The notes under the pieces were generated by a model. The model searched no databases. It saw only the letters and a program-made list of their open reading frames with translations, and was not told the DNA's origin. A stretch of DNA of 64,000 nt, from positions 4,464,001 to 4,528,000 of the forward strand of contig NZ_CP022412.2 of NCBI RefSeq assembly GCF_002222615.2, written 5' to 3'. This stretch comes from Bacteroides caccae (GTDB lineage Bacteria; Bacteroidota; Bacteroidia; Bacteroidales; Bacteroidaceae). Positions 1-64,000 of this stretch are shown piece after piece (position 1 is the stretch's first letter; each line of letters starts with the position of its first letter). Position numbers and translations under genes: made by a program.

Positions 1-1278
1 GCCCTGCCCGAACATCATGACGATATGCTGGCATGTGCCGAACGCTGGGCACAGTTATTACTCGAAGCGGGAGTGGATGAAGCATTGGTAATGCCCTCCC
101 AAGGCAATCCGATTGTCTTTGCACAGAAGATTGTGGACCCAGACGCAAAAACCGTATTAGTTTACGCACACTATGACGTGATGCCTGCCGAACCACTCGA
201 ATTATGGAAAAGCCAACCATTCGAACCGGAAATACGGGACGGATATATCTGGGCACGCGGAGCAGATGATGACAAAGGACAGTCTTTCATCCAGGTGAAG
301 GCTTTCGAATATCTCCTTAAAAACGGGTTATTGAGGAATAACGTGAAGTTTATCTTCGAAGGAGAAGAAGAAATCGGTTCTCCCAGCCTAGAGGCATTCT
401 GTGAAGAACATAAAGAGTTGCTGAAAGCGGACGTTATCCTTGTTTCGGATACCAGTATGTTGGGTGCCGACCTTCCGTCATTAACCACCGGCCTGCGCGG
501 ACTGGCTTATTGGGAAATCGAAGTAACAGGACCGAACCGCGACCTGCATTCCGGACACTTCGGAGGTGCGGTAGCCAATCCTATCAATGTGCTTTGCCGG
601 ATAATCAGTAAGGTGACGGATACAGACGGAAGAATCACCGTCCCCGGATTTTACGATGACGTGGAAGAAGTACCGCAAGCTGAACGTGAAATGATAGCCC
701 ATATTCCTTTCGATGAAAAGAAGTATAAGGAAGCAATCGGCGTAAAAGAACTTTTCGGAGAGAAAGGATACAGTACACTGGAACGCAATAGCTGCCGTCC
801 GTCTTTTGATGTATGCGGCATTTGGGGCGGGTATACGGGAGAAGGTTCAAAGACCGTGCTCCCTTCAAAGGCTTATGCCAAAGTATCTTGCCGACTGGTT
901 CCGCATCAGGATCATCATAAGATTTCGCAAATGTTCACTGATTACATTCTCAGTATTGCTCCAGAAACAGTTCAAGTGAAAGTAACACCGATGCACGGCG
1001 GACAAGGTTATGTCTGCCCGATTTCACTTGCAGCCTATCAGGCAGCCGAAAAAGGTTTTGAAATAGCTTTCGGAAAAAAGCCGTTGGCAGTACGCCGTGG
1101 CGGCAGCATTCCTATCATTTCTACTTTTGAACAGGTACTGGGAGTGAAAACCGTACTCATGGGATTCGGTCTGGAATCAGACGCTATCCATTCGCCGAAT
1201 GAGAACTTCTCACTGGATATTTTCAGGAAAGGCATTGAAGCTGTAGCCGAATTTCATCAGGAATATGCCGGACGGTAA
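1..1278 (+). CDS. M20-family metallopeptidase (dipeptidase), 5' end outside window
   Basis: The reading frame is open from base 1, so the gene begins upstream. The first in-window ATG at 25 is unlikely to be the start, because the in-frame codons before it continue the family's N-terminal region. Visible M20 features are the YAHYDVMP metal-ligand motif, the ARGADDDKGQ motif that supplies the bridging Asp, the EGEEEIGS motif with the catalytic and metal-binding Glu pair, and a dimerisation-domain segment around DLHSGHFGG. These fit a di-zinc cytosolic peptidase that cleaves dipeptides or short peptides. No signal peptide can be judged because the N-terminus is missing. The gene converges on the amidase gene at 1383 and shares a bidirectional terminator with it. 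Substrate preference cannot be read from sequence. Confidence 0.88.
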   Translation, partial: ALPEHHDDMLACAERWAQLLLEAGVDEALVMPSQGNPIVFAQKIVDPDAKTVLVYAHYDVMPAEPLELWKSQPFEPEIRDGYIWARGADDDKGQSFIQVKAFEYLLKNGLLRNNVKFIFEGEEEIGSPSLEAFCEEHKELLKADVILVSDTSMLGADLPSLTTGLRGLAYWEIEVTGPNRDLHSGHFGGAVANPINVLCRIISKVTDTDGRITVPGFYDDVEEVPQAEREMIAHIPFDEKKYKEAIGVKELFGEKGYSTLERNSCRPSFDVCGIWGGYTGEGSKTVLPSKAYAKVSCRLVPHQDHHKISQMFTDYILSIAPETVQVKVTPMHGGQGYVCPISLAAYQAAEKGFEIAFGKKPLAVRRGGSIPIISTFEQVLGVKTVLMGFGLESDAIHSPNENFSLDIFRKGIEAVAEFHQEYAGR

Positions 1279-1315
1279 AGTGGACACAAGAACCATTATT
1301 ATAAACGGTATAAAC

Positions 1316-1359
1316 AAAACGGCGGACAGGCTTACAATCAAGCATCTGTCCACCGTTTT
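1316..1359. terminator. Bidirectional rho-independent terminator
   Basis: A 14-bp inverted repeat with one G-U type mismatch (AAAACGGCGGACAG and CTGTCCACCGTTTT) has A and T runs on its two outer sides. It lies between convergent genes and can stop both. Confidence 0.8.
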
Positions 1360-1382
1360 ATTTTATAGATAACAAGAAACTA

Positions 1383-2441
1383 CTACATGAGCGGAGTCTC
1401 AAAAAGGAACGTAAATGACTCACTATCTTTCAAATCCTTCACCGCATCTCCTGCATAAATCTCTCCCTTCGTCAAAGACAATTTCTTTATACCGGCTTTC
1501 GGGCTAAAGTCTATCTTTTTCAAATCAAGCCAAAACAAATTCGGCGTCAATGTGGATTCAAAATAATAGACCTTATTCTTCTGGTCGGAGACGGAACGCC
1601 AACGGGTAGAAGAAATATGAGGTTTCTCCGGAGTATTAATGCCAAATGGAACTGAAACATTACGCATCACACTCAGCACACTGGGAACAGCAATTTTTGC
1701 ATCGGCAGTCTGCGGAATGGCATGAATGTAGAAAGAGGCACGGACAAAACGGTCGCTCGAACGGTTCGTTCCCGGCAACATCTGCAATCCGCCGACTTCT
1801 TTCCAGTAATCGTTGATAGCTAACTGGTATTCATACCGAGGAGAATTTGTCATTACCTGATATTCTTTCCCTTCGTGAATGCTTAACTTTCCATCCAGAT
1901 ATTCCAGCACAGCCGTATTGCCTGTTTCGTCGGTGATGGCCATGTGCAAAGTAGATTCCGGTCCTCCATTCGGCATACGGGGAGCGTCAATCCGGAAAGT
2001 CTCCTTTTTCAGTTCATCAACGGCCTCACGTACAGTGGCAAAGTTATCAAGCACGTATTGCGTCCAAATACTGATTCCCATTGCTGGACGGATATCACCG
2101 GGAAGCGAATAAATAGATTCGGGCAAGAAAAGTAGACTAGCCACCAAGCCCTTTTCATTCATACCGTCGCAAGTTCCTATATCATAACCGGTTGCAATCA
2201 CACTTCCATACTTAGAAGTCCAGTTCACCGTTTTTTCCTTATTATGCCCAACACGCTGAATGCCACGCGGGAAAACATAGATATTCGACATAATGTCTTC
2301 TTTCCAGTCCATTGTACGCCCCGTTATCACCAACTGTTCCGGGCCGAGGTAAACGGCACGTGTACACGCCTCTACCGGCTGTATACTCATCAAAGAGAGA
2401 GCAGCCAACATCAATATAACCCCTGTCTGTTTCTTTTTCAT
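1383..2441 (-). CDS. Secreted linear-amide C-N hydrolase (bile salt hydrolase / penicillin V acylase family)
   Basis: 352 residues. A Lys-rich N-terminus and hydrophobic stretch form a signal peptide that ends just before Cys26, the expected N-terminal nucleophile of this Ntn-hydrolase family. Relative to that Cys, Arg42 and Asp45 (in GRTMDW) fall exactly where bile salt hydrolases have catalytic Arg18 and Asp21. The later MTNSP Asn and the Arg in SSDRFVRA match the remaining active-site residues. The enzyme would hydrolyse the amide of conjugated bile acids, or of penicillin V or N-acyl amides, in the periplasm or at the surface. The family members cannot be separated reliably by eye. Gut Bacteroides carry such genes and bile salt hydrolase is the commonest assignment. 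It is transcribed alone, divergently from the SUMF1 gene. Confidence 0.88.
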   Translation of the reverse strand: MKKKQTGVILMLAALSLMSIQPVEACTRAVYLGPEQLVITGRTMDWKEDIMSNIYVFPRGIQRVGHNKEKTVNWTSKYGSVIATGYDIGTCDGMNEKGLVASLLFLPESIYSLPGDIRPAMGISIWTQYVLDNFATVREAVDELKKETFRIDAPRMPNGGPESTLHMAITDETGNTAVLEYLDGKLSIHEGKEYQVMTNSPRYEYQLAINDYWKEVGGLQMLPGTNRSSDRFVRASFYIHAIPQTADAKIAVPSVLSVMRNVSVPFGINTPEKPHISSTRWRSVSDQKNKVYYFESTLTPNLFWLDLKKIDFSPKAGIKKLSLTKGEIYAGDAVKDLKDSESFTFLFETPLM

Positions 2442-2483
2442 ATTCTTTTCAAATTAAATAATTGATACTCTTATCTATAATAA

Positions 2484-2491
2484 CAAATATA
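2484..2491 (-). promoter_or_regulatory. Bacteroides -7 promoter element for the amidase gene
   Basis: Reads TATATTTG on the minus strand, matching TAnnTTTG, 43 bases upstream of the start codon at 2441. I see no clear -33 element. Confidence 0.5.
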
Positions 2492-2640
2492 TAACGATTA
2501 TTGCCGAAAATAAAGATGATTTTAATGAAAATAAGGGATTTGTCCAAAGAAGACTCCCAAAGAGATATTAAATAAATTTAAGACTAATGATTGCAGTTAT
2601 TCTCATCTTCTATCGTCAAAAAGATAAACATAGAACTATC

Positions 2641-3540
2641 ATGGAAAGAAAACAAACTAAGCGGATTATAATATTCCTTCTTCTATTGCTAGGTATTATA
2701 TTACCCAATATGGCACAGAAACAAAAGATATGGAAAGCATTTTGCGATAAATGCCGGAGAGAAAAAACCATTGTCGGTGCGCTTCCTTCGCAGTTAGAGA
2801 AAGCTCTACGCTGGTCGCCCGGCATTAGTAATGAGCAAAAAGAAGTGATACGTTACATATTATGGAATATGGTTTACGTAGAAGGAGGGACAGCTAATCT
2901 CGGAGAAAACAACGATTATCCTGTGAATGTGGGCTCTTTTTTCATCAACCGCTATGAGGTAAGTCAGGATGAATGGTACGTCATTATGGGGGAGAATCCT
3001 TCCAACCAACACAGACGTAATTATCCCGTAGATCAAGTTAATTGGTATGACACTCAACGATTCACCCGAAAACTCTCTCAGTTATCCGGCCTCCCCTTCC
3101 GTCTGCCGTTCGAAGCAGAATGGGAATATGCCGCACGTGGAGGCTTGAATACCCAAAACTACATTTATGCCGGTAGCGATGACCCGACACAAGTCGCTTG
3201 GTTTAAAGAAAAATACTCCAATGAAAACACATATGTATCCAACGATATAGGAACCAAAAAACCCAACGAACTCGGACTTTATGATATGAGCGGAAACATC
3301 TACGAATGGTGCATGGACTGGTATGATAAAAAAGTTCCTTTCACCGGAAATATTGATCCTGACCTGAAGGGGATTGATCTGCATAAAGTGCTACGCGGAG
3401 GAAGTTATTATACTATCGCCAAATACTGCAAAATCACCAACCGTTATGGAGTCAATCCACTGCGTTGGGATATTGACTACGGATTACGGCTAGTAATATC
3501 CTTTCAAGATAACACGGAGGAAAAGAGAGTAGCCCAATAA
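2641..3540 (+). CDS. SUMF1/FGE-domain exported protein, probably non-catalytic
   Basis: I chose ATG 2641 rather than 2587 because it places a classic signal peptide (MERKQTKR, then a Leu/Ile-rich core, cleavage near NMAQ) at the N-terminus. About 299 residues. The C-terminal two thirds is a SUMF1-type fold: VDQVNWYDTQRF, RLPFEAEWEYAARGG, LGLYDMSGNIYEWCMDWY and LRGGS are family hallmarks. In formylglycine-generating enzymes two Cys follow the RGGS block. Here the first aligned position is Thr (RGGSYYTIAKYC) and only the second Cys remains, so sulfatase-activating chemistry looks unlikely. Many Bacteroides SUMF1 proteins are binding or structural proteins of unknown role. It is monocistronic and ends at a strong hairpin. 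Confidence 0.8.
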   Translation: MERKQTKRIIIFLLLLLGIILPNMAQKQKIWKAFCDKCRREKTIVGALPSQLEKALRWSPGISNEQKEVIRYILWNMVYVEGGTANLGENNDYPVNVGSFFINRYEVSQDEWYVIMGENPSNQHRRNYPVDQVNWYDTQRFTRKLSQLSGLPFRLPFEAEWEYAARGGLNTQNYIYAGSDDPTQVAWFKEKYSNENTYVSNDIGTKKPNELGLYDMSGNIYEWCMDWYDKKVPFTGNIDPDLKGIDLHKVLRGGSYYTIAKYCKITNRYGVNPLRWDIDYGLRLVISFQDNTEEKRVAQ

Positions 3541-3569
3541 AAATATTCTACACTAATCATACACATAAA

Positions 3570-3621
3570 AAATCCCGTATACGTTGTTTTACATACTCAA
3601 ACTATCACATATACGGGATTT
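3570..3621. terminator. Bidirectional terminator between the SUMF1 gene and the Sus-type operon
   Basis: AAATCCCGTATA and TATACGGGATTT form a perfect 12-bp stem with a 28-nt loop, flanked by A-rich and T/A-rich tracts, between two convergent transcription units. Confidence 0.7.
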
Positions 3622-3672
3622 AAAAGAACAAGCCTTTACCTTGTTTAAACTAATCGTTCATTATAAACAAGC

Positions 3673-4692
3673 TTAATCGTCAGTAGGAACTTTCATGTTC
3701 TCATAAACCTCAATCCATGAGTTCCATTCGGCAGGTGCGTCATTGGTCGCAGCAGTTTTCAGTGTACGATATTTATAGGAAAGATAAAAACGGGTGACTC
3801 CGTCTACGGTGATGTATCTGTTTGCCTGCTGGACAGACAATGCTTCATCATCATCAGTTGTACCGGGTAATTGTACTACCTCTATCAATTCTGATTTATA
3901 AGGTTTTAGTATAAGAGTATTATATTTGGTACCATCGATATAAGTCAGTTCCTCCTCACCGATTTCCATGATAAGGCTCGACTTGTTTATTAATTCCTCT
4001 TCTGCTTTATTGGCACTGTTTTCAATGCCGGCATTCAATCTCACACCCCGTTTCGACAAGGGATATAGAATCTTATTCGCTGATATCTGTGTAGGCTTTG
4101 TATCATCTTCCCGCAGCTGAGTGCCCCTCATAAATAATGTCAAAGGACTTTTCTGACTGGTAAAATCATTCTCAATATACACCTTATACAACACCCGCGA
4201 CTTATCTTTATTCACTTCATAAGGAGTGCAACTGGCAATCCGTAAAGGAATCAGATAAGTGGAATCGGGAGACAATCCCTCGGTCCTAACTTCAATAGGC
4301 AACTTTACATAGGGGTCCTGATCGCCAACTTTCATCACCGCAGTATAACTTTTAATCGTATATCTGGAAGGATCCAGTTCTTTCGCGTACTTATCCTCAT
4401 CCAAGTCAAAGTTATCATGATTATACTTATCAATCAAGTCAGGATCTTTTTCCAACGTTACGGTCACGTCCTGGTCAATAGCCCGTGTACCACCTGCGTA
4501 AATGGTTATATATCCAACGGAAACCGGAGTATTCAGCGAATGAGTGACCGGAAACGTCAAGTCCGTTTCACTCAACACATACACCACCTTCTTGTATAGC
4601 TCACCTTCAAATATTGAATTTTCATTGCACGCTGTCAATCCCATTAACACGGCACAATACATCATATATTTTGTTATTGATTTCATTCTCAT
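3673..4692 (-). CDS. Surface lipoprotein, DUF1735 / DUF4361-type, last gene of SusCD operon
   Basis: 339 residues with a lipoprotein signal peptide (lipobox LTAC near residue 22). The start could be Met1 or Met3. The N-terminal half has the beta-sandwich pattern of DUF1735 (YTIKSYTAVMKVGDQDPYVKLPIEV and similar), and the C-terminal part resembles the DUF4361 region found in the same proteins. Proteins of this type follow SusD in many Bacteroides loci and probably help bind ligand at the cell surface. It lies 25 bp downstream of susD and ends the operon at a shared terminator. The domain names are from memory of the family and the ligand is unknown. Confidence 0.72.
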   Translation of the reverse strand: MRMKSITKYMMYCAVLMGLTACNENSIFEGELYKKVVYVLSETDLTFPVTHSLNTPVSVGYITIYAGGTRAIDQDVTVTLEKDPDLIDKYNHDNFDLDEDKYAKELDPSRYTIKSYTAVMKVGDQDPYVKLPIEVRTEGLSPDSTYLIPLRIASCTPYEVNKDKSRVLYKVYIENDFTSQKSPLTLFMRGTQLREDDTKPTQISANKILYPLSKRGVRLNAGIENSANKAEEELINKSSLIMEIGEEELTYIDGTKYNTLILKPYKSELIEVVQLPGTTDDDEALSVQQANRYITVDGVTRFYLSYKYRTLKTAATNDAPAEWNSWIEVYENMKVPTDD

Positions 4693-4717
4693 ATCAAATT
4701 TTAATTTATAGTTCCCG

Positions 4718-6742
4718 TTAATTATCCCAACCCGGATTCTGATCCATTAATGGCACTTTCCGCAATTCAGCACGGGGAATAGGCAAGAAGACCATTTTCT
4801 TATCGGCCACTCTGGTACGTGCAAAAAGATGATTGACCGTTGTTCTTTGGAAAAATTCATCTTCAAACCCGTCCGTATTCATACCTACAATCGGTTCTTT
4901 TTCCGTATCCAAATAAATACCCCAACGACGGACATCATAAAAACGTCTGTTCTCGTGAAGGAACTCAATCATGCGTTCTCTCACAATGATGTCAAACATT
5001 TTATCAGCAGAACTTAACTCATCGGTAGTCAAGCCCGGCAAACCCGCCCGATAGCGAACCATATTAAAGTATTTCGCCATTTCGTTCATATCGCGAGTAT
5101 AAGTGCCCGTGCTTTCATCGCTGAAAGTCACCGTATGAGATCCGGTCAGATTATTCAATGCTTCTACATACGAAAGTAATATTTCCGCATAACGGATAAT
5201 GGGGAATGATTTAGGTAATACGGTTGCATCGGTACCACTCCAAGCATCATCATTATGGACATATTTCTTCATCACATACCCGGTCACCGGATAATTGTTG
5301 GCGTCACCGGAACCTACCGCTTTATCCTTTCCGGAAGCCCCATAGCCACTCGCTCCTTTCCAATAATAAACATAGACATTTTTCTTCACAGCTTCACTTG
5401 TAGAAGCACAAGGCCAGAGACAACCGCTAAAACCAATCGATGCATAGAAGCGCGGTTCACGGTTTATATACATATTATAAACACCGCTCTTTAACTGGTA
5501 TCCGGAGAAAGACTTCACTTCAGAAGTGAATCCGTCTTCCAGATATGGATATTCATCGCTCGAATTGGTACGATCTCTACCATCAACCATATAGTAAGCA
5601 TCAATAAACTTCTGAGGGACAGCCATTCCATTATATCCTCCCATTAGCCCCACCGGAAAAGCGTGCCGGGTATAACTACGAAGACTACCGGATGTTCTTC
5701 CCCATATATATTCCGGATTCTTAGTAGCGGTCGATTCGCCCGTAAACATATCGCTATAAGACTTATAGGGATCAATCCCCACAGCCCCTTCCGGGAAAGT
5801 TTTCGTATAATAGTTTACGTCTGATACATTGGTCGGCAATTCCGGCGTGTACTTGTCACTTTTTACGGTATGCAACTCATACATATCCATATCAATTACC
5901 CGTTTGGCAGCATGCGCAGCTACCGCCCAACGTTGCTCGTCATAAGTCTGGCTAACATAGGGAACATTGTCCGATTTACGTATCCAACCTCCGAAAGTCG
6001 TTTTCGCTGCACTTCCTCCATTGAACAAAGGACTTGCCTGTTGCAACCGTAAGCGAGCAATCAGCGCATACGCAGCTCCGCGTGTAGGACGCCCGAACTG
6101 AGATACCGTAACCCGCAAAGGAATATAATTTGCAGCAATTTCCAACTCGTTACAGATATAATCCACTGATTCATCATACGTTGCTCTTTCCTTATTATAG
6201 TATGCAGGAGATTCATTCGTATTCATCGGCTCATCTCCCACAAGAACGACAGGACCAAAGTTTTGAAGCAAATTATAATAAGCATAGCCTCTCATAAAAT
6301 GTGCATAGCCCAGAATCTCGCGTTGTTCTATATTTGTAAGGTCTTTACATTCATTGATTCTACTGAAAATAATATTAACCTTACGAATGATTTTATACAT
6401 CTGTGCCCAGTTATTCATCGTTCCCAAGTTATCGGGAGTCGTGTGCCCCAAAACAAATGTTACTCCGGGAAATTCGCCCGTGTTCCATTGCACAAAGGCT
6501 TCATCCGAACCGGTAACACCCGGTGTATAAGCACCACCCCAGATGGCGCCCTCATCGGGGAAGAAAGCAGCCGTAGCCCATAGATATTTCTGAAGATTCA
6601 TTTTATTCTGAAAAATAGAATCGTATCCCAATGTATCAGCAAAGTACTCATCCACATTCAAGTAATTGCAGGAGGACAGGCAAAAGTAGAACGCTGTACA
6701 TAGCGTTATCATTAATCTTTTAAAATATTTCATATCATGCAT
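4718..6742 (-). CDS. SusD/RagB-family nutrient-binding lipoprotein
   Basis: About 674 residues from the first ATG, with MKYFKRLM at the fourth codon an equally good start. The lipobox CLSSC marks an outer-membrane lipoprotein. Family features include an N-terminal region with repeated helices (HFMRGYAYYNLLQNFGPVVLV is the typical TPR-like SusD helix) and the C-terminal MIVRERMIEFLHENRRFYDVRRWG, the classic RagB/SusD signature. It would form the lid over the SusC channel and capture the substrate. Only 2 bp separate it from susC upstream. The length is above the family average of about 550 residues. The substrate is unknown because no glycoside hydrolase, protease or regulator is encoded next to it. 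Confidence 0.93.
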   Translation of the reverse strand: MHDMKYFKRLMITLCTAFYFCLSSCNYLNVDEYFADTLGYDSIFQNKMNLQKYLWATAAFFPDEGAIWGGAYTPGVTGSDEAFVQWNTGEFPGVTFVLGHTTPDNLGTMNNWAQMYKIIRKVNIIFSRINECKDLTNIEQREILGYAHFMRGYAYYNLLQNFGPVVLVGDEPMNTNESPAYYNKERATYDESVDYICNELEIAANYIPLRVTVSQFGRPTRGAAYALIARLRLQQASPLFNGGSAAKTTFGGWIRKSDNVPYVSQTYDEQRWAVAAHAAKRVIDMDMYELHTVKSDKYTPELPTNVSDVNYYTKTFPEGAVGIDPYKSYSDMFTGESTATKNPEYIWGRTSGSLRSYTRHAFPVGLMGGYNGMAVPQKFIDAYYMVDGRDRTNSSDEYPYLEDGFTSEVKSFSGYQLKSGVYNMYINREPRFYASIGFSGCLWPCASTSEAVKKNVYVYYWKGASGYGASGKDKAVGSGDANNYPVTGYVMKKYVHNDDAWSGTDATVLPKSFPIIRYAEILLSYVEALNNLTGSHTVTFSDESTGTYTRDMNEMAKYFNMVRYRAGLPGLTTDELSSADKMFDIIVRERMIEFLHENRRFYDVRRWGIYLDTEKEPIVGMNTDGFEDEFFQRTTVNHLFARTRVADKKMVFLPIPRAELRKVPLMDQNPGWDN

Positions 6743-6744
6743 AT

Positions 6745-9700
6745 TTAGAAATGGATATAGGTTTGAAATGCGTAACGGGCAGGAATAGGATAAACACGCC
6801 CCATTTTCTGTGCTTGTTCCGGATCTACTGTTTTCACACCGCTCCAGACTGCCAGATTATATCCCACCAATTGAAAGTCGAATGACTGTATACCCAGTCT
6901 TTTTACAAATCCCTTGGTCTTCAGGTTATAGGTTAAGCTAATTTCCTGTAAACGTAAATAGCGCGCATTGTCTTTCCAGAAAGTAGATTTCTTAGTATTA
7001 TTTTCATTCTTACCATAGGATAATCGAGGGAATGCCGCATTAGGGTTTTCCGTAGAGGGATCTCCTGAATACCAGGCTGGAGTCCAGCGATTTGCCTGAA
7101 CGCCGGCTTCCACAGGTACATTACCTGTCTTTTCACCATGGAAAGGAACATATCCCATTTCATATCCATTACCGACTTTAAAATAGGTTGTATTTCCCGT
7201 TCCTTTGAACAGACAAGCCAGTGTAAACGATTTGTAACGGAACTCTCCACCGAATCCATACATCAATAACGGATAGTTAGAGTAAGCCAACGGCACTTGG
7301 TCGTCTTCCGTTATACGTCCATCACCATTCACATCTTTATATTTAATATCACCCGGACGGACAGTTCCAAACTGCGACGGACTGCTCTCCACATCTTGGT
7401 CATCTCTGAACAATCCCAATGCTATGTAACCACGTTGCACTCCATACGGCATACCGCTTATCTGCTGATAGGGATATTTTGGATCAGCCTGTTCCCAGTT
7501 CTGCACATCATTCTTCGAATAGGTAAAGTTTCCTCTGATCGTAAATGAGAAGTCTTTGCCTATATCCTGCGAATAAGAAATATTTCCGTCAGCTCCATAG
7601 CTACGCATCTTTCCCACATTACCATAAGGCATGGTGATAATACCCGCGAAATCAGGAACCTGAGTTCTCTGCTGGAAAATACCATTTCGCTGGTCATTGA
7701 AATAATCGACCACTAAGGAGAGTTTTTCTTTGAAGAATTTCGCTTCAATACCCACATCCGCTTTGGTTGATTTCTCCCAAGCCAGATTGTCAGCACCTAC
7801 GATAGACTCGTTCACACCATTGGAATCGCTTCCCCAGCCCGTAGCCGCATTAGAATTAATAATAGTCAGATAAGGGAAGCGTTTATTGGAAATACGGTCG
7901 TTACCTACTTGTCCATACGAGAAACGGATTTTAAGAAAATCCAGCCAAGGCACCGCTTTCCGCATGAAATCATAGTTTGTCGGTACCCAACCGATAGCTC
8001 CCGAAGGAAAGAAACCGAATTGCTTACCCGGCTCGAAGTTTTCGGAACCTGTATAACCGAAGTTTGCATCAATGAAATAGGTATCTTTAAAACTATAAGT
8101 GATTCTTCCGGATACTCCCTGATAACGTTTGGGAATAGCGCTCATACTGTCAGTGATGTCTTTAGTCGCCTTCTCGTCACTCATGTAATAGTAAAGCAAG
8201 GCTGTTGTCCTGTGTTTATCATTGAATAACCTTTCGTAATTGGCAGTAAACTCGAAATGATATTTACGCCAATGATTCAATGTCTTACTGAATGTAGCTG
8301 CTTGAGCGTCAACTTTCTTTGCCAATTGAAGTTCTCCGGAAGTCGTTCGCCCGATAGCCGAATACATCTCCGGCATTACAAAACGAGTCTCATCATAATA
8401 TACGTCGCTATTCAACGCGCCCTGTACTTTTACTTTCAATCCTTTCAGAAGAAATGACAAATCCTGGTTCAGAGCGAGAGTCACCATATTTTTGTAAGTC
8501 TCGCGGGTAGCCATTCCCGTATGATTAAGCATTACATAAGGTGAATAGGCATCATTGACACCATAAGCCGGAAGTTGTCCTGTTGAAAACCTAGTAGGAA
8601 TAGTCAACGGTGTCAACATTGACTGAGCATTCCAAAGTAAATCTGTGTTAGCCATTCCCGGCTCTTTCTTATTGGATATAAATCCGTCCAAACCCAAATA
8701 GAGGGTGGTTGACTTAGTAACATTGATATCCAAATTGGTTCGATAATTATATGTGTTGTATCCTGTGTCTGCCTTGTAACGGCTGTCAGGGTCTTGAATA
8801 TATGCTGCCGATTCTTTCGACATACCCATACTCACAAAATAACGGGCAATACTACCACCTCCCTGTGCACTTACATAATAAGTCTGCTGGAAAGAAGTCT
8901 TGTGCAGAATTTCGTCTTGCCAGTTTACATCCGGATACAAATCTGGGTCCAATTGATATTGGATTAAATCCATTTCCATAGGAGAATAGAGTTCTTTCTC
9001 TCCTGAAACGACTCTGGCTTCATTGGCCAGCTTGGCGTAATCATAAGCTCTCAAATATTTAGGTAACCGCTTCAACTGTGAAATAGTAAAATTGGCACGG
9101 GCTGTAATTTTGAGTTTTTCTACTGTTCCCCGCTTGGTCGTTACAAGAATTACTCCGTTAGCACCACGAACACCGTAAACTGCCGTTGCAGAAGCATCTT
9201 TTAAAACAGAAAAGCTCTCTACGTCAGCAGGATCGACCTGACTCAAATCGCCTTCCAAACCGTCAATCAATACCAAAGCCGAACTGTTAGCACCAAATGT
9301 TCCTATACCACGAACCCAAAATTCCGAGATATTTTTACCCGGTTCACCACTCGACTGGATAGAAATAACTCCCGGCACTCTACCTCCCAAAGAGTTATTC
9401 AGTGAAGTGGCCGGAACAGCAAGGTCACCAATATCCACGCTTGTGATAGCTCCTACTACGCTCACTTTACGCTGGGTTCCCATACCCACCACTACTACTT
9501 CGTCCAAAGCAGTAGCAGAAGGAGTCATTTTAAGAACCAGGTTTGTCTGGCTATCGGTAACGAAATACTCTATCTTATCATATCCGATATAATTAACGAT
9601 CAGTACATCGCCTTTATGTGCCTGAACTTTAAATCTACCATCCAAATCGGTCGTTGTACCTACGCCCGGACGGTCTTTCAAGAATATATTAGCGCCAATA

Positions 9701-9825
9701 ATCGGTTCCTTATCGGACGACTTATCGACAACTATACCCGAAATAGTCAGCGATTTCCCCGCTTTTTGAGCCATGACGCCCAAACAGCATAAAAGTAAAA
9801 TTTGAATAATATATAATTTTCTCAT
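6745..9825 (-). CDS. SusC/RagA-family TonB-linked outer-membrane transporter
   Basis: 1026 residues with a signal peptide (cleavage near VMAQ). Domains in order: a CarboxypepD_reg-like barrel extension (about residues 28-105, with ISGIVVDKSSDKEPIIGANI), a TonB plug (about 110-235, ending in the SusC signature GVRGANGVILVTTKRG), then a 22-stranded barrel with a final aromatic residue (TYIHF). It imports a ligand across the outer membrane using TonB energy together with the SusD partner encoded 2 bp downstream. There is no N-terminal STN signalling domain, so sigma/anti-sigma control through this protein is not expected. The length is typical. Confidence 0.95.
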   Translation of the reverse strand: MRKLYIIQILLLCCLGVMAQKAGKSLTISGIVVDKSSDKEPIIGANIFLKDRPGVGTTTDLDGRFKVQAHKGDVLIVNYIGYDKIEYFVTDSQTNLVLKMTPSATALDEVVVVGMGTQRKVSVVGAITSVDIGDLAVPATSLNNSLGGRVPGVISIQSSGEPGKNISEFWVRGIGTFGANSSALVLIDGLEGDLSQVDPADVESFSVLKDASATAVYGVRGANGVILVTTKRGTVEKLKITARANFTISQLKRLPKYLRAYDYAKLANEARVVSGEKELYSPMEMDLIQYQLDPDLYPDVNWQDEILHKTSFQQTYYVSAQGGGSIARYFVSMGMSKESAAYIQDPDSRYKADTGYNTYNYRTNLDINVTKSTTLYLGLDGFISNKKEPGMANTDLLWNAQSMLTPLTIPTRFSTGQLPAYGVNDAYSPYVMLNHTGMATRETYKNMVTLALNQDLSFLLKGLKVKVQGALNSDVYYDETRFVMPEMYSAIGRTTSGELQLAKKVDAQAATFSKTLNHWRKYHFEFTANYERLFNDKHRTTALLYYYMSDEKATKDITDSMSAIPKRYQGVSGRITYSFKDTYFIDANFGYTGSENFEPGKQFGFFPSGAIGWVPTNYDFMRKAVPWLDFLKIRFSYGQVGNDRISNKRFPYLTIINSNAATGWGSDSNGVNESIVGADNLAWEKSTKADVGIEAKFFKEKLSLVVDYFNDQRNGIFQQRTQVPDFAGIITMPYGNVGKMRSYGADGNISYSQDIGKDFSFTIRGNFTYSKNDVQNWEQADPKYPYQQISGMPYGVQRGYIALGLFRDDQDVESSPSQFGTVRPGDIKYKDVNGDGRITEDDQVPLAYSNYPLLMYGFGGEFRYKSFTLACLFKGTGNTTYFKVGNGYEMGYVPFHGEKTGNVPVEAGVQANRWTPAWYSGDPSTENPNAAFPRLSYGKNENNTKKSTFWKDNARYLRLQEISLTYNLKTKGFVKRLGIQSFDFQLVGYNLAVWSGVKTVDPEQAQKMGRVYPIPARYAFQTYIHF

Positions 9826-9846
9826 GTTGAATTAGTGATAAACAGG

Positions 9847-11127
9847 TTACTGAATAGCAAGTTTTCTAATACACTTATTTTTAGTATCTGCAATGTAAAT
9901 TGTACCTTCTTCATCCACAGCTACTCCCCAAGGCTCATCAAATAAAGCGTCATCCGGCGTACCGTCTACATAGCCGGCTCTGCCCGGGACACCAATTACA
10001 GTACTTACTGCTCCTTCCCGGTCAATCGAACGAATACAATGATTACTGGAATCTGCAATATACATGATTCCGTCTAAGTCGAAACATATCTGTGAAGGGA
10101 AATTAAATCGTGCGTTCAAACGTTTTCCGTCCTCATAGCCAGGATCTTCTCTTGCTCCTGCATACAATTCATAAATTCCGGTAGAAAGTTCATAGCGATA
10201 AATACAATGCTTGCTCCGATAACAAATATAGAGCACATCCGGATCGAGACTATCAAAACAACAGATAGCATCATAAGTCCAACCCGCATCCAGCCCCGTA
10301 GTAACTAGTTCTGCTTCCTTACTCTTAGGATCCATTTTAGCCAAGTTTCCATTTAATGCCTTTATATACACCAGTTTATCTTCCGGATTAACAGCAGCGG
10401 ATATATATTGGTCTAATGTTACATTCTGCGGTTTCACCTGTTTTTTAGCCCATTGTGTTTCCGGATCAAATTGTAACAAATTACCTCCTTGTACCCAAAG
10501 CGGTAAAAAGACTTTCTGCCCTTCTGTTTCAACCATTGGAATAAATGGAGCTGTAATATTTGTAGCTAATGTAGTTACCATATTTTGTTGCTCATTTATC
10601 TGGCGTAAACGATAACTGGACCTTTCGCAAACAAATATATTTTTCTCACGATCTACGCAAACAAAATGAGTCAATCCGAACTGAGCTGCCGCCAATGTTC
10701 CGTCAACTGCATTTACTTCCGTTCGCGGCGTTCCCGTAATCGTACTTACAGTAACCTGTGTCTTATACGAAAACTGCTGTTCAAAACTGGCTTTATCTTT
10801 ACCTACTTCTACTGTAATAGTGCAATTATCTCCCGGTTGCCGGGGAGTAATGACATAAATTTTAGTTCCTATGGAACGTACCACTGCCGCTTGTTTTTCA
10901 TTGTAGAATACTTTTATCTGCGAAAGATCAGTTCCGAAATTCTCTCCATTAATAATAACTTTCGTTGCCATTCCCCCATTTTCAGGGTAAAAAGAGGTTA
11001 GTTTAATCGGTTGATTTGGATCATAAGGTTTGCCTGTTGTGCCACCTTCTTCTGAATCACTTTTACATGCTGAAAGAAAGGTTATCAGCATTGCAAATAA
11101 AATAGTTACCAAAGATGTTTTTCTCAT
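9847..11127 (-). CDS. TIG/IPT plus NHL-repeat surface lipoprotein, first gene of the SusCD operon
   Basis: 426 residues. The lipobox FLSAC gives a lipid-anchored protein. Residues about 40-125 form an IPT/TIG immunoglobulin-like domain (LTSFYPENGGMATKVIINGENFG is typical). Residues about 130-426 are NHL-type propeller repeats, the clearest being ICFDLDGIMYIADSSNHCIR and GVAVDEEGTIYIADTKNKCI. It precedes susC by 21 bp and probably sits at the cell surface as an extra binding protein or cap. NHL propellers bind proteins, glycans or nucleic acids in other systems, so no ligand can be assigned. The candidate invertible promoter segment lies about 325 bp upstream. Confidence 0.85.
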   Translation of the reverse strand: MRKTSLVTILFAMLITFLSACKSDSEEGGTTGKPYDPNQPIKLTSFYPENGGMATKVIINGENFGTDLSQIKVFYNEKQAAVVRSIGTKIYVITPRQPGDNCTITVEVGKDKASFEQQFSYKTQVTVSTITGTPRTEVNAVDGTLAAAQFGLTHFVCVDREKNIFVCERSSYRLRQINEQQNMVTTLATNITAPFIPMVETEGQKVFLPLWVQGGNLLQFDPETQWAKKQVKPQNVTLDQYISAAVNPEDKLVYIKALNGNLAKMDPKSKEAELVTTGLDAGWTYDAICCFDSLDPDVLYICYRSKHCIYRYELSTGIYELYAGAREDPGYEDGKRLNARFNFPSQICFDLDGIMYIADSSNHCIRSIDREGAVSTVIGVPGRAGYVDGTPDDALFDEPWGVAVDEEGTIYIADTKNKCIRKLAIQ

Positions 11128-11451
11128 TACTATTATTTCATTTATTAAATTAATGATCCTATTTAATAGTTTATCAGTTTTTTATCCTATAAAAGGAAGA
11201 TCAAATAAACTTTTAAACCAAGATCAAAGGTTAACGATTAATCGAAATCCATCAGTTTTTTGGGGACCTGACTGGAATCAATTTTAGAGAATAAGCCTGT
11301 TAACACTCCTTTGAAGTATCAACATGTTTGCCTTTGTTTTTGAATTTTCATTTCCAAAATTCATAATTCATAAGATAAGCGGAGGTTTTCTTTTCATAAG
11401 CATTTCTTGATTTAGTTAATAAAAAATTAGTCGAATATCCTTTGCTTGTTA

Positions 11452-11804
11452 CTAAGTTCTACTTGAACTTAGGTTATAAATTGAAAAAGAAAGCCCTGTG
11501 TTACTCTCACTTGAATAATACGGTAGATATATTAGATCGAAATATAGTCATGGACTATTTTAGGCATGAAAATCACTGGCAAAGTTCACAAAAGAAAAAA
11601 AATAATAATAAAACAATTTATTATATATTGTTATATAATAAAATATTGTATATTTGCATTCGAGAATATTAAATATTTGCACAAGATACAAGAAGGCTAT
11701 ATAAAAATAAAAGCAGAGAAAGTACATTTAAACATCCAAATAATATTTAAGGTACTTATTTTTTATTATTTATTACCTTTTACCTAAGTTCAAGTAGAAC
11801 TTAG
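11452..11804. repeat. Candidate invertible segment bounded by 23-bp inverted repeats
   Basis: The left site (11452-11474) and right site (11782-11804) carry the same 23 bp in opposite orientation. Each site is itself a palindrome, with arms CTAAGTTC and GAACTTAG around a 5-bp asymmetric core: TACTT on the left, AAGTA on the right. Dyad arms with an asymmetric core are what site-specific recombinases use to define orientation. The 307 bp between them are extremely AT-rich and contain a good plus-strand promoter. Bases outside and just inside the repeats do not match further. No recombinase gene is adjacent. Confidence 0.6.
11628..11656 (+). promoter_or_regulatory. Promoter inside the invertible segment
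   Basis: TATATTTG at 11649-11656 is an exact -7 match, with a TTG at 11628-11630, 18 bp upstream, as a possible -33 element. In the orientation shown it fires away from the Sus-type operon, toward the 3' end of topB, where only terminators follow. Confidence 0.5.
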
Positions 11805-11963
11805 GCATTTTTTAGCATTTGATTCAGTTTCTCGATCAAAGTTTCATAGAATAGCGTTATCTTTTTGGATACCAACAATATACATTACGCGAACATCTTA
11901 ATCTTAATAATTACAAATATCGGAAATTAGTTACATTTTCCCTAAATGCTTCCACTATTATGA

Positions 11964-11995
11964 AAAAAAGTTCTCACTGTAGTGAGAACTTTTTT
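11964..11995. terminator. Strong hairpin terminator downstream of topB
   Basis: AAAAAAGTTCTCACT and AGTGAGAACTTTTTT form a 15-bp stem with a minimal loop and T runs on both sides. It lies about 115 bp past the topB stop on the minus strand and would also stop plus-strand transcripts leaving the promoter at 11649. Confidence 0.75.
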
Positions 11996-12112
11996 CCTTA
12001 TCGCGACATTTTTTTCTTATTATGATGAAATTTACAACAACACACTATAATTTAATAATAGTATTGGCTACAACTGAAACTCGTCTTTTACTTAAACCTT
12101 ATAAGACTAAAA

Positions 12113-14287
12113 CTATTCAAATGTTTTTCGGTATGTACATCCATTTTTCCATTCCGAACACCCGTAGGCTGTTTTTCCTTTTATGATAATTCCCTTACCA
12201 CAAACCGGACAGGGTTGTCCTACTAATGAGTCCGGAGTATTATTCGGAGAAGAAACAGGGGTAGCAACAGGAGACGGTGATACTTCTGTTTTTGCCTCTT
12301 TTGATTCTCCTGCTTCGGAATTCTTTTTTTTCTCTTTCGGCGGCGTACTTACTTTCCGTTCACGTTTTTTAGGTTCCTTCTTTGCCTTCTCTTCGGTCTT
12401 GGCAGCTACCGCATCTTGAATAGTGATACGACGATTGGTATTATCAGAAAGTACACTCATTACAATTTCCGAAACCATTTGTTTCAGTTCTTCAAGAAAT
12501 TGGCGAGCATCGTATGTTTTCTTTTCTATCTCACGCAACTTCTTTTCCCAAATACCCGTCAACTCCGCTGATTTCAAAAGTTCTTCGTGGATTAGCTGCA
12601 CCAATTCTACTCCTGTCGGTGTAGCGATCAGATTCTTTCTCTCCTTGCGGATATAATTTCGTTTGAACAGCGTTTCAATAATAGCGGCACGGGTGGATGG
12701 GCGACCGATACCATTCTCTTTCAAGGCATCGCGAAGTTCATCATTATCGACTAGTTTTCCGGCGGTTTCCATAGCCCGGAGCAAGGTCGCTTCCGTAAAA
12801 GGTCTTGGCGGCTGCGTCCATTTTTCATTCAAGTCGGGGATGTGAGGACCACTCTCCCCTTTTGCAAAGGCAGGAAGGACATTTTCATCGTCATCGTCCT
12901 TTTCTTCAGTAGTGTCTTTCACATCTTTAGCGAATACCACACGCCAGCCTGGTTCTAAGATTTGCTTACCGGTGACTTTAAATTCTATTTTATCCACTTC
13001 ACCCATCACGGTAGTAGTCGAAATCTTACAATCAGGATAGAACACTGCTATAAAACGGCGCGCTATTAAGTCATAGACACGACGTTCCATATCAGTAAGG
13101 TTTTGAGCATAAACTCCGGTAGGGATAATGGCGTGGTGGTCCGTCACTTTCGAATTATCAAATACCTTTTTTGATTTAGGCAACGTAGAACCATTCAACG
13201 GGGCAGTCAATACTTCGTAATCACGAAGCCCTTTCAGAATACCAGGACATTTCGGATAAATATCGTCGCTCAGAAAAGTGGTATCAACACGTGGATATGT
13301 AGCTACTTTCTTCTCATAAAGAGATTGGATCAGTTTCAGTGTTTCATCGGCAGAATAGGCGAATTTCTTGTTACACTCTACCTGAAGGGAAGTCAAGTCA
13401 AACAAACGCGGAGCATATTCCTTTCCGTCTTTCTTACCAACACTGGTTACCACAAAAGGAAGGTCTTTGATACGTTGTACCAAGGCTTCACCTTCTTCAC
13501 GATTGGCGATAGGATCGATACCCGGATTGTCTATTTTCTTTTTTCCACCGTTTTTTTCTTCTTCTGCCGCTATTTCTTCATCACTTTTGCGGATAAGTGC
13601 GGAGAAAGTAGTATCTCGATAGTTTGTTTTTAGTTCCCAATATTGCTTGGGTTGGAAATTGGCAATTTCCAACTGACGGTTGACAATCAATGCCAAAGTA
13701 GGTGTCTGCACACGTCCGATAGAAAGCACCTGTTTGTTTTGACCATATTTAATAGTATATAAGCGTGTGGCGTTCATTCCCAGCAGCCAGTCACCTATTG
13801 CACGAGAAAGTCCCGCCTCATACAACGATTGGAAATCAGACTGATCTTTTAACTTGGAAAAACCTTCACGAATAGCCTCTTCCGTCAAAGAAGAAATCCA
13901 CAAACGCCTCACCGGACAGCGTGCACCCGCCTTTTGCATCACCCAGCGCTGAATCAATTCTCCTTCCTGACCAGCATCACCGCAATTGATAATCTCATCT
14001 GCATTCTGCATCAACTGTTCGATAATATGAAACTGTTTCTCAATACCCGGGTCATGTCCAATCAGTTTGATACCGAAACGTGGGGGGATCATCGGCAAGC
14101 TACCCAAGCTCCACGATTTCCAATTGGGTGTGTATTCATGCGGTTCTTTCAAGGTACAGAGATGCCCGAATGTCCAGGTCACCTGGTATCCGTTCCCTTC
14201 TATATATCCCTCTTTCCTTGTATGAGCGCCGAGTACCTCGGCTATATCGCGTGCAACAGATGGCTTTTCGGCTATGCAAACTATCAT
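12113..14287 (-). CDS. topB: DNA topoisomerase III (type IA)
   Basis: 724 residues. The N-terminal TOPRIM domain begins MIVCIAEKPSVARDIAEVLG and has GDAGQEGELI as its acidic metal-binding motif. The active-site Tyr lies in the VATYPRVDTTFLSDD segment. The C-terminal tail (about residues 600-690) is Lys/Glu/Pro-rich and ends in a four-Cys zinc ribbon (PCPVCGKG then YGCSEWKNGC). The enzyme decatenates DNA and resolves recombination or replication intermediates. The length and the tail with zinc ribbon fit Bacteroides TopB. It is transcribed alone from a promoter at 14321-14328. Confidence 0.93.
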   Translation of the reverse strand: MIVCIAEKPSVARDIAEVLGAHTRKEGYIEGNGYQVTWTFGHLCTLKEPHEYTPNWKSWSLGSLPMIPPRFGIKLIGHDPGIEKQFHIIEQLMQNADEIINCGDAGQEGELIQRWVMQKAGARCPVRRLWISSLTEEAIREGFSKLKDQSDFQSLYEAGLSRAIGDWLLGMNATRLYTIKYGQNKQVLSIGRVQTPTLALIVNRQLEIANFQPKQYWELKTNYRDTTFSALIRKSDEEIAAEEEKNGGKKKIDNPGIDPIANREEGEALVQRIKDLPFVVTSVGKKDGKEYAPRLFDLTSLQVECNKKFAYSADETLKLIQSLYEKKVATYPRVDTTFLSDDIYPKCPGILKGLRDYEVLTAPLNGSTLPKSKKVFDNSKVTDHHAIIPTGVYAQNLTDMERRVYDLIARRFIAVFYPDCKISTTTVMGEVDKIEFKVTGKQILEPGWRVVFAKDVKDTTEEKDDDDENVLPAFAKGESGPHIPDLNEKWTQPPRPFTEATLLRAMETAGKLVDNDELRDALKENGIGRPSTRAAIIETLFKRNYIRKERKNLIATPTGVELVQLIHEELLKSAELTGIWEKKLREIEKKTYDARQFLEELKQMVSEIVMSVLSDNTNRRITIQDAVAAKTEEKAKKEPKKRERKVSTPPKEKKKNSEAGESKEAKTEVSPSPVATPVSSPNNTPDSLVGQPCPVCGKGIIIKGKTAYGCSEWKNGCTYRKTFE

Positions 14288-14320
14288 TCTTTCTCCTCTT
14301 GTTTTTATACTATCAGTCTA

Positions 14321-14328
14321 CAAAGTTA
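14321..14328 (-). promoter_or_regulatory. -7 promoter element for topB
   Basis: Minus strand reads TAACTTTG, a full TAnnTTTG match, 34 bases upstream of the topB start codon. Confidence 0.5.
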
Positions 14329-14383
14329 CATGATTATTTCTCACTGACCGCATGAAGATAAAAAAAAGTCTATCATAAGAAAA

Positions 14384-14417
14384 AAGTGATTGCCTCTATT
14401 ATAAAAGACAATCACTT
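14384..14417 (-). terminator. Terminator of the mutA-mutB operon
   Basis: A 9-bp stem (AAGTGATTG / CAATCACTT) with a 16-nt loop. On the minus strand it is followed by a T-rich run. It begins 35 bp past the mutB stop. Confidence 0.65.
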
Positions 14418-14451
14418 CGTTAACGTTCTAATCTAGATATATCAACTACAA

Positions 14452-16599
14452 TTATTCTTCATCCATAAGAATTTCCAGAATTTGACAGGCAGCTTTCGCT
14501 ACCGGAGTACCCGGACCGAAAATAGCGGCCACACCTGCCTTATACAAGAAGTCATAATCCTGTGCAGGGATAACGCCACCGGCAATCACTACAATGTCTT
14601 CACGTCCCAGTTTCTTCAACTCTTCGATAATCTGCGGAACCAATGTCTTGTGTCCGGCAGCCAGTGAAGAAACACCTACTACATGAACATCGTTTTCTAC
14701 CGCTTCGCGAGCTGCTTCCGCAGGAGTCTGGAACAGAGGTCCCATATCCACGTCGAAACCACAGTCCGCATAACCTGTTGCTACCACTTTAGCACCACGG
14801 TCGTGACCGTCCTGTCCCATTTTGGCAACCATAATACGAGGTTGACGCCCCTCTTTCTTCGCAAACTTCTCAGCCAGTTCACAAGCACGCTTGAAGTCGC
14901 TGTCGTTTTTACTTTCTGATGAATACACGCCTGATATAGTTCTAATTATTGCTTTATAACGTCCTACTATCTGTTCGCAAGCAAATGAGATTTCACCCAA
15001 TGTCGCACGAACACGAGCCGCTTCCACAGCCAGTTCCAGCAAGTTACCCTTACCGGTCTTCACACATTCGGTAATTGCAGCCAATGCCTTGTCCACTTCA
15101 GCCTGGTTGCGTCCTTCTTTCAAACGTTTCAGATTTTCAATCTGTTCAAGACGAACGGCAGTATTATCAATTTCAAGAATATCAATCGGAGCTTCTTTAT
15201 CCAAACGGTACTTGTTCACACCCACAATAGTCTGCTGACCACTGTCGATACGAGCCTGTGTACGTGCGGCAGCTTCTTCGATACGCATCTTCGGAATGCC
15301 GGTTTCGATAGCTTTCGCCATACCACCCAGTTTTTCGATTTCCTGAATGTGCTCCCAAGCCTTATGAGCCAATTCGTTCGTCAAAGACTCTACATAATAA
15401 GAACCGCCCCACGGGTCAACATTCTTACAAATGTAAGTTTCTTCCTGAATATAAATCTGAGTATTACGTGCAATACGTGCGGAGAAATCTGTCGGAAGAG
15501 CGATAGCCTCATCCAATGCATTGGTATGCAGAGACTGAGTATGTCCCAAAGCGGCAGCCATAGCTTCGATACAAGTACGTCCCACGTTGTTGAACGGGTC
15601 TTGTTCGGTCAGTGACCAACCGGAAGTCTGTGAGTGAGTACGCAATGCCAGTGATTTCGGGTTCTTCGGATTGAACTGTTTCACAATCTTCGCCCACAAC
15701 ATACGTGCGGCACGCATCTTGGCAATTTCCATAAAGTGGTTTGTACCGATTGCCCAGAAGAAAGACAGACGCGGAGCAAACGCATCAATGTCGATGCCTG
15801 CGGCAGTTCCGGCACGAAGATATTCCAAACCGTCAGCCAATGTATAAGCCAACTCGATATCCGCCGTAGCACCTGCTTCCTGCATGTGGTAACCGGAGAT
15901 AGAGATAGAATTGAATTTCGGCATCTTCTGTGAAGTATATTCGAAGATATCGGAAATAATCTTCATAGAGAATGCAGGCGGATAAATATAGGTGTTACGC
16001 ACCATAAACTCTTTCAGAATATCGTTTTGGATTGTACCTGCCATTTCTTCCAGTTTGGCACCTTGTTCCAGTCCGGCATTGATATAGAATGCCATAATAG
16101 GAAGTACCGCACCGTTCATTGTCATAGACACGGACATCTTGTTCAAAGGAATGCCATCGAACAGGACTTTCATGTTCTCTAAGGAACAGATAGACACACC
16201 TGCCTTACCTACGTCGCCCACAACACGTTCGTGGTCGGGGTCATAACCGCGGTGAGTAGCCAAGTCGAATGCTACCGACAGACCTTTCTGACCGGAAGCC
16301 AGGTTACGGCGATAGAAAGCATTTGATTCTTCAGCAGTGGAGAATCCGGCATACTGGCGGATAGTCCAAGGACGAAGCGTGTACATTACTGAATACGGAC
16401 CACGCAGATAGGGCGGAAGTCCGGCAGCATAGCCGAGGTGTTCCATTCCTTCGAGGTCTTCTTTTGTATAAACAGGCTTCACTTCAATGTGTTCCGGCGT
16501 TTTCCAGTCAGCGGAGATACCGTTAGCCTTTTGCCATTCAGCACCGTTAGCAGGCTGAAATGCGGCATATATATCTAAGTTTTTAAAATCTTTTCTCAT
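14452..16599 (-). CDS. mutB: Methylmalonyl-CoA mutase, large (catalytic) subunit
   Basis: 715 residues. An N-terminal TIM-barrel substrate domain includes the [20 protein letters not shown] and [13 protein letters not shown] signatures. The C-terminal B12-binding domain carries the DxHxxG motif ([10 protein letters not shown], axial His near residue 599), so this subunit holds the adenosylcobalamin. It interconverts succinyl-CoA and (R)-methylmalonyl-CoA, the step leading to propionate in Bacteroides. It follows mutA with a 1-bp gap, so the two are co-transcribed and form the heterodimer. The epimerase, decarboxylase and MeaB-type chaperone genes are not in this window. B12 uptake genes lie about 8 kb away. 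Confidence 0.96.
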
Positions 16600-16600
16600 C

Positions 16601-18502
16601 TTACTTCAATAGTTTGGCGTTAAACTCTTTCAAGGTATCCAGTACGTTGACACGGACATGGATGAAGTTTTCGATACCCGCTGCTTTCAGTTCGTCCATA
16701 CAAGCAGGAGCACCGGCAACGATAAACATAGCGCGGCCGTCCAATGCCTTGAATGCAGGAATTGCATATTCCGCATATTCATCATCACTTGAACAGATTA
16801 CGACAATATCAGCTTTGGCAGCCATAGCTGCTTCTACTCCGGCTTCTACCGTTTCAAATCCGAGATTATCAACCACTTCATAACCGGCACAAGCCAGGAA
16901 GTTGCAAGAGTACTGCGCACGTGCCTGACGCATAGCCAGATTACCGATAGTCAGCATGAATGCTTTCGGACGTTTGCCGGATGCTTCCGTTTCGAGACGC
17001 AATGCTTCAAACTCGCTGGCAGCACGGTCGAATACCAATGTATCCACGTCTTTCTCACAAGTATGGTCTTTTCCACCACAGCAGCATTTTGCTTCAACCG
17101 GTTGCTTATCTCCGGCCTTTTCATTGAAGTTCGGGAATTGGTTAGTACCCAGCAATACTTCACGACGTTGGGCCACCGCTTTATGACGGGCTTTATTACT
17201 TTCGTTGACAGCAGCCTGAACAGTCCCCGCCTTCAATGCTACATAGAAACCACCGGCTTCTTCTACAGACAGGAACAAGTTCCATGCTTGCTGTGCAATA
17301 GAAATTGTCAGGTTTTCAATATAATAAGAGCCGGCAGCTGGGTCAATTACTTTATCGAAATGAGATTCTTCCTTCAGCAACAGTTGTTGATTGCGTGCCA
17401 GACGTTCGGAGAATTCATCCGGAGTCTCGTATGTCTTGTCAAACGGAGTCACTGTCATAGAATCCACACCACCTAATGCAGCGCTCATCGCTTCAGTCTG
17501 TGTACGGAGCAGGTTCACGTGTGCATCAAACAAAGTCAGATTGAAAGTGGAAGTTTCGGCATGAACCGCCATTTTTGCCGCGCAACGACATTCACCGTTA
17601 GCACCTTTGTTATCACAGTCGCGCAAACATTCCGGATTGTAAGAAGCTACAATATTCGCCCACAACAGACGTGCTGCACGGAATTTAGCAATTTCAAGGA
17701 AATAGTTGGAACTGATACCGAAGTTGAATTTGATTTTTTTAGCCACTATAGCAGCAGGAACACCGGCATCGGTCAGTTGGCTCATGTATTCATTACCCCA
17801 AGCCAGTGCATACCCCAATTCCTGAGAAATATAAGCTCCGGCATTGTTCAGCGATAATGCGTTCACATTCAGTACGCGGTAGAAAGGAAGCGGTTGGATA
17901 GCTTCAATCAGTGCTTTAGCAGTTTGCACCATATCACCCTTTTCCTTGCCGCGGGTCAGCATTTTGTTGAAGAAATCATAGTTGATAGAGCCTTTCAGCT
18001 TCTTCACGTCATAATCCTTCTTCCGGAAATAAGCTACCAGCAGATTAGCCAGTTCAACAACGTGTCCCTGACAAGTAGAGAAGTTCAGTTCAACACACTC
18101 AGCTTGAATACCATTCAACAGAGTCTCAAGATATTCCGCATTGAGTTCTTTTGCCTTTACATGGAAAGAAAGTGAATCGACACCTTTGTTCAGGATATCC
18201 AGTGCTTTCTCATTGGCCTCTTTAGGACATTCCACTTTGATTTCCTGACGTACCAGCCATTCATTGTTGTCCTTCTTGGTTCCTCTTAAATAAGGGAATT
18301 CTCCGGGAAGTGCGTCTGTCGTCTTCAACCCTTCCAGGTCCTCCATCCGGTAGAAAGGTTTCACTTTGAATCCTTCGTTCGTCTTCCAAACGAGCTTCTT
18401 CTCAAAATCAGCACCTTTCAAGTCGGCTGTAACCTTCTCCATCCATTGTTCGGTGGAGACAGGAGAAAAGTCTGAGAAGAGTTTTTCTTTTTTGTCTGCC
18501 AT
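16601..18502 (-). CDS. mutA: Methylmalonyl-CoA mutase, small (non-catalytic) subunit
   Basis: 633 residues, colinear with MutB. The C-terminal domain keeps the B12-domain fold but lacks DxHxxG, as expected for the small subunit, which dimerises with MutB and does not bind cofactor. Two Cys-rich stretches stand out. One has Cys292, Cys296, Cys305 and Cys307. The other is a run of three Cys at 473-475 plus Cys482 in the linker before the degenerate B12 domain. It has its own upstream promoter and is the first gene of the two-gene operon, diverging from the transporter gene at 18772. Confidence 0.94.
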
Positions 18503-18582
18503 AGTTTATCTAAAATTAAAACAAGAATTAATATTGTCTCTATTTTTATCTGTCTCTTTCCAAATGTCTGTTGTTCGACTTG

Positions 18583-18590
18583 CAAATATA
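18583..18590 (-). promoter_or_regulatory. -7 promoter element for mutA-mutB
   Basis: TATATTTG on the minus strand, 80 bases upstream of the mutA start. No cobalamin riboswitch fits in this short leader, so mutAB appears not to be directly controlled by B12 at RNA level. Confidence 0.5.
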
Positions 18591-18699
18591 ATTAATAAGT
18601 TCAAACGAAACTTCTTTTTATAGAAAATTCGCACACCTCCACTTTGTATAGAATCTGTATGGAAATTCTTCTTTCCCGCAATTTTTAGTTCTTCTTTTA

Positions 18700-18731
18700 T
18701 TTGATTAGCTCCAATGTTATGACTAATTTTG
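18700..18731 (+). promoter_or_regulatory. Full -33/-7 promoter for the AspT/YidE-type transporter
   Basis: TTTG (18700-18703), a 20-bp spacer and TAATTTTG (18724-18731): one of the best matches to the Bacteroides housekeeping promoter in the window, 40 bp before the start codon. Confidence 0.65.
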
Positions 18732-18771
18732 CACCCGTTTTTAGAAAAGACATTATAAAAACTACTAAATT

Positions 18772-20436
18772 ATGGATTGGTTACAAAGTTTATTGTGGGA
18801 CCCCAGTTCCGTGGCACACATCGTGTTCCTCTACGCATTCGTAGTGGCAGCCGGCGTGTATCTCGGTAAGATAAAGATATTCGGTGTATCTTTGGGCGTC
18901 ACATTTGTTTTGTTTGCCGGCATCCTAATGGGACATTTCGGCTTCACGGCCGATACACACATCCTACATTTCATCCGTGAGTTCGGATTGATTTTGTTCG
19001 TATTCTGTATCGGTCTTCAGGTGGGGCCGTCTTTCTTCTCTTCTTTCAAAAAGGGGGGAATGACATTGAACCTGTTGGCTGTAGGCATCGTAGTGTTAAA
19101 TATTGCTGTTGCATTGGGGCTCTATTACCTTTGGAACGGTCGTGTTGAATTGCCGATGATGGTAGGTATTCTCTACGGAGCTGTGACGAACACTCCGGGA
19201 CTTGGTGCTGCCAACGAAGCACTGAACCAGTTGAGCTACAACGGCCCGCAGATCGCATTGGGTTATGCCTGTGCTTATCCGCTCGGCGTAGTAGGTATTA
19301 TCGGTTCTATCATCGCTATCCGCTACATCTTCCGTGTCAATATGGCAAAAGAAGAAGAAAGCCTGAAAATGCAGAGCGGAGATGCACACCATAAGCCGCA
19401 TATGTTGAGCCTTGAGGTACGCAACGAGTCTATCAGTGGAAAGACACTGATTGAGATTAAAGAATTTCTAGGACGTCAGTTCGTTTGCTCCCGCATTCGT
19501 CACGAAGGACACGTAAGCATTCCGAACCATGAGACTATTTTCAATGTAGGCGACCAGCTATTTATCGTCTGCTCTGAAGAAGATGCACCCGCCATTACCG
19601 TATTCATCGGTAAGGAAGTAGATATAGACTGGGAGAAACAAGATCTCCCAATGGTATCCCGCCGTATCCTGGTCACCAAACCGGAAATCAACGGAAAGAC
19701 GCTGGGTTCTATGCACTTCCGTAGTATGTACGATGTTAATGTAACCCGTGTCAATCGTTCCGGTATGGACTTGTTTGCTGATCCCAACCTGATACTGCAA
19801 GTAGGCGACCGTGTTATGGTAGTAGGCCAGCAGGATGCAGTAGAGCGTGTAGCAGGTGTCTTAGGTAATCAATTGAAGCGCTTGGATACTCCGAATATCG
19901 TAACTATTTTCGTAGGTATTTTCCTGGGTATCCTTTTGGGTAGTCTTCCTATCGCATTCCCCGGTATGCCGACACCATTGAAACTTGGTCTGGCAGGTGG
20001 TCCGCTGGTAGTTGCAATCCTTATCGGACGCTTCGGTCATAAACTCCACCTGGTGACTTATACCACCATGAGCGCCAACCTGATGCTTCGTGAAATCGGT
20101 ATTGTGCTGTTCCTTGCCAGTGTGGGTATAGATGCCGGCGCCAACTTCGTACAAACGGTTGTCGAGGGTGATGGATTACTTTATGTAGGTTGTGGTTTCT
20201 TAATTACCGTCATTCCGTTACTCATTATCGGTGCTATCGCCAGACTATATTATAAAGTAAACTACTTTACCCTCATGGGATTGATTGCCGGTAGTAATAC
20301 CGACCCTCCCGCATTGGCGTACGCCAATCAGACAACATCCGGAGATGCTCCGGCAGTAGGTTACTCTACTGTTTATCCATTATCTATGTTCCTCCGCATT
20401 CTGACGGGACAAATGATATTACTGGCAATGATGTAA
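18772..20436 (+). CDS. AspT/YidE-YbjL family inner-membrane transporter with two RCK_C (TrkA_C) domains
   Basis: 554 residues. An N-terminal half of about five or six hydrophobic helices (residues 15-185) is followed by a soluble insert with two RCK_C-like domains (about 205-290 and 290-370, for example [19 protein letters not shown] and [11 protein letters not shown]). A second membrane half (about 380-554) ends near [13 protein letters not shown]. The family includes the aspartate:alanine exchanger AspT, and the GxxPGLGAAN and [11 protein letters not shown] repeats match it. The substrate here is unknown; dicarboxylate or amino acid exchange is plausible. It is divergent from mutAB and has its own promoter and terminator. 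Confidence 0.82.
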
Positions 20437-20461
20437 ATCAAGCTTAGCTTATATAAATGAT

Positions 20462-20498
20462 AAAGCCGGCCAACTCCATAAGAGGAATAGCCGGCTTT
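20462..20498. terminator. Bidirectional terminator
   Basis: AAAGCCGGC / GCCGGCTTT stem (9 bp) followed by ATTTTATTT, between the convergent transporter and kinase-like genes. Confidence 0.8.
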
Positions 20499-20530
20499 AT
20501 TTTATTTACTACCCAGTCAGTTTCTCCGAA

Positions 20531-21166
20531 TCAAAACCTTAATTGTAACTTCTTAGCCACAAATTCTTCTACAAACCGTACCGTTTCTTCAATCCCTAAA
20601 GAAGACGAATCAATACACAGATGATAAGTAGCTGCCGCTCCCCATGTCTTATAACTATAATAATTATAATATTCCGAACGTCTTTTATCGGCTTTCTCTA
20701 TCATCTCTTCTGCCACTTCTTCATTCACATTATGAATCCGGCAAAGACGTATGATACGGTCTTCTTTGGAAGCCGAGATAAAAACATTGGCACAACGGGG
20801 ATGTTCCCTTAAAATATAGTCAGCACAGCGCCCTACAAACACACAGGATTTTTCTGCCGCCAAACGACGGATAACGTCACTCTGTACCTTGAACAGTGCA
20901 TCATTACTCAAACAATTGTTACAAGGCATGGCTCCCTCACTGATAAAGGGGAAACGCATACCAAATAATCCGCCGATAATTCCCTGCGAAGCTTTCTCGT
21001 CCGCCTTCTCAAAAAACTCTTTGCATAATCCGCTCTCCTCAGATGCCAGATTAATCAGTTCTTTATCGTAAAAGTCAATGCCCAGACGAGCAGCCAGTTT
21101 CTCTCCTATTTCTTTTCCGCCGCTACCTAGTTGGCGACCGATATTAATGACATAATTACCGTTCAT
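20531..21166 (-). CDS. Cytidylate-kinase-like P-loop protein
   Basis: 211 residues from the ATG at 21166. An upstream ATG at 21196 lies in the promoter -7 region (21194-21201), so it cannot be the start. The N-terminus has NIGRQLGSGGKEIGEKLAARLG, a P-loop with the GSGGKEIG form typical of the Cytidylate_kin2 group, then DKELI and later VFVGRCADYIL. Unlike classical CMP kinase it lacks an obvious NMP-binding insert. These proteins are common in Bacteroidetes and their substrate is not established. It stands alone between a terminator and the beta-barrel gene. Confidence 0.8.
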   Translation of the reverse strand: MNGNYVINIGRQLGSGGKEIGEKLAARLGIDFYDKELINLASEESGLCKEFFEKADEKASQGIIGGLFGMRFPFISEGAMPCNNCLSNDALFKVQSDVIRRLAAEKSCVFVGRCADYILREHPRCANVFISASKEDRIIRLCRIHNVNEEVAEEMIEKADKRRSEYYNYYSYKTWGAAATYHLCIDSSSLGIEETVRFVEEFVAKKLQLRF

Positions 21167-21193
21167 AGTAAACTTAATTTTATGGTTGTGTAG

Positions 21194-21201
21194 CAAACAT
21201 A
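21194..21201 (-). promoter_or_regulatory. -7 promoter element for the kinase-like gene
   Basis: TATGTTTG on the minus strand (TAnnTTTG). Its position decides the start codon of the gene: the ATG at 21166 leaves a leader of about 20 nt. Confidence 0.5.
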
Positions 21202-21218
21202 CGACTTTTTTCTAAAAC

Positions 21219-23975
21219 TCACATCATCAAACGAAAGTTATATTTAAAAGTGACGATGAAATATCCCTTTATTTCCTGCGTACGATACTCATAAAAGCCA
21301 TCAGAAGTAGCCATACGCCCATAACTTTTTTTCTTTCCCAGAATATCCGCCCAATAAGCCGACAATTCCGCTTCCTTCTTCTTCAGGAAACGCCATGTAG
21401 CACCGGCATTCCACAATATTTCATCATCTTCCCCTTTCTGAATATTCGTTCCGCTACGAAGATTATACGTAGCATCTGTGCGCAACTGCAACCCGAAAGG
21501 AAAATCAACATAACCATTCAGACCGAAATTATAATAACGCGTATAGGTATCATTATCGTTCAAAGAATTAAGCGAGTATTGGTAATTCCAGGAAGTAGAT
21601 AAGTCAATGCCTCCCCAAGAAGGTTGATAAGACGCCTGTGCCTCACAATTCAATCCGGTATCACGGGTTGTACTCTTTTCCGGCTGTAAGCTTTTATCTT
21701 CATTAATCATACCTACACGGTTACTATGATTACCGGACATATCCAATCTTAAAGAGAAATGTCCAAAACGTTTCCACCAGCTAGCCCCTGCGGACAAATT
21801 CCAATTACCGTTTATATTGACCGGATACGTTTCGCGTCCACCGGTCTGCACGTCATATATCATGACTTGTGTAACACTGTTTTGCTCCACCTGTCCGCCT
21901 AGGTTTGCAGATATACCTTTAGGTGAGTTCTGAAAATTCAGACGTATATTATGACTAAACATCTGCTTCAAGTCAGGATTTCCACGGGTGATATACAGCG
22001 GATTGCTATTATCCGTCAACGGCATCAAATCCGACAAAGAAGGCTGCCGGGTATTACCGTTATAATTCAGGCTGACACGCATCTCTTTCTTCCGCCAACT
22101 CATCCATATCATAGGTTGGAAATCAATCATATTCATGGCAGTATCCGCATAAAGTTTCCCTACTTTCCGGTCAATGGTACGCCTTTGCGGCGTAACCCCC
22201 AGTGATGCGTTAAACATCCATGTGTCATCCGAATAGTTGACTCCTACATTCAGGTCGTGCCCATTACTGCGGCTGTGGCTACGGTTGCTCAAACTATCTA
22301 CATACCCCGCCTCGTAACCGGAAGGTAACTCACCGTAAATATCCGAACTCGCCAGGGAAGACAATTCATAAGTATCGCGGTTACTCCGTTCATACCGGGT
22401 ACTCCAGTTATATGCCACCCGCAGACGTACCTTCTTTCCGACAGGTTGAGTAAACGAAAGTCCCACCCGCCAGGAATTATTGCGCTGGGGTGACTTCAAA
22501 TACTGGTTACGATAAAGTACCGAGTCATTCCCATTCTTATCCTTCAAGCGAAAATAGGTAGTCTCGGAAAGAGAGAAACTTTCATTATTTCCCCACGAAT
22601 CGGAATTCTGAATATTCAGTCCCAGAGTTGTTCCTTTTTCGTTCAGGCGTCTCATCACTCCCATTGCCCAATGGTAGCGGTGGGATTCATTTTCCGACCG
22701 TGACCGATTCTCACTACGGTTCACCTTTATATCCCGGGGAACAGACTCAAAATCACTGAACAAGTTCTCATGGTTTACGCCGGGAGGAGCGTCAAAAGAA
22801 GCACTCTGACTGTTACTTTCATTTTGATTAGGAGTATACCCGAAATTTCCACTGAAGTTGACACGCGTGCTTTTATCTACTTTCCACTCTCCCAACAAGC
22901 TGGAATTGACCGACCGCCCTTTAGAGTTTCCTTCGTTGGCAGAGGCCGAATATTGGTTGCCACCAGTCAAATACTGCTCCTGATACATAGAAGATATATT
23001 CCCGTTCCTGTTAAGATTATAATTCACATGGCCATTCAAAGAAAACTTTCCACCAAATTTATGTGCCATATTCAATCCCAGCGAATTATTGATATTATCT
23101 TTGTATGTACTGTTCTGATATCTATTAGTAGAACGGGCTATAAAAGACAGGTTTTCCCCATTCTTACGGAAATAATTCACTTGTGCCTCCAGATCCTTCT
23201 TCTTATTATTGCCATACCCTACCGTCGCATTTGTCAGCCAAGTCTTATTCAGTTCATCCTTGGTTTGCAAGTCAAGCACATATTTCTTTTCTCCCGAACT
23301 GATTCCCGTAAATTCTTCCTCTTTTGATTTCTTGTCGTACACCTTTAACTTGCTAATCAAGTTTGCCGGCAGATTCTCAAGCGCGGTCTTTTTATCTCCT
23401 GAAAAGAAAGACTCCCCATTTACATTAATTTCGCTGATAGGCTGACCGTTGTAAGTCAATGAATGGTCTTTTTTGTTATACACCAGTCCGGGAATACGTT
23501 TCACCAAGTCTTCCAGATAAGCTCCTTCGGGAGTTTTGTAGGCAGAAGCATTGATAACAGTCGTATCTCCTTCCATAACCACTTCCCTCAATTTTCCGGT
23601 CACTACCACCTCATCAATCTGAAGGTCATCATCCTTCAGTACGATAGTGCCCGCATTTATAGATACGGAATCTCCCAATGCACGGTAGAAAGACTGCATT
23701 CCCATAAATGAAACCTTCAACAGATATTCTTTCTTTTTCTGTGGCTGATAAGTTAGAGTAAATCGACCGTTTTTGTCACTTGCCGTACCTTTTACAAAAG
23801 CAGAGTCCATCTTTTCCAAGACGACAATACTGGCAGAAGGCAAAGATTGTTTCCTTTCACTTCCGGTTTCCAGCATTTGTACCCTTCCCCTGACAGTCCT
23901 CACCTGTTGCGCATACACTGTTGTATGCATACAAAATAACAGTAAAAGTAATCCGCCCAGTCTGCAAATTTTCAT
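21219..23975 (-). CDS. Outer-membrane beta-barrel protein with CarboxypepD_reg-like N-terminus (TonB-dependent-receptor-like)
   Basis: 918 residues with a signal peptide (cleavage near VYAQQ). Residues about 26-110 resemble a carboxypeptidase-regulatory-like domain. Then comes a plug-like segment (IDEVVVTGKLREVVMEGDTTVINASAYKTPEGAYLEDLVKRIPG is family-typical), and a long Asn/Ser-rich barrel with many short aromatic strands to the C-terminus (FIVTFKYNFRLMM). This is the OMP_b-brl_2-like group, whose members are often annotated as TonB-dependent receptors. There is no SusD partner, so import of a glycan through a SusCD complex is not expected. Substrate unknown. Confidence 0.8.
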   Translation of the reverse strand: MKICRLGGLLLLLFCMHTTVYAQQVRTVRGRVQMLETGSERKQSLPSASIVVLEKMDSAFVKGTASDKNGRFTLTYQPQKKKEYLLKVSFMGMQSFYRALGDSVSINAGTIVLKDDDLQIDEVVVTGKLREVVMEGDTTVINASAYKTPEGAYLEDLVKRIPGLVYNKKDHSLTYNGQPISEINVNGESFFSGDKKTALENLPANLISKLKVYDKKSKEEEFTGISSGEKKYVLDLQTKDELNKTWLTNATVGYGNNKKKDLEAQVNYFRKNGENLSFIARSTNRYQNSTYKDNINNSLGLNMAHKFGGKFSLNGHVNYNLNRNGNISSMYQEQYLTGGNQYSASANEGNSKGRSVNSSLLGEWKVDKSTRVNFSGNFGYTPNQNESNSQSASFDAPPGVNHENLFSDFESVPRDIKVNRSENRSRSENESHRYHWAMGVMRRLNEKGTTLGLNIQNSDSWGNNESFSLSETTYFRLKDKNGNDSVLYRNQYLKSPQRNNSWRVGLSFTQPVGKKVRLRVAYNWSTRYERSNRDTYELSSLASSDIYGELPSGYEAGYVDSLSNRSHSRSNGHDLNVGVNYSDDTWMFNASLGVTPQRRTIDRKVGKLYADTAMNMIDFQPMIWMSWRKKEMRVSLNYNGNTRQPSLSDLMPLTDNSNPLYITRGNPDLKQMFSHNIRLNFQNSPKGISANLGGQVEQNSVTQVMIYDVQTGGRETYPVNINGNWNLSAGASWWKRFGHFSLRLDMSGNHSNRVGMINEDKSLQPEKSTTRDTGLNCEAQASYQPSWGGIDLSTSWNYQYSLNSLNDNDTYTRYYNFGLNGYVDFPFGLQLRTDATYNLRSGTNIQKGEDDEILWNAGATWRFLKKKEAELSAYWADILGKKKSYGRMATSDGFYEYRTQEIKGYFIVTFKYNFRLMM

Positions 23976-24120
23976 GTCAATAGCAGTATAAGTCTATATT
24001 TTAGTTTGAGTCTTAGTAAACAATGTAAAATTAAGGAGTTTCTTTAGAAAGCTTACTATTTTATTCATTTTATTAAAACAAATTACATTCCAATCACACA
24101 AGGTCACAATATAAACTAAC

Positions 24121-24190
24121 AAAAAGACTTCCTCCACATATAAAAATATACTCTTTGAGAAGAATATCCTTTTTATAGAGGAAGAAGTCT
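24121..24190 (-). terminator. Probable terminator of the BtuB operon
   Basis: An AGACTTC / GAAGTCT stem extended by CTC/GAG across a small bulge, followed on the minus strand by TTTTT. The loop is long (over 40 nt), hence moderate confidence. The rest of the 251-bp gap 23976-24226 shows no gene I trust. Confidence 0.45.
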
Positions 24191-24226
24191 CCCTATCAAC
24201 AAAAACTATCAATTAGAAACTCATGA

Positions 24227-25531
24227 TCACTTAAAATTCTCCGTAAAGAAAACTCCTGCCGGAAAACTATTCTTATTTTTTATATCAAACTGTAAAGCCG
24301 GTGTTTTATTGAAATCAAAAATAGCAATATCATTGGTTTTATAATCTGCATATCCTTTCAGAGTGGCAAAATAAACTTCCCCACTCACCGGATCAACTCC
24401 CAAACTGTTATAATAAATCCCTGCATCCTCCACATACTCTTTTATATCAGCAACTTCTTCCGTCTCATTCTGAGAAAAAACATGTCGGTATAGCTTAAAG
24501 CCGGCATTACTGAAATAGATAATATCATCTTTAGCAGAAAAAGCAGGGGCAACTCCCCACCCGGCACCAATACTGACATTCAAAGTATGAGAATCAATAG
24601 TCTTATAATCAACCGGACTGACTTTTATAATACTCGCAGGCTTTGTACATGAAACCCACAAATTTCCATCATATGTTTTAGCAACACCGGATAAAGCGCT
24701 TTCAAAAGAAATAATATGTATAACAGTCCCGTTTTGAATAACAAAAAGTTGCTTATTGCCCATCACAAAAGCTTTGTCTCCAACCACAGCCATACGATTT
24801 TTCAAAGCGCCTTTCGTCCCCTCAACAAAAGTCAGAACTTCGGTGGAAGTATCCAGCATATAAACTCCATTATTATCACGAATATAAAGATTCTCTCCGA
24901 CTACAGCCAAATTGGACGGCCAGGACAAAGTAGTATTATCATAAACCTTTTCTTTCTCCAAACTAGTAGCATTCGCAATAGTCAGCAGCCCTTCACCACC
25001 ATTTTTGGCTCCATTTTGAGAAAGTATATACATCTTATTATCACTGATAAACAGGTCTTGACAGACATTACCAAGCAAAGTTTGATTTACCCGATAATAT
25101 GCACTATCTACCGCTATGCCTTTTGAATCCACAAAAGTCAAAGTTCCGGTTTCATTCCCCATATTTCCTTCATTCAAAATAAAGGCACCTTTGCCAAACC
25201 GCCCTTCCACCTTGGCTGTCATAGTCGTTTGAAGGTTTTCTCCCTTATCATCCGATACCGCCAGTCCTATAACATACTCTCCAGTCTTAGGCTGTGAAAA
25301 CTTATATGTTGAAGCGGTTGAAACTTCCTTTCCGTCTACTGTCCACAAATATCTCATCGCCCCAGACAGATTTTCAATCCGGGCATCCAGATACAATGTA
25401 TCTAACTGCGCAATCACATTACTTTCCGATTCACTCCCGATCCATACAGATGAGTTCAAATTTTCCTCCTCATCACATGCTGTAAAAACCAGCCCCAAGG
25501 CAACAACTGCCAATACAAAATACCTTTTCAT
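24227..25531 (-). CDS. PKD-like plus beta-propeller surface lipoprotein (second BtuG-like protein)
   Basis: 434 residues, lipobox FTAC. Residues about 25-110 form a PKD-like domain (YLWTVDGKEVSTASTYKFS then GEYVIGLAVSD). The rest is a propeller of the BtuG/DUF5074/YncE type, starting with FILNEGNMGNETGTLTFVD, which closely parallels the start of the BtuG propeller encoded two genes upstream (LLNEGNMGSNKCTLDFYD). As the last gene of the riboswitch-controlled operon it probably acts on the cell surface in cobalamin or corrinoid capture. It may bind a different corrinoid or partner from BtuG. The function is inferred from operon and fold similarity only. Confidence 0.75.
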   Translation of the reverse strand: MKRYFVLAVVALGLVFTACDEEENLNSSVWIGSESESNVIAQLDTLYLDARIENLSGAMRYLWTVDGKEVSTASTYKFSQPKTGEYVIGLAVSDDKGENLQTTMTAKVEGRFGKGAFILNEGNMGNETGTLTFVDSKGIAVDSAYYRVNQTLLGNVCQDLFISDNKMYILSQNGAKNGGEGLLTIANATSLEKEKVYDNTTLSWPSNLAVVGENLYIRDNNGVYMLDTSTEVLTFVEGTKGALKNRMAVVGDKAFVMGNKQLFVIQNGTVIHIISFESALSGVAKTYDGNLWVSCTKPASIIKVSPVDYKTIDSHTLNVSIGAGWGVAPAFSAKDDIIYFSNAGFKLYRHVFSQNETEEVADIKEYVEDAGIYYNSLGVDPVSGEVYFATLKGYADYKTNDIAIFDFNKTPALQFDIKNKNSFPAGVFFTENFK

Positions 25532-25562
25532 TTCAAATTCTTATTATCAATTATTTCTTAAC

Positions 25563-26879
25563 TTATTTGCGGGTATCGATATCAACTCCTAAAACATGCA
25601 AATCCTCAACCCCTGATATCTCAGTGGAACATTCACCTAACCAACCATTTTCCTGATTGACACCGGTATATATCTTTATGAAATCAATTCCCGGCAAATG
25701 TACCTTCTGACCTTTTGAATTTACTGCCCAATCTATATCAATAGCAGACTCATCTTTAGTGTTCACCTCATTATCAGCATAACCATAACGGAATTTATAC
25801 AAAACAAAATAATTACCTTGTCCACTTTCATCAACAGCATTTTGAGGTAAACAAGTCCCTTTAAATGTTATCTTATCTTCTTTTATCCATTCCGGAAAAT
25901 AACACTGATTATGAAATGTATTTTTCACTTTATATCCCGAATTTCCCCGGTTATCTTCCCACCGGATATATTTCTCTCTTTCTTCCGAAGTTTCCGGTTC
26001 TTTTTCCGGACGATAATAAGTGATTTCATAGTTTCGATAAGTCTCCACATCATTTCCCGCAGCTACAGCCTTGTCATACCATAATTCCAGTGCAGCGTCT
26101 TCATGAGCACTACCGGCAATCTCATACCATTCGTCCTCATCCGGCATACCATTCTGATTTTTATCATAAGCTACCATGATCACTCCCGGCTCACAACTTC
26201 CTCCCTCCGGTGCATCAGAGTCCGGATTGGCCGCAGAATAAAAAGCATTGCCAAGTACCCGGAAATCGCGTTTTCCGGTAACATTAGTTATTGTATGGTC
26301 AAAACCTACTACGACATATCCTCCGAACCCTCCTAAAGAAATCATCCCCTTTTTATTGTTACCGATAGCTGCCAATACTTTTTCGTTCATAACCTCTTGT
26401 GTGTCTCCTTCGTCATATGCCGGCAACGCATTAGTAAATTGTCCCACGGCCGGAACAAAATCAAGAACTTTAGTGATATAAGCCGTTGCTCCTTCAGGAG
26501 CCGGTTCGATATTATCAAAAGTTACTGTGACCGTAAAAAGATAATCATAATGATTCTCACCTTGTGACGCACGTAAAATCAGTTCGTATTCTCCTACCTC
26601 CTCAAACATATACTCCAAATCTTTTGTCCGGGCAATTTCACTGCCGTCCAGCAACCATAAATAAGAGATCCCTTCATCCGACTCACTTTCAACCCGTACC
26701 TTCAACAGTTGATCAACAACAACCGCAAAGCCACCCTCCGGTTGCGACACACGGATGTCTTCCTTTTTCAGTAGGTAAGGCTCCGAAGCATCTTCTCCAT
26801 CATTACATCCTGTGAATACAGTTCCTACAAACAAAGAAACTGCAATGACTAATGCTAGTCTTAAAATTTTCCTGTCCAT
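25563..26879 (-). CDS. PKD-domain surface lipoprotein of the B12 uptake operon
   Basis: 438 residues, lipobox FTGC. Residues about 30-125 are a PKD-like beta-sandwich (YLWLLDGSEI, VGEYELILRASQG). The remaining 300 residues form a domain I do not recognise, rich in Gly, Tyr and acidic residues, including the calcium-loop-like stretch YDKNQNGMPDEDEWYEIAG. The gene lies 16 bp after btuG and 31 bp before the second propeller gene, so it belongs to the same cobalamin-regulated transcript. A role as a surface accessory for corrinoid binding is an inference from position. Confidence 0.65.
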   Translation of the reverse strand: MDRKILRLALVIAVSLFVGTVFTGCNDGEDASEPYLLKKEDIRVSQPEGGFAVVVDQLLKVRVESESDEGISYLWLLDGSEIARTKDLEYMFEEVGEYELILRASQGENHYDYLFTVTVTFDNIEPAPEGATAYITKVLDFVPAVGQFTNALPAYDEGDTQEVMNEKVLAAIGNNKKGMISLGGFGGYVVVGFDHTITNVTGKRDFRVLGNAFYSAANPDSDAPEGGSCEPGVIMVAYDKNQNGMPDEDEWYEIAGSAHEDAALELWYDKAVAAGNDVETYRNYEITYYRPEKEPETSEEREKYIRWEDNRGNSGYKVKNTFHNQCYFPEWIKEDKITFKGTCLPQNAVDESGQGNYFVLYKFRYGYADNEVNTKDESAIDIDWAVNSKGQKVHLPGIDFIKIYTGVNQENGWLGECSTEISGVEDLHVLGVDIDTRK

Positions 26880-26895
26880 TTTTATTCATTATTAG

Positions 26896-28056
26896 TTATT
26901 GAAATGTTTTCGTTGTAAAAGCAAAATGAGCCGGTATATCCCCCGCCCTGACTTTCCATCTTTTCTTTCCTTCAGGACTGAAACAGTAGAGATAACCGGG
27001 TACAACATAACTTTTTGCATCCGTTACAAATATTTCTTTGGTCTCGGGATTTACAGCTATCCCATACGGAATTGTTATTTCTGTTTCAGTTCCATCAGTA
27101 ATAAAATTGCGGGATACTATTTTATTTTGTTTCACGTCATAGAGGGCGTAAGTAATAGTATTACTTTCCGTCACATAACTCCATTCTACACTTGTCATGT
27201 AAATCGAATCTCCACTCAAACACATTTCACTGGCAGCAATTCCCAAATTTCCTGTCACACGATCTGTCTGAGTATCTATAATAAAAACATCCGATCCCGT
27301 TCCATAATAATCTCCTCTCGAACTCACATATATACGGCCGTATCTATCCAGTTTCATACGGTGAAGATTTATAGCTACATCAATTGTTTTAATAACTTGA
27401 AAAGTCTTCAAGTCAATCACCGATACCGTCCGGTCATAGTCCGGAAAACGATAACCGCCGGAATTGGCAACATAAAGTTTTCCATCTTTTATTACCATTT
27501 CTTCCGGTTGATAGCCGACTACCACTTCACGGGTTACAGCCAAACTTGTCGTATCCACTTCAACCACTTTTCCCGGACGCGCATTGGGATCTATTCCGAC
27601 AGGGCCTGCATAAGAACTTACATAAGCCTTTCCATCATTAAAAGTGATATACCGGCAATTTGTCACATTTATTTGCCCCAGATGTTGTGCCGTTTCCACA
27701 TCCATCACCTCTATAAAATTCGAGCAATTGATTACGGCATACAGCTTATCTCCATAAATCTGCAAATCATTTCCAACATCCCCCAGTTCTTTCACTACGG
27801 ACGGATTCCGCTCGGCATAAATATTACGATGATACTTACCGGTAGTGCTGTCATAAAAATCAAGCGTACACTTATTACTTCCCATATTTCCTTCATTGAG
27901 AAGATACATTCCTTTAATACTGACGCCCCCTAAAGGATCCTTGCCAACATCTATCTCGTCAGAAGGTAGAACCGGAAGCTCGCCCCGACAAGCCAGCAAA
28001 CAACAGCCTGTTAATATACCAAGCAAGACACGCGAAAGAATATTATTCACAATCAT
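26896..28056 (-). CDS. btuG: BtuG-like cobalamin-binding surface lipoprotein (beta-propeller)
   Basis: 386 residues. A signal peptide with a Cys-rich lipobox (LLAC) anchors it outside. The mature protein is a seven-bladed propeller with repeated segments such as DKLYAVINCSNFIEVMDVETA, GKLYVANSGGY and GRIYVSSRGDYYGTGSDVF. In Bacteroides, BtuG proteins bind cobalamin with very high affinity and sit over the BtuB channel. The start codon overlaps the btuB stop by 4 bases (ATGA), which implies coupled translation and a paired complex. The symbol is assigned from fold plus position directly behind btuB under a cobalamin riboswitch. Confidence 0.85.
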   Translation of the reverse strand: MIVNNILSRVLLGILTGCCLLACRGELPVLPSDEIDVGKDPLGGVSIKGMYLLNEGNMGSNKCTLDFYDSTTGKYHRNIYAERNPSVVKELGDVGNDLQIYGDKLYAVINCSNFIEVMDVETAQHLGQINVTNCRYITFNDGKAYVSSYAGPVGIDPNARPGKVVEVDTTSLAVTREVVVGYQPEEMVIKDGKLYVANSGGYRFPDYDRTVSVIDLKTFQVIKTIDVAINLHRMKLDRYGRIYVSSRGDYYGTGSDVFIIDTQTDRVTGNLGIAASEMCLSGDSIYMTSVEWSYVTESNTITYALYDVKQNKIVSRNFITDGTETEITIPYGIAVNPETKEIFVTDAKSYVVPGYLYCFSPEGKKRWKVRAGDIPAHFAFTTKTFQ

Positions 28057-30059
28057 ATCGTTAAGTTTAAAATGAATTTAAAGTTAGTTCCGGGCATCGG
28101 ATAAGACCTCACCACCTCATATTGTTGATTAAAAATATTGTTTACTTCCAAGGTCAACTTGAAATCATACTTTCTCCAACTGAATTTCTTTGCCAAAGAA
28201 AAATCACTTGTATACCAAGGAAGACGATAATTCTCCGGAGTATTGGCCGAAACGTCATAGCGCTCTCCCGTATATATAAAGCTATAATTCAATTCCCATG
28301 ATTTATATCCGGCATTTAATATAGCCGAGCCACTATGCCAGGGAATATACGATATTTGTCCCCCATACGTATCTTTATCCGACTTATCAGTAAAATCCTG
28401 TGCTTTCTGATACGTATATGATAACCGGCTGTCAAATACCCAATCGTTACCAAACTTCCAAAGTCCTTGCAAAACGACATCCACTCCTTTTATTTTAACA
28501 AGTCCCATATTAATCATTGTCCAACGAAAGAAATTATTGGTAGGAGTAGCTATTATTTTATTTTCCACCTCATTATAATACGCATCCAATTGCACATTCA
28601 GTGCTTGCAGCCAGGTTCCGGAAGATAATTTCTGATAAGTGAATCCTACGTTATACTGATTAGTATACTCAGGTTTCAGCTTTATATTCCCTATAAATGT
28701 ATAATACAAATCGTTCAAAGTCGGCATACGAAATATCCGTTTGTAAAAAGCACGCAGACTTAAATCAATATTCTTGAAAGGTTTATAGGAAGTGATAACG
28801 GTAGGAGTAAATTCCATTTTATTCCCGGCCGAAGTAGTATCTGAAGCAACGTTCTCATTTACAAAAGTTCCCAAGACACTGGCCTGCAACTTAAAACGCT
28901 CAAAATGTAAAGAGGTAGCTGCCGCTACCAGCGCCGTATTTCTCCGGGGATAAGGAAAATCTGTCAAATTAGCGTTCAGCTTATTCCATTGGTAGTCCGC
29001 TGAAATATTTATATCCCAAAAAGGAAAAAGAGTAACCCTGTTAGCCATTGACAAGTAAACTTCCTGTTGGCGATATGTATTATTTACATACATGGTAGCC
29101 TCCTCCTTTTGGGGATCTGCCAGATAATGCAGATAATCATACGCGTATTTGGCATTCAACAACAGACTGTACACATCACCGAAATCTTTTTTGAAAGAAG
29201 ATTGGAAAAAGAAATTTGTATCCCATTGGCGATCCTCATGTGAGAAACGATTCCGCACAACAGCACCGGGATATCCACGTTCTGAATTATAAAAATAAGC
29301 TTTCGTACGCCAGTAACCACTTTTGATCTTGCCATATAAGCCGCCCTCAGCACGCAATGCATTGACATCCCCATTACGGCGTACTGCCGTAGTATCATAT
29401 CCTCCATCCACCGCATAAGTAAATTTATACTTTCCGGTTGTATACATATATTCAGTACTAAGTGACGCACTCACATTCTCACTCAGTTTCTGTTCCCAAA
29501 GCAAAGAAGGATTGACAACTCCGAAAGAGCCCGTCTTAAAAGTCGCTTTCACATGATAAGCCCTATCCTCCCGAAAAACGGGTGTTCTCGACTGGAGATA
29601 AATAGAACCTGCAGAACCAAAATCTTTCGCCGGTTGGAAAATGGCACTTTTCTGACCATTATATAAAGTGACAGCTTCCATATTATCCAAAGAGAAACGT
29701 CCCAAATCAATCACTCCATTCTGCGCATTACCCAGTTCAATACCGTCATAAAACACTCCCACATGATTCGTTCCCATACTTCGGATATTAACGGTCTTCA
29801 ACCCGCCTATTCCACCATAATCTTTTATTTGTACTCCGGAAAAATAACGTATAGCGTCCGCTACCGAATGTGCAGCCAGTTTCTCCAACTTATCCCCTGA
29901 TAAAGATTGCACCGGAATTACCTCCTTATTAATTCTGGCAGTAACCACTACTTCATTAAGATGATGCAAACTGTCCAGTTTGCTTTGTGCTGACGACAAT
30001 AAAGCCATACTCAAAAAGCATCCTATCCCCAATACCCTAAAATAAATCTGCCCGAACAT
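28053..30059 (-). CDS. btuB: BtuB-like TonB-dependent cobalamin receptor
   Basis: 668 residues with a signal peptide (cleavage near SSAQ). A Ton-box/plug region follows (LNEVVVTARINKEVIPVQSLSGDKLEKL, then VGVFYDGIELGNAQNGVIDLGRFS), and then a 22-strand barrel ending FKFILNLTI. At this size and without an N-terminal extension it matches the vitamin and siderophore receptors, not SusC. The substrate is set by the cobalamin riboswitch in its leader and the btuG gene coupled to its stop codon. An unusually strong Shine-Dalgarno (AGGAGG) sits three bases before the ATG. It imports B12 across the outer membrane for the ABC transporter encoded divergently. Confidence 0.92.
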   Translation of the reverse strand: MFGQIYFRVLGIGCFLSMALLSSAQSKLDSLHHLNEVVVTARINKEVIPVQSLSGDKLEKLAAHSVADAIRYFSGVQIKDYGGIGGLKTVNIRSMGTNHVGVFYDGIELGNAQNGVIDLGRFSLDNMEAVTLYNGQKSAIFQPAKDFGSAGSIYLQSRTPVFREDRAYHVKATFKTGSFGVVNPSLLWEQKLSENVSASLSTEYMYTTGKYKFTYAVDGGYDTTAVRRNGDVNALRAEGGLYGKIKSGYWRTKAYFYNSERGYPGAVVRNRFSHEDRQWDTNFFFQSSFKKDFGDVYSLLLNAKYAYDYLHYLADPQKEEATMYVNNTYRQQEVYLSMANRVTLFPFWDINISADYQWNKLNANLTDFPYPRRNTALVAAATSLHFERFKLQASVLGTFVNENVASDTTSAGNKMEFTPTVITSYKPFKNIDLSLRAFYKRIFRMPTLNDLYYTFIGNIKLKPEYTNQYNVGFTYQKLSSGTWLQALNVQLDAYYNEVENKIIATPTNNFFRWTMINMGLVKIKGVDVVLQGLWKFGNDWVFDSRLSYTYQKAQDFTDKSDKDTYGGQISYIPWHSGSAILNAGYKSWELNYSFIYTGERYDVSANTPENYRLPWYTSDFSLAKKFSWRKYDFKLTLEVNNIFNQQYEVVRSYPMPGTNFKFILNLTI

Positions 30060-30062
30060 AAT

Positions 30063-30068
30063 CCTCCT
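30063..30068 (-). promoter_or_regulatory. Strong Shine-Dalgarno of btuB
   Basis: AGGAGG three bases before the ATG. Bacteroides genes rarely carry such a full SD, so it may be the target of the riboswitch. A hairpin (GTTTATT / AATAAAC, within 30069-30091) abuts it. Confidence 0.55.
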
Positions 30069-30170
30069 GTTTATTAATTAAAATAATAAACTTTCATAGG
30101 GTTACAGTGAGGATGCAATTTTCCATACACTCAAACATATACACGTGCTTCTCCCCGCATAATGGAACAC

Positions 30171-30191
30171 TCAAAAAGGCATATTCCTCCT
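30171..30191 (-). other. SD plus three-codon mini-ORF in the btuB leader
   Basis: In the leader RNA between riboswitch and btuB, an AGGAGG (30186-30191) stands three bases before an ATG at 30182, which is followed by two codons and TGA (M-P-F-stop). The SD-to-ATG layout copies that of btuB itself. It could be a translated leader peptide, a decoy, or chance. Confidence 0.35.
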
Positions 30192-30280
30192 TCCTGAAAC
30201 TTCACATCACCAATCAAAGATGTATTTTGAATAAAAAACTGCACTCTTCAAACTCTAATCCCGGAAAGTTTCAAGAATTC

Positions 30281-30469
30281 AATTTTGGCAGGTCTTCTGA
30301 CTTACTCCATTTTCCTAACGCCCTTCCCATTCCTCCAAAGCGGAACAGTGGATTTGAGTATTGTAGGAAAACTTTTGGCGGAGCTTACAGCAGCGGGTCT
30401 GTTCAGGATTTACACCTGATTCCCTTTTCACCACTCTTTCCGTAGAATCGGAAAAGTGACACCAAAATT
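30281..30469 (-). ncRNA. Cobalamin riboswitch upstream of btuB
   Basis: The minus strand carries the conserved B12-box elements in order. A GGGAATCAGGTGTAAATCC segment and a CCCGCTGCTGTAAGC core lie within 30381-30425, and AGTCAGAAGACCTGCC lies at 30287-30302. The ends pair as a P1 helix: CCAAAATT (30462-30469) with AATTTTGG (30281-30288). A -7 promoter element stands 9 bp upstream of the 5' end. About 220 nt of leader separate it from the btuB start. The location fits repression of the btuB-btuG operon when cobalamin is plentiful. Whether it acts on termination or on translation cannot be decided by reading. Confidence 0.93.
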
Positions 30470-30477
30470 TCTGGGGA

Positions 30478-30485
30478 CAAAGATA
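30478..30485 (-). promoter_or_regulatory. -7 promoter element of the riboswitch-btuB transcript
   Basis: Minus strand TATCTTTG, an exact match to the Bacteroides consensus. Transcription would begin at or just before the first base of the riboswitch P1 helix. Confidence 0.65.
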
Positions 30486-30549
30486 CACAAATAGGAACAA
30501 ATCGAAAGAAAAATCCAACTAAAATAAAAACAAACTAATAATTAAGTCC

Positions 30550-30557
30550 TATCTTTG
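30550..30557 (+). promoter_or_regulatory. -7 promoter element of btuFCD
   Basis: Plus strand TATCTTTG, an exact match, about 50 bp before the btuF start codon. This leaves a leader too short to hold a cobalamin riboswitch and rules out the upstream TTG at 30555 as the start. Confidence 0.65.
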
Positions 30558-30608
30558 CCGTTCAAAAGGACCCACTATTATTTTTTTCTAATTAAACATC
30601 TTATAAAA

Positions 30609-31742
30609 GTGAAATCTCCTGCTCCGACTATCACGTTACTTTGCCTGCTCTTTTTGGCAAGCTGTATCACCCGTAATAAGACATCTCTGGAAGCATTCAA
30701 CCAAGATGTATATACCCCTGAATACGCTTCGGGATTTAAAATCCTGGGTGCTGAGAACGCTGCCAGTACGCTTATACAGATTACCAACCCGTGGCAAGGC
30801 GCCAACGACGTAACAATGTCTTATTTTGTTACACGCAACGGCGAGCAAGCGCCTGCCGGATTCAACGGTCCCGTCATCCCTGCCGGAGCCAAACAGATTG
30901 TATGCATGTCTTCTTCCTATGTTGCCATGCTCGATGAACTGGGAGAAGTCAACCGGATTGTCGGAGTTTCGGGCATTGATTATATCGCCAATCCCTACAT
31001 CCTTGCCCACAAAGATTCAATCAAGGATATGGGTCCTGAAATGAACTACGAACTGCTGATTGGATTAAAGCCCGACGTAGTCTTGCTCTATGGCATAGGT
31101 GACGCCCAAACCGCTGTAACGGACAAACTGAAAGAACTTTCCATACCTTATCTATATATGGGGGAATATCTGGAAGAATCACCGCTCGGCAAAGCCGAAT
31201 GGATGATTGTCCTTTCCGAACTGACAGACAAACGGGAAAAGGGAATAGAAATATTCCGGGAAATTCCCCAACGTTATTACGCACTGAAAGCCCTCACGGA
31301 TTCCGTCAGCCAGCGTCCTACCGTTATGTTCAACACTCCATGGAACGACAGTTGGGTAATGCCTTCCACCCAAAGTTATATGGCACGACTGATTGCCGAT
31401 GCAGGCGCAGAGTACATTTATAAAGAAAACAGTTCCAACAGTTCAACCCCAATCGGACTGGAAACAGCCTATGGCCTGATACAAAAAGCCGATTACTGGA
31501 TTAATGTCGGTTCGGCAACTACACTTGAGGAGCTGAAAGCTGTCAACCCTAAATTCGCAGACGCAAAAGCCGTGAACGAAAAGACTGTTTATAACAACAA
31601 CTTACGGTTGACGCCGACAGGCGGAAACGATTATTGGGAATCGGCAGTTGTCCGTCCCGATGTTGTGTTACGCGACTTGATTCATATTTTTCATCCGGAG
31701 CTTGTATCCGATTCACTTTATTATTACAGGCGTCTGGAATGA
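30609..31742 (+). CDS. btuF: Cobalamin ABC transporter, substrate-binding lipoprotein
   Basis: 377 residues from GTG 30609. That start gives a clean lipoprotein signal peptide (lipobox LASC), and the upstream TTG overlaps the promoter. The protein has the two-lobed periplasmic-binding fold of the BtuF/FhuD class: an N-terminal KQIVCMSSSYVAMLDELGEVNRIVGVSG block, LLIGLKPDVVLLYG, and a long C-terminal lobe. It would carry B12 from BtuB to BtuCD while tethered by its lipid. Its stop overlaps the btuC start (ATGA). Iron-siderophore binding is the main alternative for this family, but the neighbouring riboswitch and btuB/btuG favour cobalamin. Confidence 0.85.
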   Translation: MKSPAPTITLLCLLFLASCITRNKTSLEAFNQDVYTPEYASGFKILGAENAASTLIQITNPWQGANDVTMSYFVTRNGEQAPAGFNGPVIPAGAKQIVCMSSSYVAMLDELGEVNRIVGVSGIDYIANPYILAHKDSIKDMGPEMNYELLIGLKPDVVLLYGIGDAQTAVTDKLKELSIPYLYMGEYLEESPLGKAEWMIVLSELTDKREKGIEIFREIPQRYYALKALTDSVSQRPTVMFNTPWNDSWVMPSTQSYMARLIADAGAEYIYKENSSNSSTPIGLETAYGLIQKADYWINVGSATTLEELKAVNPKFADAKAVNEKTVYNNNLRLTPTGGNDYWESAVVRPDVVLRDLIHIFHPELVSDSLYYYRRLE

Positions 31743-32755
31743 AACAACCCCGCAAACATACTGCACTTTTATTTATCGCGCTAGGCATAATCGCCCTGCT
31801 ATTGCTAGTCATAGATATGGCAACCGGAGACACGTATATCCCTGTCTCCAAGGTATGGGCTGTGCTCACCGGAGGCGAATGTGATGAAATGACACGTAAC
31901 ATTCTTCTTTCTATCCGGTTCATACGGGTAATAGTGGCGGCACTGATAGGCGTGGCACTCTCCGTAAGCGGTTTGCAGATGCAGACAGTTTTCCAAAACC
32001 CATTGGCGGATCCCTATTTGCTGGGAGTAAGTTCCGGTGCAGGATTAGGGGTTGCCTTGTTTATACTGGGAGCTCCACTGCTCGGCTGGTCTGAATTTCC
32101 ACTGCTCCAGTCATTGGGCATCGTCGGTTCCGGTTGGATAGGAACGGCTGTCATTTTACTGGGAGTAGCTGTCATCAGCCGGAAAGTAAAAAATATCCTC
32201 GGTGTATTGATTATGGGAGTCATGATAGGTTATGTGGCAGGCGCCATTATCCAGATACTGCAATATCTGAGTTCTGCCGAACAATTAAAAATGTTCACGC
32301 TCTGGTCAATGGGTTCTCTCGGGCACATCACCACCACCCAACTGGGAATCATGACACCTATGTTATGCCTGGGACTGCTCATTTCCATAGTCTGCATCAA
32401 ACCTTTGAACCTGTTGCTTCTTGGAGAAAACTATGCACGGACAATGGGAATGAATATCAAGCGTTCACGTACACTCATCTTCATCTCCACCGCGCTGCTG
32501 ACAGGAACGGTGACCGCATTCTGCGGCCCGGTAGGTTTTATCGGGCTGGCAGTACCGCACGTCACACGGTTGCTGTTCAACAACGCCGACCACCGGATAC
32601 TTGTCCCCGCCACTATGCTGACGGGACTTATCAGCATGCTTCTTTGCGACATCATCGCCAAGAAATTCCTGCTTCCGGTGAACTGTATCACCGCCTTGCT
32701 CGGTGTTCCGGTCATTTTATGGGTAATAGCTAAAAACTTGCATGGATTCAAATGA
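31739..32755 (+). CDS. btuC: Cobalamin ABC transporter, permease
   Basis: 338 residues. The ATG at 31739 overlaps the btuF stop and starts a protein with about ten transmembrane helices, typical of FecCD/BtuC permeases: ALSVSGLQMQTVFQNPLADPYLLGVSSGAGLG is the hallmark, and GPVGFIGLAVPH is the ATPase-contacting segment. It forms the inner-membrane channel with the BtuD ATPase, whose start overlaps its stop by 4 bases. Confidence 0.9.
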   Translation: MKQPRKHTALLFIALGIIALLLLVIDMATGDTYIPVSKVWAVLTGGECDEMTRNILLSIRFIRVIVAALIGVALSVSGLQMQTVFQNPLADPYLLGVSSGAGLGVALFILGAPLLGWSEFPLLQSLGIVGSGWIGTAVILLGVAVISRKVKNILGVLIMGVMIGYVAGAIIQILQYLSSAEQLKMFTLWSMGSLGHITTTQLGIMTPMLCLGLLISIVCIKPLNLLLLGENYARTMGMNIKRSRTLIFISTALLTGTVTAFCGPVGFIGLAVPHVTRLLFNNADHRILVPATMLTGLISMLLCDIIAKKFLLPVNCITALLGVPVILWVIAKNLHGFK

Positions 32756-33513
32756 TTGAACTTAAGGAACTGACATTAGGATACGGACAGCGCACGCTGT
32801 TGAAAACGGTAAACGCCCGAATCACAGGCGGACAACTCGTTGCACTGCTAGGACGCAACGGAACAGGAAAAAGTACTCTCCTGCGTGCCATAATGGGACT
32901 GGAAAGTCCTCAATCGGGAGAAATCAATCTGCAAGGAAAAGACATTGCTTCACTGAAACCGGAAAAATTAGCTCTGAGCATTAGTTTCGTAACCACCGAC
33001 AAAGTACGCATTGCCAATCTTCGCTGCAAAGATGTGGTAGCGTTGGGGCGCGCTCCCTACACAAACTGGCTCGGTCAGCTTCAACCGGAAGACCGGAAAA
33101 TAGTAGATAATGCCATTCAGTTGGTCGGCATGTCCGGTTATGCAGAAAAGACAATGGATAAGATGTCCGACGGCGAATGCCAGCGAATTATGATTGCCCG
33201 TGCGCTTGCGCAGGACACCCCGGTTATCCTGCTCGACGAGCCGACTGCCTTTCTTGACTTGCCCAATCGTTATGAACTCTGCCTGCTACTGAAAAAGCTG
33301 GCACAAGAAGAAGGCAAATGTATCTTATTCTCCACACATGACCTTGACATCGCATTGTCGCTTTGTGACTCTATCATGCTGATAGATAACCCATATATGT
33401 ACACTTTGCCCACTTCGGAAATGATAACCAGCGGACATATAGAAAGACTTTTCCGTAATGAATCAGTGACATTCGACGCTCAGGAGATGAGGGTGCGCAT
33501 CAAATCAGTATAG
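32752..33513 (+). CDS. btuD: Cobalamin ABC transporter, ATPase
   Basis: 253 residues. Walker A is GRNGTGKST, the signature motif is MSDGECQRI (a variant of LSGGQ), Walker B is VILLDEPT, and the switch His is in STHDLD. It belongs to the FepC/BtuD group and powers BtuC. It is the third gene of the three-gene operon with overlapping start and stop codons throughout. The variant signature is common among Bacteroidetes importers. Confidence 0.9.
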   Translation: MIELKELTLGYGQRTLLKTVNARITGGQLVALLGRNGTGKSTLLRAIMGLESPQSGEINLQGKDIASLKPEKLALSISFVTTDKVRIANLRCKDVVALGRAPYTNWLGQLQPEDRKIVDNAIQLVGMSGYAEKTMDKMSDGECQRIMIARALAQDTPVILLDEPTAFLDLPNRYELCLLLKKLAQEEGKCILFSTHDLDIALSLCDSIMLIDNPYMYTLPTSEMITSGHIERLFRNESVTFDAQEMRVRIKSV

Positions 33514-33545
33514 TCTCAAACTTTTCTTTATATCAAAATAATTGC

Positions 33546-33553
33546 TACCTTTG
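33546..33553 (+). promoter_or_regulatory. -7 promoter element upstream of the DUF6078-type gene
   Basis: TACCTTTG matches TAnnTTTG. It would give a leader of about 140 nt that contains the palindrome at 33632-33655. Confidence 0.5.
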
Positions 33554-33631
33554 TTCCTATAAACAGAACATAAATAGAAAATGGTTACAAGAGCCTAACT
33601 GTTTTACAATACAGGATATAAAAATAGGCAC

Positions 33632-33655
33632 TTTTGTTTTGTATACAAAACAAAA
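33632..33655. promoter_or_regulatory. 24-bp perfect palindrome, possible operator
   Basis: TTTTGTTTTGTA followed directly by its exact reverse complement, with no spacer. It lies between the promoter and the start of the gene at 33698. Such a site could bind a dimeric repressor or form a hairpin in the leader. No regulator is encoded beside it. Confidence 0.4.
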
Positions 33656-33697
33656 TAACAGAAAGAAACAACAACTCATATACAAACGATTAAAGCC

Positions 33698-34132
33698 ATG
33701 AATGAAAAAATCAATTACAAGGATGTGCCCAAAACTTTTCTATACTGCAACAACAAACAATGTCCGCGTCGTAACAAATGTCTCCGTTATCAAGCTACAT
33801 TATCTATTCCGCAAGAAATCCCTTATTACACGGCAGTCAATCCACTTCACATAGCAGGAAACGAAAACAAATGTGATTATTTCAAGCCATTCTGCACTTC
33901 ACACTTTGCTTCCGGTATAGATCATTTGCTAGACAATATATCATATTCTATTGCTGTTGCCATACGTAGAGAACTGTATACGTTAATGGGGCGTAATATG
34001 TATTACCGTATCCGCAACAAAGAACGCTTGCTGCATCCTTGCGAGCAAGAACAGATTGCGGCTATCTTTTTGAAACATGGTATTAAGACTAAACCCGAAT
34101 TTGACCAGTATATTGATAAATACGACTGGTAA
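33698..34132 (+). CDS. Small cysteine-rich protein, probably DUF6078 family
   Basis: 144 residues, no signal peptide or membrane segment. The N-terminal third has a Cys cluster (LYCNNKQCPRRNKCLRY, then NKCDYFKPFC) that could bind zinc. The C-terminal half is Arg/Tyr-rich (RRELYTLMGRNMYYRIRNKERLLHPCEQEQI) and ends in a helical segment. I recall this pattern as a Bacteroidales family of unknown function. It has its own promoter and a long leader. A nucleic-acid-binding role would fit the Cys cluster and basic surface but is not shown. Confidence 0.7.
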   Translation: MNEKINYKDVPKTFLYCNNKQCPRRNKCLRYQATLSIPQEIPYYTAVNPLHIAGNENKCDYFKPFCTSHFASGIDHLLDNISYSIAVAIRRELYTLMGRNMYYRIRNKERLLHPCEQEQIAAIFLKHGIKTKPEFDQYIDKYDW

Positions 34133-34163
34133 ATCGCTGTTCCGGAATGTTCTGACAAAGGGT

Positions 34164-34250
34164 TATTCTCACCATAGTGAGAATAAATACTCATTACTAT
34201 GAGAAAAAGTTCTCACCGTGATGAGAAAAATTTCTCATCACGGTGAGAAT
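34164..34250. terminator. Cluster of nested palindromes between convergent genes
   Basis: Three dyads sit in 87 bp. TTATTCTCAC and GTGAGAATAA form one (34164-34187) and CTCAT / ATGAG another (34191-34204). An 18-bp perfect inverted repeat (34211-34228 with 34233-34250) is the third. All share the core TTCTCA / TGAGAA. It ends both the DUF6078-type gene and the efflux operon. The same core recurs in the terminator at 11964-11995. Confidence 0.7.
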
Positions 34251-34288
34251 ACTTTGAGAAAAACACTATCGTTTTTTGAAGGAAGCAA

Positions 34289-35671
34289 TTAGTCGGTCGG
34301 ATGCAGTTGCCCCGCCGCTTTCAGATAAGCAATATAATTCACATACAGTTGGAAATGAGCGTCTACACGTGTCTGGTAAGCCTGTTGCCAGAGCATTTGC
34401 GCTTCCAAATAATCCGAGAGAGTTTCCAGTCCGACCTCATACTGTTTGCCGCTGACTTTCATATTTTCTTCCGCCTGTTCCAGTGAACGATCGGAAAGTT
34501 CCGTTTCAAGACGCGCCTCATCCAAGTTATTGGCTGCCTGTATTAATTCCAGCAACATCTTTTCACTGGCATTTTCTTGTTCAAGACGGGTTTGTTCGAG
34601 TTTCGCTTTGGCGGATTTTACCTTATTGGTACGTTCACCAAAATGAAACAGGGGGACGGAGACATTCAAAAAAACGGAGAAAGCTCCTTTTTTCATAAAT
34701 GTTTCGTCGTTGATTTCCAGCCCGTGAAGATAGTCGTAGCTGCCTCTGACGCCGATACGAGGGAGCAATTCACTACGGTTCAGCTTCACTTCCTGCTCAG
34801 CGATAGCAACTTGTTTGTTCAGTATTCCATATTCCGGACGGGCGGTAATATCGGAAACCTGGATTTTCCACTCCTGTTCCACTTCGGGGAAGTCATCGGA
34901 AATATCAATTTGCGTTGTCAAGGGACGTCCGATGTAATGGCAAAGATTCATGGAAGCAAGGCGAAGGGCATTGTCTGCCTTACGCAAAGAAAGTTCGCTG
35001 TCGTTGAGCTTCACTTGCACTTTCAATACGTCATTCTGAGGTTTCATGCCATGTTGGTGGGCACTTTTCACGTTCCGGGACAGTTCCGTCAATAAAGCGT
35101 GATATTTCTCGGCCACTTTCTTCATTTCTTTGGCTTTCACTAGTTGGACGTAAGCTTTGTCCGTATTCAGAAGAACTTCCGAGGTAGTCAGCGCTTCGTT
35201 CAGGTGAGCCATCTCTTTACCCAGCAAAGACATTTTATAGGCCGCACGAATTTTGCCGCCCATATAGAGAGGCTGCTCCATTTGTATGCCGCCGGAATAA
35301 ACGGTTCCTACTTTATAATCCAGGTTCAACCCGGGGAAATAGGCGAAACCGCTGGATACCAGTTCTCCCGTAGTGGGGTTGGGCATGAAAACAGGGAGAT
35401 TACCGCCCGGAATGCCGAGACTTCCATCGGCAGTGCTGTAAATCCCTGTTCCGTTGGCGGTAAAGTTCGGGAAAAAATTGGCTTTATAGCTGAGGGACAT
35501 CAACCGCGCTGCTTCTGTCTGCCGGTCGGCAGCAGCCATTTCCTTATTGTATTTCAACGCCATTTCGCGGCATTGTTTCAGGCTTAGTTTCTCTTGTGCG
35601 GAAAGAGAAAGCGTTGTGCCGAACAATATGCCCGCTATTATTCCAATGGCTGAAAGAATCTCTTTTTTCAT
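34289..35671 (-). CDS. TolC-family outer-membrane efflux protein
   Basis: 460 residues, signal peptide (cleavage near LSAQ). It has the two repeated OEP domains: long helices such as AYKMSLLGKEMAHLNEALTTSEVLLNTDKAYVQLVKAKE in the first half and KVKSAKAKLEQTRLEQENASEKMLLELIQAANNLDEARLE in the second. It forms the trimeric exit duct for the RND pump encoded upstream, whose stop codon overlaps its start by 4 bases. Only one tripartite system is encoded here and no regulator is adjacent. Confidence 0.9.
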   Translation of the reverse strand: MKKEILSAIGIIAGILFGTTLSLSAQEKLSLKQCREMALKYNKEMAAADRQTEAARLMSLSYKANFFPNFTANGTGIYSTADGSLGIPGGNLPVFMPNPTTGELVSSGFAYFPGLNLDYKVGTVYSGGIQMEQPLYMGGKIRAAYKMSLLGKEMAHLNEALTTSEVLLNTDKAYVQLVKAKEMKKVAEKYHALLTELSRNVKSAHQHGMKPQNDVLKVQVKLNDSELSLRKADNALRLASMNLCHYIGRPLTTQIDISDDFPEVEQEWKIQVSDITARPEYGILNKQVAIAEQEVKLNRSELLPRIGVRGSYDYLHGLEINDETFMKKGAFSVFLNVSVPLFHFGERTNKVKSAKAKLEQTRLEQENASEKMLLELIQAANNLDEARLETELSDRSLEQAEENMKVSGKQYEVGLETLSDYLEAQMLWQQAYQTRVDAHFQLYVNYIAYLKAAGQLHPTD

Positions 35672-38600
35672 TTGTCTGTCTTTTTTATATGAAAGAATAG
35701 TGCATACAAAATAGGAATAAACAATAAAGTAATCAGCGTACCGAACAACAGTCCGCCCATAATGGAAGCCGCCAATGAGCCGAACATGGCATCCGGCAAC
35801 AATGGAATCATTCCCAGAATGGTAGTGAGCGATGCCATCATCACAGGACGGAGACGGCTCTGCGAACTATCTATCAGTGCCGTTACCGGTTCCACTCCCT
35901 GACTGATTTGCAGGGTAATTTCATCCATCAGCACAATACCGTTTTTGATAATCATACCGATAAGTCCCAGTGTACCGACGATAGCAACAAAGTTGAACGT
36001 CTTTCCGGTCAGCAGCATTACAGCTACCACACCGACAAATACCAAAGGAATCGTGCAGAAGATGATAACCGGCTTCCGATAATCCTTGAACAGCATAATC
36101 AAGATAGAAATCATCAGGATGATAGCAAACGGGAAGTTCTTGAACAAATACTGCATGGATTTCGTGCTGGCATTTCTTTCGCCTTGCCATTGCAGCTTGT
36201 AGCCGTCGGGAAGCGGAATCCGTTCAATCTGCCCGGCAATAGACTGCCGGGCTTTCTCCGTTTCCACGCCCGGAACAGGGGAACATTGCACGCGCTGGCT
36301 ACGTTGCCCGTTATAGCGGGGGACAACCGGGTCTTCCCATTTCACGTCTATCCGCTTGCTGATTTGTTTCAGCGGAGTAGTTCCCATTAAAGTTTCCACA
36401 AGTTCCTCTTTAGAGAGTGTTCCCGCTTTCAGCTTCATCATCATCTCCTGTGTCAACAAGCCGTTGAGGGAAGGAAGGGAAGAAAATATCTGCGTGTTAT
36501 CCAGATTCTCAATAGGTTTTCCATGTTCGTCGAGACAGCGCAAGTAGATGTTATCCTTATGAATTCCTTCGTAGAAAGAACCAATCGGGATACCACTCGT
36601 AGCCGTGAGCAGGGAAAGACTCACGTCATTCCGGCTCAGTCCGATAGCACGTGCCGTAGGCTGATCGTATTCAATCGTCAGGACGGGAACCTGCGGTTCC
36701 CAGTCGGTGGTAATCAGACAGACGTCCGGGCAATTTTCCATGATTTTCCGGGCACTGTCTGCCAATTGATGCAGCACGGCAGGGTCGGGCCCGGTAAATT
36801 GCGCTTCGATAGGATATTTCTTGAACATCAGGTTATAGCGGTTCAGCTTCACATAGGCGTCCGGATAATGGGAAGAAAGATACTGTTGAATCTCTGCCAT
36901 GTTGTCGACCAGTGCATCGGGCGAAGTAAAGTCGATTATCAGTTCACCGTAAGATAAAGAAGGGTTGGCTATATTACGTACCAAGTTGTAACGGGCAGGC
37001 GTCCCGCCGATAGAAGTGGTGACGTGCGTGATTTCAGGACGTTTCTTCAAGTAAGCCTCTATCTCTTCCAAGTCGCGTGCCACCCGTGTGGAATTAATGC
37101 CTTCGGGAAGTTTATATTCCATGTATAGCTGGTCGTAGACCATATCCGGGAAAAAACCCTGCTTCATAAACCGGTAACTAAACCCCGAAAGTACCACCAA
37201 GGCAATCATGGCAAAGACAAAGCTCCAGCGATGTGCCAGGCTGAATCTCAATAATGAACGCAGCACTGCATATATTTTTCCTTCGTACACCCGCTTTCCG
37301 GTAGTGGCAGTAGCTGCGGATACGTCCGGATGCAGAATCCGGTTCGCCATTAACGGGACGTGCACCAAGGCGAGTACCCAACTAAGCAGCAGGGAGACCG
37401 CCAACACAATAAACAAGTCGCGCGTGTAGACTCCTGCCGTATCGGGAGACATGAATATAGGAAGGAAAGCGATAATAGCAATCAGGGTAGCGCCGAGCAG
37501 AGGCATTGCCGTCTGCCGCCCAATAGCGGTCATGGCTTCCATGCGGCTCTTTCCGGCTTTCAAATCGACCAGAATACCGTCTATAATGACAATCGCATTA
37601 TCCACCAACATTCCCATGGCAAGTACAAAGGATGCCAAAGATACACGCTGCATCGTGCCGTCCATAAAATACAAAAACAGGAAAGTGCCGAACACTGTCA
37701 CTACCAGACTGATACCGATAATCACCCCGCTCTTGAATCCCATTGCAATCATCAGGATGACAACTACAATAATCACGGATTCTATCAGATTCAGGATAAA
37801 TGTCCCCAAAGAACTTCCGACACGTTCGGGCTGATAGAATACCTTGTGGCATTCCATTCCTGCCGGCAGGCGTTCGGCTTTCAGTTGTTCAAGTTTCTGC
37901 TCCACCCGTTTGCCGACTTTGATAATATCGGCATCGGGAGAGGCGGCAACCATGATTCCCATGGCACGCTGACGGTCATAGAACAATTCGTTACGGGTGG
38001 GGTCTTCATAGTCTTTTTCAATGCGGGCGATGTCGCTCAGACGCAGCTGGTCGGCATCGTGTCCCTGAATCAGCATACGTCCGATGTCTTCCACCGTCTT
38101 GAATTTATCGCTGACCGTGACCCGGATACGGCTGTCACCGTTGTCGTAATAGCCGGTATAGGTTGTTTTATTCTGTCCGTTCAGGGTGGCAAGCACTTCG
38201 GCAGGTTTCACACCCAAGTTGGCCATTCGGTCTTGCAATAGGGAGATGTTGATACATTCCGGACGGTTGCCGTATAAATCGACGCGTTCCACACCGTCCA
38301 ATTCGCTGACTTCACGTTTGATTAATTCGGAATAGTCGGAAAGTTCCCTGTCAGAAAGTCCGTCGCCCGTCAAGGCAAAAAACATTCCGTAGACATTACC
38401 GAAATCATCTTTCACGATAGAAGGGCTGGCACCTTCAGGAAGTTCCGCCTGTGCGTTCGCCACCTTACGGCGCAGCAAGTCCCAGCACTGTTCCACGTCG
38501 GTTTCCTTGACAGTCGTTTTCAGTTCTACCTGAATCAGGGAGAGGTCGTTGTAGGAATAGCTTTCCACATTATCTATATTCCCCATAGAACGGATATTCT

Positions 38601-38808
38601 TTTCGAGTACATCCGTCACTTCCAGTTCCACCTGATGCGCGGATGCACCGGGATAGGTAGTAACCACCATGGCGAGCTTTACCGTTATTTCTGGGTCTTC
38701 CAGTTTACTCATCTCGTAGCTGGAATAAGCTCCGCCCACAATCAGTACAGCAATCAGGAAGTAGATTAACTTCTTGTTCTCAAATGCCCATTTACTAATA
38801 TCTATCAT
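35668..38808 (-). CDS. RND-family efflux transporter (AcrB-like)
   Basis: 1046 residues with the RND layout: TM1 at about residues 10-30, a large periplasmic loop, TM2-6 (about 335-540), a second loop and TM7-12. The proton-relay segment reads GMLVDNAIVIIDG, with the first acidic position kept and Asn at the next (AcrB has Asp-Asp). The second half includes FVAIVGTLGLIGMIIKNGIVLMDEI. It is the inner-membrane pump of a tripartite system for drugs, bile acids or similar compounds. Its gene overlaps both neighbours by 4 bases. Confidence 0.92.
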   Translation of the reverse strand: MIDISKWAFENKKLIYFLIAVLIVGGAYSSYEMSKLEDPEITVKLAMVVTTYPGASAHQVELEVTDVLEKNIRSMGNIDNVESYSYNDLSLIQVELKTTVKETDVEQCWDLLRRKVANAQAELPEGASPSIVKDDFGNVYGMFFALTGDGLSDRELSDYSELIKREVSELDGVERVDLYGNRPECINISLLQDRMANLGVKPAEVLATLNGQNKTTYTGYYDNGDSRIRVTVSDKFKTVEDIGRMLIQGHDADQLRLSDIARIEKDYEDPTRNELFYDRQRAMGIMVAASPDADIIKVGKRVEQKLEQLKAERLPAGMECHKVFYQPERVGSSLGTFILNLIESVIIVVVILMIAMGFKSGVIIGISLVVTVFGTFLFLYFMDGTMQRVSLASFVLAMGMLVDNAIVIIDGILVDLKAGKSRMEAMTAIGRQTAMPLLGATLIAIIAFLPIFMSPDTAGVYTRDLFIVLAVSLLLSWVLALVHVPLMANRILHPDVSAATATTGKRVYEGKIYAVLRSLLRFSLAHRWSFVFAMIALVVLSGFSYRFMKQGFFPDMVYDQLYMEYKLPEGINSTRVARDLEEIEAYLKKRPEITHVTTSIGGTPARYNLVRNIANPSLSYGELIIDFTSPDALVDNMAEIQQYLSSHYPDAYVKLNRYNLMFKKYPIEAQFTGPDPAVLHQLADSARKIMENCPDVCLITTDWEPQVPVLTIEYDQPTARAIGLSRNDVSLSLLTATSGIPIGSFYEGIHKDNIYLRCLDEHGKPIENLDNTQIFSSLPSLNGLLTQEMMMKLKAGTLSKEELVETLMGTTPLKQISKRIDVKWEDPVVPRYNGQRSQRVQCSPVPGVETEKARQSIAGQIERIPLPDGYKLQWQGERNASTKSMQYLFKNFPFAIILMISILIMLFKDYRKPVIIFCTIPLVFVGVVAVMLLTGKTFNFVAIVGTLGLIGMIIKNGIVLMDEITLQISQGVEPVTALIDSSQSRLRPVMMASLTTILGMIPLLPDAMFGSLAASIMGGLLFGTLITLLFIPILYALFFHIKKTDK

Positions 38809-39875
38809 AGCAGTCCTCCCACATTCGTTTCGGCAGCCGGAAGAAGAGGTTCCACCTGTTGCCCATCTTTCACATGATGCACTCCCGAGACAACAATCAA
38901 GTCACCCGGTTTCACTTCGTCCGAAACTATAAGGCATCTGCCGTCACTAAGCAAGCGAGTAACGGTCACATCGCAACGACGAATCGTTTTATCGGACGGA
39001 TTATAAAGAAAGACACCCGTATTCCCGTTCTGACGGAGAATCGCTCCGCCGGGAACGGACAGGTTACGCATTTCCCCTTCGGCACATTCGATAGTGACCA
39101 TTGTATTCATCCCCGGAGAAGGAACCGCCTGCTTGTCTCCGCTTTTCAATTGAAGGCGCATGGTATAGAGCTGGTTGGCATTCGCTTTGGGAGTGACGCT
39201 AATCAAATCCAGCACATATCTCTGCTGCGGATATACATCGAATGTGCAATAATAGCGGGTAAACTGCCGGCGACGGATATATTCCACTGCCGGAAGATTA
39301 ATCTCCACTTCCGGCGTTCCCTCGCTGATTATGGAAACGACAGGCATTCCGGCAGCCACCGTCTCATGGGAGTCGAAAAGGCGTTTCTGTACATATCCGC
39401 TGAAAGGGGCATACAGGCGGGTATATTCCAACTGGTCCTTAGCATGGTTGTATTTGGCGGTAATCTGCCTCAGTCCGTACACGGCTTTGTCGTTTGCGTC
39501 GGGAGTGGTTACATTTTCCTTATAAAGAGCCATTACGCGCTCCGCTTCCGCCTTGACACGCTGGTATTCGGCTTCCGCCGCATCCAGTTGAATCTGATAA
39601 TCTGTAGGATCAAGTTCGGCAAGCAGTTGTCCTTTGCGCACATAAGCACCGTCATTCACATACATACGCTGGATAGTTCCGCTCACCCGGAATGCCAGGC
39701 TTATGTCCTGAGCCGCTTTCACCCGTCCGGGAAACTGCAAGGCAGTCTGTTTGTCAGCAGAAAGTACGGTATCAATCTTCACTGCCGGCTTATTTTCTAT
39801 ATTCTGCACACGCTGATTACATGACGCCAGCAAAACTGCAAGAAGTCCTGTCAATAAGAAGTTTAATCGTCTCAT
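38805..39875 (-). CDS. RND efflux periplasmic adaptor (membrane fusion) lipoprotein
   Basis: 356 residues, lipobox LLASC. It has an N-terminal beta strand, a lipoyl/barrel-sandwich half (GTIQRMYVNDGAYVRKGQLLAELDPTDYQIQLDAAEAEY), a coiled-coil hairpin (about 85-160) and a C-terminal beta domain ending VVSGVHHVKDGQQV. It bridges the RND pump and the TolC-like duct. First gene of the three-gene operon. Confidence 0.9.
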   Translation of the reverse strand: MRRLNFLLTGLLAVLLASCNQRVQNIENKPAVKIDTVLSADKQTALQFPGRVKAAQDISLAFRVSGTIQRMYVNDGAYVRKGQLLAELDPTDYQIQLDAAEAEYQRVKAEAERVMALYKENVTTPDANDKAVYGLRQITAKYNHAKDQLEYTRLYAPFSGYVQKRLFDSHETVAAGMPVVSIISEGTPEVEINLPAVEYIRRRQFTRYYCTFDVYPQQRYVLDLISVTPKANANQLYTMRLQLKSGDKQAVPSPGMNTMVTIECAEGEMRNLSVPGGAILRQNGNTGVFLYNPSDKTIRRCDVTVTRLLSDGRCLIVSDEVKPGDLIVVSGVHHVKDGQQVEPLLPAAETNVGGLL

Positions 39876-39900
39876 ATTTTCATTTGTTATTTAGTTATTA

Positions 39901-39908
39901 CAAAAGTA
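39901..39908 (-). promoter_or_regulatory. -7 promoter element of the RND operon
   Basis: Minus strand TACTTTTG (TAnnTTTG), 25 bases upstream of the adaptor start. The rest of the 288-bp gap to the MATE gene shows nothing I can name. Confidence 0.45.
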
Positions 39909-40163
39909 TCCCAAGCAAACAAGTGGGGAAAGGTTGATATAGACGAAATATTGTTCTATTTGTAGGTTATCGGAGATAAAAAGCCGGAATAGTTTGTTAT
40001 TTGTAGCTATTTGTTTGTTAATTTGCAGTGAAACCCATTTGAAACGAAAAGATACATGGAGCCACTGATGCCATTCAATTATGTTATAATAACTCCGGAA
40101 GATACATCTATGAGTGAAGGGTGTATGTCGGCATCTCTCCCAAGGAGTATCGCAACAAGCCCG

Positions 40164-41516
40164 TCAGACAGACACTTTCCTGAATTGCTTGAACTGCCAC
40201 CAAAGCATTGTCCCGGCAATCAAGCTTGCTATAAGATCGGAAATCGGCATACTTATCCAGACTCCCAGTTGTCCGTAGAACTGTGGAAGAATCAGCAGAC
40301 AAGGTATCAGGATAAGAACCTGGCGGGAGACAGACAAAAATATCGCCTTGCTCGCCATGCCGATACTCTGGAAGAAGTTGGAAGTCACCATTTGGAAACC
40401 CACAATAGGAAAGAACATCACAACAATACGCAGCCCTTTGGCAGAAATGCGTACCAGTTCTTCGTGTGTCGTAAAAATCGAGACTGCTAGCCGGGGAATA
40501 AATATTCCCATCAGGAAGCCTGTAGTGGTAACAATGGTTGCTGCATAAATAGTTATTTTCAAGACTTTTGTCACACGCGGATATTGCTTGGCTCCATAGT
40601 TGTAACCGGCGATCGGCTGCATACCCTGGTTCAGTCCCATTACAATCATGACAAAGAGGAATACCAATCGGTTGACAATACCGAACGCTCCGATAGCCAA
40701 GTCACCACCGTGATGCTGCAAACCTTGATTGATAAGAATAACGATGAAACAGGCTGCCAGATTCATAAGGAAAGGCGCCATACCGATTGCTAAAGAATCG
40801 ACTACGATTTTCTTCTTCAACCGGAAAATTCCTTTATGGAAGTGCAACAGTTCTTCTTTGTTAGAGAATAGCTTGAACTGCCATGCCAATGCGATGACCT
40901 GTGCGGTAATGGTAGCGATTGCCGCCCCTTGTATTCCCCAGCCGAAGCCATAGATAAAAACAGGGTCGAGTATCGTATTAATCACCACCGTGGCAATCGT
41001 GGCAACCATCGCTTTCTGCGGATGCCCCGCCGAACGGAGTACGGCATTCAGACCTAAATAAAGGTGGGTGACGACGTTACCCAATAAGATAACGACCATA
41101 TAATCACGGGCATAGCCTACCGTGGCGTCACTACCACCGAAGAAATAAAGAATAGGGTCGAGAAATATCAGTGTGACAACCGTAAAGGCAAGTCCGATGA
41201 TAATATTCAGTACCAGCACATTGCCGAGTACCCGTTGTGCGGTGTCGTAATCTTTCTGTCCCAGTTTCACCGAGACCAATGTAGCCGCTCCCACACCGAC
41301 CAGCGAGCCGAAAGCGGCAGCGAGATTCATTAGCGGAAAGGTCAGCGCCAATCCGGAGATAGCCATTGCCCCTACCCCGTGACCGATGAAAATACTGTCC
41401 ACCATATTATATAGAGAAGATGCCGTCATGGCGATAATTGCCGGAATGGCATACTGCATTAAAAGCTTCCCGATCTTTTCCGTTCCCAACGCAGTGGGTG
41501 TCTTTTGTCCTGTCAT
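40164..41516 (-). CDS. MATE-family multidrug/Na+ efflux transporter
   Basis: 450 residues from the ATG at 41516. A longer frame reaches an ATG at 41546, but the -7 promoter element at 41536-41543 lies between the two, so the inner start is right. It has twelve hydrophobic helices in two homologous halves. NMVDSIFIGHGVGAMAISGLALTFPLMNL in the first half is a MATE hallmark, and NRLVFLFVMIVMGLNQGMQPIAGYNYGA is the matching segment in the second. Cation-coupled export of small organic cations is the family role. Substrate unknown. Confidence 0.9.
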   Translation of the reverse strand: MTGQKTPTALGTEKIGKLLMQYAIPAIIAMTASSLYNMVDSIFIGHGVGAMAISGLALTFPLMNLAAAFGSLVGVGAATLVSVKLGQKDYDTAQRVLGNVLVLNIIIGLAFTVVTLIFLDPILYFFGGSDATVGYARDYMVVILLGNVVTHLYLGLNAVLRSAGHPQKAMVATIATVVINTILDPVFIYGFGWGIQGAAIATITAQVIALAWQFKLFSNKEELLHFHKGIFRLKKKIVVDSLAIGMAPFLMNLAACFIVILINQGLQHHGGDLAIGAFGIVNRLVFLFVMIVMGLNQGMQPIAGYNYGAKQYPRVTKVLKITIYAATIVTTTGFLMGIFIPRLAVSIFTTHEELVRISAKGLRIVVMFFPIVGFQMVTSNFFQSIGMASKAIFLSVSRQVLILIPCLLILPQFYGQLGVWISMPISDLIASLIAGTMLWWQFKQFRKVSV

Positions 41517-41535
41517 ACCTATTAGTTTGAGGGCG

Positions 41536-41543
41536 CAAAGATA
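41536..41543 (-). promoter_or_regulatory. -7 promoter element of the MATE gene
   Basis: Minus strand TATCTTTG. It decides the start of the MATE gene and lies 42 bp from the divergent lysS element. Confidence 0.55.
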
Positions 41544-41584
41544 CAAAAAAGAGACAGATTACGGGATATATGAGAAAAGTTTCG

Positions 41585-41592
41585 TATTTTTG
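41585..41592 (+). promoter_or_regulatory. -7 promoter element of lysS
   Basis: TATTTTTG, matching TAnnTTTG, 29 bp before the start codon. Confidence 0.5.
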
Positions 41593-41621
41593 CCCACAAA
41601 ATTGAGTTAATACGTAACGAA

Positions 41622-43352
41622 ATGAATATACTAGAACTAAGTGAACAGGAAATCATTCGACGCAACAGCCTGAATGAGCTTCGTGCAATGGGTATCGACC
41701 CATACCCTGCAGCAGAGTATGTAACCAATGCTTTCTCTACAGATATTAAAGCTGAATTCAAGGACGAGGACGAGCCGCGCCAGGTTTCTGTAGCCGGACG
41801 TATCATGAGCCGCCGCGTAATGGGTAAAGCTTCTTTTATCGAATTACAGGACTCTAAAGGTCGCATCCAGGTGTACATCACCCGTGACGACATCTGTCCG
41901 GGAGAAGACAAGGAACTGTACAACGCTGTATTCAAACGCCTGCTCGACTTAGGTGACTTTATCGGTATCGAGGGCTTTGTATTCCGCACCCAAATGGGCG
42001 AAATCAGTATTCACGCAAAGAAGCTGACCGTACTTGCAAAATCCATCAAACCGCTTCCTATCGTAAAATACAAGGACGGCGTAGCTTACGACTCTTTTGA
42101 AGATCCCGAACTCCGTTATCGCCAACGTTATGTAGACCTGGTGGTAAACGACGGTGTGAAAGAGACATTCCTGAAGCGTGCCACCGTAGTGAAAACACTG
42201 CGTAACGCTCTCGATGAAGCCGGATACACTGAAGTGGAAACGCCTATCTTGCAATCTATTGCCGGTGGAGCAAGCGCCCGCCCGTTCATCACGCACCATA
42301 ACTCACTGGATATAGACCTTTACCTGCGCATCGCAACGGAACTTTATCTGAAGCGACTGATTGTAGGTGGTTTTGAAGGTGTATATGAAATCGGCAAGAA
42401 CTTCCGTAACGAGGGTATGGACAAGACCCACAATCCGGAATTTACCTGTATGGAACTCTATGTTCAGTACAAGGATTACAACTGGATGATGAACTTCACC
42501 GAGAAATTGCTGGAACGTATCTGTATCGCTGTAAACGGCTGTACGGAAAGCGTTGTCGACGGAAAGACTATCAGCTTCAAAGCTCCTTACCGCCGTCTGC
42601 CTATCCTCGACGCTATCAAGGAAAAGACCGGTTACGACCTGAACGGCAAGAGCGAAGAAGAAATCCGCCAAGTCTGCAAGGAACTGAAAATGGAGGAAAT
42701 CGACGACACAATGGGTAAGGGCAAGTTGATTGACGAAATCTTCGGCGAATTCTGCGAAGGTACTTATATCCAGCCGACTTTCATCACCGATTATCCGGTT
42801 GAAATGTCTCCGCTGACCAAGATGCACCGTTCCAAACCGGGACTGACCGAACGTTTCGAATTAATGGTAAACGGCAAGGAACTTGCCAACGCCTACTCGG
42901 AATTGAACGACCCGATCGACCAGGAAGAACGCTTCAAAGAACAGATGCGTCTGGCTGACAAGGGTGACGATGAAGCAATGATTATCGACCAGGACTTCCT
43001 GCGTTCTTTACAATATGGTATGCCTCCTACATCGGGTATCGGCATCGGTATCGACCGTCTGGTTATGTTAATGACCGGTCAGACTACCATTCAGGAAGTG
43101 TTATTCTTCCCGCAAATGCGCCCGGAAAAGGTGGTGAAGAAAGACGCAGCCGCCAAATATATGGAACTGGGTATCGCAGAAGACTGGGTGCCTGTTATTC
43201 AGAAAGCCGGCTACAACACCGTAGAAGACATGAAAGATGTCAATGCGCAGAAGCTACACCAGGACATCTGCGGCATCAATAAGAAATACAAATTAGAACT
43301 GGCCAACCCGTCGGTAAACGACGTAACTGATTGGATACAGAAAATTAAATAA
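41622..43352 (+). CDS. lysS: Lysyl-tRNA synthetase, class II
   Basis: 576 residues. The N-terminal OB-fold anticodon-binding domain lies at about 55-160 (VSVAGRIMSRRVMGKASFIELQD). The class II core follows: motif 2 is the YEIGKNFRNEGMDKTHNPEFT region and motif 3 is TSGIGIGIDRLVMLMTG. It charges tRNA-Lys. A C-terminal extension of about 65 residues after motif 3 (from RPEKVVKKDAAAKYMELG) resembles a helix-hairpin domain and is usual in Bacteroidetes LysS. It heads the lysS-gpsA-pgi group, with 23 bp to gpsA. Confidence 0.97.
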   Translation: MNILELSEQEIIRRNSLNELRAMGIDPYPAAEYVTNAFSTDIKAEFKDEDEPRQVSVAGRIMSRRVMGKASFIELQDSKGRIQVYITRDDICPGEDKELYNAVFKRLLDLGDFIGIEGFVFRTQMGEISIHAKKLTVLAKSIKPLPIVKYKDGVAYDSFEDPELRYRQRYVDLVVNDGVKETFLKRATVVKTLRNALDEAGYTEVETPILQSIAGGASARPFITHHNSLDIDLYLRIATELYLKRLIVGGFEGVYEIGKNFRNEGMDKTHNPEFTCMELYVQYKDYNWMMNFTEKLLERICIAVNGCTESVVDGKTISFKAPYRRLPILDAIKEKTGYDLNGKSEEEIRQVCKELKMEEIDDTMGKGKLIDEIFGEFCEGTYIQPTFITDYPVEMSPLTKMHRSKPGLTERFELMVNGKELANAYSELNDPIDQEERFKEQMRLADKGDDEAMIIDQDFLRSLQYGMPPTSGIGIGIDRLVMLMTGQTTIQEVLFFPQMRPEKVVKKDAAAKYMELGIAEDWVPVIQKAGYNTVEDMKDVNAQKLHQDICGINKKYKLELANPSVNDVTDWIQKIK

Positions 43353-43375
43353 GTTCTTCATCCAAATCCATACAA

Positions 43376-44371
43376 ATGAAATTACCCGGTAAGATAGCGA
43401 TAATGGGCGGTGGAAGTTGGGCCACAGCTATTGCGAAGATGTGTCTGGCTCAAGAAGACTCTATCAATTGGTATATGCGACGCGATGACCGCATCGCTGA
43501 TTTCAAGAGATTGGGGCACAATCCGGCTTATCTGACAGGAGTGAAATTCGATACCAAGCGTATCTCTTTCAGTTCCAACATCAACGATGTTGTGAAAGAA
43601 TCGGATACGCTGATTTTCGTCACTCCTTCCCCTTATCTGAAAGCTCACCTGAAAAAGCTGAAAACCAAGATAAAGGATAAGTTCATCATCACCGCTATCA
43701 AAGGAATCGTACCCGACGACAACGTTATCGTATCAGAATACTTTACCAAGGAATACGGTGTTCCTCCCGAAAATATCGCTGTACTGGCAGGTCCCTGCCA
43801 CGCAGAAGAAGTAGCTTTGGAACGCCTTTCTTATCTGACCATCGCCTGCCCGGACAAAGACAAAGCACGTATCTTCGCGCGCCGACTGGGAAGCAGCTTT
43901 ATCAAAACATCTGTTAGTGACGACGTATCAGGTATCGAGTACAGTTCGGTACTCAAAAACGTATATGCTATCGCCGCCGGTATTTGCAGCGGACTGAAAT
44001 ACGGCGACAACTTTCAGGCCGTACTGATTTCCAACGCTATCCAGGAGATGAACCGTTTCCTGAATACGGTACATCCGTTGAACAGAAACGTAGATGAATC
44101 TGTTTATCTGGGTGACTTGCTGGTGACCGGCTATTCGAATTTCAGCCGTAACCGGACATTCGGCACAATGATCGGTAAGGGATATTCCGTAAAGAGCGCA
44201 CAGATTGAAATGGAAATGATCGCTGAAGGTTACTACGGTACGAAGTGTATCAAGGAAATCAACAAGCATCATCATGTCAATATGCCGATACTGGACGCTG
44301 TGTACAACATTCTATACGAACGTATCTCGCCTATGATCGAGATTAAATTACTAACTGATTCTTTTAGATAA
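43376..44371 (+). CDS. gpsA: NAD(P)H-dependent glycerol-3-phosphate dehydrogenase
   Basis: 331 residues. The N-terminal Rossmann motif is GGGSWATAIAKM. The catalytic-Lys region is EYSSVLKNVYAIAAG and the conserved FITAIKGI is present. It reduces dihydroxyacetone phosphate to sn-glycerol 3-phosphate for membrane lipid synthesis, in the cytosol. It lies 23 bp after lysS and 18 bp before pgi, likely in one transcript. Confidence 0.93.
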   Translation: MKLPGKIAIMGGGSWATAIAKMCLAQEDSINWYMRRDDRIADFKRLGHNPAYLTGVKFDTKRISFSSNINDVVKESDTLIFVTPSPYLKAHLKKLKTKIKDKFIITAIKGIVPDDNVIVSEYFTKEYGVPPENIAVLAGPCHAEEVALERLSYLTIACPDKDKARIFARRLGSSFIKTSVSDDVSGIEYSSVLKNVYAIAAGICSGLKYGDNFQAVLISNAIQEMNRFLNTVHPLNRNVDESVYLGDLLVTGYSNFSRNRTFGTMIGKGYSVKSAQIEMEMIAEGYYGTKCIKEINKHHHVNMPILDAVYNILYERISPMIEIKLLTDSFR

Positions 44372-44389
44372 CCTTTAAACAAGAAAGAT

Positions 44390-45727
44390 ATGATTAGCTT
44401 GAACATTGAAAAGACTTTTGGATTTATCTCCAAAGAAAAGGTTTCTGCCTACGAAGCAGAGGTAAAAGCCGCACAGGAAATGCTGGAAAAAGGAACTGGA
44501 AAAGGGAACGACTTTTTAGGCTGGCTGCACTTGCCTTCTTCTATCAGCAAAGAACACTTGGCTGACTTGAACGCTACCGCAAAGGTCTTGAGAGACAACT
44601 GTGAAGTAGTGATCATTGCAGGTATCGGCGGTAGCTATCTGGGCGCACGTGCCGTAATCGAGGCGTTATCTAATAGCTTCACTTGGTTGCAAGAAAAAAA
44701 GACAGCTCCGATCATGATTTATGCCGGACACAATATCAGCGAAGATTATCTATTCGAACTGACTGAGTATCTGAAAGACAAGAAATTCGGTGTTATCAAT
44801 ATCTCCAAATCGGGAACTACTACCGAAACTGCGCTTGCCTTCCGCCTGTTGAAGAAACAATGCGAAGACCAACGCGGCAAAGAAACTGCAAAACAGGTAA
44901 TCGTAGCTGTAACAGACGCCAAGAAAGGTGCAGCACGTGTTACTGCCGACAAGGAAGGTTACAAAACATTCATCATCCCCGATAATGTAGGCGGACGTTT
45001 TTCTGTACTGACTCCGGTCGGTTTGCTGCCGATTGCTGTTGCCGGATTCGACATTGAGCAACTGGTTGCCGGCGCTGCCGACATGGAAAAAGCATGTGGC
45101 GCAGACGTTCCGTTTGCAGAAAACCCTGCTGCTATCTATGCTGCTACCCGTAATGAACTGTACAGAAATGGAAAGAAGATCGAAATCCTCGTCAACTTCT
45201 GTCCGAAACTGCATTATGTAAGCGAATGGTGGAAACAGCTTTACGGAGAATCAGAAGGTAAGGACAACAAAGGTATTTTCCCCGCATCAGTAGACTTCTC
45301 TACCGACCTTCACTCTATGGGACAATGGATTCAGGAAGGTGAACGTTCTATCTTCGAAACTGTCATCTCACTGGATAAGGTAGACCATAAACTGGAAGTT
45401 CCTTCTGACGAAGCCAACCTGGATGGTCTGAATTTCCTAGCCGGCAAACGTGTGGATGAAGTGAACAAAATGGCGGAACTGGGAACTCAATTGGCTCACG
45501 TAGACGGTGGCGTACCTAATATGCGTATTGTTCTTCCTTCATTGAGCGAATACAATATCGGTAGCCTGCTTTATTTCTTCGAAAAGGCTTGCGGTATCAG
45601 CGGTTATCTGCTGGGCGTGAATCCTTTCAACCAGCCGGGTGTAGAAGCATACAAGAAGAACATGTTTGCGTTGCTGAACAAACCGGGTTACGAGGAAGAA
45701 TCCAAAGCGATCCAATCAAGATTGTAA
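44390..45727 (+). CDS. pgi: Glucose-6-phosphate isomerase
   Basis: 445 residues, the short bacterial form. Signatures are [12 protein letters not shown] near the N-terminus, the PGI signature [19 protein letters not shown], and the C-terminal [20 protein letters not shown] with its catalytic Lys region. It interconverts glucose 6-phosphate and fructose 6-phosphate, and so supplies the precursor for GDP-mannose and, through Gmd/Fcl, GDP-fucose. Last gene of the lysS-gpsA-pgi group, ended by a strong terminator. Confidence 0.96.
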
Positions 45728-45741
45728 TAGAATCTATACAT

Positions 45742-45778
45742 AAAAAAGAAGCGGTCTTAATAAGACCGCTTCTTTTTT
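45742..45778. terminator. Strong bidirectional terminator after pgi
   Basis: An 18-bp stem with a 1-nt centre (AAAAAAGAAGCGGTCTTA and its complement) and A/T runs on both sides, between convergent genes. Confidence 0.85.
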
Positions 45779-45802
45779 ATGTTGTCTATCGACATTCCGT
45801 TC

Positions 45803-46306
45803 TTAATCTTCCTCCTCTACCTCTTTGGTTTTCAAGCCGATTTCCTCTTGTGCGCCTTCACATTCAGCCTTGGAGGAAAGATAGAAAGCCAACTTCACAT
45901 CACCGTTCTTATCTACATGTTCAATAGTAGCTTTCACCATGACCCTGGTTTGCGTCACACCGTCCTTAAAACGTAACTGACCTTTTTCCTCATCCGTCAG
46001 GTTTCCTTCGGTAGAGACTTCGGCTTTTTCATAACGAAGTTCGGCTTTCACCGCTTCGTCATTCTGAAGTTTAAAGGTTTTAAGTTCAGCTCCATTCCCA
46101 TCCAAGAGCAAAAAAGCATTCACCTTATCCCCTACCTTTAAAGCCGGCAGATTATCTTTCTGATTAGTATAGTCTTCCCCTTTAGAATCCTCACTGTCCG
46201 GACCAGTATTTACATACAGTCTTTCTATCGTGATAACAGGACTCTCCCCACTATCGGAACAAGCACCTAAAAACAAAGGTAGCAACAATAATACTCTCTT
46301 TTTCAT
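45803..46306 (-). CDS. Small lipoprotein of unknown function (possibly DUF5035)
   Basis: 167 residues, lipobox LGAC near residue 16. The mature part is acidic, with a Ser/Asp/Glu-rich linker and a beta-rich domain (KVGDKVNAFLLLDGNGAELKTFKLQNDEAVKAELRY, then TRVMVKATIEHVDKNGDVKLAFYLSSK). It ends in an acidic tail. I do not recognise a function; the DUF label is a tentative recollection. Own promoter (46331-46338); shares the terminator with pgi. Confidence 0.7.
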   Translation of the reverse strand: MKKRVLLLLPLFLGACSDSGESPVITIERLYVNTGPDSEDSKGEDYTNQKDNLPALKVGDKVNAFLLLDGNGAELKTFKLQNDEAVKAELRYEKAEVSTEGNLTDEEKGQLRFKDGVTQTRVMVKATIEHVDKNGDVKLAFYLSSKAECEGAQEEIGLKTKEVEEED

Positions 46307-46330
46307 GCTATCATTGAGTTTATAATGCTA

Positions 46331-46338
46331 CAAAAATA
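46331..46338 (-). promoter_or_regulatory. -7 promoter element of the small lipoprotein gene
   Basis: Minus strand TATTTTTG, 24 bases upstream of the start. Confidence 0.45.
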
Positions 46339-46438
46339 CACATAATCTTCTAAATGACAAATAATTGGATACTTTATTGCTCAAAGAGCCCGCTTGCAAC
46401 TATCCGTCCGTTTTGTCTTATCTCTCATTTTTTATAGT

Positions 46439-46446
46439 TATCTTTG
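46439..46446 (+). promoter_or_regulatory. -7 promoter element of the HAD-fkp unit
   Basis: TATCTTTG, exact consensus, 66 bp before the HAD gene start. Confidence 0.55.
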
Positions 46447-46512
46447 CCTCGTATATGTTTCGAAATAAGAAGATTAAACTCTAAACAGATAATGGTTCAC
46501 TATTTATAAAGT

Positions 46513-47187
46513 ATGAAGAAAAAACTGAAAGCCGTCCTGTTCGATATGGACGGCGTGCTTTTTAATTCCATGCCCTATCATTCCGAAGCCTGGCATAAGG
46601 TGATGAAATCACACGGGCTTACTCTTAGCCGTGAAGAAGCCTATATGCACGAAGGACGGACAGGGGCTGCCACTATTAATATCGTATTTCAGCGTGAACT
46701 GGGAAGGGAGGCCACGCAGGAAGAAATAGAAAGTATATATCAGGAGAAAAGTGTCTTATTCAACTCGTATGCAGAAGCTGAACGTATGCCCGGCGCATGG
46801 GAACTGTTGCAAAAAGTAAAAGGTGAAGGACTCACTCCAATGGTGGTAACAGGTTCCGGACAACTTTCATTACTCGAACGGTTGGAGCATAACTTTCCGG
46901 GAATGTTTCACAAAGAACTAATGGTTACGGCATTCGATGTCAAATACGGAAAGCCAAACCCGGAACCGTATCTTATGGCCCTGAAAAAAGGTGGTCTGAA
47001 AGCCGATGAAGCGGTGGTAGTGGAGAACGCACCTCTCGGGGTGGAAGCCGGACACAAAGCCGGCATTTTCACAATCGCTGTGAACACGGGACCTCTGGAC
47101 GGACAGGTATTGCTGGACTCCGGAGCCGATTTATTACTACCGTCCATGCAAGCGCTCTGTGAAGCTTGGGATGGACTTGATCTATAG
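46513..47187 (+). CDS. HAD-superfamily phosphatase, beta-phosphoglucomutase-like
   Basis: 224 residues. Motif I is LFDMDGVLF (nucleophile Asp at residue 11), motif II VVTGSG, the motif III Lys is in KYGKPNPEP, and motif IV is VVENAPLGVEAG. A helical cap between motifs I and II (residues about 20-85) is typical of the subfamily. Likely a sugar-phosphate phosphatase or phosphomutase in the cytosol. It is 30 bp upstream of fkp and shares its promoter, so a role in sugar-phosphate handling linked to fucose or capsule precursors is plausible, but the substrate is unknown. Confidence 0.85.
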   Translation: MKKKLKAVLFDMDGVLFNSMPYHSEAWHKVMKSHGLTLSREEAYMHEGRTGAATINIVFQRELGREATQEEIESIYQEKSVLFNSYAEAERMPGAWELLQKVKGEGLTPMVVTGSGQLSLLERLEHNFPGMFHKELMVTAFDVKYGKPNPEPYLMALKKGGLKADEAVVVENAPLGVEAGHKAGIFTIAVNTGPLDGQVLLDSGADLLLPSMQALCEAWDGLDL

Positions 47188-47217
47188 AAATTCTAACCAA
47201 CAAACGACGATTCTATC

Positions 47218-50070
47218 ATGCAAAAGTTATTATCTTTACCCCCAAACCTGATCCACTGTTTTCACGAACTGGAAGAAGTTAATCATAACGAATGGTTTTG
47301 TACATCCGATCCCATAGGCAGCAAGCTTGGCTCCGGAGGCGGAACAACCTGGCTCTTGCAAGCCTGCCACCAGGCATTTGCCCCACAAGAGTCTTTCAAT
47401 GATTGGATAGGACGCGAAAAAAGGATATTACTTCATGCAGGAGGACAAAGCCGCCGCTTACCCAGTTACGGACCTTCCGGTAAGATACTGACCCCTATCC
47501 CGATCTTCAGTTGGGAAAGAGGACAAAGACTGGGACAGAACCTGCTGTCTTTGCAACTCCCGTTATACGAAAGAATCATGCAGCAAGCGCCGGCCGGCAT
47601 GAATACATTGATAGCCAGTGGAGATGTATATATCCGTTCGGAAAAACCTTTGCAGGACATTCCCAATGTGGACGTCGTATGCTACGGCTTATGGGTAAAT
47701 CCTTCTCTGGCCACTCATCACGGAGTTTTTGTCTCCGACCGGGAAAGCCCTGAAGTACTCGACTTCATGTTACAGAAGCCCTCTCTGGAAGAATTGGAAG
47801 GTTTATCCAAGACTCACCTTTTCCTAATGGACATCGGCATCTGGATTTTAAGTGACCGTGCCGTAGAGGTCTTAATGAAGCGCTCGCTCAAGGAAGGAAC
47901 GAATGACATCAATTACTATGACTTATATTCCGACTATGGGCTGGCTTTGGGAGAACATCCCAAGACGGAAGATGAAGAAGTCAACCAACTATCCGTAGCC
48001 ATATTACCGTTACCCGGCGGCGAATTTTACCATTTCGGTACAAGTCATGAACTGATTTCTTCTACGCTAGCCATACAGGACAAGGTACGTGACCAAAGAA
48101 AGATCATGCACCGGAAAGTAAAACCGAATCCGGCAATCTTTATCCAGAACTCCAGTACACAAGTCTCCCTCTGTGCAGATAACGCTAACCTATGGATTGA
48201 AAACAGCCATGTAGGGGAAGGCTGGCATCTCGGATCACGCCAGATAATCACAGGTGTTCCCGAAAACCAATGGAATATAAATCTGCCGGACGGTATCTGT
48301 ATTGACGTGGTTCCTTTTGGCGACAACGCATTCGTTGCACGTCCTTACGGATTGGATGATGTATTCAAAGGAGCATTGAAAAATGAAACGACCACATATC
48401 TCAATATCCCTTTTTCACAGTGGATGCAGGAAAGAGCCCTTACTTGGGAAGACATAAATGGACGCACGGACGATTTACAGTCTGCTTCCATTTTCCCGGT
48501 AACAGCTTCCGTAGAAGATTTGGGTATATTGATACGTTGGATGATCTCCGAACCCCAACTGGAAGAAGGAAAACAACTTTGGCTAAAAGCAGAAAAAGTC
48601 TCTGCCGACGAAATATCCGCACGCGCGAATCTGAAACGACTGTATGAGCAGCGTAGCGCTTATCGCCGGAGCAACTGGAAAGGGCTGGCCGACAATTACG
48701 AAAAGAGCGTATTCTATCAACTCGATTTGCAGGATGCTGCCAAAGAATTTGTCCGCTTTGATTTAGCCACGCCTGACATATTAAAAGAAGACGCCGCGCC
48801 AATGGTCAGAATCCACAACCGGATGCTACGGGGACGTATCATGAAGCTACACGGCGACAGCAACTATAAAGAAGAAGAACAATCGGCATTCCAACTTCTT
48901 CGCGACGGATTATTGGGAGCTATGCCCAGCCGGAAGAACCAGCCCCGTCTCGATGTATATTCAGACCAGATTGTATGGGGACGTAGCCCCGTCCGCATCG
49001 ACCTGGCAGGAGGGTGGACAGATACCCCTCCCTACTCTCTCTATTCGGGAGGAAGTGTTGTCAACCTGGCTATCGAATTGAACGGACAGCCACCCTTGCA
49101 AGTATATGTGAAACCATGCAAAGAGTATCACATCGTACTTCGCTCCATTGATATGGGTGCTGTGGAAATCATAGAAAACTATGAGGAACTGCAAGACTAC
49201 AAGAAAGTCGGTTCTCCTTTCTCTATTCCCAAAGCGGCCCTTACTTTAGCCGGATTTGCACCGGAATTTTCCGCCGAGAACTACGCTTCGCTGGAAGAAC
49301 ATCTGAAAGCCTTCGGTGCAGGACTCGAAATTACCTTATTAGCGGCAATTCCTGCGGGTTCGGGGTTAGGAACCAGTTCCATTCTGGCTTCCACCGTTCT
49401 CGGAGCTATCAATGATTTCTGCGGACTGGCATGGGATAGAAACGATATTTGCAGTTATACATTGGCATTAGAGCAGTTGCTGACCACCGGCGGTGGTTGG
49501 CAGGATCAATATGGCGGTGTTTTTCCCGGTGTCAAGTTGCTTCAGTCCGAAGCCGGTTTCGAACAGAATCCTTTAGTACGCTGGCTGCCCGACCAACTAT
49601 TCACCCATCCCGACTATCGCGACTGCCATTTGCTTTACTACACAGGCATCACCCGTACAGCGAAAGGAATATTAGCCGAAATCGTCAGCTCCATGTTCCT
49701 CAATTCCGGTCCGCACCTCAGCTTATTAGCCGAGATGAAAGTACACGCAACGGACATGAGCGAGGCTATTCTACGTGGTAATTTCGAGAACTTCGCCAGT
49801 CTGATTAATAAAACCTGGGCACAAAACCAGGCGCTGGACAGCGGTACAAACCCTCCGGCGGTAGCAGCCATTATCGAGACAATCAAAGACTATACATTAG
49901 GATATAAATTGCCCGGTGCAGGAGGCGGCGGTTATTTGTATATGGTAGCTAAAGACCCGCAAGCCGCAGGACAGATACGACGGATACTGACAGAGCATGC
50001 TCCTAATCCACGAGCACGTTTTGTTGATATGACTCTTTCCGACAAAGGGCTGCAAGTTTCACGAAGCTAA
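47218..50070 (+). CDS. fkp: Bifunctional L-fucokinase / L-fucose-1-phosphate guanylyltransferase
   Basis: 950 residues, matching the length of the B. fragilis Fkp fusion. The N-terminal half is the guanylyltransferase, with HAGGQSRRLPSYGPSGKILTP as the nucleotide-binding segment near residue 70. The C-terminal half is a GHMP kinase with GRSPVRIDLAGGWTDTPPYS (about residue 585), the ATP-binding AIPAGSGLGTSSILAS (about 715) and a final GAGGGGYLYM. It converts host-derived L-fucose to GDP-L-fucose in two steps. This supplies capsule and glycoprotein fucosylation without Gmd/Fcl. It converges on the capsule operon that carries gmd and fcl. Confidence 0.96.
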   Translation: MQKLLSLPPNLIHCFHELEEVNHNEWFCTSDPIGSKLGSGGGTTWLLQACHQAFAPQESFNDWIGREKRILLHAGGQSRRLPSYGPSGKILTPIPIFSWERGQRLGQNLLSLQLPLYERIMQQAPAGMNTLIASGDVYIRSEKPLQDIPNVDVVCYGLWVNPSLATHHGVFVSDRESPEVLDFMLQKPSLEELEGLSKTHLFLMDIGIWILSDRAVEVLMKRSLKEGTNDINYYDLYSDYGLALGEHPKTEDEEVNQLSVAILPLPGGEFYHFGTSHELISSTLAIQDKVRDQRKIMHRKVKPNPAIFIQNSSTQVSLCADNANLWIENSHVGEGWHLGSRQIITGVPENQWNINLPDGICIDVVPFGDNAFVARPYGLDDVFKGALKNETTTYLNIPFSQWMQERALTWEDINGRTDDLQSASIFPVTASVEDLGILIRWMISEPQLEEGKQLWLKAEKVSADEISARANLKRLYEQRSAYRRSNWKGLADNYEKSVFYQLDLQDAAKEFVRFDLATPDILKEDAAPMVRIHNRMLRGRIMKLHGDSNYKEEEQSAFQLLRDGLLGAMPSRKNQPRLDVYSDQIVWGRSPVRIDLAGGWTDTPPYSLYSGGSVVNLAIELNGQPPLQVYVKPCKEYHIVLRSIDMGAVEIIENYEELQDYKKVGSPFSIPKAALTLAGFAPEFSAENYASLEEHLKAFGAGLEITLLAAIPAGSGLGTSSILASTVLGAINDFCGLAWDRNDICSYTLALEQLLTTGGGWQDQYGGVFPGVKLLQSEAGFEQNPLVRWLPDQLFTHPDYRDCHLLYYTGITRTAKGILAEIVSSMFLNSGPHLSLLAEMKVHATDMSEAILRGNFENFASLINKTWAQNQALDSGTNPPAVAAIIETIKDYTLGYKLPGAGGGGYLYMVAKDPQAAGQIRRILTEHAPNPRARFVDMTLSDKGLQVSRS

Positions 50071-50071
50071 T

Positions 50072-50120
50072 AAAAGAATAGAGGTTGTGTCAGTATTTTT
50101 GACACAACCTCTATTCTTTT
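50072..50120 (+). terminator. Terminator of fkp
   Basis: A perfect 21-bp stem (starting AAAAGAATAGAGGTTGTG) with a 7-nt loop that ends in CTTTT. Confidence 0.85.
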
Positions 50121-50182
50121 AAATGTAATTATTTTATAAGAAATATATCAACGATCTTCACAGACAGTTGATATATGGGGTA

Positions 50183-50213
50183 AAAAAAGCATATCGGAAA
50201 TCAAACCGATATG
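50183..50213 (-). terminator. Terminator of the capsule operon
   Basis: CATATCGG / CCGATATG stem. On the minus strand it is followed by a run of seven T. A second weak hairpin (ATATATCAAC / GTTGATATAT, 50143-50176) lies just downstream. The remaining gap between fkp and the last capsule gene holds no coding frame. Confidence 0.65.
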
Positions 50214-50373
50214 AAAGTGTCGGTTAAGATATACCGCTGTATTCTTCTTAACCAACGAAAAATGTAGGGTTCTTCATCTTGTAGTATGAAGTTAGGGACC
50301 TACATATAGCAATTCAATATAAAATGTAACATATAATACTAATATTCAGATCAATATGCTATTTAAGGACTAT

Positions 50374-51000
50374 TTAAGAAGATAGCTTCTCATATAACAT
50401 AACTGCTTTTATCAACTGTAGATTCTCCCTGCAAAACCAAGGAAAGTCAACACAACGGAAATCAACACGATATTCATTAAGCAGATCGTAAAAGCGAATA
50501 TCCTGTATCAACTCACGAACTGAAATGAACAGAAGCAAATACTTCTTCCTTTTACAATAAAACAATGCTTTCTGCAGTTCTGCATAGGCAATATTTTCTC
50601 CTGTTTTACATTCTGAGGTTTCTTCATCACAAAAAGACAATTGAATCTTTAACGAATTATTCCGTTCCAAATATTCAGTCAATCGTTCTTGTACTATAGG
50701 AGAGGAAGTATTACCATATAAAACAACATCTTTATATTCCATATCCGATATTTCCCCAGAAGGAGTGCTTTTCAAGTCAGAACACAACATATTATATTCT
50801 TTAAAGAGGCTTTGTTTCGTAGGTCTTCGTAATTTTTCAACAGAATAGAAAGCATACCTGAATACAAAATGTGCCCCCCGCTTCTCTATTGTTTCCTGTT
50901 CTGAGAAAAAAGCATGTAAACGCCTTTTATTGGTTTGAAGAGATTGCTTGGGAATATCTTCAAGCGTATTGGTGATATATTCGACTACCGTCTTTTTCAT
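50374..51000 (-). CDS. Unknown protein with a degenerate serine-recombinase-like C-terminal half
   Basis: 208 residues, no signal peptide. Residues 1-88 are Lys/Arg-rich and unlike anything I recognise. Residues about 89-204 follow the order of a resolvase/invertase N-terminal domain: DVVLYGNTSS in place of YARVSS, a GENIAYAELQKAL block in place of G-x-x-RPELQKAL, then FISVRELIQD in place of KLDRLSRN, and YRVDFRCVDFP in place of SGVDFVAVDMP. The Ser position is kept but the Arg before it is Asn, and the LDRLxR motif is broken, so DNA cleavage is doubtful. It is the last gene of the capsule operon, 18 bp after wzc. The match is by eye and needs a profile search. Confidence 0.5.
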   Translation of the reverse strand: MKKTVVEYITNTLEDIPKQSLQTNKRRLHAFFSEQETIEKRGAHFVFRYAFYSVEKLRRPTKQSLFKEYNMLCSDLKSTPSGEISDMEYKDVVLYGNTSSPIVQERLTEYLERNNSLKIQLSFCDEETSECKTGENIAYAELQKALFYCKRKKYLLLFISVRELIQDIRFYDLLNEYRVDFRCVDFPWFCRENLQLIKAVMLYEKLSS

Positions 51001-51018
51001 ATATCACAGATTTATCTG

Positions 51019-53448
51019 TCACTTTTCTCCATATCCATAGCCGTAGCCATAACGTTTACCATAACCGTAGTACTTACCGTACTTGCCGTAGCCGTAGTAA
51101 TAACCGTATTTTCTCTTTTTCAAGTCCACACCGTTGATTACGGTACAAAGCTTAGACAACTTCTTCTCAATAGCCAACTCATTGATCAATGTATATTCGG
51201 CTTTATGAGTATAGTCGGCACGACATACGTATACTGACAAATCAGCCACACGACCTACCAATAAAGTATCGGTTACCATACCGATAGGGGCAGTATCCAT
51301 TATCACATAGTCGAAGTTCTGCTTCAAGATTTCTATGGCTTTATCCAGACCGTTACGAGCTAACAACTCCGTTGGATTAGGAGGCACAGAACCACCCGGA
51401 AGAATAAACAGATTCTTATTGATATCAGAAGGTTGAACAAGTTCCATTAGATCCGTTTCAGGATTAGAAAGATACTGAGTAATGCCTTTCTCTTTATTGG
51501 AGAGATGGAATACTTTATTCAGTCCCGGCTTGCGAATATCGAGTCCGACAATCACGACCTTCTTTCCCAAAAGAGAAAGACTGATAGCCAGGTTTGCCGA
51601 AACAAACGATTTTCCTTCTCCACTGACTGTTGAGGTTACAAGGATAACCTTCTGATCATTATCGAGCATAAACTGAAGATTGGTACGAATATTACGGAAG
51701 GTTTCACTCATCAGATTATTCTTGTTCTCGAAGACAGCAATAGAACCATTCTTATCATTCTTTTCGTCAGTCAATGGAATATCACCTATAATAGGAACAC
51801 TCGTCAATTTTTCTACGTCGGCACGACCTTCTATCTTGAATTTCGTCAGTTCAATCAGGTAAATGATACCAACAGGAATCCCAACACCCAACACCAATGC
51901 AATTAAATAAATCATAGAGCGTTTGGGAGATACCGGAGTATCATCAGCTATCGCTTCATCAATAATCTTCGCATTATTTGCAGTAGCAGCTAACGCAATT
52001 GCATTCTCTTCACGTTTCTGCAACAACATCAGATACAACCCTGCTTTAATTTCTTGCTGGCGGGCAATGCTTACATAAGCACGTTCCTGCCCCGGAGCGT
52101 TACTGATACGACGAGAGTAGCGGCTTGCCTCACGGTCCAGATTTGACTTGGTTATCATCAACCCCTGCAAAGTTCCTTCAAGAGTAGCCTGTACATTAGC
52201 TTTCATAGCACGGATACTCGTATCCAGATTCACAATAGTCGGGTTATTCTCTGTTGATGTACGTAGCAGACGTTTACGTTCCACCAACATTTCATTATAA
52301 CGTTCAATCGCACCAATCAAGGCAGCATCCTGTAAACCAACATTACTTGGTAATACTTCATATTCATTACCTTTCAAGTATTTACGTAAGTCATTCACCA
52401 GACTGATTTGAGTACGGTTCTCCACACTCTTCTTTTCATATTCAGCATTACCGGCTAAGGCTATCTGAGCTTCACTCGTCAAGTCCGTGATACCTGCGTC
52501 ACGCTTAAAGGTTTCCAAATCCGCTTCTGTACTTCCCAGTTCTTTTGAAATAATACTAATACGTTCATCAATAAACTCAGCAGTCTTCTGGGCGATTTCG
52601 TTTTTATCATTATTCGTATTACGATTATACATCTCCAGTAATTGGTTGATAAAATCCTGTCCACACTGCAAACTGGAATTTTTTAATGATATCACAGCCA
52701 CAGAAGTAGTCTTGGAGGTTGGCGCAATAGACAAGTTGCTACAATACCCCTTTGCCACTCTCATCGGTTTGTTGATAGTCGCAGTTATATGACGTACGTT
52801 CTTCTCTAACCGAGGTACTTTCGTGCCATCCTGCAAAGTTACCGAGTCAACATCTTGAAAGAAAGCCAATGTACCTTCATCAGTCGGGAAGATAGCAGGC
52901 AGTTTCTCAAAATGCTTCTGATATCCTTTCTCACCAACAGTCACATTCACATCTATACTTCCTTTAGGCTGTAGTATCATTTCCACTACCATCGGAGAAC
53001 TTAGTTTCTCAGCCTCCTGAGGTGTCAAACTTACTTGTACCGGAGATGTCTTGTATAAACTTTTAGCCGGAAACTCATCCTCGTCTTTATAAGTTATATA
53101 CAAGTTCAATTGATTAACAACTTCTTTTACAAGCGTTTTTGAGCGTAGGACTTCCAACTCGTTATCAATATTCTTAGAAGAAGTCATCAGACCACTTAAT
53201 CCCATATCCTCCAATTCCGAAGAAACTCCCGAACCTCCGCCCTTCTTCTCATCTTTTATTAGAACGGTGGCTGAAATATTATAAATGGGGGTAGCCCAAT
53301 GCAGATAAAACCATGCACCAACAAGGCAGAGCAACACTGCCCCTACAAACCAAGGCCAATGAATAATATATTTAAAAAGCAATGTCCGGAAATCTATTTG
53401 TTCTTCAGCCATTTGGCGTTCCTTCCCGTTTTGATTTTCTTCTTTCAT
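51019..53448 (-). CDS. Capsule BY-kinase / chain-length regulator (Wzc-like)
   Basis: 809 residues. An N-terminal Wzz domain with TM1 at about 30-50 is followed by a long periplasmic coiled-coil part with a GNVR-type end and a second TM at about 507-530. The cytosolic kinase has Walker A (VSGEGKSFVSANL, near 611), Walker A' (VVIVGLDIRKPG, near 634) and Walker B (YVIMDTAPIG, near 718). The last 29 residues hold 13 Tyr in Tyr-Gly repeats, the autophosphorylation tail. It controls polymer length and export together with Wza, encoded just upstream (12 bp). Confidence 0.92.
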   Translation of the reverse strand: MKEENQNGKERQMAEEQIDFRTLLFKYIIHWPWFVGAVLLCLVGAWFYLHWATPIYNISATVLIKDEKKGGGSGVSSELEDMGLSGLMTSSKNIDNELEVLRSKTLVKEVVNQLNLYITYKDEDEFPAKSLYKTSPVQVSLTPQEAEKLSSPMVVEMILQPKGSIDVNVTVGEKGYQKHFEKLPAIFPTDEGTLAFFQDVDSVTLQDGTKVPRLEKNVRHITATINKPMRVAKGYCSNLSIAPTSKTTSVAVISLKNSSLQCGQDFINQLLEMYNRNTNNDKNEIAQKTAEFIDERISIISKELGSTEADLETFKRDAGITDLTSEAQIALAGNAEYEKKSVENRTQISLVNDLRKYLKGNEYEVLPSNVGLQDAALIGAIERYNEMLVERKRLLRTSTENNPTIVNLDTSIRAMKANVQATLEGTLQGLMITKSNLDREASRYSRRISNAPGQERAYVSIARQQEIKAGLYLMLLQKREENAIALAATANNAKIIDEAIADDTPVSPKRSMIYLIALVLGVGIPVGIIYLIELTKFKIEGRADVEKLTSVPIIGDIPLTDEKNDKNGSIAVFENKNNLMSETFRNIRTNLQFMLDNDQKVILVTSTVSGEGKSFVSANLAISLSLLGKKVVIVGLDIRKPGLNKVFHLSNKEKGITQYLSNPETDLMELVQPSDINKNLFILPGGSVPPNPTELLARNGLDKAIEILKQNFDYVIMDTAPIGMVTDTLLVGRVADLSVYVCRADYTHKAEYTLINELAIEKKLSKLCTVINGVDLKKRKYGYYYGYGKYGKYYGYGKRYGYGYGYGEK

Positions 53449-53460
53449 GACTCTTTCTTT

Positions 53461-54258
53461 TTATTTCAAGATGTTAAACAACAAGCTGGCAATAGAAACA
53501 AGGATAGAAGTAGCAGAGAACCATAAGCTTGTACTAGTTCCGATATCTGAGTTTCGTGCTTTCGCCTTATTCGGAGTAACGTATATGATATCATTCTGCT
53601 GCAGATAGTAATATGGGGAAAGAATAGTCTCAGCCTTATTCAGATCCAATGGAATTATTTCCTGCTTGCCATTAGCATTCTCCCGTATTAGTTTTACATC
53701 ATCACGCAAACCATATACGGTCATATCACCTGCCATAGCCAAAGCTTCCAGAATGTTCACTTTTTCATTGGAAATCGTGAATGTACCGGGACGGGCAACT
53801 TCTCCGATCACAGAAATCTTATAATTTACCATACGTACTGTTACAATAGGAGTTTCCGTAATATAAGGTTTCAGTTTTTCAACGATCATTTGTTCGGTTG
53901 CCTTCTTGGTTAGACCACCCACATGAAGTTCACCCAATACGGGGAAGTTGATATTACCGTCATTATCCACTAGATATTGTTGCAATACAGGCTGGCTAGT
54001 TGTATAGTTCAAAGCGGCATTGTGCTGTGTGGCCACTGTCAAATTAAAAGGCGCTGCCAGTTCGGGACTCGTACATGACACCACTATCGTTAGTAGGTCC
54101 TTGGGCATGATTTTAGCATCATAAAGCTTTGTATCTCGGGTATTGTACAATACAACTTCAGCATCCTGCAAGTAAGGTACTTTCTTATAAGCCTGACAAG
54201 CTGTAAGAAGCAGAGGCAACAACAATATTAAGACATTCTTTCCGTTTAATTTTTCCAT
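53461..54258 (-). CDS. Polysaccharide export outer-membrane lipoprotein (Wza-like)
   Basis: 265 residues, lipobox LTAC. A Poly_export domain (IMPKDLLTIVVSCTSPELAAPF) and an SLBB domain (ISVIGEVARPGTFTISNEKVNILEALAMAG) are followed by a C-terminal membrane-spanning helix (about 242-262), the usual Bacteroides architecture. It forms the outer-membrane exit channel for the capsule. It lies between fcl and wzc in one operon. Confidence 0.92.
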   Translation of the reverse strand: MEKLNGKNVLILLLPLLLTACQAYKKVPYLQDAEVVLYNTRDTKLYDAKIMPKDLLTIVVSCTSPELAAPFNLTVATQHNAALNYTTSQPVLQQYLVDNDGNINFPVLGELHVGGLTKKATEQMIVEKLKPYITETPIVTVRMVNYKISVIGEVARPGTFTISNEKVNILEALAMAGDMTVYGLRDDVKLIRENANGKQEIIPLDLNKAETILSPYYYLQQNDIIYVTPNKAKARNSDIGTSTSLWFSATSILVSIASLLFNILK

Positions 54259-54276
54259 AACATATAAATTATAAAT

Positions 54277-55353
54277 TTAGACACCCTTCAAATACCATTC
54301 ATAAAGGCGCTCAATACCTTCATCAATCTCAACCTTATGATGCCAGCCTAAACTGTGTAACTTCGATACATCCGTCAACTTACGCATCGTACCATCAGGC
54401 TTAGAACTATCCCAACGTAAGTCACCCTTAAATTGAACTTCTTTCATGATCATCCCGGCAACTTCACAAATACTGACTTCCTTACCTGTACCAACATTGA
54501 TATGACAGTTACGAATGTCTTTACTACCTTCCATATAAGTATCCTTGAAATCAACATTCAATAATACATGCACACTCGCATCAGCCATCTCTTCACTCCA
54601 TAAAAACTCACGCATAGGTGTACCGGTACCCCAAAGAGTTACCAATTCAGGAGTAATACCAAATTTTGCCAATTTATCCAATATTTCAGCATCAGAATTA
54701 CTGCCGGTCACACCTTCCACAGGACGCAAGTCAAGGTCTCTGCGAACTGCCTTCCAATCACCTTCGTTTAAACATTTAGCCAAATGAATCTTGCGAATCA
54801 TGGCAGGAAGAACATGACTGTTTTCCAAATGGAAATTGTCATTCGGACCATAAAGGTTAGTAGGCATTACGGCAATATAGTTCGTACCATACTGAAGATT
54901 GAAGCTCTCACACATCTTCAAACCCGCAATCTTGGCAATGGCATAAGGTTCGTTCGTATATTCCAAAGGAGAAGTCAGCAAAGCGTCTTCCTTCATCGGC
55001 TGTGCGACATCACGGGGATAGATACAAGTACTACCCAGAAAAAGCAACTTCTTTACATTATGGCGAAAACTCTCCCCTATCACATTCTGCTGAATTTGAA
55101 GGTTCTGATAGATAAAATCAGCACGATACTGCAAATTAGCCATAATTCCACCGACATGCGCAGCGGCAAGGACAACAGCATCAGGCAGTTCTTCATCAAA
55201 GAATTGTTTTACGGCCACACCATCAAGAAGGTCCAGCTCTTTATGAGAGCGCCCTACGAGATTCGTGTAACCACGACTCTGCAAATTATTCCAAATAGCG
55301 GAACCCACCAAACCATGGTGTCCCGCTACATAGATTTTCGTATTCTTATCCAT
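54277..55353 (-). CDS. fcl: GDP-L-fucose synthase
   Basis: 358 residues. The Rossmann motif GHHGLVGSAIW, the SDR catalytic pair in YAIAKIAG (YxxxK) and the GSTCIYP motif identify the epimerase/reductase that turns GDP-4-keto-6-deoxymannose into GDP-L-fucose. It carries an insertion of about 35-40 residues (near 205-240) relative to the enterobacterial enzyme, which Bacteroides homologues also have. Three bases separate it from gmd, the preceding step of the pathway. Confidence 0.95.
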   Translation of the reverse strand: MDKNTKIYVAGHHGLVGSAIWNNLQSRGYTNLVGRSHKELDLLDGVAVKQFFDEELPDAVVLAAAHVGGIMANLQYRADFIYQNLQIQQNVIGESFRHNVKKLLFLGSTCIYPRDVAQPMKEDALLTSPLEYTNEPYAIAKIAGLKMCESFNLQYGTNYIAVMPTNLYGPNDNFHLENSHVLPAMIRKIHLAKCLNEGDWKAVRRDLDLRPVEGVTGSNSDAEILDKLAKFGITPELVTLWGTGTPMREFLWSEEMADASVHVLLNVDFKDTYMEGSKDIRNCHINVGTGKEVSICEVAGMIMKEVQFKGDLRWDSSKPDGTMRKLTDVSKLHSLGWHHKVEIDEGIERLYEWYLKGV

Positions 55354-55355
55354 TC

Positions 55356-56447
55356 TTATCCTTCTTCTCTATTCATCAGTTCTTTCATGTGAAGCTTCTT
55401 CACAAACTTCATATCATGCGATACCATGATTTTTACCAGTTCGGGGAAAGAAGTCTTGGTAGAATTCCAGCCAAGTAACGTACGCGCTTTCGTGGGATCA
55501 CCCAGTAACTGTTCAACTTCAGCAGGACGAAAATATTTAGAATCGACTTCAACCAGTACTTTACCGCTAGCAACATCAATACCTTTTTCATTCACTCCTT
55601 CACCTTCCCAACGAAGTTCAATGCCAACCTCTTTAAAAGCTAATGTAGTAAACTCACGTACGGTATGATATTCCCCCGTAGCAATTACAAAGTCTTCAGG
55701 AGTATCATGCTGAAGGATCAGCCACATACATTCAACATAGTCCTTGGCATATCCCCAGTCACGAAGTGAGTTCAGGTTTCCCAAATAAAGTTTATCCTGG
55801 AGCCCTTGTGCGATACGGGCAGCAGCTAATGTTATCTTACGGGTTACAAAAGTCTCGCCTCTACGTTCACTTTCATGGTTAAACAGGATTCCGTTCACTG
55901 CATACATTCCATAGCTTTCACGATAGTTCTTGGTAATCCAAAAACCGTATTGTTTAGCTACTCCATACGGGGAACGAGGATAGAAAGGTGTAGTTTCCTT
56001 CTGTGGAACTTCCTGTACCAGACCGAATAGTTCAGAAGTAGAAGCCTGATAAATCCTTGTCTTCTTCTCCATTCCAAGGATGCGGACAGCTTCCAGCATG
56101 CGAAGTGTGCCGATAGCATCCGCTTCGGCTGTATATTCCGGTACATCAAAAGAAACTTTCACATGGCTTTGTGCGGCCAGGTTATAAATTTCATCCGGTT
56201 GCACTTGCTGAATAATACGGAGCAAAGAACTGGAATCTGTCATATCTCCATAATGAAGATTAACCAAACGCTCCTTTTTCATGTCACGTACCCATTCATC
56301 CAAATAAAGATGCTCGATGCGTGCGGTGTTAAAAGAAGAAGAACGACGAAGAATACCATGGACTTCATATCCTTTTTCAATTAAGAGCTCTGCTAAAAAT
56401 GAACCATCCTGACCGGTGATTCCTGATATTAAAGCTATCTTTTTCAT
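55356..56447 (-). CDS. gmd: GDP-mannose 4,6-dehydratase
   Basis: 363 residues from the ATG at 56447. An ATG further upstream (56534) would add 29 residues that do not belong to the family, whereas [22 protein letters not shown] is the canonical N-terminus. GITGQDGS is the NADP-binding motif, and [10 protein letters not shown] holds the catalytic YxxxK. It makes GDP-4-keto-6-deoxy-D-mannose, the substrate of Fcl. No clear promoter is visible just upstream, so it may be read through from the rest of the capsule operon despite the broken genes between. Confidence 0.95.
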
Positions 56448-56543
56448 TTTATTTATTAATATTTCATTTATAGTATATACATATTTTATCAGACATACCC
56501 CCATTTTCCTAGCTAATACAGCAAATAGTCCCATTCAAAAGAG

Positions 56544-56642
56544 TCAAAAGTCAACTTTCTCACCATTAAGGCGAACATTACCATAACTCTCCTCAGAACG
56601 CTTCAAGAACATATCTTCCTTCTTAATGAATTTATAGAAGCC
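56544..56642 (-). pseudogene. Short 3' remnant of an unidentified gene
   Basis: An open tail of 32 codons (ending NGEKVDF-stop) follows an in-frame stop. It looks like the conserved C-terminus of a deleted gene, but I cannot name the family. It could equally be a chance frame. Confidence 0.3.
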
Positions 56643-56651
56643 CTAAACACT

Positions 56652-57201
56652 TTAACTTAGGAATTGTAATGAAGGTCGCGAACAGCCTTCATCAGAATCA
56701 GAGGTCATTGAATATTTTATCATTTGAGAAAGCTTTAGGTTATCATCTAGATCGTCAGGCTCATCGTCATCAAAGTAACCGGCAGTCAGCAGGTCATCAT
56801 CCAAGATATGCTCAAAAAAGTGTTGGAACATATCATCCGGTGTCATTCCGTCAAAGTCATCTCCATCTATTTTTAAGAGTTGAACGACCGACATATCCTA
56901 TTACCGCCAAATCTCTCTCCTCCTTCCAAGATTTTTTCAGGACGAAATCGAGGTGAAATACAAACAAATCCCGCAGTTCATCGGCTATCAGCAGATGCTC
57001 CTTCCGCGTCTTCTTATCATAACACACAGAAACTAGGAGAAGCATCTTCAGGGTATCATAGATCCGGCGGGGAGCTTTTATCACGGGGGTATCGGGCCCC
57101 ACCTTGACGAACTCACGGACCAGTTCCAGTTCCTTCACGCAAAACTTTTCCAAGACCTCTACCGGATTTGACCTGACGTAGGAATCGATCTTCTCAATCA
57201 T
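56652..57201 (-). pseudogene. Frameshifted unknown gene
   Basis: Two open frames that join naturally. The first part (57201 to about 56860) reads MIEKIDSYVRSNPVEVLEKF and continues through an ELVREFVK segment. The second part (about 56894 to 56652) continues in another frame with GDDFDGMTPDDMFQHFFEHI and an Asp-rich stretch. Together they would encode about 175-180 residues. The overlap falls at an AACTCTTAAAAATAG tract near 56875-56890, a likely slip point. I do not recognise the function. A sequencing error is the alternative. Confidence 0.5.
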
Positions 57202-57418
57202 GGCAGGCTACCCGCTGATTTACTGACGGGTACACTAAGGAAGGCGGAAATCCGGAAAAGTGACTCCTTATAGACAAGATTCAGATTGCTACGGTATGTA
57301 AACGATGTTATGCTCATCGTCTTTTTATGGGAAATATAGGAGAAATTCATTGGGGCTGATATTAACAGACTTCTGTAAAACCGCAGGCATTAGCACGACT
57401 TATACTGACAGATAAACA
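57202..57418. other. No recognisable gene between two broken genes
   Basis: All frames are broken and I see no promoter, hairpin or repeat that I can support. It is probably degraded DNA within the capsule locus. Confidence 0.4.
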
Positions 57419-57574
57419 TTACTTCTTCAATACCCCAAGAGCTTCAGCAGCATCTTCCTTTGCAATCTGCATACAGCGAGCGGCATACTCTGATGTCATT
57501 AACTGTATTGAACCTGAACGTTGTTACATTTCTACGAAATCTGCGACACGTTTTTTCAATTCTTCTGTGATCAT
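57419..57574 (-). pseudogene. Small gene split by an in-frame stop
   Basis: Starts MITEELKKRVADFVEM, reaches TAA at 57524-57526 as codon 17, then continues in the same frame with QRSGSIQLMTSEYAARCMQI and so on to a second stop at 57419. Apart from that one stop it would be a 51-residue helical protein. It lies 36 bp after the cupin gene. Function unknown. Confidence 0.45.
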
Positions 57575-57610
57575 AATAAACTATTGATTAAAAGGATTAT
57601 AATACGATTG

Positions 57611-58231
57611 TTAAATTATTTGCTGTTCTTTCATTACTCTCTCTACATCCTCAATAGGTACATTGAGCATACGTGAGACATACAGAGGGGAGAAAGCATC
57701 CATGGAACCCGACTGGCGCTCCATGCCAATCAAGTACTCGATATTTTTCTTCAAGTCACCGATTGAGATAAAAGGAGCCGAAGAATTAGAAGAAGCCAAT
57801 TCAAGTTGATCTAATGAGGATGAAGCCTGCCTTGTCTGGTACTCTTCAAGAGTTTCACTTCCATCTTCTCCATATTTGCCGTCTTTCGCCTCGTAAATGA
57901 CACAAGGCTCAACCACTTCTACAGTATGCCAAGCACCCTGAGGAACTACGCAACCGAAATTTCCCTTTGTTGGATCAAGATGAGTACGTTCAGTCTCGTT
58001 TCCTTGGTCGTCATAGAAGATCTCGTCTAATTTTCCAACGAGTAAGAGAACATTCTCATTACTCATTGGATGACGGTGAATAGGTACAACTGTTCCTGGC
58101 AACATAGCATTAAGCATACGCTGCCCTCCATCATTTGGGCTTGTACGCAAGTCATAGTTCATGCGCTTGCGTTCGCTTGACTCCGCTTGAATAAAAAGAT
58201 AATCAAGCAAATCTTTGTTAATTTCTGTCAT
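57611..58231 (-). CDS. WbuC-type cupin-fold metalloprotein
   Basis: 206 residues. The N-terminal 140 form a cupin: metal-binding IHRHPMSNENVLLLVGKLDEIFYD, then CVVPQGAWHTVEVVEP. This matches WbuC-like proteins found in O-antigen and capsule loci. A C-terminal extension of about 65 residues, after a Ser-rich linker, is helical. The enzymatic role of WbuC proteins is not settled; isomerase or sugar-modification functions have been suggested for related cupins. It follows the PIG-L gene by about 100 bp. Confidence 0.75.
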   Translation of the reverse strand: MTEINKDLLDYLFIQAESSERKRMNYDLRTSPNDGGQRMLNAMLPGTVVPIHRHPMSNENVLLLVGKLDEIFYDDQGNETERTHLDPTKGNFGCVVPQGAWHTVEVVEPCVIYEAKDGKYGEDGSETLEEYQTRQASSSLDQLELASSNSSAPFISIGDLKKNIEYLIGMERQSGSMDAFSPLYVSRMLNVPIEDVERVMKEQQII

Positions 58232-58334
58232 ATCTTGTCTTGTCGGTCTTTTGTGGCCAGAACAAGTAGCTTACAAATTTCCAAATAGACCCGAAGAAAA
58301 TCTTCATGGTAAAATAAAGTTAGTTTTCAGAAAA

Positions 58335-59012
58335 TTAATATGCTCGGAGTACGACTTCAAACGCCTCGGCATAGTTCATGCCCCACTGACCACCACGCAT
58401 AGCAGCGAGACCAGTGATGTACTCAGCCGAACGAGGATGTGGATATGGACGCATCACGCCACGGTACATCGAGAGCGCCTTAATCTTTGCCTCGACACCC
58501 TCCTTACCCACCTCTACATAACAGTTAGGGTTGAAGGTATTCATCGCGTTGTTTATCTTCCATTCCGTACATGAAGGCACCTCCATATACCAGAACTCCT
58601 TCACGCGCTTCACCTCTGGACGACGCTGGAAGAGGCGGATAGCCTCCTGACATGCCATCGAGGTCTGCAGATGGTCGTTGTTCGTGTCCGCAGGATGGTG
58701 AGTGATGATCACATCCGGCTCACTCTCCTTGATGGCAGCCTCGATGAACTGCACCAGCTTCAGATGAGGCACCGTATTCATCTGGATGTTAGGGAACGTT
58801 CCCTCATAGATTCTGTTCACACCAAGGAACTTGTTAGAGGCATTAGTATCATCCTCCAGTTCATTATCCTCCGGACGAAAAGCACGAGCCTTCGCTTCGG
58901 TACACATGATGCACACATCCACAGTATGGCCCTCACGTGCCCACTTCCACATCGACGCGCCAGCGCCAAGAGTCTCATCATCAGGATGAGCTACTACAAG
59001 TAAGTATTTCAT
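58335..59012 (-). CDS. PIG-L family N-acetyl-sugar deacetylase, copy 1
   Basis: 225 residues. The N-terminal zinc-site motif AHPDDE and the second motif THHPADTNNDH are intact. The family removes acetyl groups from GlcNAc-type sugars in lipid, mycothiol and bacillithiol pathways and probably acts on capsule precursors here. It is highly similar along its whole length to copy 2 at 59674 but has a more GC-rich codon use. It lies 6 bp after the sugar-transferase gene. The exact substrate is unknown. Confidence 0.85.
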   Translation of the reverse strand: MKYLLVVAHPDDETLGAGASMWKWAREGHTVDVCIMCTEAKARAFRPEDNELEDDTNASNKFLGVNRIYEGTFPNIQMNTVPHLKLVQFIEAAIKESEPDVIITHHPADTNNDHLQTSMACQEAIRLFQRRPEVKRVKEFWYMEVPSCTEWKINNAMNTFNPNCYVEVGKEGVEAKIKALSMYRGVMRPYPHPRSAEYITGLAAMRGGQWGMNYAEAFEVVLRAY

Positions 59013-59018
59013 ATTATT

Positions 59019-59672
59019 TTATACCGTTTTTGAATAATCAACCAATTTTTCATGCATCCACTGTGGATACTTGCCACATGCAGTATAGAGGATAGCCAAT
59101 ATAGTCCAGATAATCAACTTGATGTCACCAAAGAACGAAGCGTGCTTCACGTAATACATATCCAACTTCAGACGGATAGGCAGCACCTTCTCGTTATATT
59201 CCTCCTCATCGGGGAACTGATCGCCATAGATGTAATCCCACAGACTAGACTGAGAAGTCAGACCGCATGGAACGGTAGCAGCAATCGCATTCGCGCCACC
59301 ACGGGTAATGTCCACCTGATCAACAGCTGCAGGACGAGGGCCCACAATTGACATCGTTCCATTCAGGATGTTCATCAACTGAGGCAACTCATCAATCTTC
59401 AACCTGCGCATGATCTTACCCCACCAGAAGATTCGATCCTGATCTGGACGAAGTGAAGCCTCATTTGCCCCACGAGCCACACGCATCGATCGGAACTTCC
59501 ACATCTTGAACTTCTTATTGTCCTTACCCACACGGTTAGCGAAATAGAACAGCGGTCCCCAATCGCTAATCAATGTAGCAATAATCGAGAACAGCCAAAT
59601 GGGTGAAGTACCGATGATACCAATCAATGCACACGTGAAGTCGAACACGCGCTTAACAATTCTGTACACCAT
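59019..59672 (-). CDS. Initiating sugar-1-phosphate transferase (bacterial sugar transferase family)
   Basis: 217 residues. An N-terminal membrane segment (about 10-35) is followed by the family core: KMWKFRSM with the Arg-rich motif, LKIDELPQLMNILNGTMSIVGPRP, and a C-terminal hydrophobic stretch. It transfers the first sugar phosphate to undecaprenyl phosphate and so starts capsule repeat-unit assembly at the inner membrane. At this short length it is the monotopic PglC/WbaP-core type. It sits between two PIG-L paralogs with 1 and 6 bp gaps, so deacetylation probably concerns the first sugar. Confidence 0.9.
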   Translation of the reverse strand: MVYRIVKRVFDFTCALIGIIGTSPIWLFSIIATLISDWGPLFYFANRVGKDNKKFKMWKFRSMRVARGANEASLRPDQDRIFWWGKIMRRLKIDELPQLMNILNGTMSIVGPRPAAVDQVDITRGGANAIAATVPCGLTSQSSLWDYIYGDQFPDEEEYNEKVLPIRLKLDMYYVKHASFFGDIKLIIWTILAILYTACGKYPQWMHEKLVDYSKTV

Positions 59673-59673
59673 A

Positions 59674-60351
59674 TCAATAAAGTCTTACTACAGTTTCAAA
59701 CGCCTCAGCATAATTGCAGCCCCATTCCGACCCACGGATAGCAGCCAGTCCAATAATATACTCATTGCTACGAGGATGCGGATAAGGACGCATCACACCA
59801 CGATACATGCTTAATGCCTTGCACTTAGCCTCAGCACCTTCCAAGCCTACCTCAACGTATATATTTGGACGGAACGAGTTCATAGCATTGTTTATCTTCC
59901 ACTCTGTACAACTCGGAACCTCCATGTACCAAAACTCTTTAACCCTCTTAACCTCAGGTCTGCGTTGAAATAAACGGATTGCCTCCTGACATGCCATAGA
60001 AATCTGAAGATGATCATTATTGGTATCAGCAGGATGATGTGTAATAATGATATCTGGCTCACTCTCTTTAATAGCCGACTCAATGAACTGCACCAACTTG
60101 AGATGTGGTACAGTATTCATCTCAATATTAGGGAACGTTTCTTTGTAAATTTTATTCACTCCTAGGAACTTGTTCGATGTATTCATATCGTCTTCCAACT
60201 CATTGTCCTCCGGACGGAAGACACGCGCCTTCGCCTCCGTGCACATAATACACACGTCAACAGTATTACCATTATGGGACCACTTATACATAGATGCACC
60301 AGCACCCAATGTTTCATCATCAGAATGAGCTACTACTAAAAGATATTTCAT
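59674..60351 (-). CDS. PIG-L family N-acetyl-sugar deacetylase, copy 2
   Basis: 225 residues from the ATG at 60351; an upstream ATG at 60435 falls in the neighbouring pseudogene and adds a non-family extension. Same length as copy 1 and colinear with it, including the second motif THHPADTNNDH. The first motif reads AHSDDE, with Ser replacing Pro, but the His and Asp zinc ligands remain. The codons are more AT-rich than in copy 1. It lies 1 bp upstream of the sugar-transferase gene. Confidence 0.82.
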   Translation of the reverse strand: MKYLLVVAHSDDETLGAGASMYKWSHNGNTVDVCIMCTEAKARVFRPEDNELEDDMNTSNKFLGVNKIYKETFPNIEMNTVPHLKLVQFIESAIKESEPDIIITHHPADTNNDHLQISMACQEAIRLFQRRPEVKRVKEFWYMEVPSCTEWKINNAMNSFRPNIYVEVGLEGAEAKCKALSMYRGVMRPYPHPRSNEYIIGLAAIRGSEWGCNYAEAFETVVRLY

Positions 60352-60431
60352 AAATTTATTGGATTTACTAAAAACAATTAGCCAAACACATCCATTTTTG
60401 ACTTTTACAGTTTGTAGCAGGTAGGATTTAT

Positions 60432-60940
60432 TCACAAAAAGCTCATCATACCCGCATATAAATTCTTTATTTCGAACTCAGCTACCAACACTTTATGACC
60501 ACTTAATTTTCTACTATCCACAACCTTAATTGATGTAGGTGTAATTCTTCTGAAGTCATAATCGTTTCAGAACAATAGAAGATGTGATCTATACAGAGCC
60601 TCAGCCATTTATACTTGTAGGTAACACCATAACCACAGCCATTCTCCCCACCAAGAAAGATATGCGAGTGCAAGAAGTCATTCATGTCACCCATTACAAT
60701 AGGGGGGAATTTTATTATATCCAGTTGGCTACACATCAGTTTTATCTCTCGCAGACTTTTCTCTTGGCTTTATTTATATCCTGACTAATATCTTCTCCAT
60801 CTTCTGAGCTCTCTTCTTCAGTTTCCTCAATACCTTTGTCCACCTTATTACTGCTTACTAAATGGCACATAAACAACCGTACATACCCACTTCCAATTTT
60901 TATCTCACATCTGTGTATCAAACTCCAACCAAAGAGTGGA
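60432..60940 (-). pseudogene. Decayed endonuclease/exonuclease/phosphatase-family gene
   Basis: Pieces of one family appear in order but in different frames. A YVRLFMCHLVSSN segment lies near 60890, then an Asp/Glu-rich helix around 60800. FPPIVMGDMNDF with GYGVTYKYKWLRLCIDHIF lies near 60600-60700, and a C-terminal GHKVLVAEFEI lies near 60460. At least two frameshifts (near 60550 and 60750) separate them. The upstream boundary is approximate. The rest of the gap to 61203 shows nothing else I can support. Confidence 0.65.
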
Positions 60941-61203
60941 TATTAAAAGTCTGAACTCTAAGATTATAATCGTTATTACTAGCAAATAGATAAAAGCAAT
61001 TACCTCATTATGGGCATTCAGATATACCGAAAAAAGGTAATAGCACAACAGTAGATAAGAGCAAACATATCATTTCTCCGCATAATCCCCCTCTCACTCC
61101 TTTCAAATATGCAACTAAAACATAGTAACTACGTAGTACCCTCATCAGCACTAATAACGGCCTAAGTAATGTAAAAATATGTGATCCATTTTTGTCATGG
61201 AGG

Positions 61204-62079
61204 TTACTTCATAGTTTTCCTAATATCCAGTCCCTTGATTGATTCTTCAAAAGAAACCAACTGATAATCGAAATCATACTTGCTCATTTCTTGAACGTAA
61301 TACGAATCTGCGAACATCTTGCATATCGGCTTTAAGAACATAGCACTCAACCATACCAATGGATTGAAGATTCGGCTAATCCAAATTTTATGACCATGTT
61401 CCTTGGCAAACTGACGCACAATCTCGACTGTATCTGAGTATTCCGCATTTTGGGGAAAGAATGTTCCTACCATTTCACGCAAGACACATTGCTTTACAAA
61501 TTCTGCAAGATTATCCACATACAACATAGAACGCTTATTGTGCCAAGCTGGGAAGATAGGGGTCTTTGTAGCCAACCATCCGAGACGAGGAAGATTTCCC
61601 TTGTTTCCAACACCATAAATCATTGGTGGACGCAAGATGCACACTTTGAAAGTGGAACAATCCAACTTATTCAAACCGATTTCAGCTTGCAGCTTGCTGT
61701 CACCATAGAAGTCATTAGGGCATGGCTTTGTGTCCATAGTTTTTATATCACCTTTCAGCGATTTAGAAGCCTTATACACAATACCGCTACTCATAAAGAT
61801 AAACTGCTTAACACCATGTTCTTTTGCCCATATTGCGATCTCTACTGTAAGGTCAGTATTCACCCTATAGTAAAGAGACTTCATCTCTGGTTTTGGATCA
61901 ACGTGAGCAATACCAGCTACATGAAAAACTGCATCATACTTCGTAAAATCAGTAGTCTTCCATACACCATTCATCGTGTCAACAGTATCCACCTGAAATT
62001 CCTCAGGTGTTTTCATCAACCACTTTTCTATACTAGTACCAACAAAACTGTTGGCTCCAGTAATCAATACTTTTTTCAT
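61204..62079 (-). CDS. NAD-dependent epimerase/reductase (extended SDR), capsule sugar
   Basis: 291 residues. Rossmann motif LITGANSFVGTSIE and catalytic YGDSK (YxxxK), with FIFMSSGIVYK as the Ser segment. The short length and C-terminus fit the reductase/epimerase branch found beside initiating transferases in capsule and O-antigen loci (the WbpV/QuiD or WcaG-like group). It would reduce or epimerise a nucleotide-linked sugar, but the exact step cannot be read. Six bases separate it from the ATP-grasp gene upstream. Confidence 0.78.
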   Translation of the reverse strand: MKKVLITGANSFVGTSIEKWLMKTPEEFQVDTVDTMNGVWKTTDFTKYDAVFHVAGIAHVDPKPEMKSLYYRVNTDLTVEIAIWAKEHGVKQFIFMSSGIVYKASKSLKGDIKTMDTKPCPNDFYGDSKLQAEIGLNKLDCSTFKVCILRPPMIYGVGNKGNLPRLGWLATKTPIFPAWHNKRSMLYVDNLAEFVKQCVLREMVGTFFPQNAEYSDTVEIVRQFAKEHGHKIWISRIFNPLVWLSAMFLKPICKMFADSYYVQEMSKYDFDYQLVSFEESIKGLDIRKTMK

Positions 62080-62085
62080 ATTCGT

Positions 62086-63252
62086 TTATCTTTTTACACC
62101 CGATTTTGCCTTACGAAACTCCGAATCCATCTGCTTCTTGAAGTTCCCCCAACTTCCCATAAGGAAAGCCTTAAAGTCACCACAAATCCAATCTTGATAA
62201 TACAAATCTTTACCAAAAAACTTGAACCAAGATGGTGTTGTTCTGAAACGGTTATGACTTTTGAGAAACCAAAGCACATCAAAGCCCAAATGACGTAACC
62301 TCTTGCCACTCTCATACTTATACTCACGTAATGGTTTGCCTACAGTCATATCCGCAATCATAGTTGCATAGTCCATTCCGCTCTTAAAAGCCGAACGTAC
62401 ACATGCCGGAATTCGAGGGTTGATTTCCATGATTAGTAACTGCTTCGTCTGCGGGTCCTCAATCAGGTCAAAGTCAGCAAACCCAACCCAACCAATCGTT
62501 TTCAAGACTTTACCACAAATAGTAGCAATCTCCGGATCGTCAATTGTCACGTTACAGCAACTCGATCCACCATTTACAGGATAATACCTTTGCTTCCAAA
62601 TCACAGATGAATATGCCACATCACCTTTTATATCAGTCATAATCTGCACCTTCACCTGTCTGCCCCCCTCCTTTATAAACTGTTGCAGATGACAGTTTCC
62701 ATAACCAGCATGTATCTCGGGATATACATTCTTCAGTTCCTCAAAGTTATTCACCAAGATCATTCCTCTGCCACCACTCGTCAAGTTTGGCTTCAATAGT
62801 CCGGGATAAAAAAAATCTTTCAAAATATCTTCCGAACAACAATCCCATCCCTTCAAGTCAACAGTTTTCGGACACGGAAAACCATTCTTCTGACACACAT
62901 GCATCAGGTTATTCTTATCATAACCCTTCTCAAAAATCTCCCTCGAAGGCATCATTACCCCCGTCAATTTCTGTAGTTCCTCTTTATGGAAACTCATAAA
63001 CTCTGCCGAAGTATCACTAGTCGGAATCAACACATCAAACTTATGTTCCTTTAGAAACTTGAGCATAAACTCCGCATATTCCTTCTTGTTGCTATTCACA
63101 CCCAGATATCGTTCATCGGCAAACTTCGTGTGATAACCATATTCATTCTTATCGTCACAGATTACTGCTACCTCATACCCACTTTTCTTCAGGCATTCTG
63201 CTATCGCCATAGCATGAGCAGCACCTCCGTCTAATATCAAAACTTTCTTCAT
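62086..63252 (-). CDS. ATP-grasp ligase of the capsule locus
   Basis: 388 residues. An N-terminal pre-ATP-grasp fold (MKKVLILDGGAAHAMAIAECL) is followed by the ATP-grasp core: LLKPNLTSGGRGMI is the nucleotide loop, and FADFDLIEDPQTKQLLIMEINPRIPACVRSA supplies the metal-binding Asp/Glu and NPR motif. Such carbamoyl-phosphate-synthase-like enzymes join a carboxylate to an amine with ATP. In this setting it may attach an amino acid or other acid to an amino sugar set free by the PIG-L enzymes. That is inference. Confidence 0.8.
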   Translation of the reverse strand: MKKVLILDGGAAHAMAIAECLKKSGYEVAVICDDKNEYGYHTKFADERYLGVNSNKKEYAEFMLKFLKEHKFDVLIPTSDTSAEFMSFHKEELQKLTGVMMPSREIFEKGYDKNNLMHVCQKNGFPCPKTVDLKGWDCCSEDILKDFFYPGLLKPNLTSGGRGMILVNNFEELKNVYPEIHAGYGNCHLQQFIKEGGRQVKVQIMTDIKGDVAYSSVIWKQRYYPVNGGSSCCNVTIDDPEIATICGKVLKTIGWVGFADFDLIEDPQTKQLLIMEINPRIPACVRSAFKSGMDYATMIADMTVGKPLREYKYESGKRLRHLGFDVLWFLKSHNRFRTTPSWFKFFGKDLYYQDWICGDFKAFLMGSWGNFKKQMDSEFRKAKSGVKR

Positions 63253-63282
63253 ATAGAACCTTTCTTACTTTCTATACATTCC

Positions 63283-63864
63283 TTACTTTGCATCAGCACC
63301 ATCTCTATACTTCAGCACTTTTGCAGGCACACCACCAACAATAGCATATGGAGGCACATCCTTATTTACCACAGCACCAGCAGCTATGACAGCACCTTTA
63401 CCGATGGTTACACCAGAGAGTATAATACTACCACCACCAACCCACACATCATCTTCCACTACAATAGGAGCATCCATATAGTCCTGCTCCTTGGTCGGAA
63501 CATCTGTTGTGTAGAGCCCATGATTAAAAGCCATGAACATCACGTTCACACCTGTATGCACATAGTTACCGATGGTAATACTACCATTGGGACCTTTTCC
63601 TGGCTGAAGCAGGTTGTTATGGTTGATCAGACAGTTATCACCTATCTTCACATTCTGACCGTAACGGATAATAGCCGTTGGATGAACATTGGTATTCTTA
63701 CCCACCTTCATATACCTTCTGTCACTTGCCATGTTTATCACTTGGTAAGCCCAAAGGTTCAGTCGCCATTTCCAGAAAGTAGACGAAAGCAACGTGTAAA
63801 TTATTTCTTTTACACGCTCGCCCCTTGATGGTTTTACATATTTATATCTCTGTGGTTCAAACAT
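63283..63864 (-). CDS. Left-handed beta-helix acetyltransferase
   Basis: 193 residues. Hexapeptide repeats run from about residue 52 to 175 (VGKNTNVHPTAIIRYGQNVKIGDNCLI, VEDDVWVGGGSIILSGVTIGKGAVIAAGAV) and end in the typical VPPYAIVGGVPAKVLKYR. The catalytic His is probably in AFNHGLY. An acetyl-CoA-dependent O- or N-acetyltransferase acting on a capsule sugar is the likely role. It lies 30 bp upstream of the ATP-grasp gene. Confidence 0.85.
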   Translation of the reverse strand: MFEPQRYKYVKPSRGERVKEIIYTLLSSTFWKWRLNLWAYQVINMASDRRYMKVGKNTNVHPTAIIRYGQNVKIGDNCLINHNNLLQPGKGPNGSITIGNYVHTGVNVMFMAFNHGLYTTDVPTKEQDYMDAPIVVEDDVWVGGGSIILSGVTIGKGAVIAAGAVVNKDVPPYAIVGGVPAKVLKYRDGADAK

Positions 63865-63876
63865 ATAGTATATTGT

Positions 63877-64000
63877 TTACTGTTTGAATAAATCTTCGTC
63901 TTTGAATTTCTTTCTGTCTGCTTTAATGGCATCATCATCACGCCTGTCTTTAGAGCGGTCTTTCGACACCCATGTAAACATACGCAATACTTCCTCGAAA
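63877..64000 (-). CDS. 3' end of an upstream capsule-locus gene
   Basis: An open frame runs from the window edge to TAA at 63877 and encodes a Lys/Arg/Asp-rich C-terminus (VSKDRSKDRRDDDAIKADRK then KFKDEDLFKQ). It is only 12 bp before the acetyltransferase start, so the two are co-transcribed. Too little is visible to identify it. Confidence 0.6.
   Translation of the reverse strand, partial: FEEVLRMFTWVSKDRSKDRRDDDAIKADRKKFKDEDLFKQ

Follow-up and report, generated by a model that had tools for sequence, protein, structure and literature searches.

The segment at 11452-11804 of the window, as the whole analysed stretch of 64,000 nucleotides from Bacteroides caccae is called here, is very probably an invertible promoter that is OFF as assembled and would be turned by a site-specific tyrosine recombinase. 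An invertible promoter for the SusCD operon had been proposed by the sequence-only reading. The proposal is supported by the layout of the locus, by a published sibling pair (pair I) and by two sibling loci that are flipped between species; that the window locus itself flips and is expressed when ON is our inference. Glycan uptake by gut Bacteroides is decided by the SusCD receptors, and surface structures of this type have been discussed as targets of phages and of the immune system. With the window locus, a further receptor operon is probably phase-variable. Of greater weight is that the largest inverton group in a recent survey of Bacteroidota (PMC11892184) now has a proposed enzyme that can be tested.

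Architecture of the probable switch

Two inverted 23-bp sites 307 bp apart, each a dyad around an asymmetric 5-bp core, had been described by the sequence-only reading, together with a -7 element between them that is directed away from the SusCD operon. All of this was confirmed. In a repeat search the two arms were complementary at 23 of 23 positions, with 307 nt between them, and each consists of the dyad CTAAGTTC / GAACTTAG around a core that reads TACTT on the left and AAGTA on the right, with the same bases at both arms. When the dyad pattern was searched through the whole window with up to 3 mismatches, it matched at 2 places, each time exactly; 100 shuffles gave 0.25 matches on average. 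As in a promoter inverton, near-identical inverted repeats surround a short intergenic segment, and an internal promoter, judged by its sequence (TATATTTG with a TTG upstream), would face a surface operon in one orientation only. The coordinates of these features are listed in the table.

Features of the switch, its neighbours and the sibling pairs (window positions, except for pairs A to G and I, which are given in genome positions)
Feature	Position	Strand	Remarks
BT_3987-like_N / BT_3044-like_C protein	3673..4692	-	339 aa
SusD-like lipoprotein	4718..6742	-	674 aa
SusC-like TonB-dependent receptor	6745..9825	-	1026 aa
First operon gene, IPT/TIG + NHL repeat protein	9847..11127	-	426 aa
Fixed leader, switch to operon	11128..11451	-	without TAnnTTTG toward operon
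Terminator-like hairpin in fixed leader	11298..11324	- (operon strand)	12 pairs, 3 G-C
Left recombination site	11452..11474	+	CTAAGTT-CTACTTG-AACTTAGGT
Invertible segment	11475..11781	.	307 bp; without ATG-started ORF of at least 90 aa
TTG, -33-like element	11628..11630	+	21 bp ahead of -7 start
-7 element TATATTTG	11649..11656	+	as assembled, faces away from SusCD operon
Imperfect direct repeat of -7 region	11665..11681	+	88%
Right recombination site	11782..11804	-	inverted copy of left site, 23/23
Right-site hairpin, then CATTTTTTAG	11783..11815	+	terminator-like for away-facing promoter
Second hairpin, A and T runs at its sides	11959..12000	.	between switch and topoisomerase gene
Topoisomerase gene (Topoisom_bac + Toprim)	12113..14287	-	convergent with OFF-facing promoter
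Pair A	41071/41404		
Pair B	513789/514124		
Pair C	963534/964417		
Pair D	1922216/1922643		
Pair E	1974637/1974906		
Pair F	2761366/2761687		
Pair G	3316695/3316961		
Pair H			the window pair
Pair I	1936310-1936332 / 1936692-1936714		

The absence of an exact TAnnTTTG facing the operon, claimed earlier for the adjoining fixed DNA, held for the 324 bp of the leader and also for the invertible segment as assembled; the best match in each reached 5 of the 6 fixed letters. Inversion would aim the promoter at the operon, as had been suggested: the flipped -7 element is computed to begin at minus-strand position 11607, which is 480 bp ahead of the start codon. Taken alone, TATATTTG is weak evidence of a promoter. 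It arises by chance in this AT-rich segment with P = 0.093 (first-order Markov shuffles). What gives the case for the window switch its strength is recurrence.

In the proposed mechanism, a tyrosine recombinase would exchange strands in the 7-bp centre CTACTTG of both sites, and the 307-bp segment would turn. In the assembled OFF state the TATATTTG promoter would fire rightward, and its transcript would end at the right site with its T run and at the second hairpin, before the topoisomerase gene. The flipped promoter, reading leftward from 11607, would transcribe the IPT/NHL-SusC-SusD-lipoprotein operon, with a leader of about 465 nt ahead of it. Both palindromes are predicted to fold (z -3.75 and -3.88). 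The right copy is followed by a T run and is one of two terminator-like matches, against 0.3 expected; no T run follows the left site in the operon direction, so that read-through of this site is expected after the flip. The ON transcript may be attenuated by the hairpin at 11324-11298, since this leader structure is terminator-like and repeats between promoter and gene are reported, in the accessible part of a study of B. fragilis, to reduce expression (PMC4747536).

An Rfam search of 10900-12600 at E <= 1 returned six matches, each under its gathering score. In the present genome (G000) the window occupies G000:C1:4464001-4528000 on a single contig of 4,570,803 bases. The topoisomerase gene product is 93% identical, over its best segment, to the counterpart in Bacteroides acidifaciens. 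Elsewhere in the window, a gene of the choloylglycine hydrolase family (bile salt hydrolase-like) was observed at 1383-2441.

A family of sibling pairs

A genome search for the site, recommended as a check by the earlier reading, was carried out with patterns of the site form and with a repeat search of the loci around their matches. It gave nine inverted pairs of this form, the window pair included. Being found through patterns and their surroundings, the nine are a lower bound, and more may exist. Aligned from outside to inside, the pairs read AAGTT-N7-AACTT, and they span 288-899 bp. Their 7-mer centres are nine distinct ones (CTATAAG, CTACTGG, CTAGCAG, CTACAAG, GTAGTAG, CAATTAG, CTACTGA, CTACTTG and CTATATG), and both copies of each pair carry the same centre. 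A scan for inverted AGTTC(N5)GAACT with the same core, run over nine own-genome loci, gave 8 pairs, and 0 when all fetched loci were read backwards (3.39 Mb); the ninth pair, G, is one arm change from this form and was found by the repeat search. Because the scan required a match of the 5-bp core, core identity within pairs is partly a product of selection; the repeat search that gave the pairs demanded only an 11-base exact seed.

Pairs A, B, C, E, F, G and H precede operons with a SusC-like gene, which adjoins the pair or, at H, follows after one gene. Tests for SusD at A, C, E, G and H found a SusD-like gene at all five. In all seven of these promoter-type pairs TATATTTG is directed away from the operon (two-sided sign test, p = 0.016). 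At pair B two further TAnnTTTG matches, TAGATTTG and TAACTTTG, do face the operon, which makes the OFF reading less clear there. Pairs D and I lie at the ends of FecR-like genes (one tested for each) in a cluster of SusCD operons (loci L044 and L052, G000:C1:1916179-1942761), and would exchange coding ends, likely those of anti-sigma genes, beyond a promoter alone.

Inversion at siblings is documented both in culture and between genomes. If the published starts are 0-based, pair I is base for base the inverton B-ca-ATCC-43185__0:1936309-1936332-1936691-1936714 of Bacteroides caccae ATCC 43185, which the available text of PMC11892184 places in group 131 and describes as read-supported, with an orientation that shifts during passaging from mostly forward at passage 1 to almost fully reverse by passages 4-5. 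On this agreement the present genome is taken to be that of ATCC 43185. Numerous inversion sites in B. caccae are also reported in the accessible part of PMC5903667. Between genome G009 and the present one (G000), alignment of locus C runs in one direction over the SusC flank and in the opposite direction over a 220-bp inner part, so that in G009 TATATTTG faces SusC; the other flank gave no alignment. G072 and G075 are oriented as G000 at this locus, and G047 gave no alignment. At locus I the G009 segment runs opposite to both of its flanks, and G072, G075 and G012 are as G000.

The site form places the window pair beside group 131: the pair aligns with the named member, pair I, and with seven further pairs. 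Both belong, as taken here, to one strain, and both have targets of the same kind, group 131 being enriched ahead of TonB receptor and RagB/SusD genes (PMC11892184, available text). The site pair, called unfamiliar by the sequence-only reading, is of a published form; the statement there that Bacteroides switch surface operons by promoter inversion agrees with the literature. SusC/SusD promoter inversion is already known in Bacteroidota, and the site form is already published for B. caccae ATCC 43185. The window locus is not named in the available main text of PMC11892184, and may be listed in its supplementary table. A literature phrase search with the strain name and inverton returned nothing, a weak result in that PMC11892184, where the strain name is hyphenated, was likewise missed.

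An ortholog of the window locus was not found among 68 other Bacteroides genomes searched for the site, 30 relatives searched for the first gene and 80 topoisomerase records. The exact site with core TACTT is absent from the 68 genomes. The first operon gene has no full-length match above 42% identity among the 30 relatives, where shorter pieces reach at most 49%, and no pair of the same form lies near the topoisomerase gene in the fetched DNA of the 80 named records. Exact matches were used across genomes because a 2-mismatch site pattern gave no excess over the backward control in 60 genomes. A scan of viral_contigs for the site gave at least 120 stretches and was uninformative, 78 of the 80 listed carrying a single match.

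Other explanations of the locus were weighed. It is unlikely that the pair is a relic, with true sites around a segment that no longer flips and an operon that is silent or driven from elsewhere. A locked relic would look like the window locus in the sequence, only a single orientation is known there, and the promoter-type pairs all point away as assembled; yet the window sites are identical at 23 of 23 positions without decay, sibling I flips in culture (PMC11892184, available text), and OFF references are known for such switches, the large-capsule promoter being OFF in three B. fragilis genomes according to the accessible part of PMC3090145. That the palindromes are instead terminators or attenuators around an ordinary promoter region is very improbable. 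The folding of both copies, the T run at the right copy and the excess of terminator-like matches, of which the right copy is one, would fit such a role, but the left copy lacks a T run, asymmetric centres matched in inverted order within a pair and differing between pairs would be needless for a terminator, and the published sibling inverts (PMC11892184, available text). A terminator role alongside recombination is possible. Least probable of all is that a regulator of SusCD operons binds the palindromes as its operators: 5-7-5 dyads do recur ahead of SusC-type operons, but as inverted pairs of 288-899 bp with pair-specific centres, and also around the FecR-like gene ends of pairs D and I.

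A candidate recombinase

With at least nine probable switches that share arms and differ in their centres, one enzyme could serve all, each pair recombining only with itself. Most probably this enzyme is a tyrosine recombinase of 397 aa encoded at G000:C1:93546-94736, the candidate somewhat favoured here for switches of the window family. We hold in even balance the wider idea that this recombinase, an apparent shuffler of SusC bodies, is the master invertase of group 131, with the 7-bp centres as address codes that would keep at least nine switches independent.

A search of the genome for tyrosine or serine recombinase genes, also recommended earlier, gave 33 matches to the tyrosine recombinase family, one of them under the family cut-off, and 1 serine recombinase match. 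The recombinases were compared with those of the site-bearing genomes G009 (28 of 33 matches) and G047 (18 of 19) and of the site-free G034 (3 of 3). Identity of at least 59% in both G009 and G047 was reached by XerC, XerD, the restriction-associated L017 and the candidate, which is 85% identical in G009 and 60% in G047 and has no counterpart in G034. It contains Arm-DNA-bind_5, SAM_5 and integrase domains.

The candidate gene has an intact SusC gene on one side and an N-truncated one on the other. ACCAAGTTC-TGCAA-AGACTT occurs in both, and their mutual homology starts at that site. All 15 arm bases of this crossover site agree with those of pair G; in the first 700 nt of ten SusC genes from loci A-I, no more than 11 of the 15 are matched. 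The locus (L298, G000:C1:89000-100000, at 873-4097 and 6387-9338) has the appearance of a SusC shufflon with an embedded recombinase, in which the homology of the truncated SusC starts at a recombination-like site within the CarboxypepD_reg coding region. Among the own recombinase loci examined, no window-family site lies beside any recombinase except this one. Of 30 loci of the candidate's recombinase family, 19 have a local inverted pair, against 1 over the 30 in the backward null; the other 11 have no local pair in the fetched DNA. Among 80 recombinase loci fetched otherwise, some of them of the candidate's family, local pairs occur at 2, both of that family.

Co-occurrence was rejected as proof of the candidate enzyme. 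The candidate is present in 18 of 18 genomes with at least three exact sites and in 35 of 51 others (Fisher p = 0.004, 69 genomes; G101, with a 32% identity match only, was counted as lacking it), so that of the 53 genomes with the candidate 35 carry fewer than three exact sites. With that threshold, a control recombinase, L028, gives an equally good result (18 of 18 versus 37 of 51, p = 0.008); genes closely related to L028 are found in 9 of 18 site-bearing genomes versus 7 of 51 others (p = 0.003). Site counts are noisy: in 9 of 69 genomes three matches are reached by the backward control pattern as well. The candidate matches in site-bearing G047, G087 and G094 contain a stop or are fragmented. 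For these reasons the local crossover site, not co-occurrence, carries the enzyme case. Common descent may be the source of all three associations.

There is an appreciable chance, if a lesser one, that the inversion is real and is the work of another enzyme, either XerC/XerD or one of ten tyrosine invertases with adjacent switches of their own. Ten such genes exist in the genome, and one of them, L028, equals the candidate in co-occurrence with the sites; yet each of the ten adjoins its own GTTAC(N7)GTAAC-type pair, a different site type, for which they were rejected as the window enzyme, and close relatives of L028 (at least 64% identity) are lacking in 9 of the 18 site-bearing genomes. The ten (L282-L286, L288-L291) form two paralogous groups, with the pair 86-119 bp from the integrase-domain match and spanning 288-311 bp.

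Compared with published enzymes, the candidate recombinase is perhaps of the Tsr0667 kind, going by published descriptions. In B. fragilis this one tyrosine recombinase is described, in the available parts of PMC4747536 and PMC11852207, as acting in shufflon-type inversions at three SusC/SusD clusters and nine other regions. A single site form is likewise common to the promoter switches and the SusC/FecR-type swaps proposed here. Capsule-promoter invertons with GTTAC(N7)GTAAC sites and an adjacent tyrosine invertase (PMC12118408, available text) resemble the window pair as promoter invertons of about 300 bp with 5-7-5 dyad sites, but have other arms and an invertase next door, and the window pair has neither GTTAC/GTAAC arms nor an adjacent invertase. 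Mpi of B. fragilis, a serine invertase that flips many capsule promoters (PMC8375218 and PMC4747536, available parts), is alike in being one master enzyme for many promoters. It differs in its site, ARACGTTCGTN, which is unlike the window site, and the sole serine recombinase match here reaches 86 bits, below the Mpi cut-off of 272. The available text of PMC11892184 links no invertase group to group 131, its largest, while one is proposed here; among the cited sources as available, the enzyme assignment is the part not met before.

Other recombinases were also set aside. That at 2753486-2754733, about 7 kb from pair F, has a best relative 55% identical at E <= 1e-60, and its best identity in site-bearing G009 is 34%. 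L014, L015 and L017 sit among apparent type I restriction genes, as judged by eye. Three loci (L274, L275 and L287) are, again by eye, apparent type I restriction loci adjoining tyrosine recombinases, and are candidates for hsdS shuffling.
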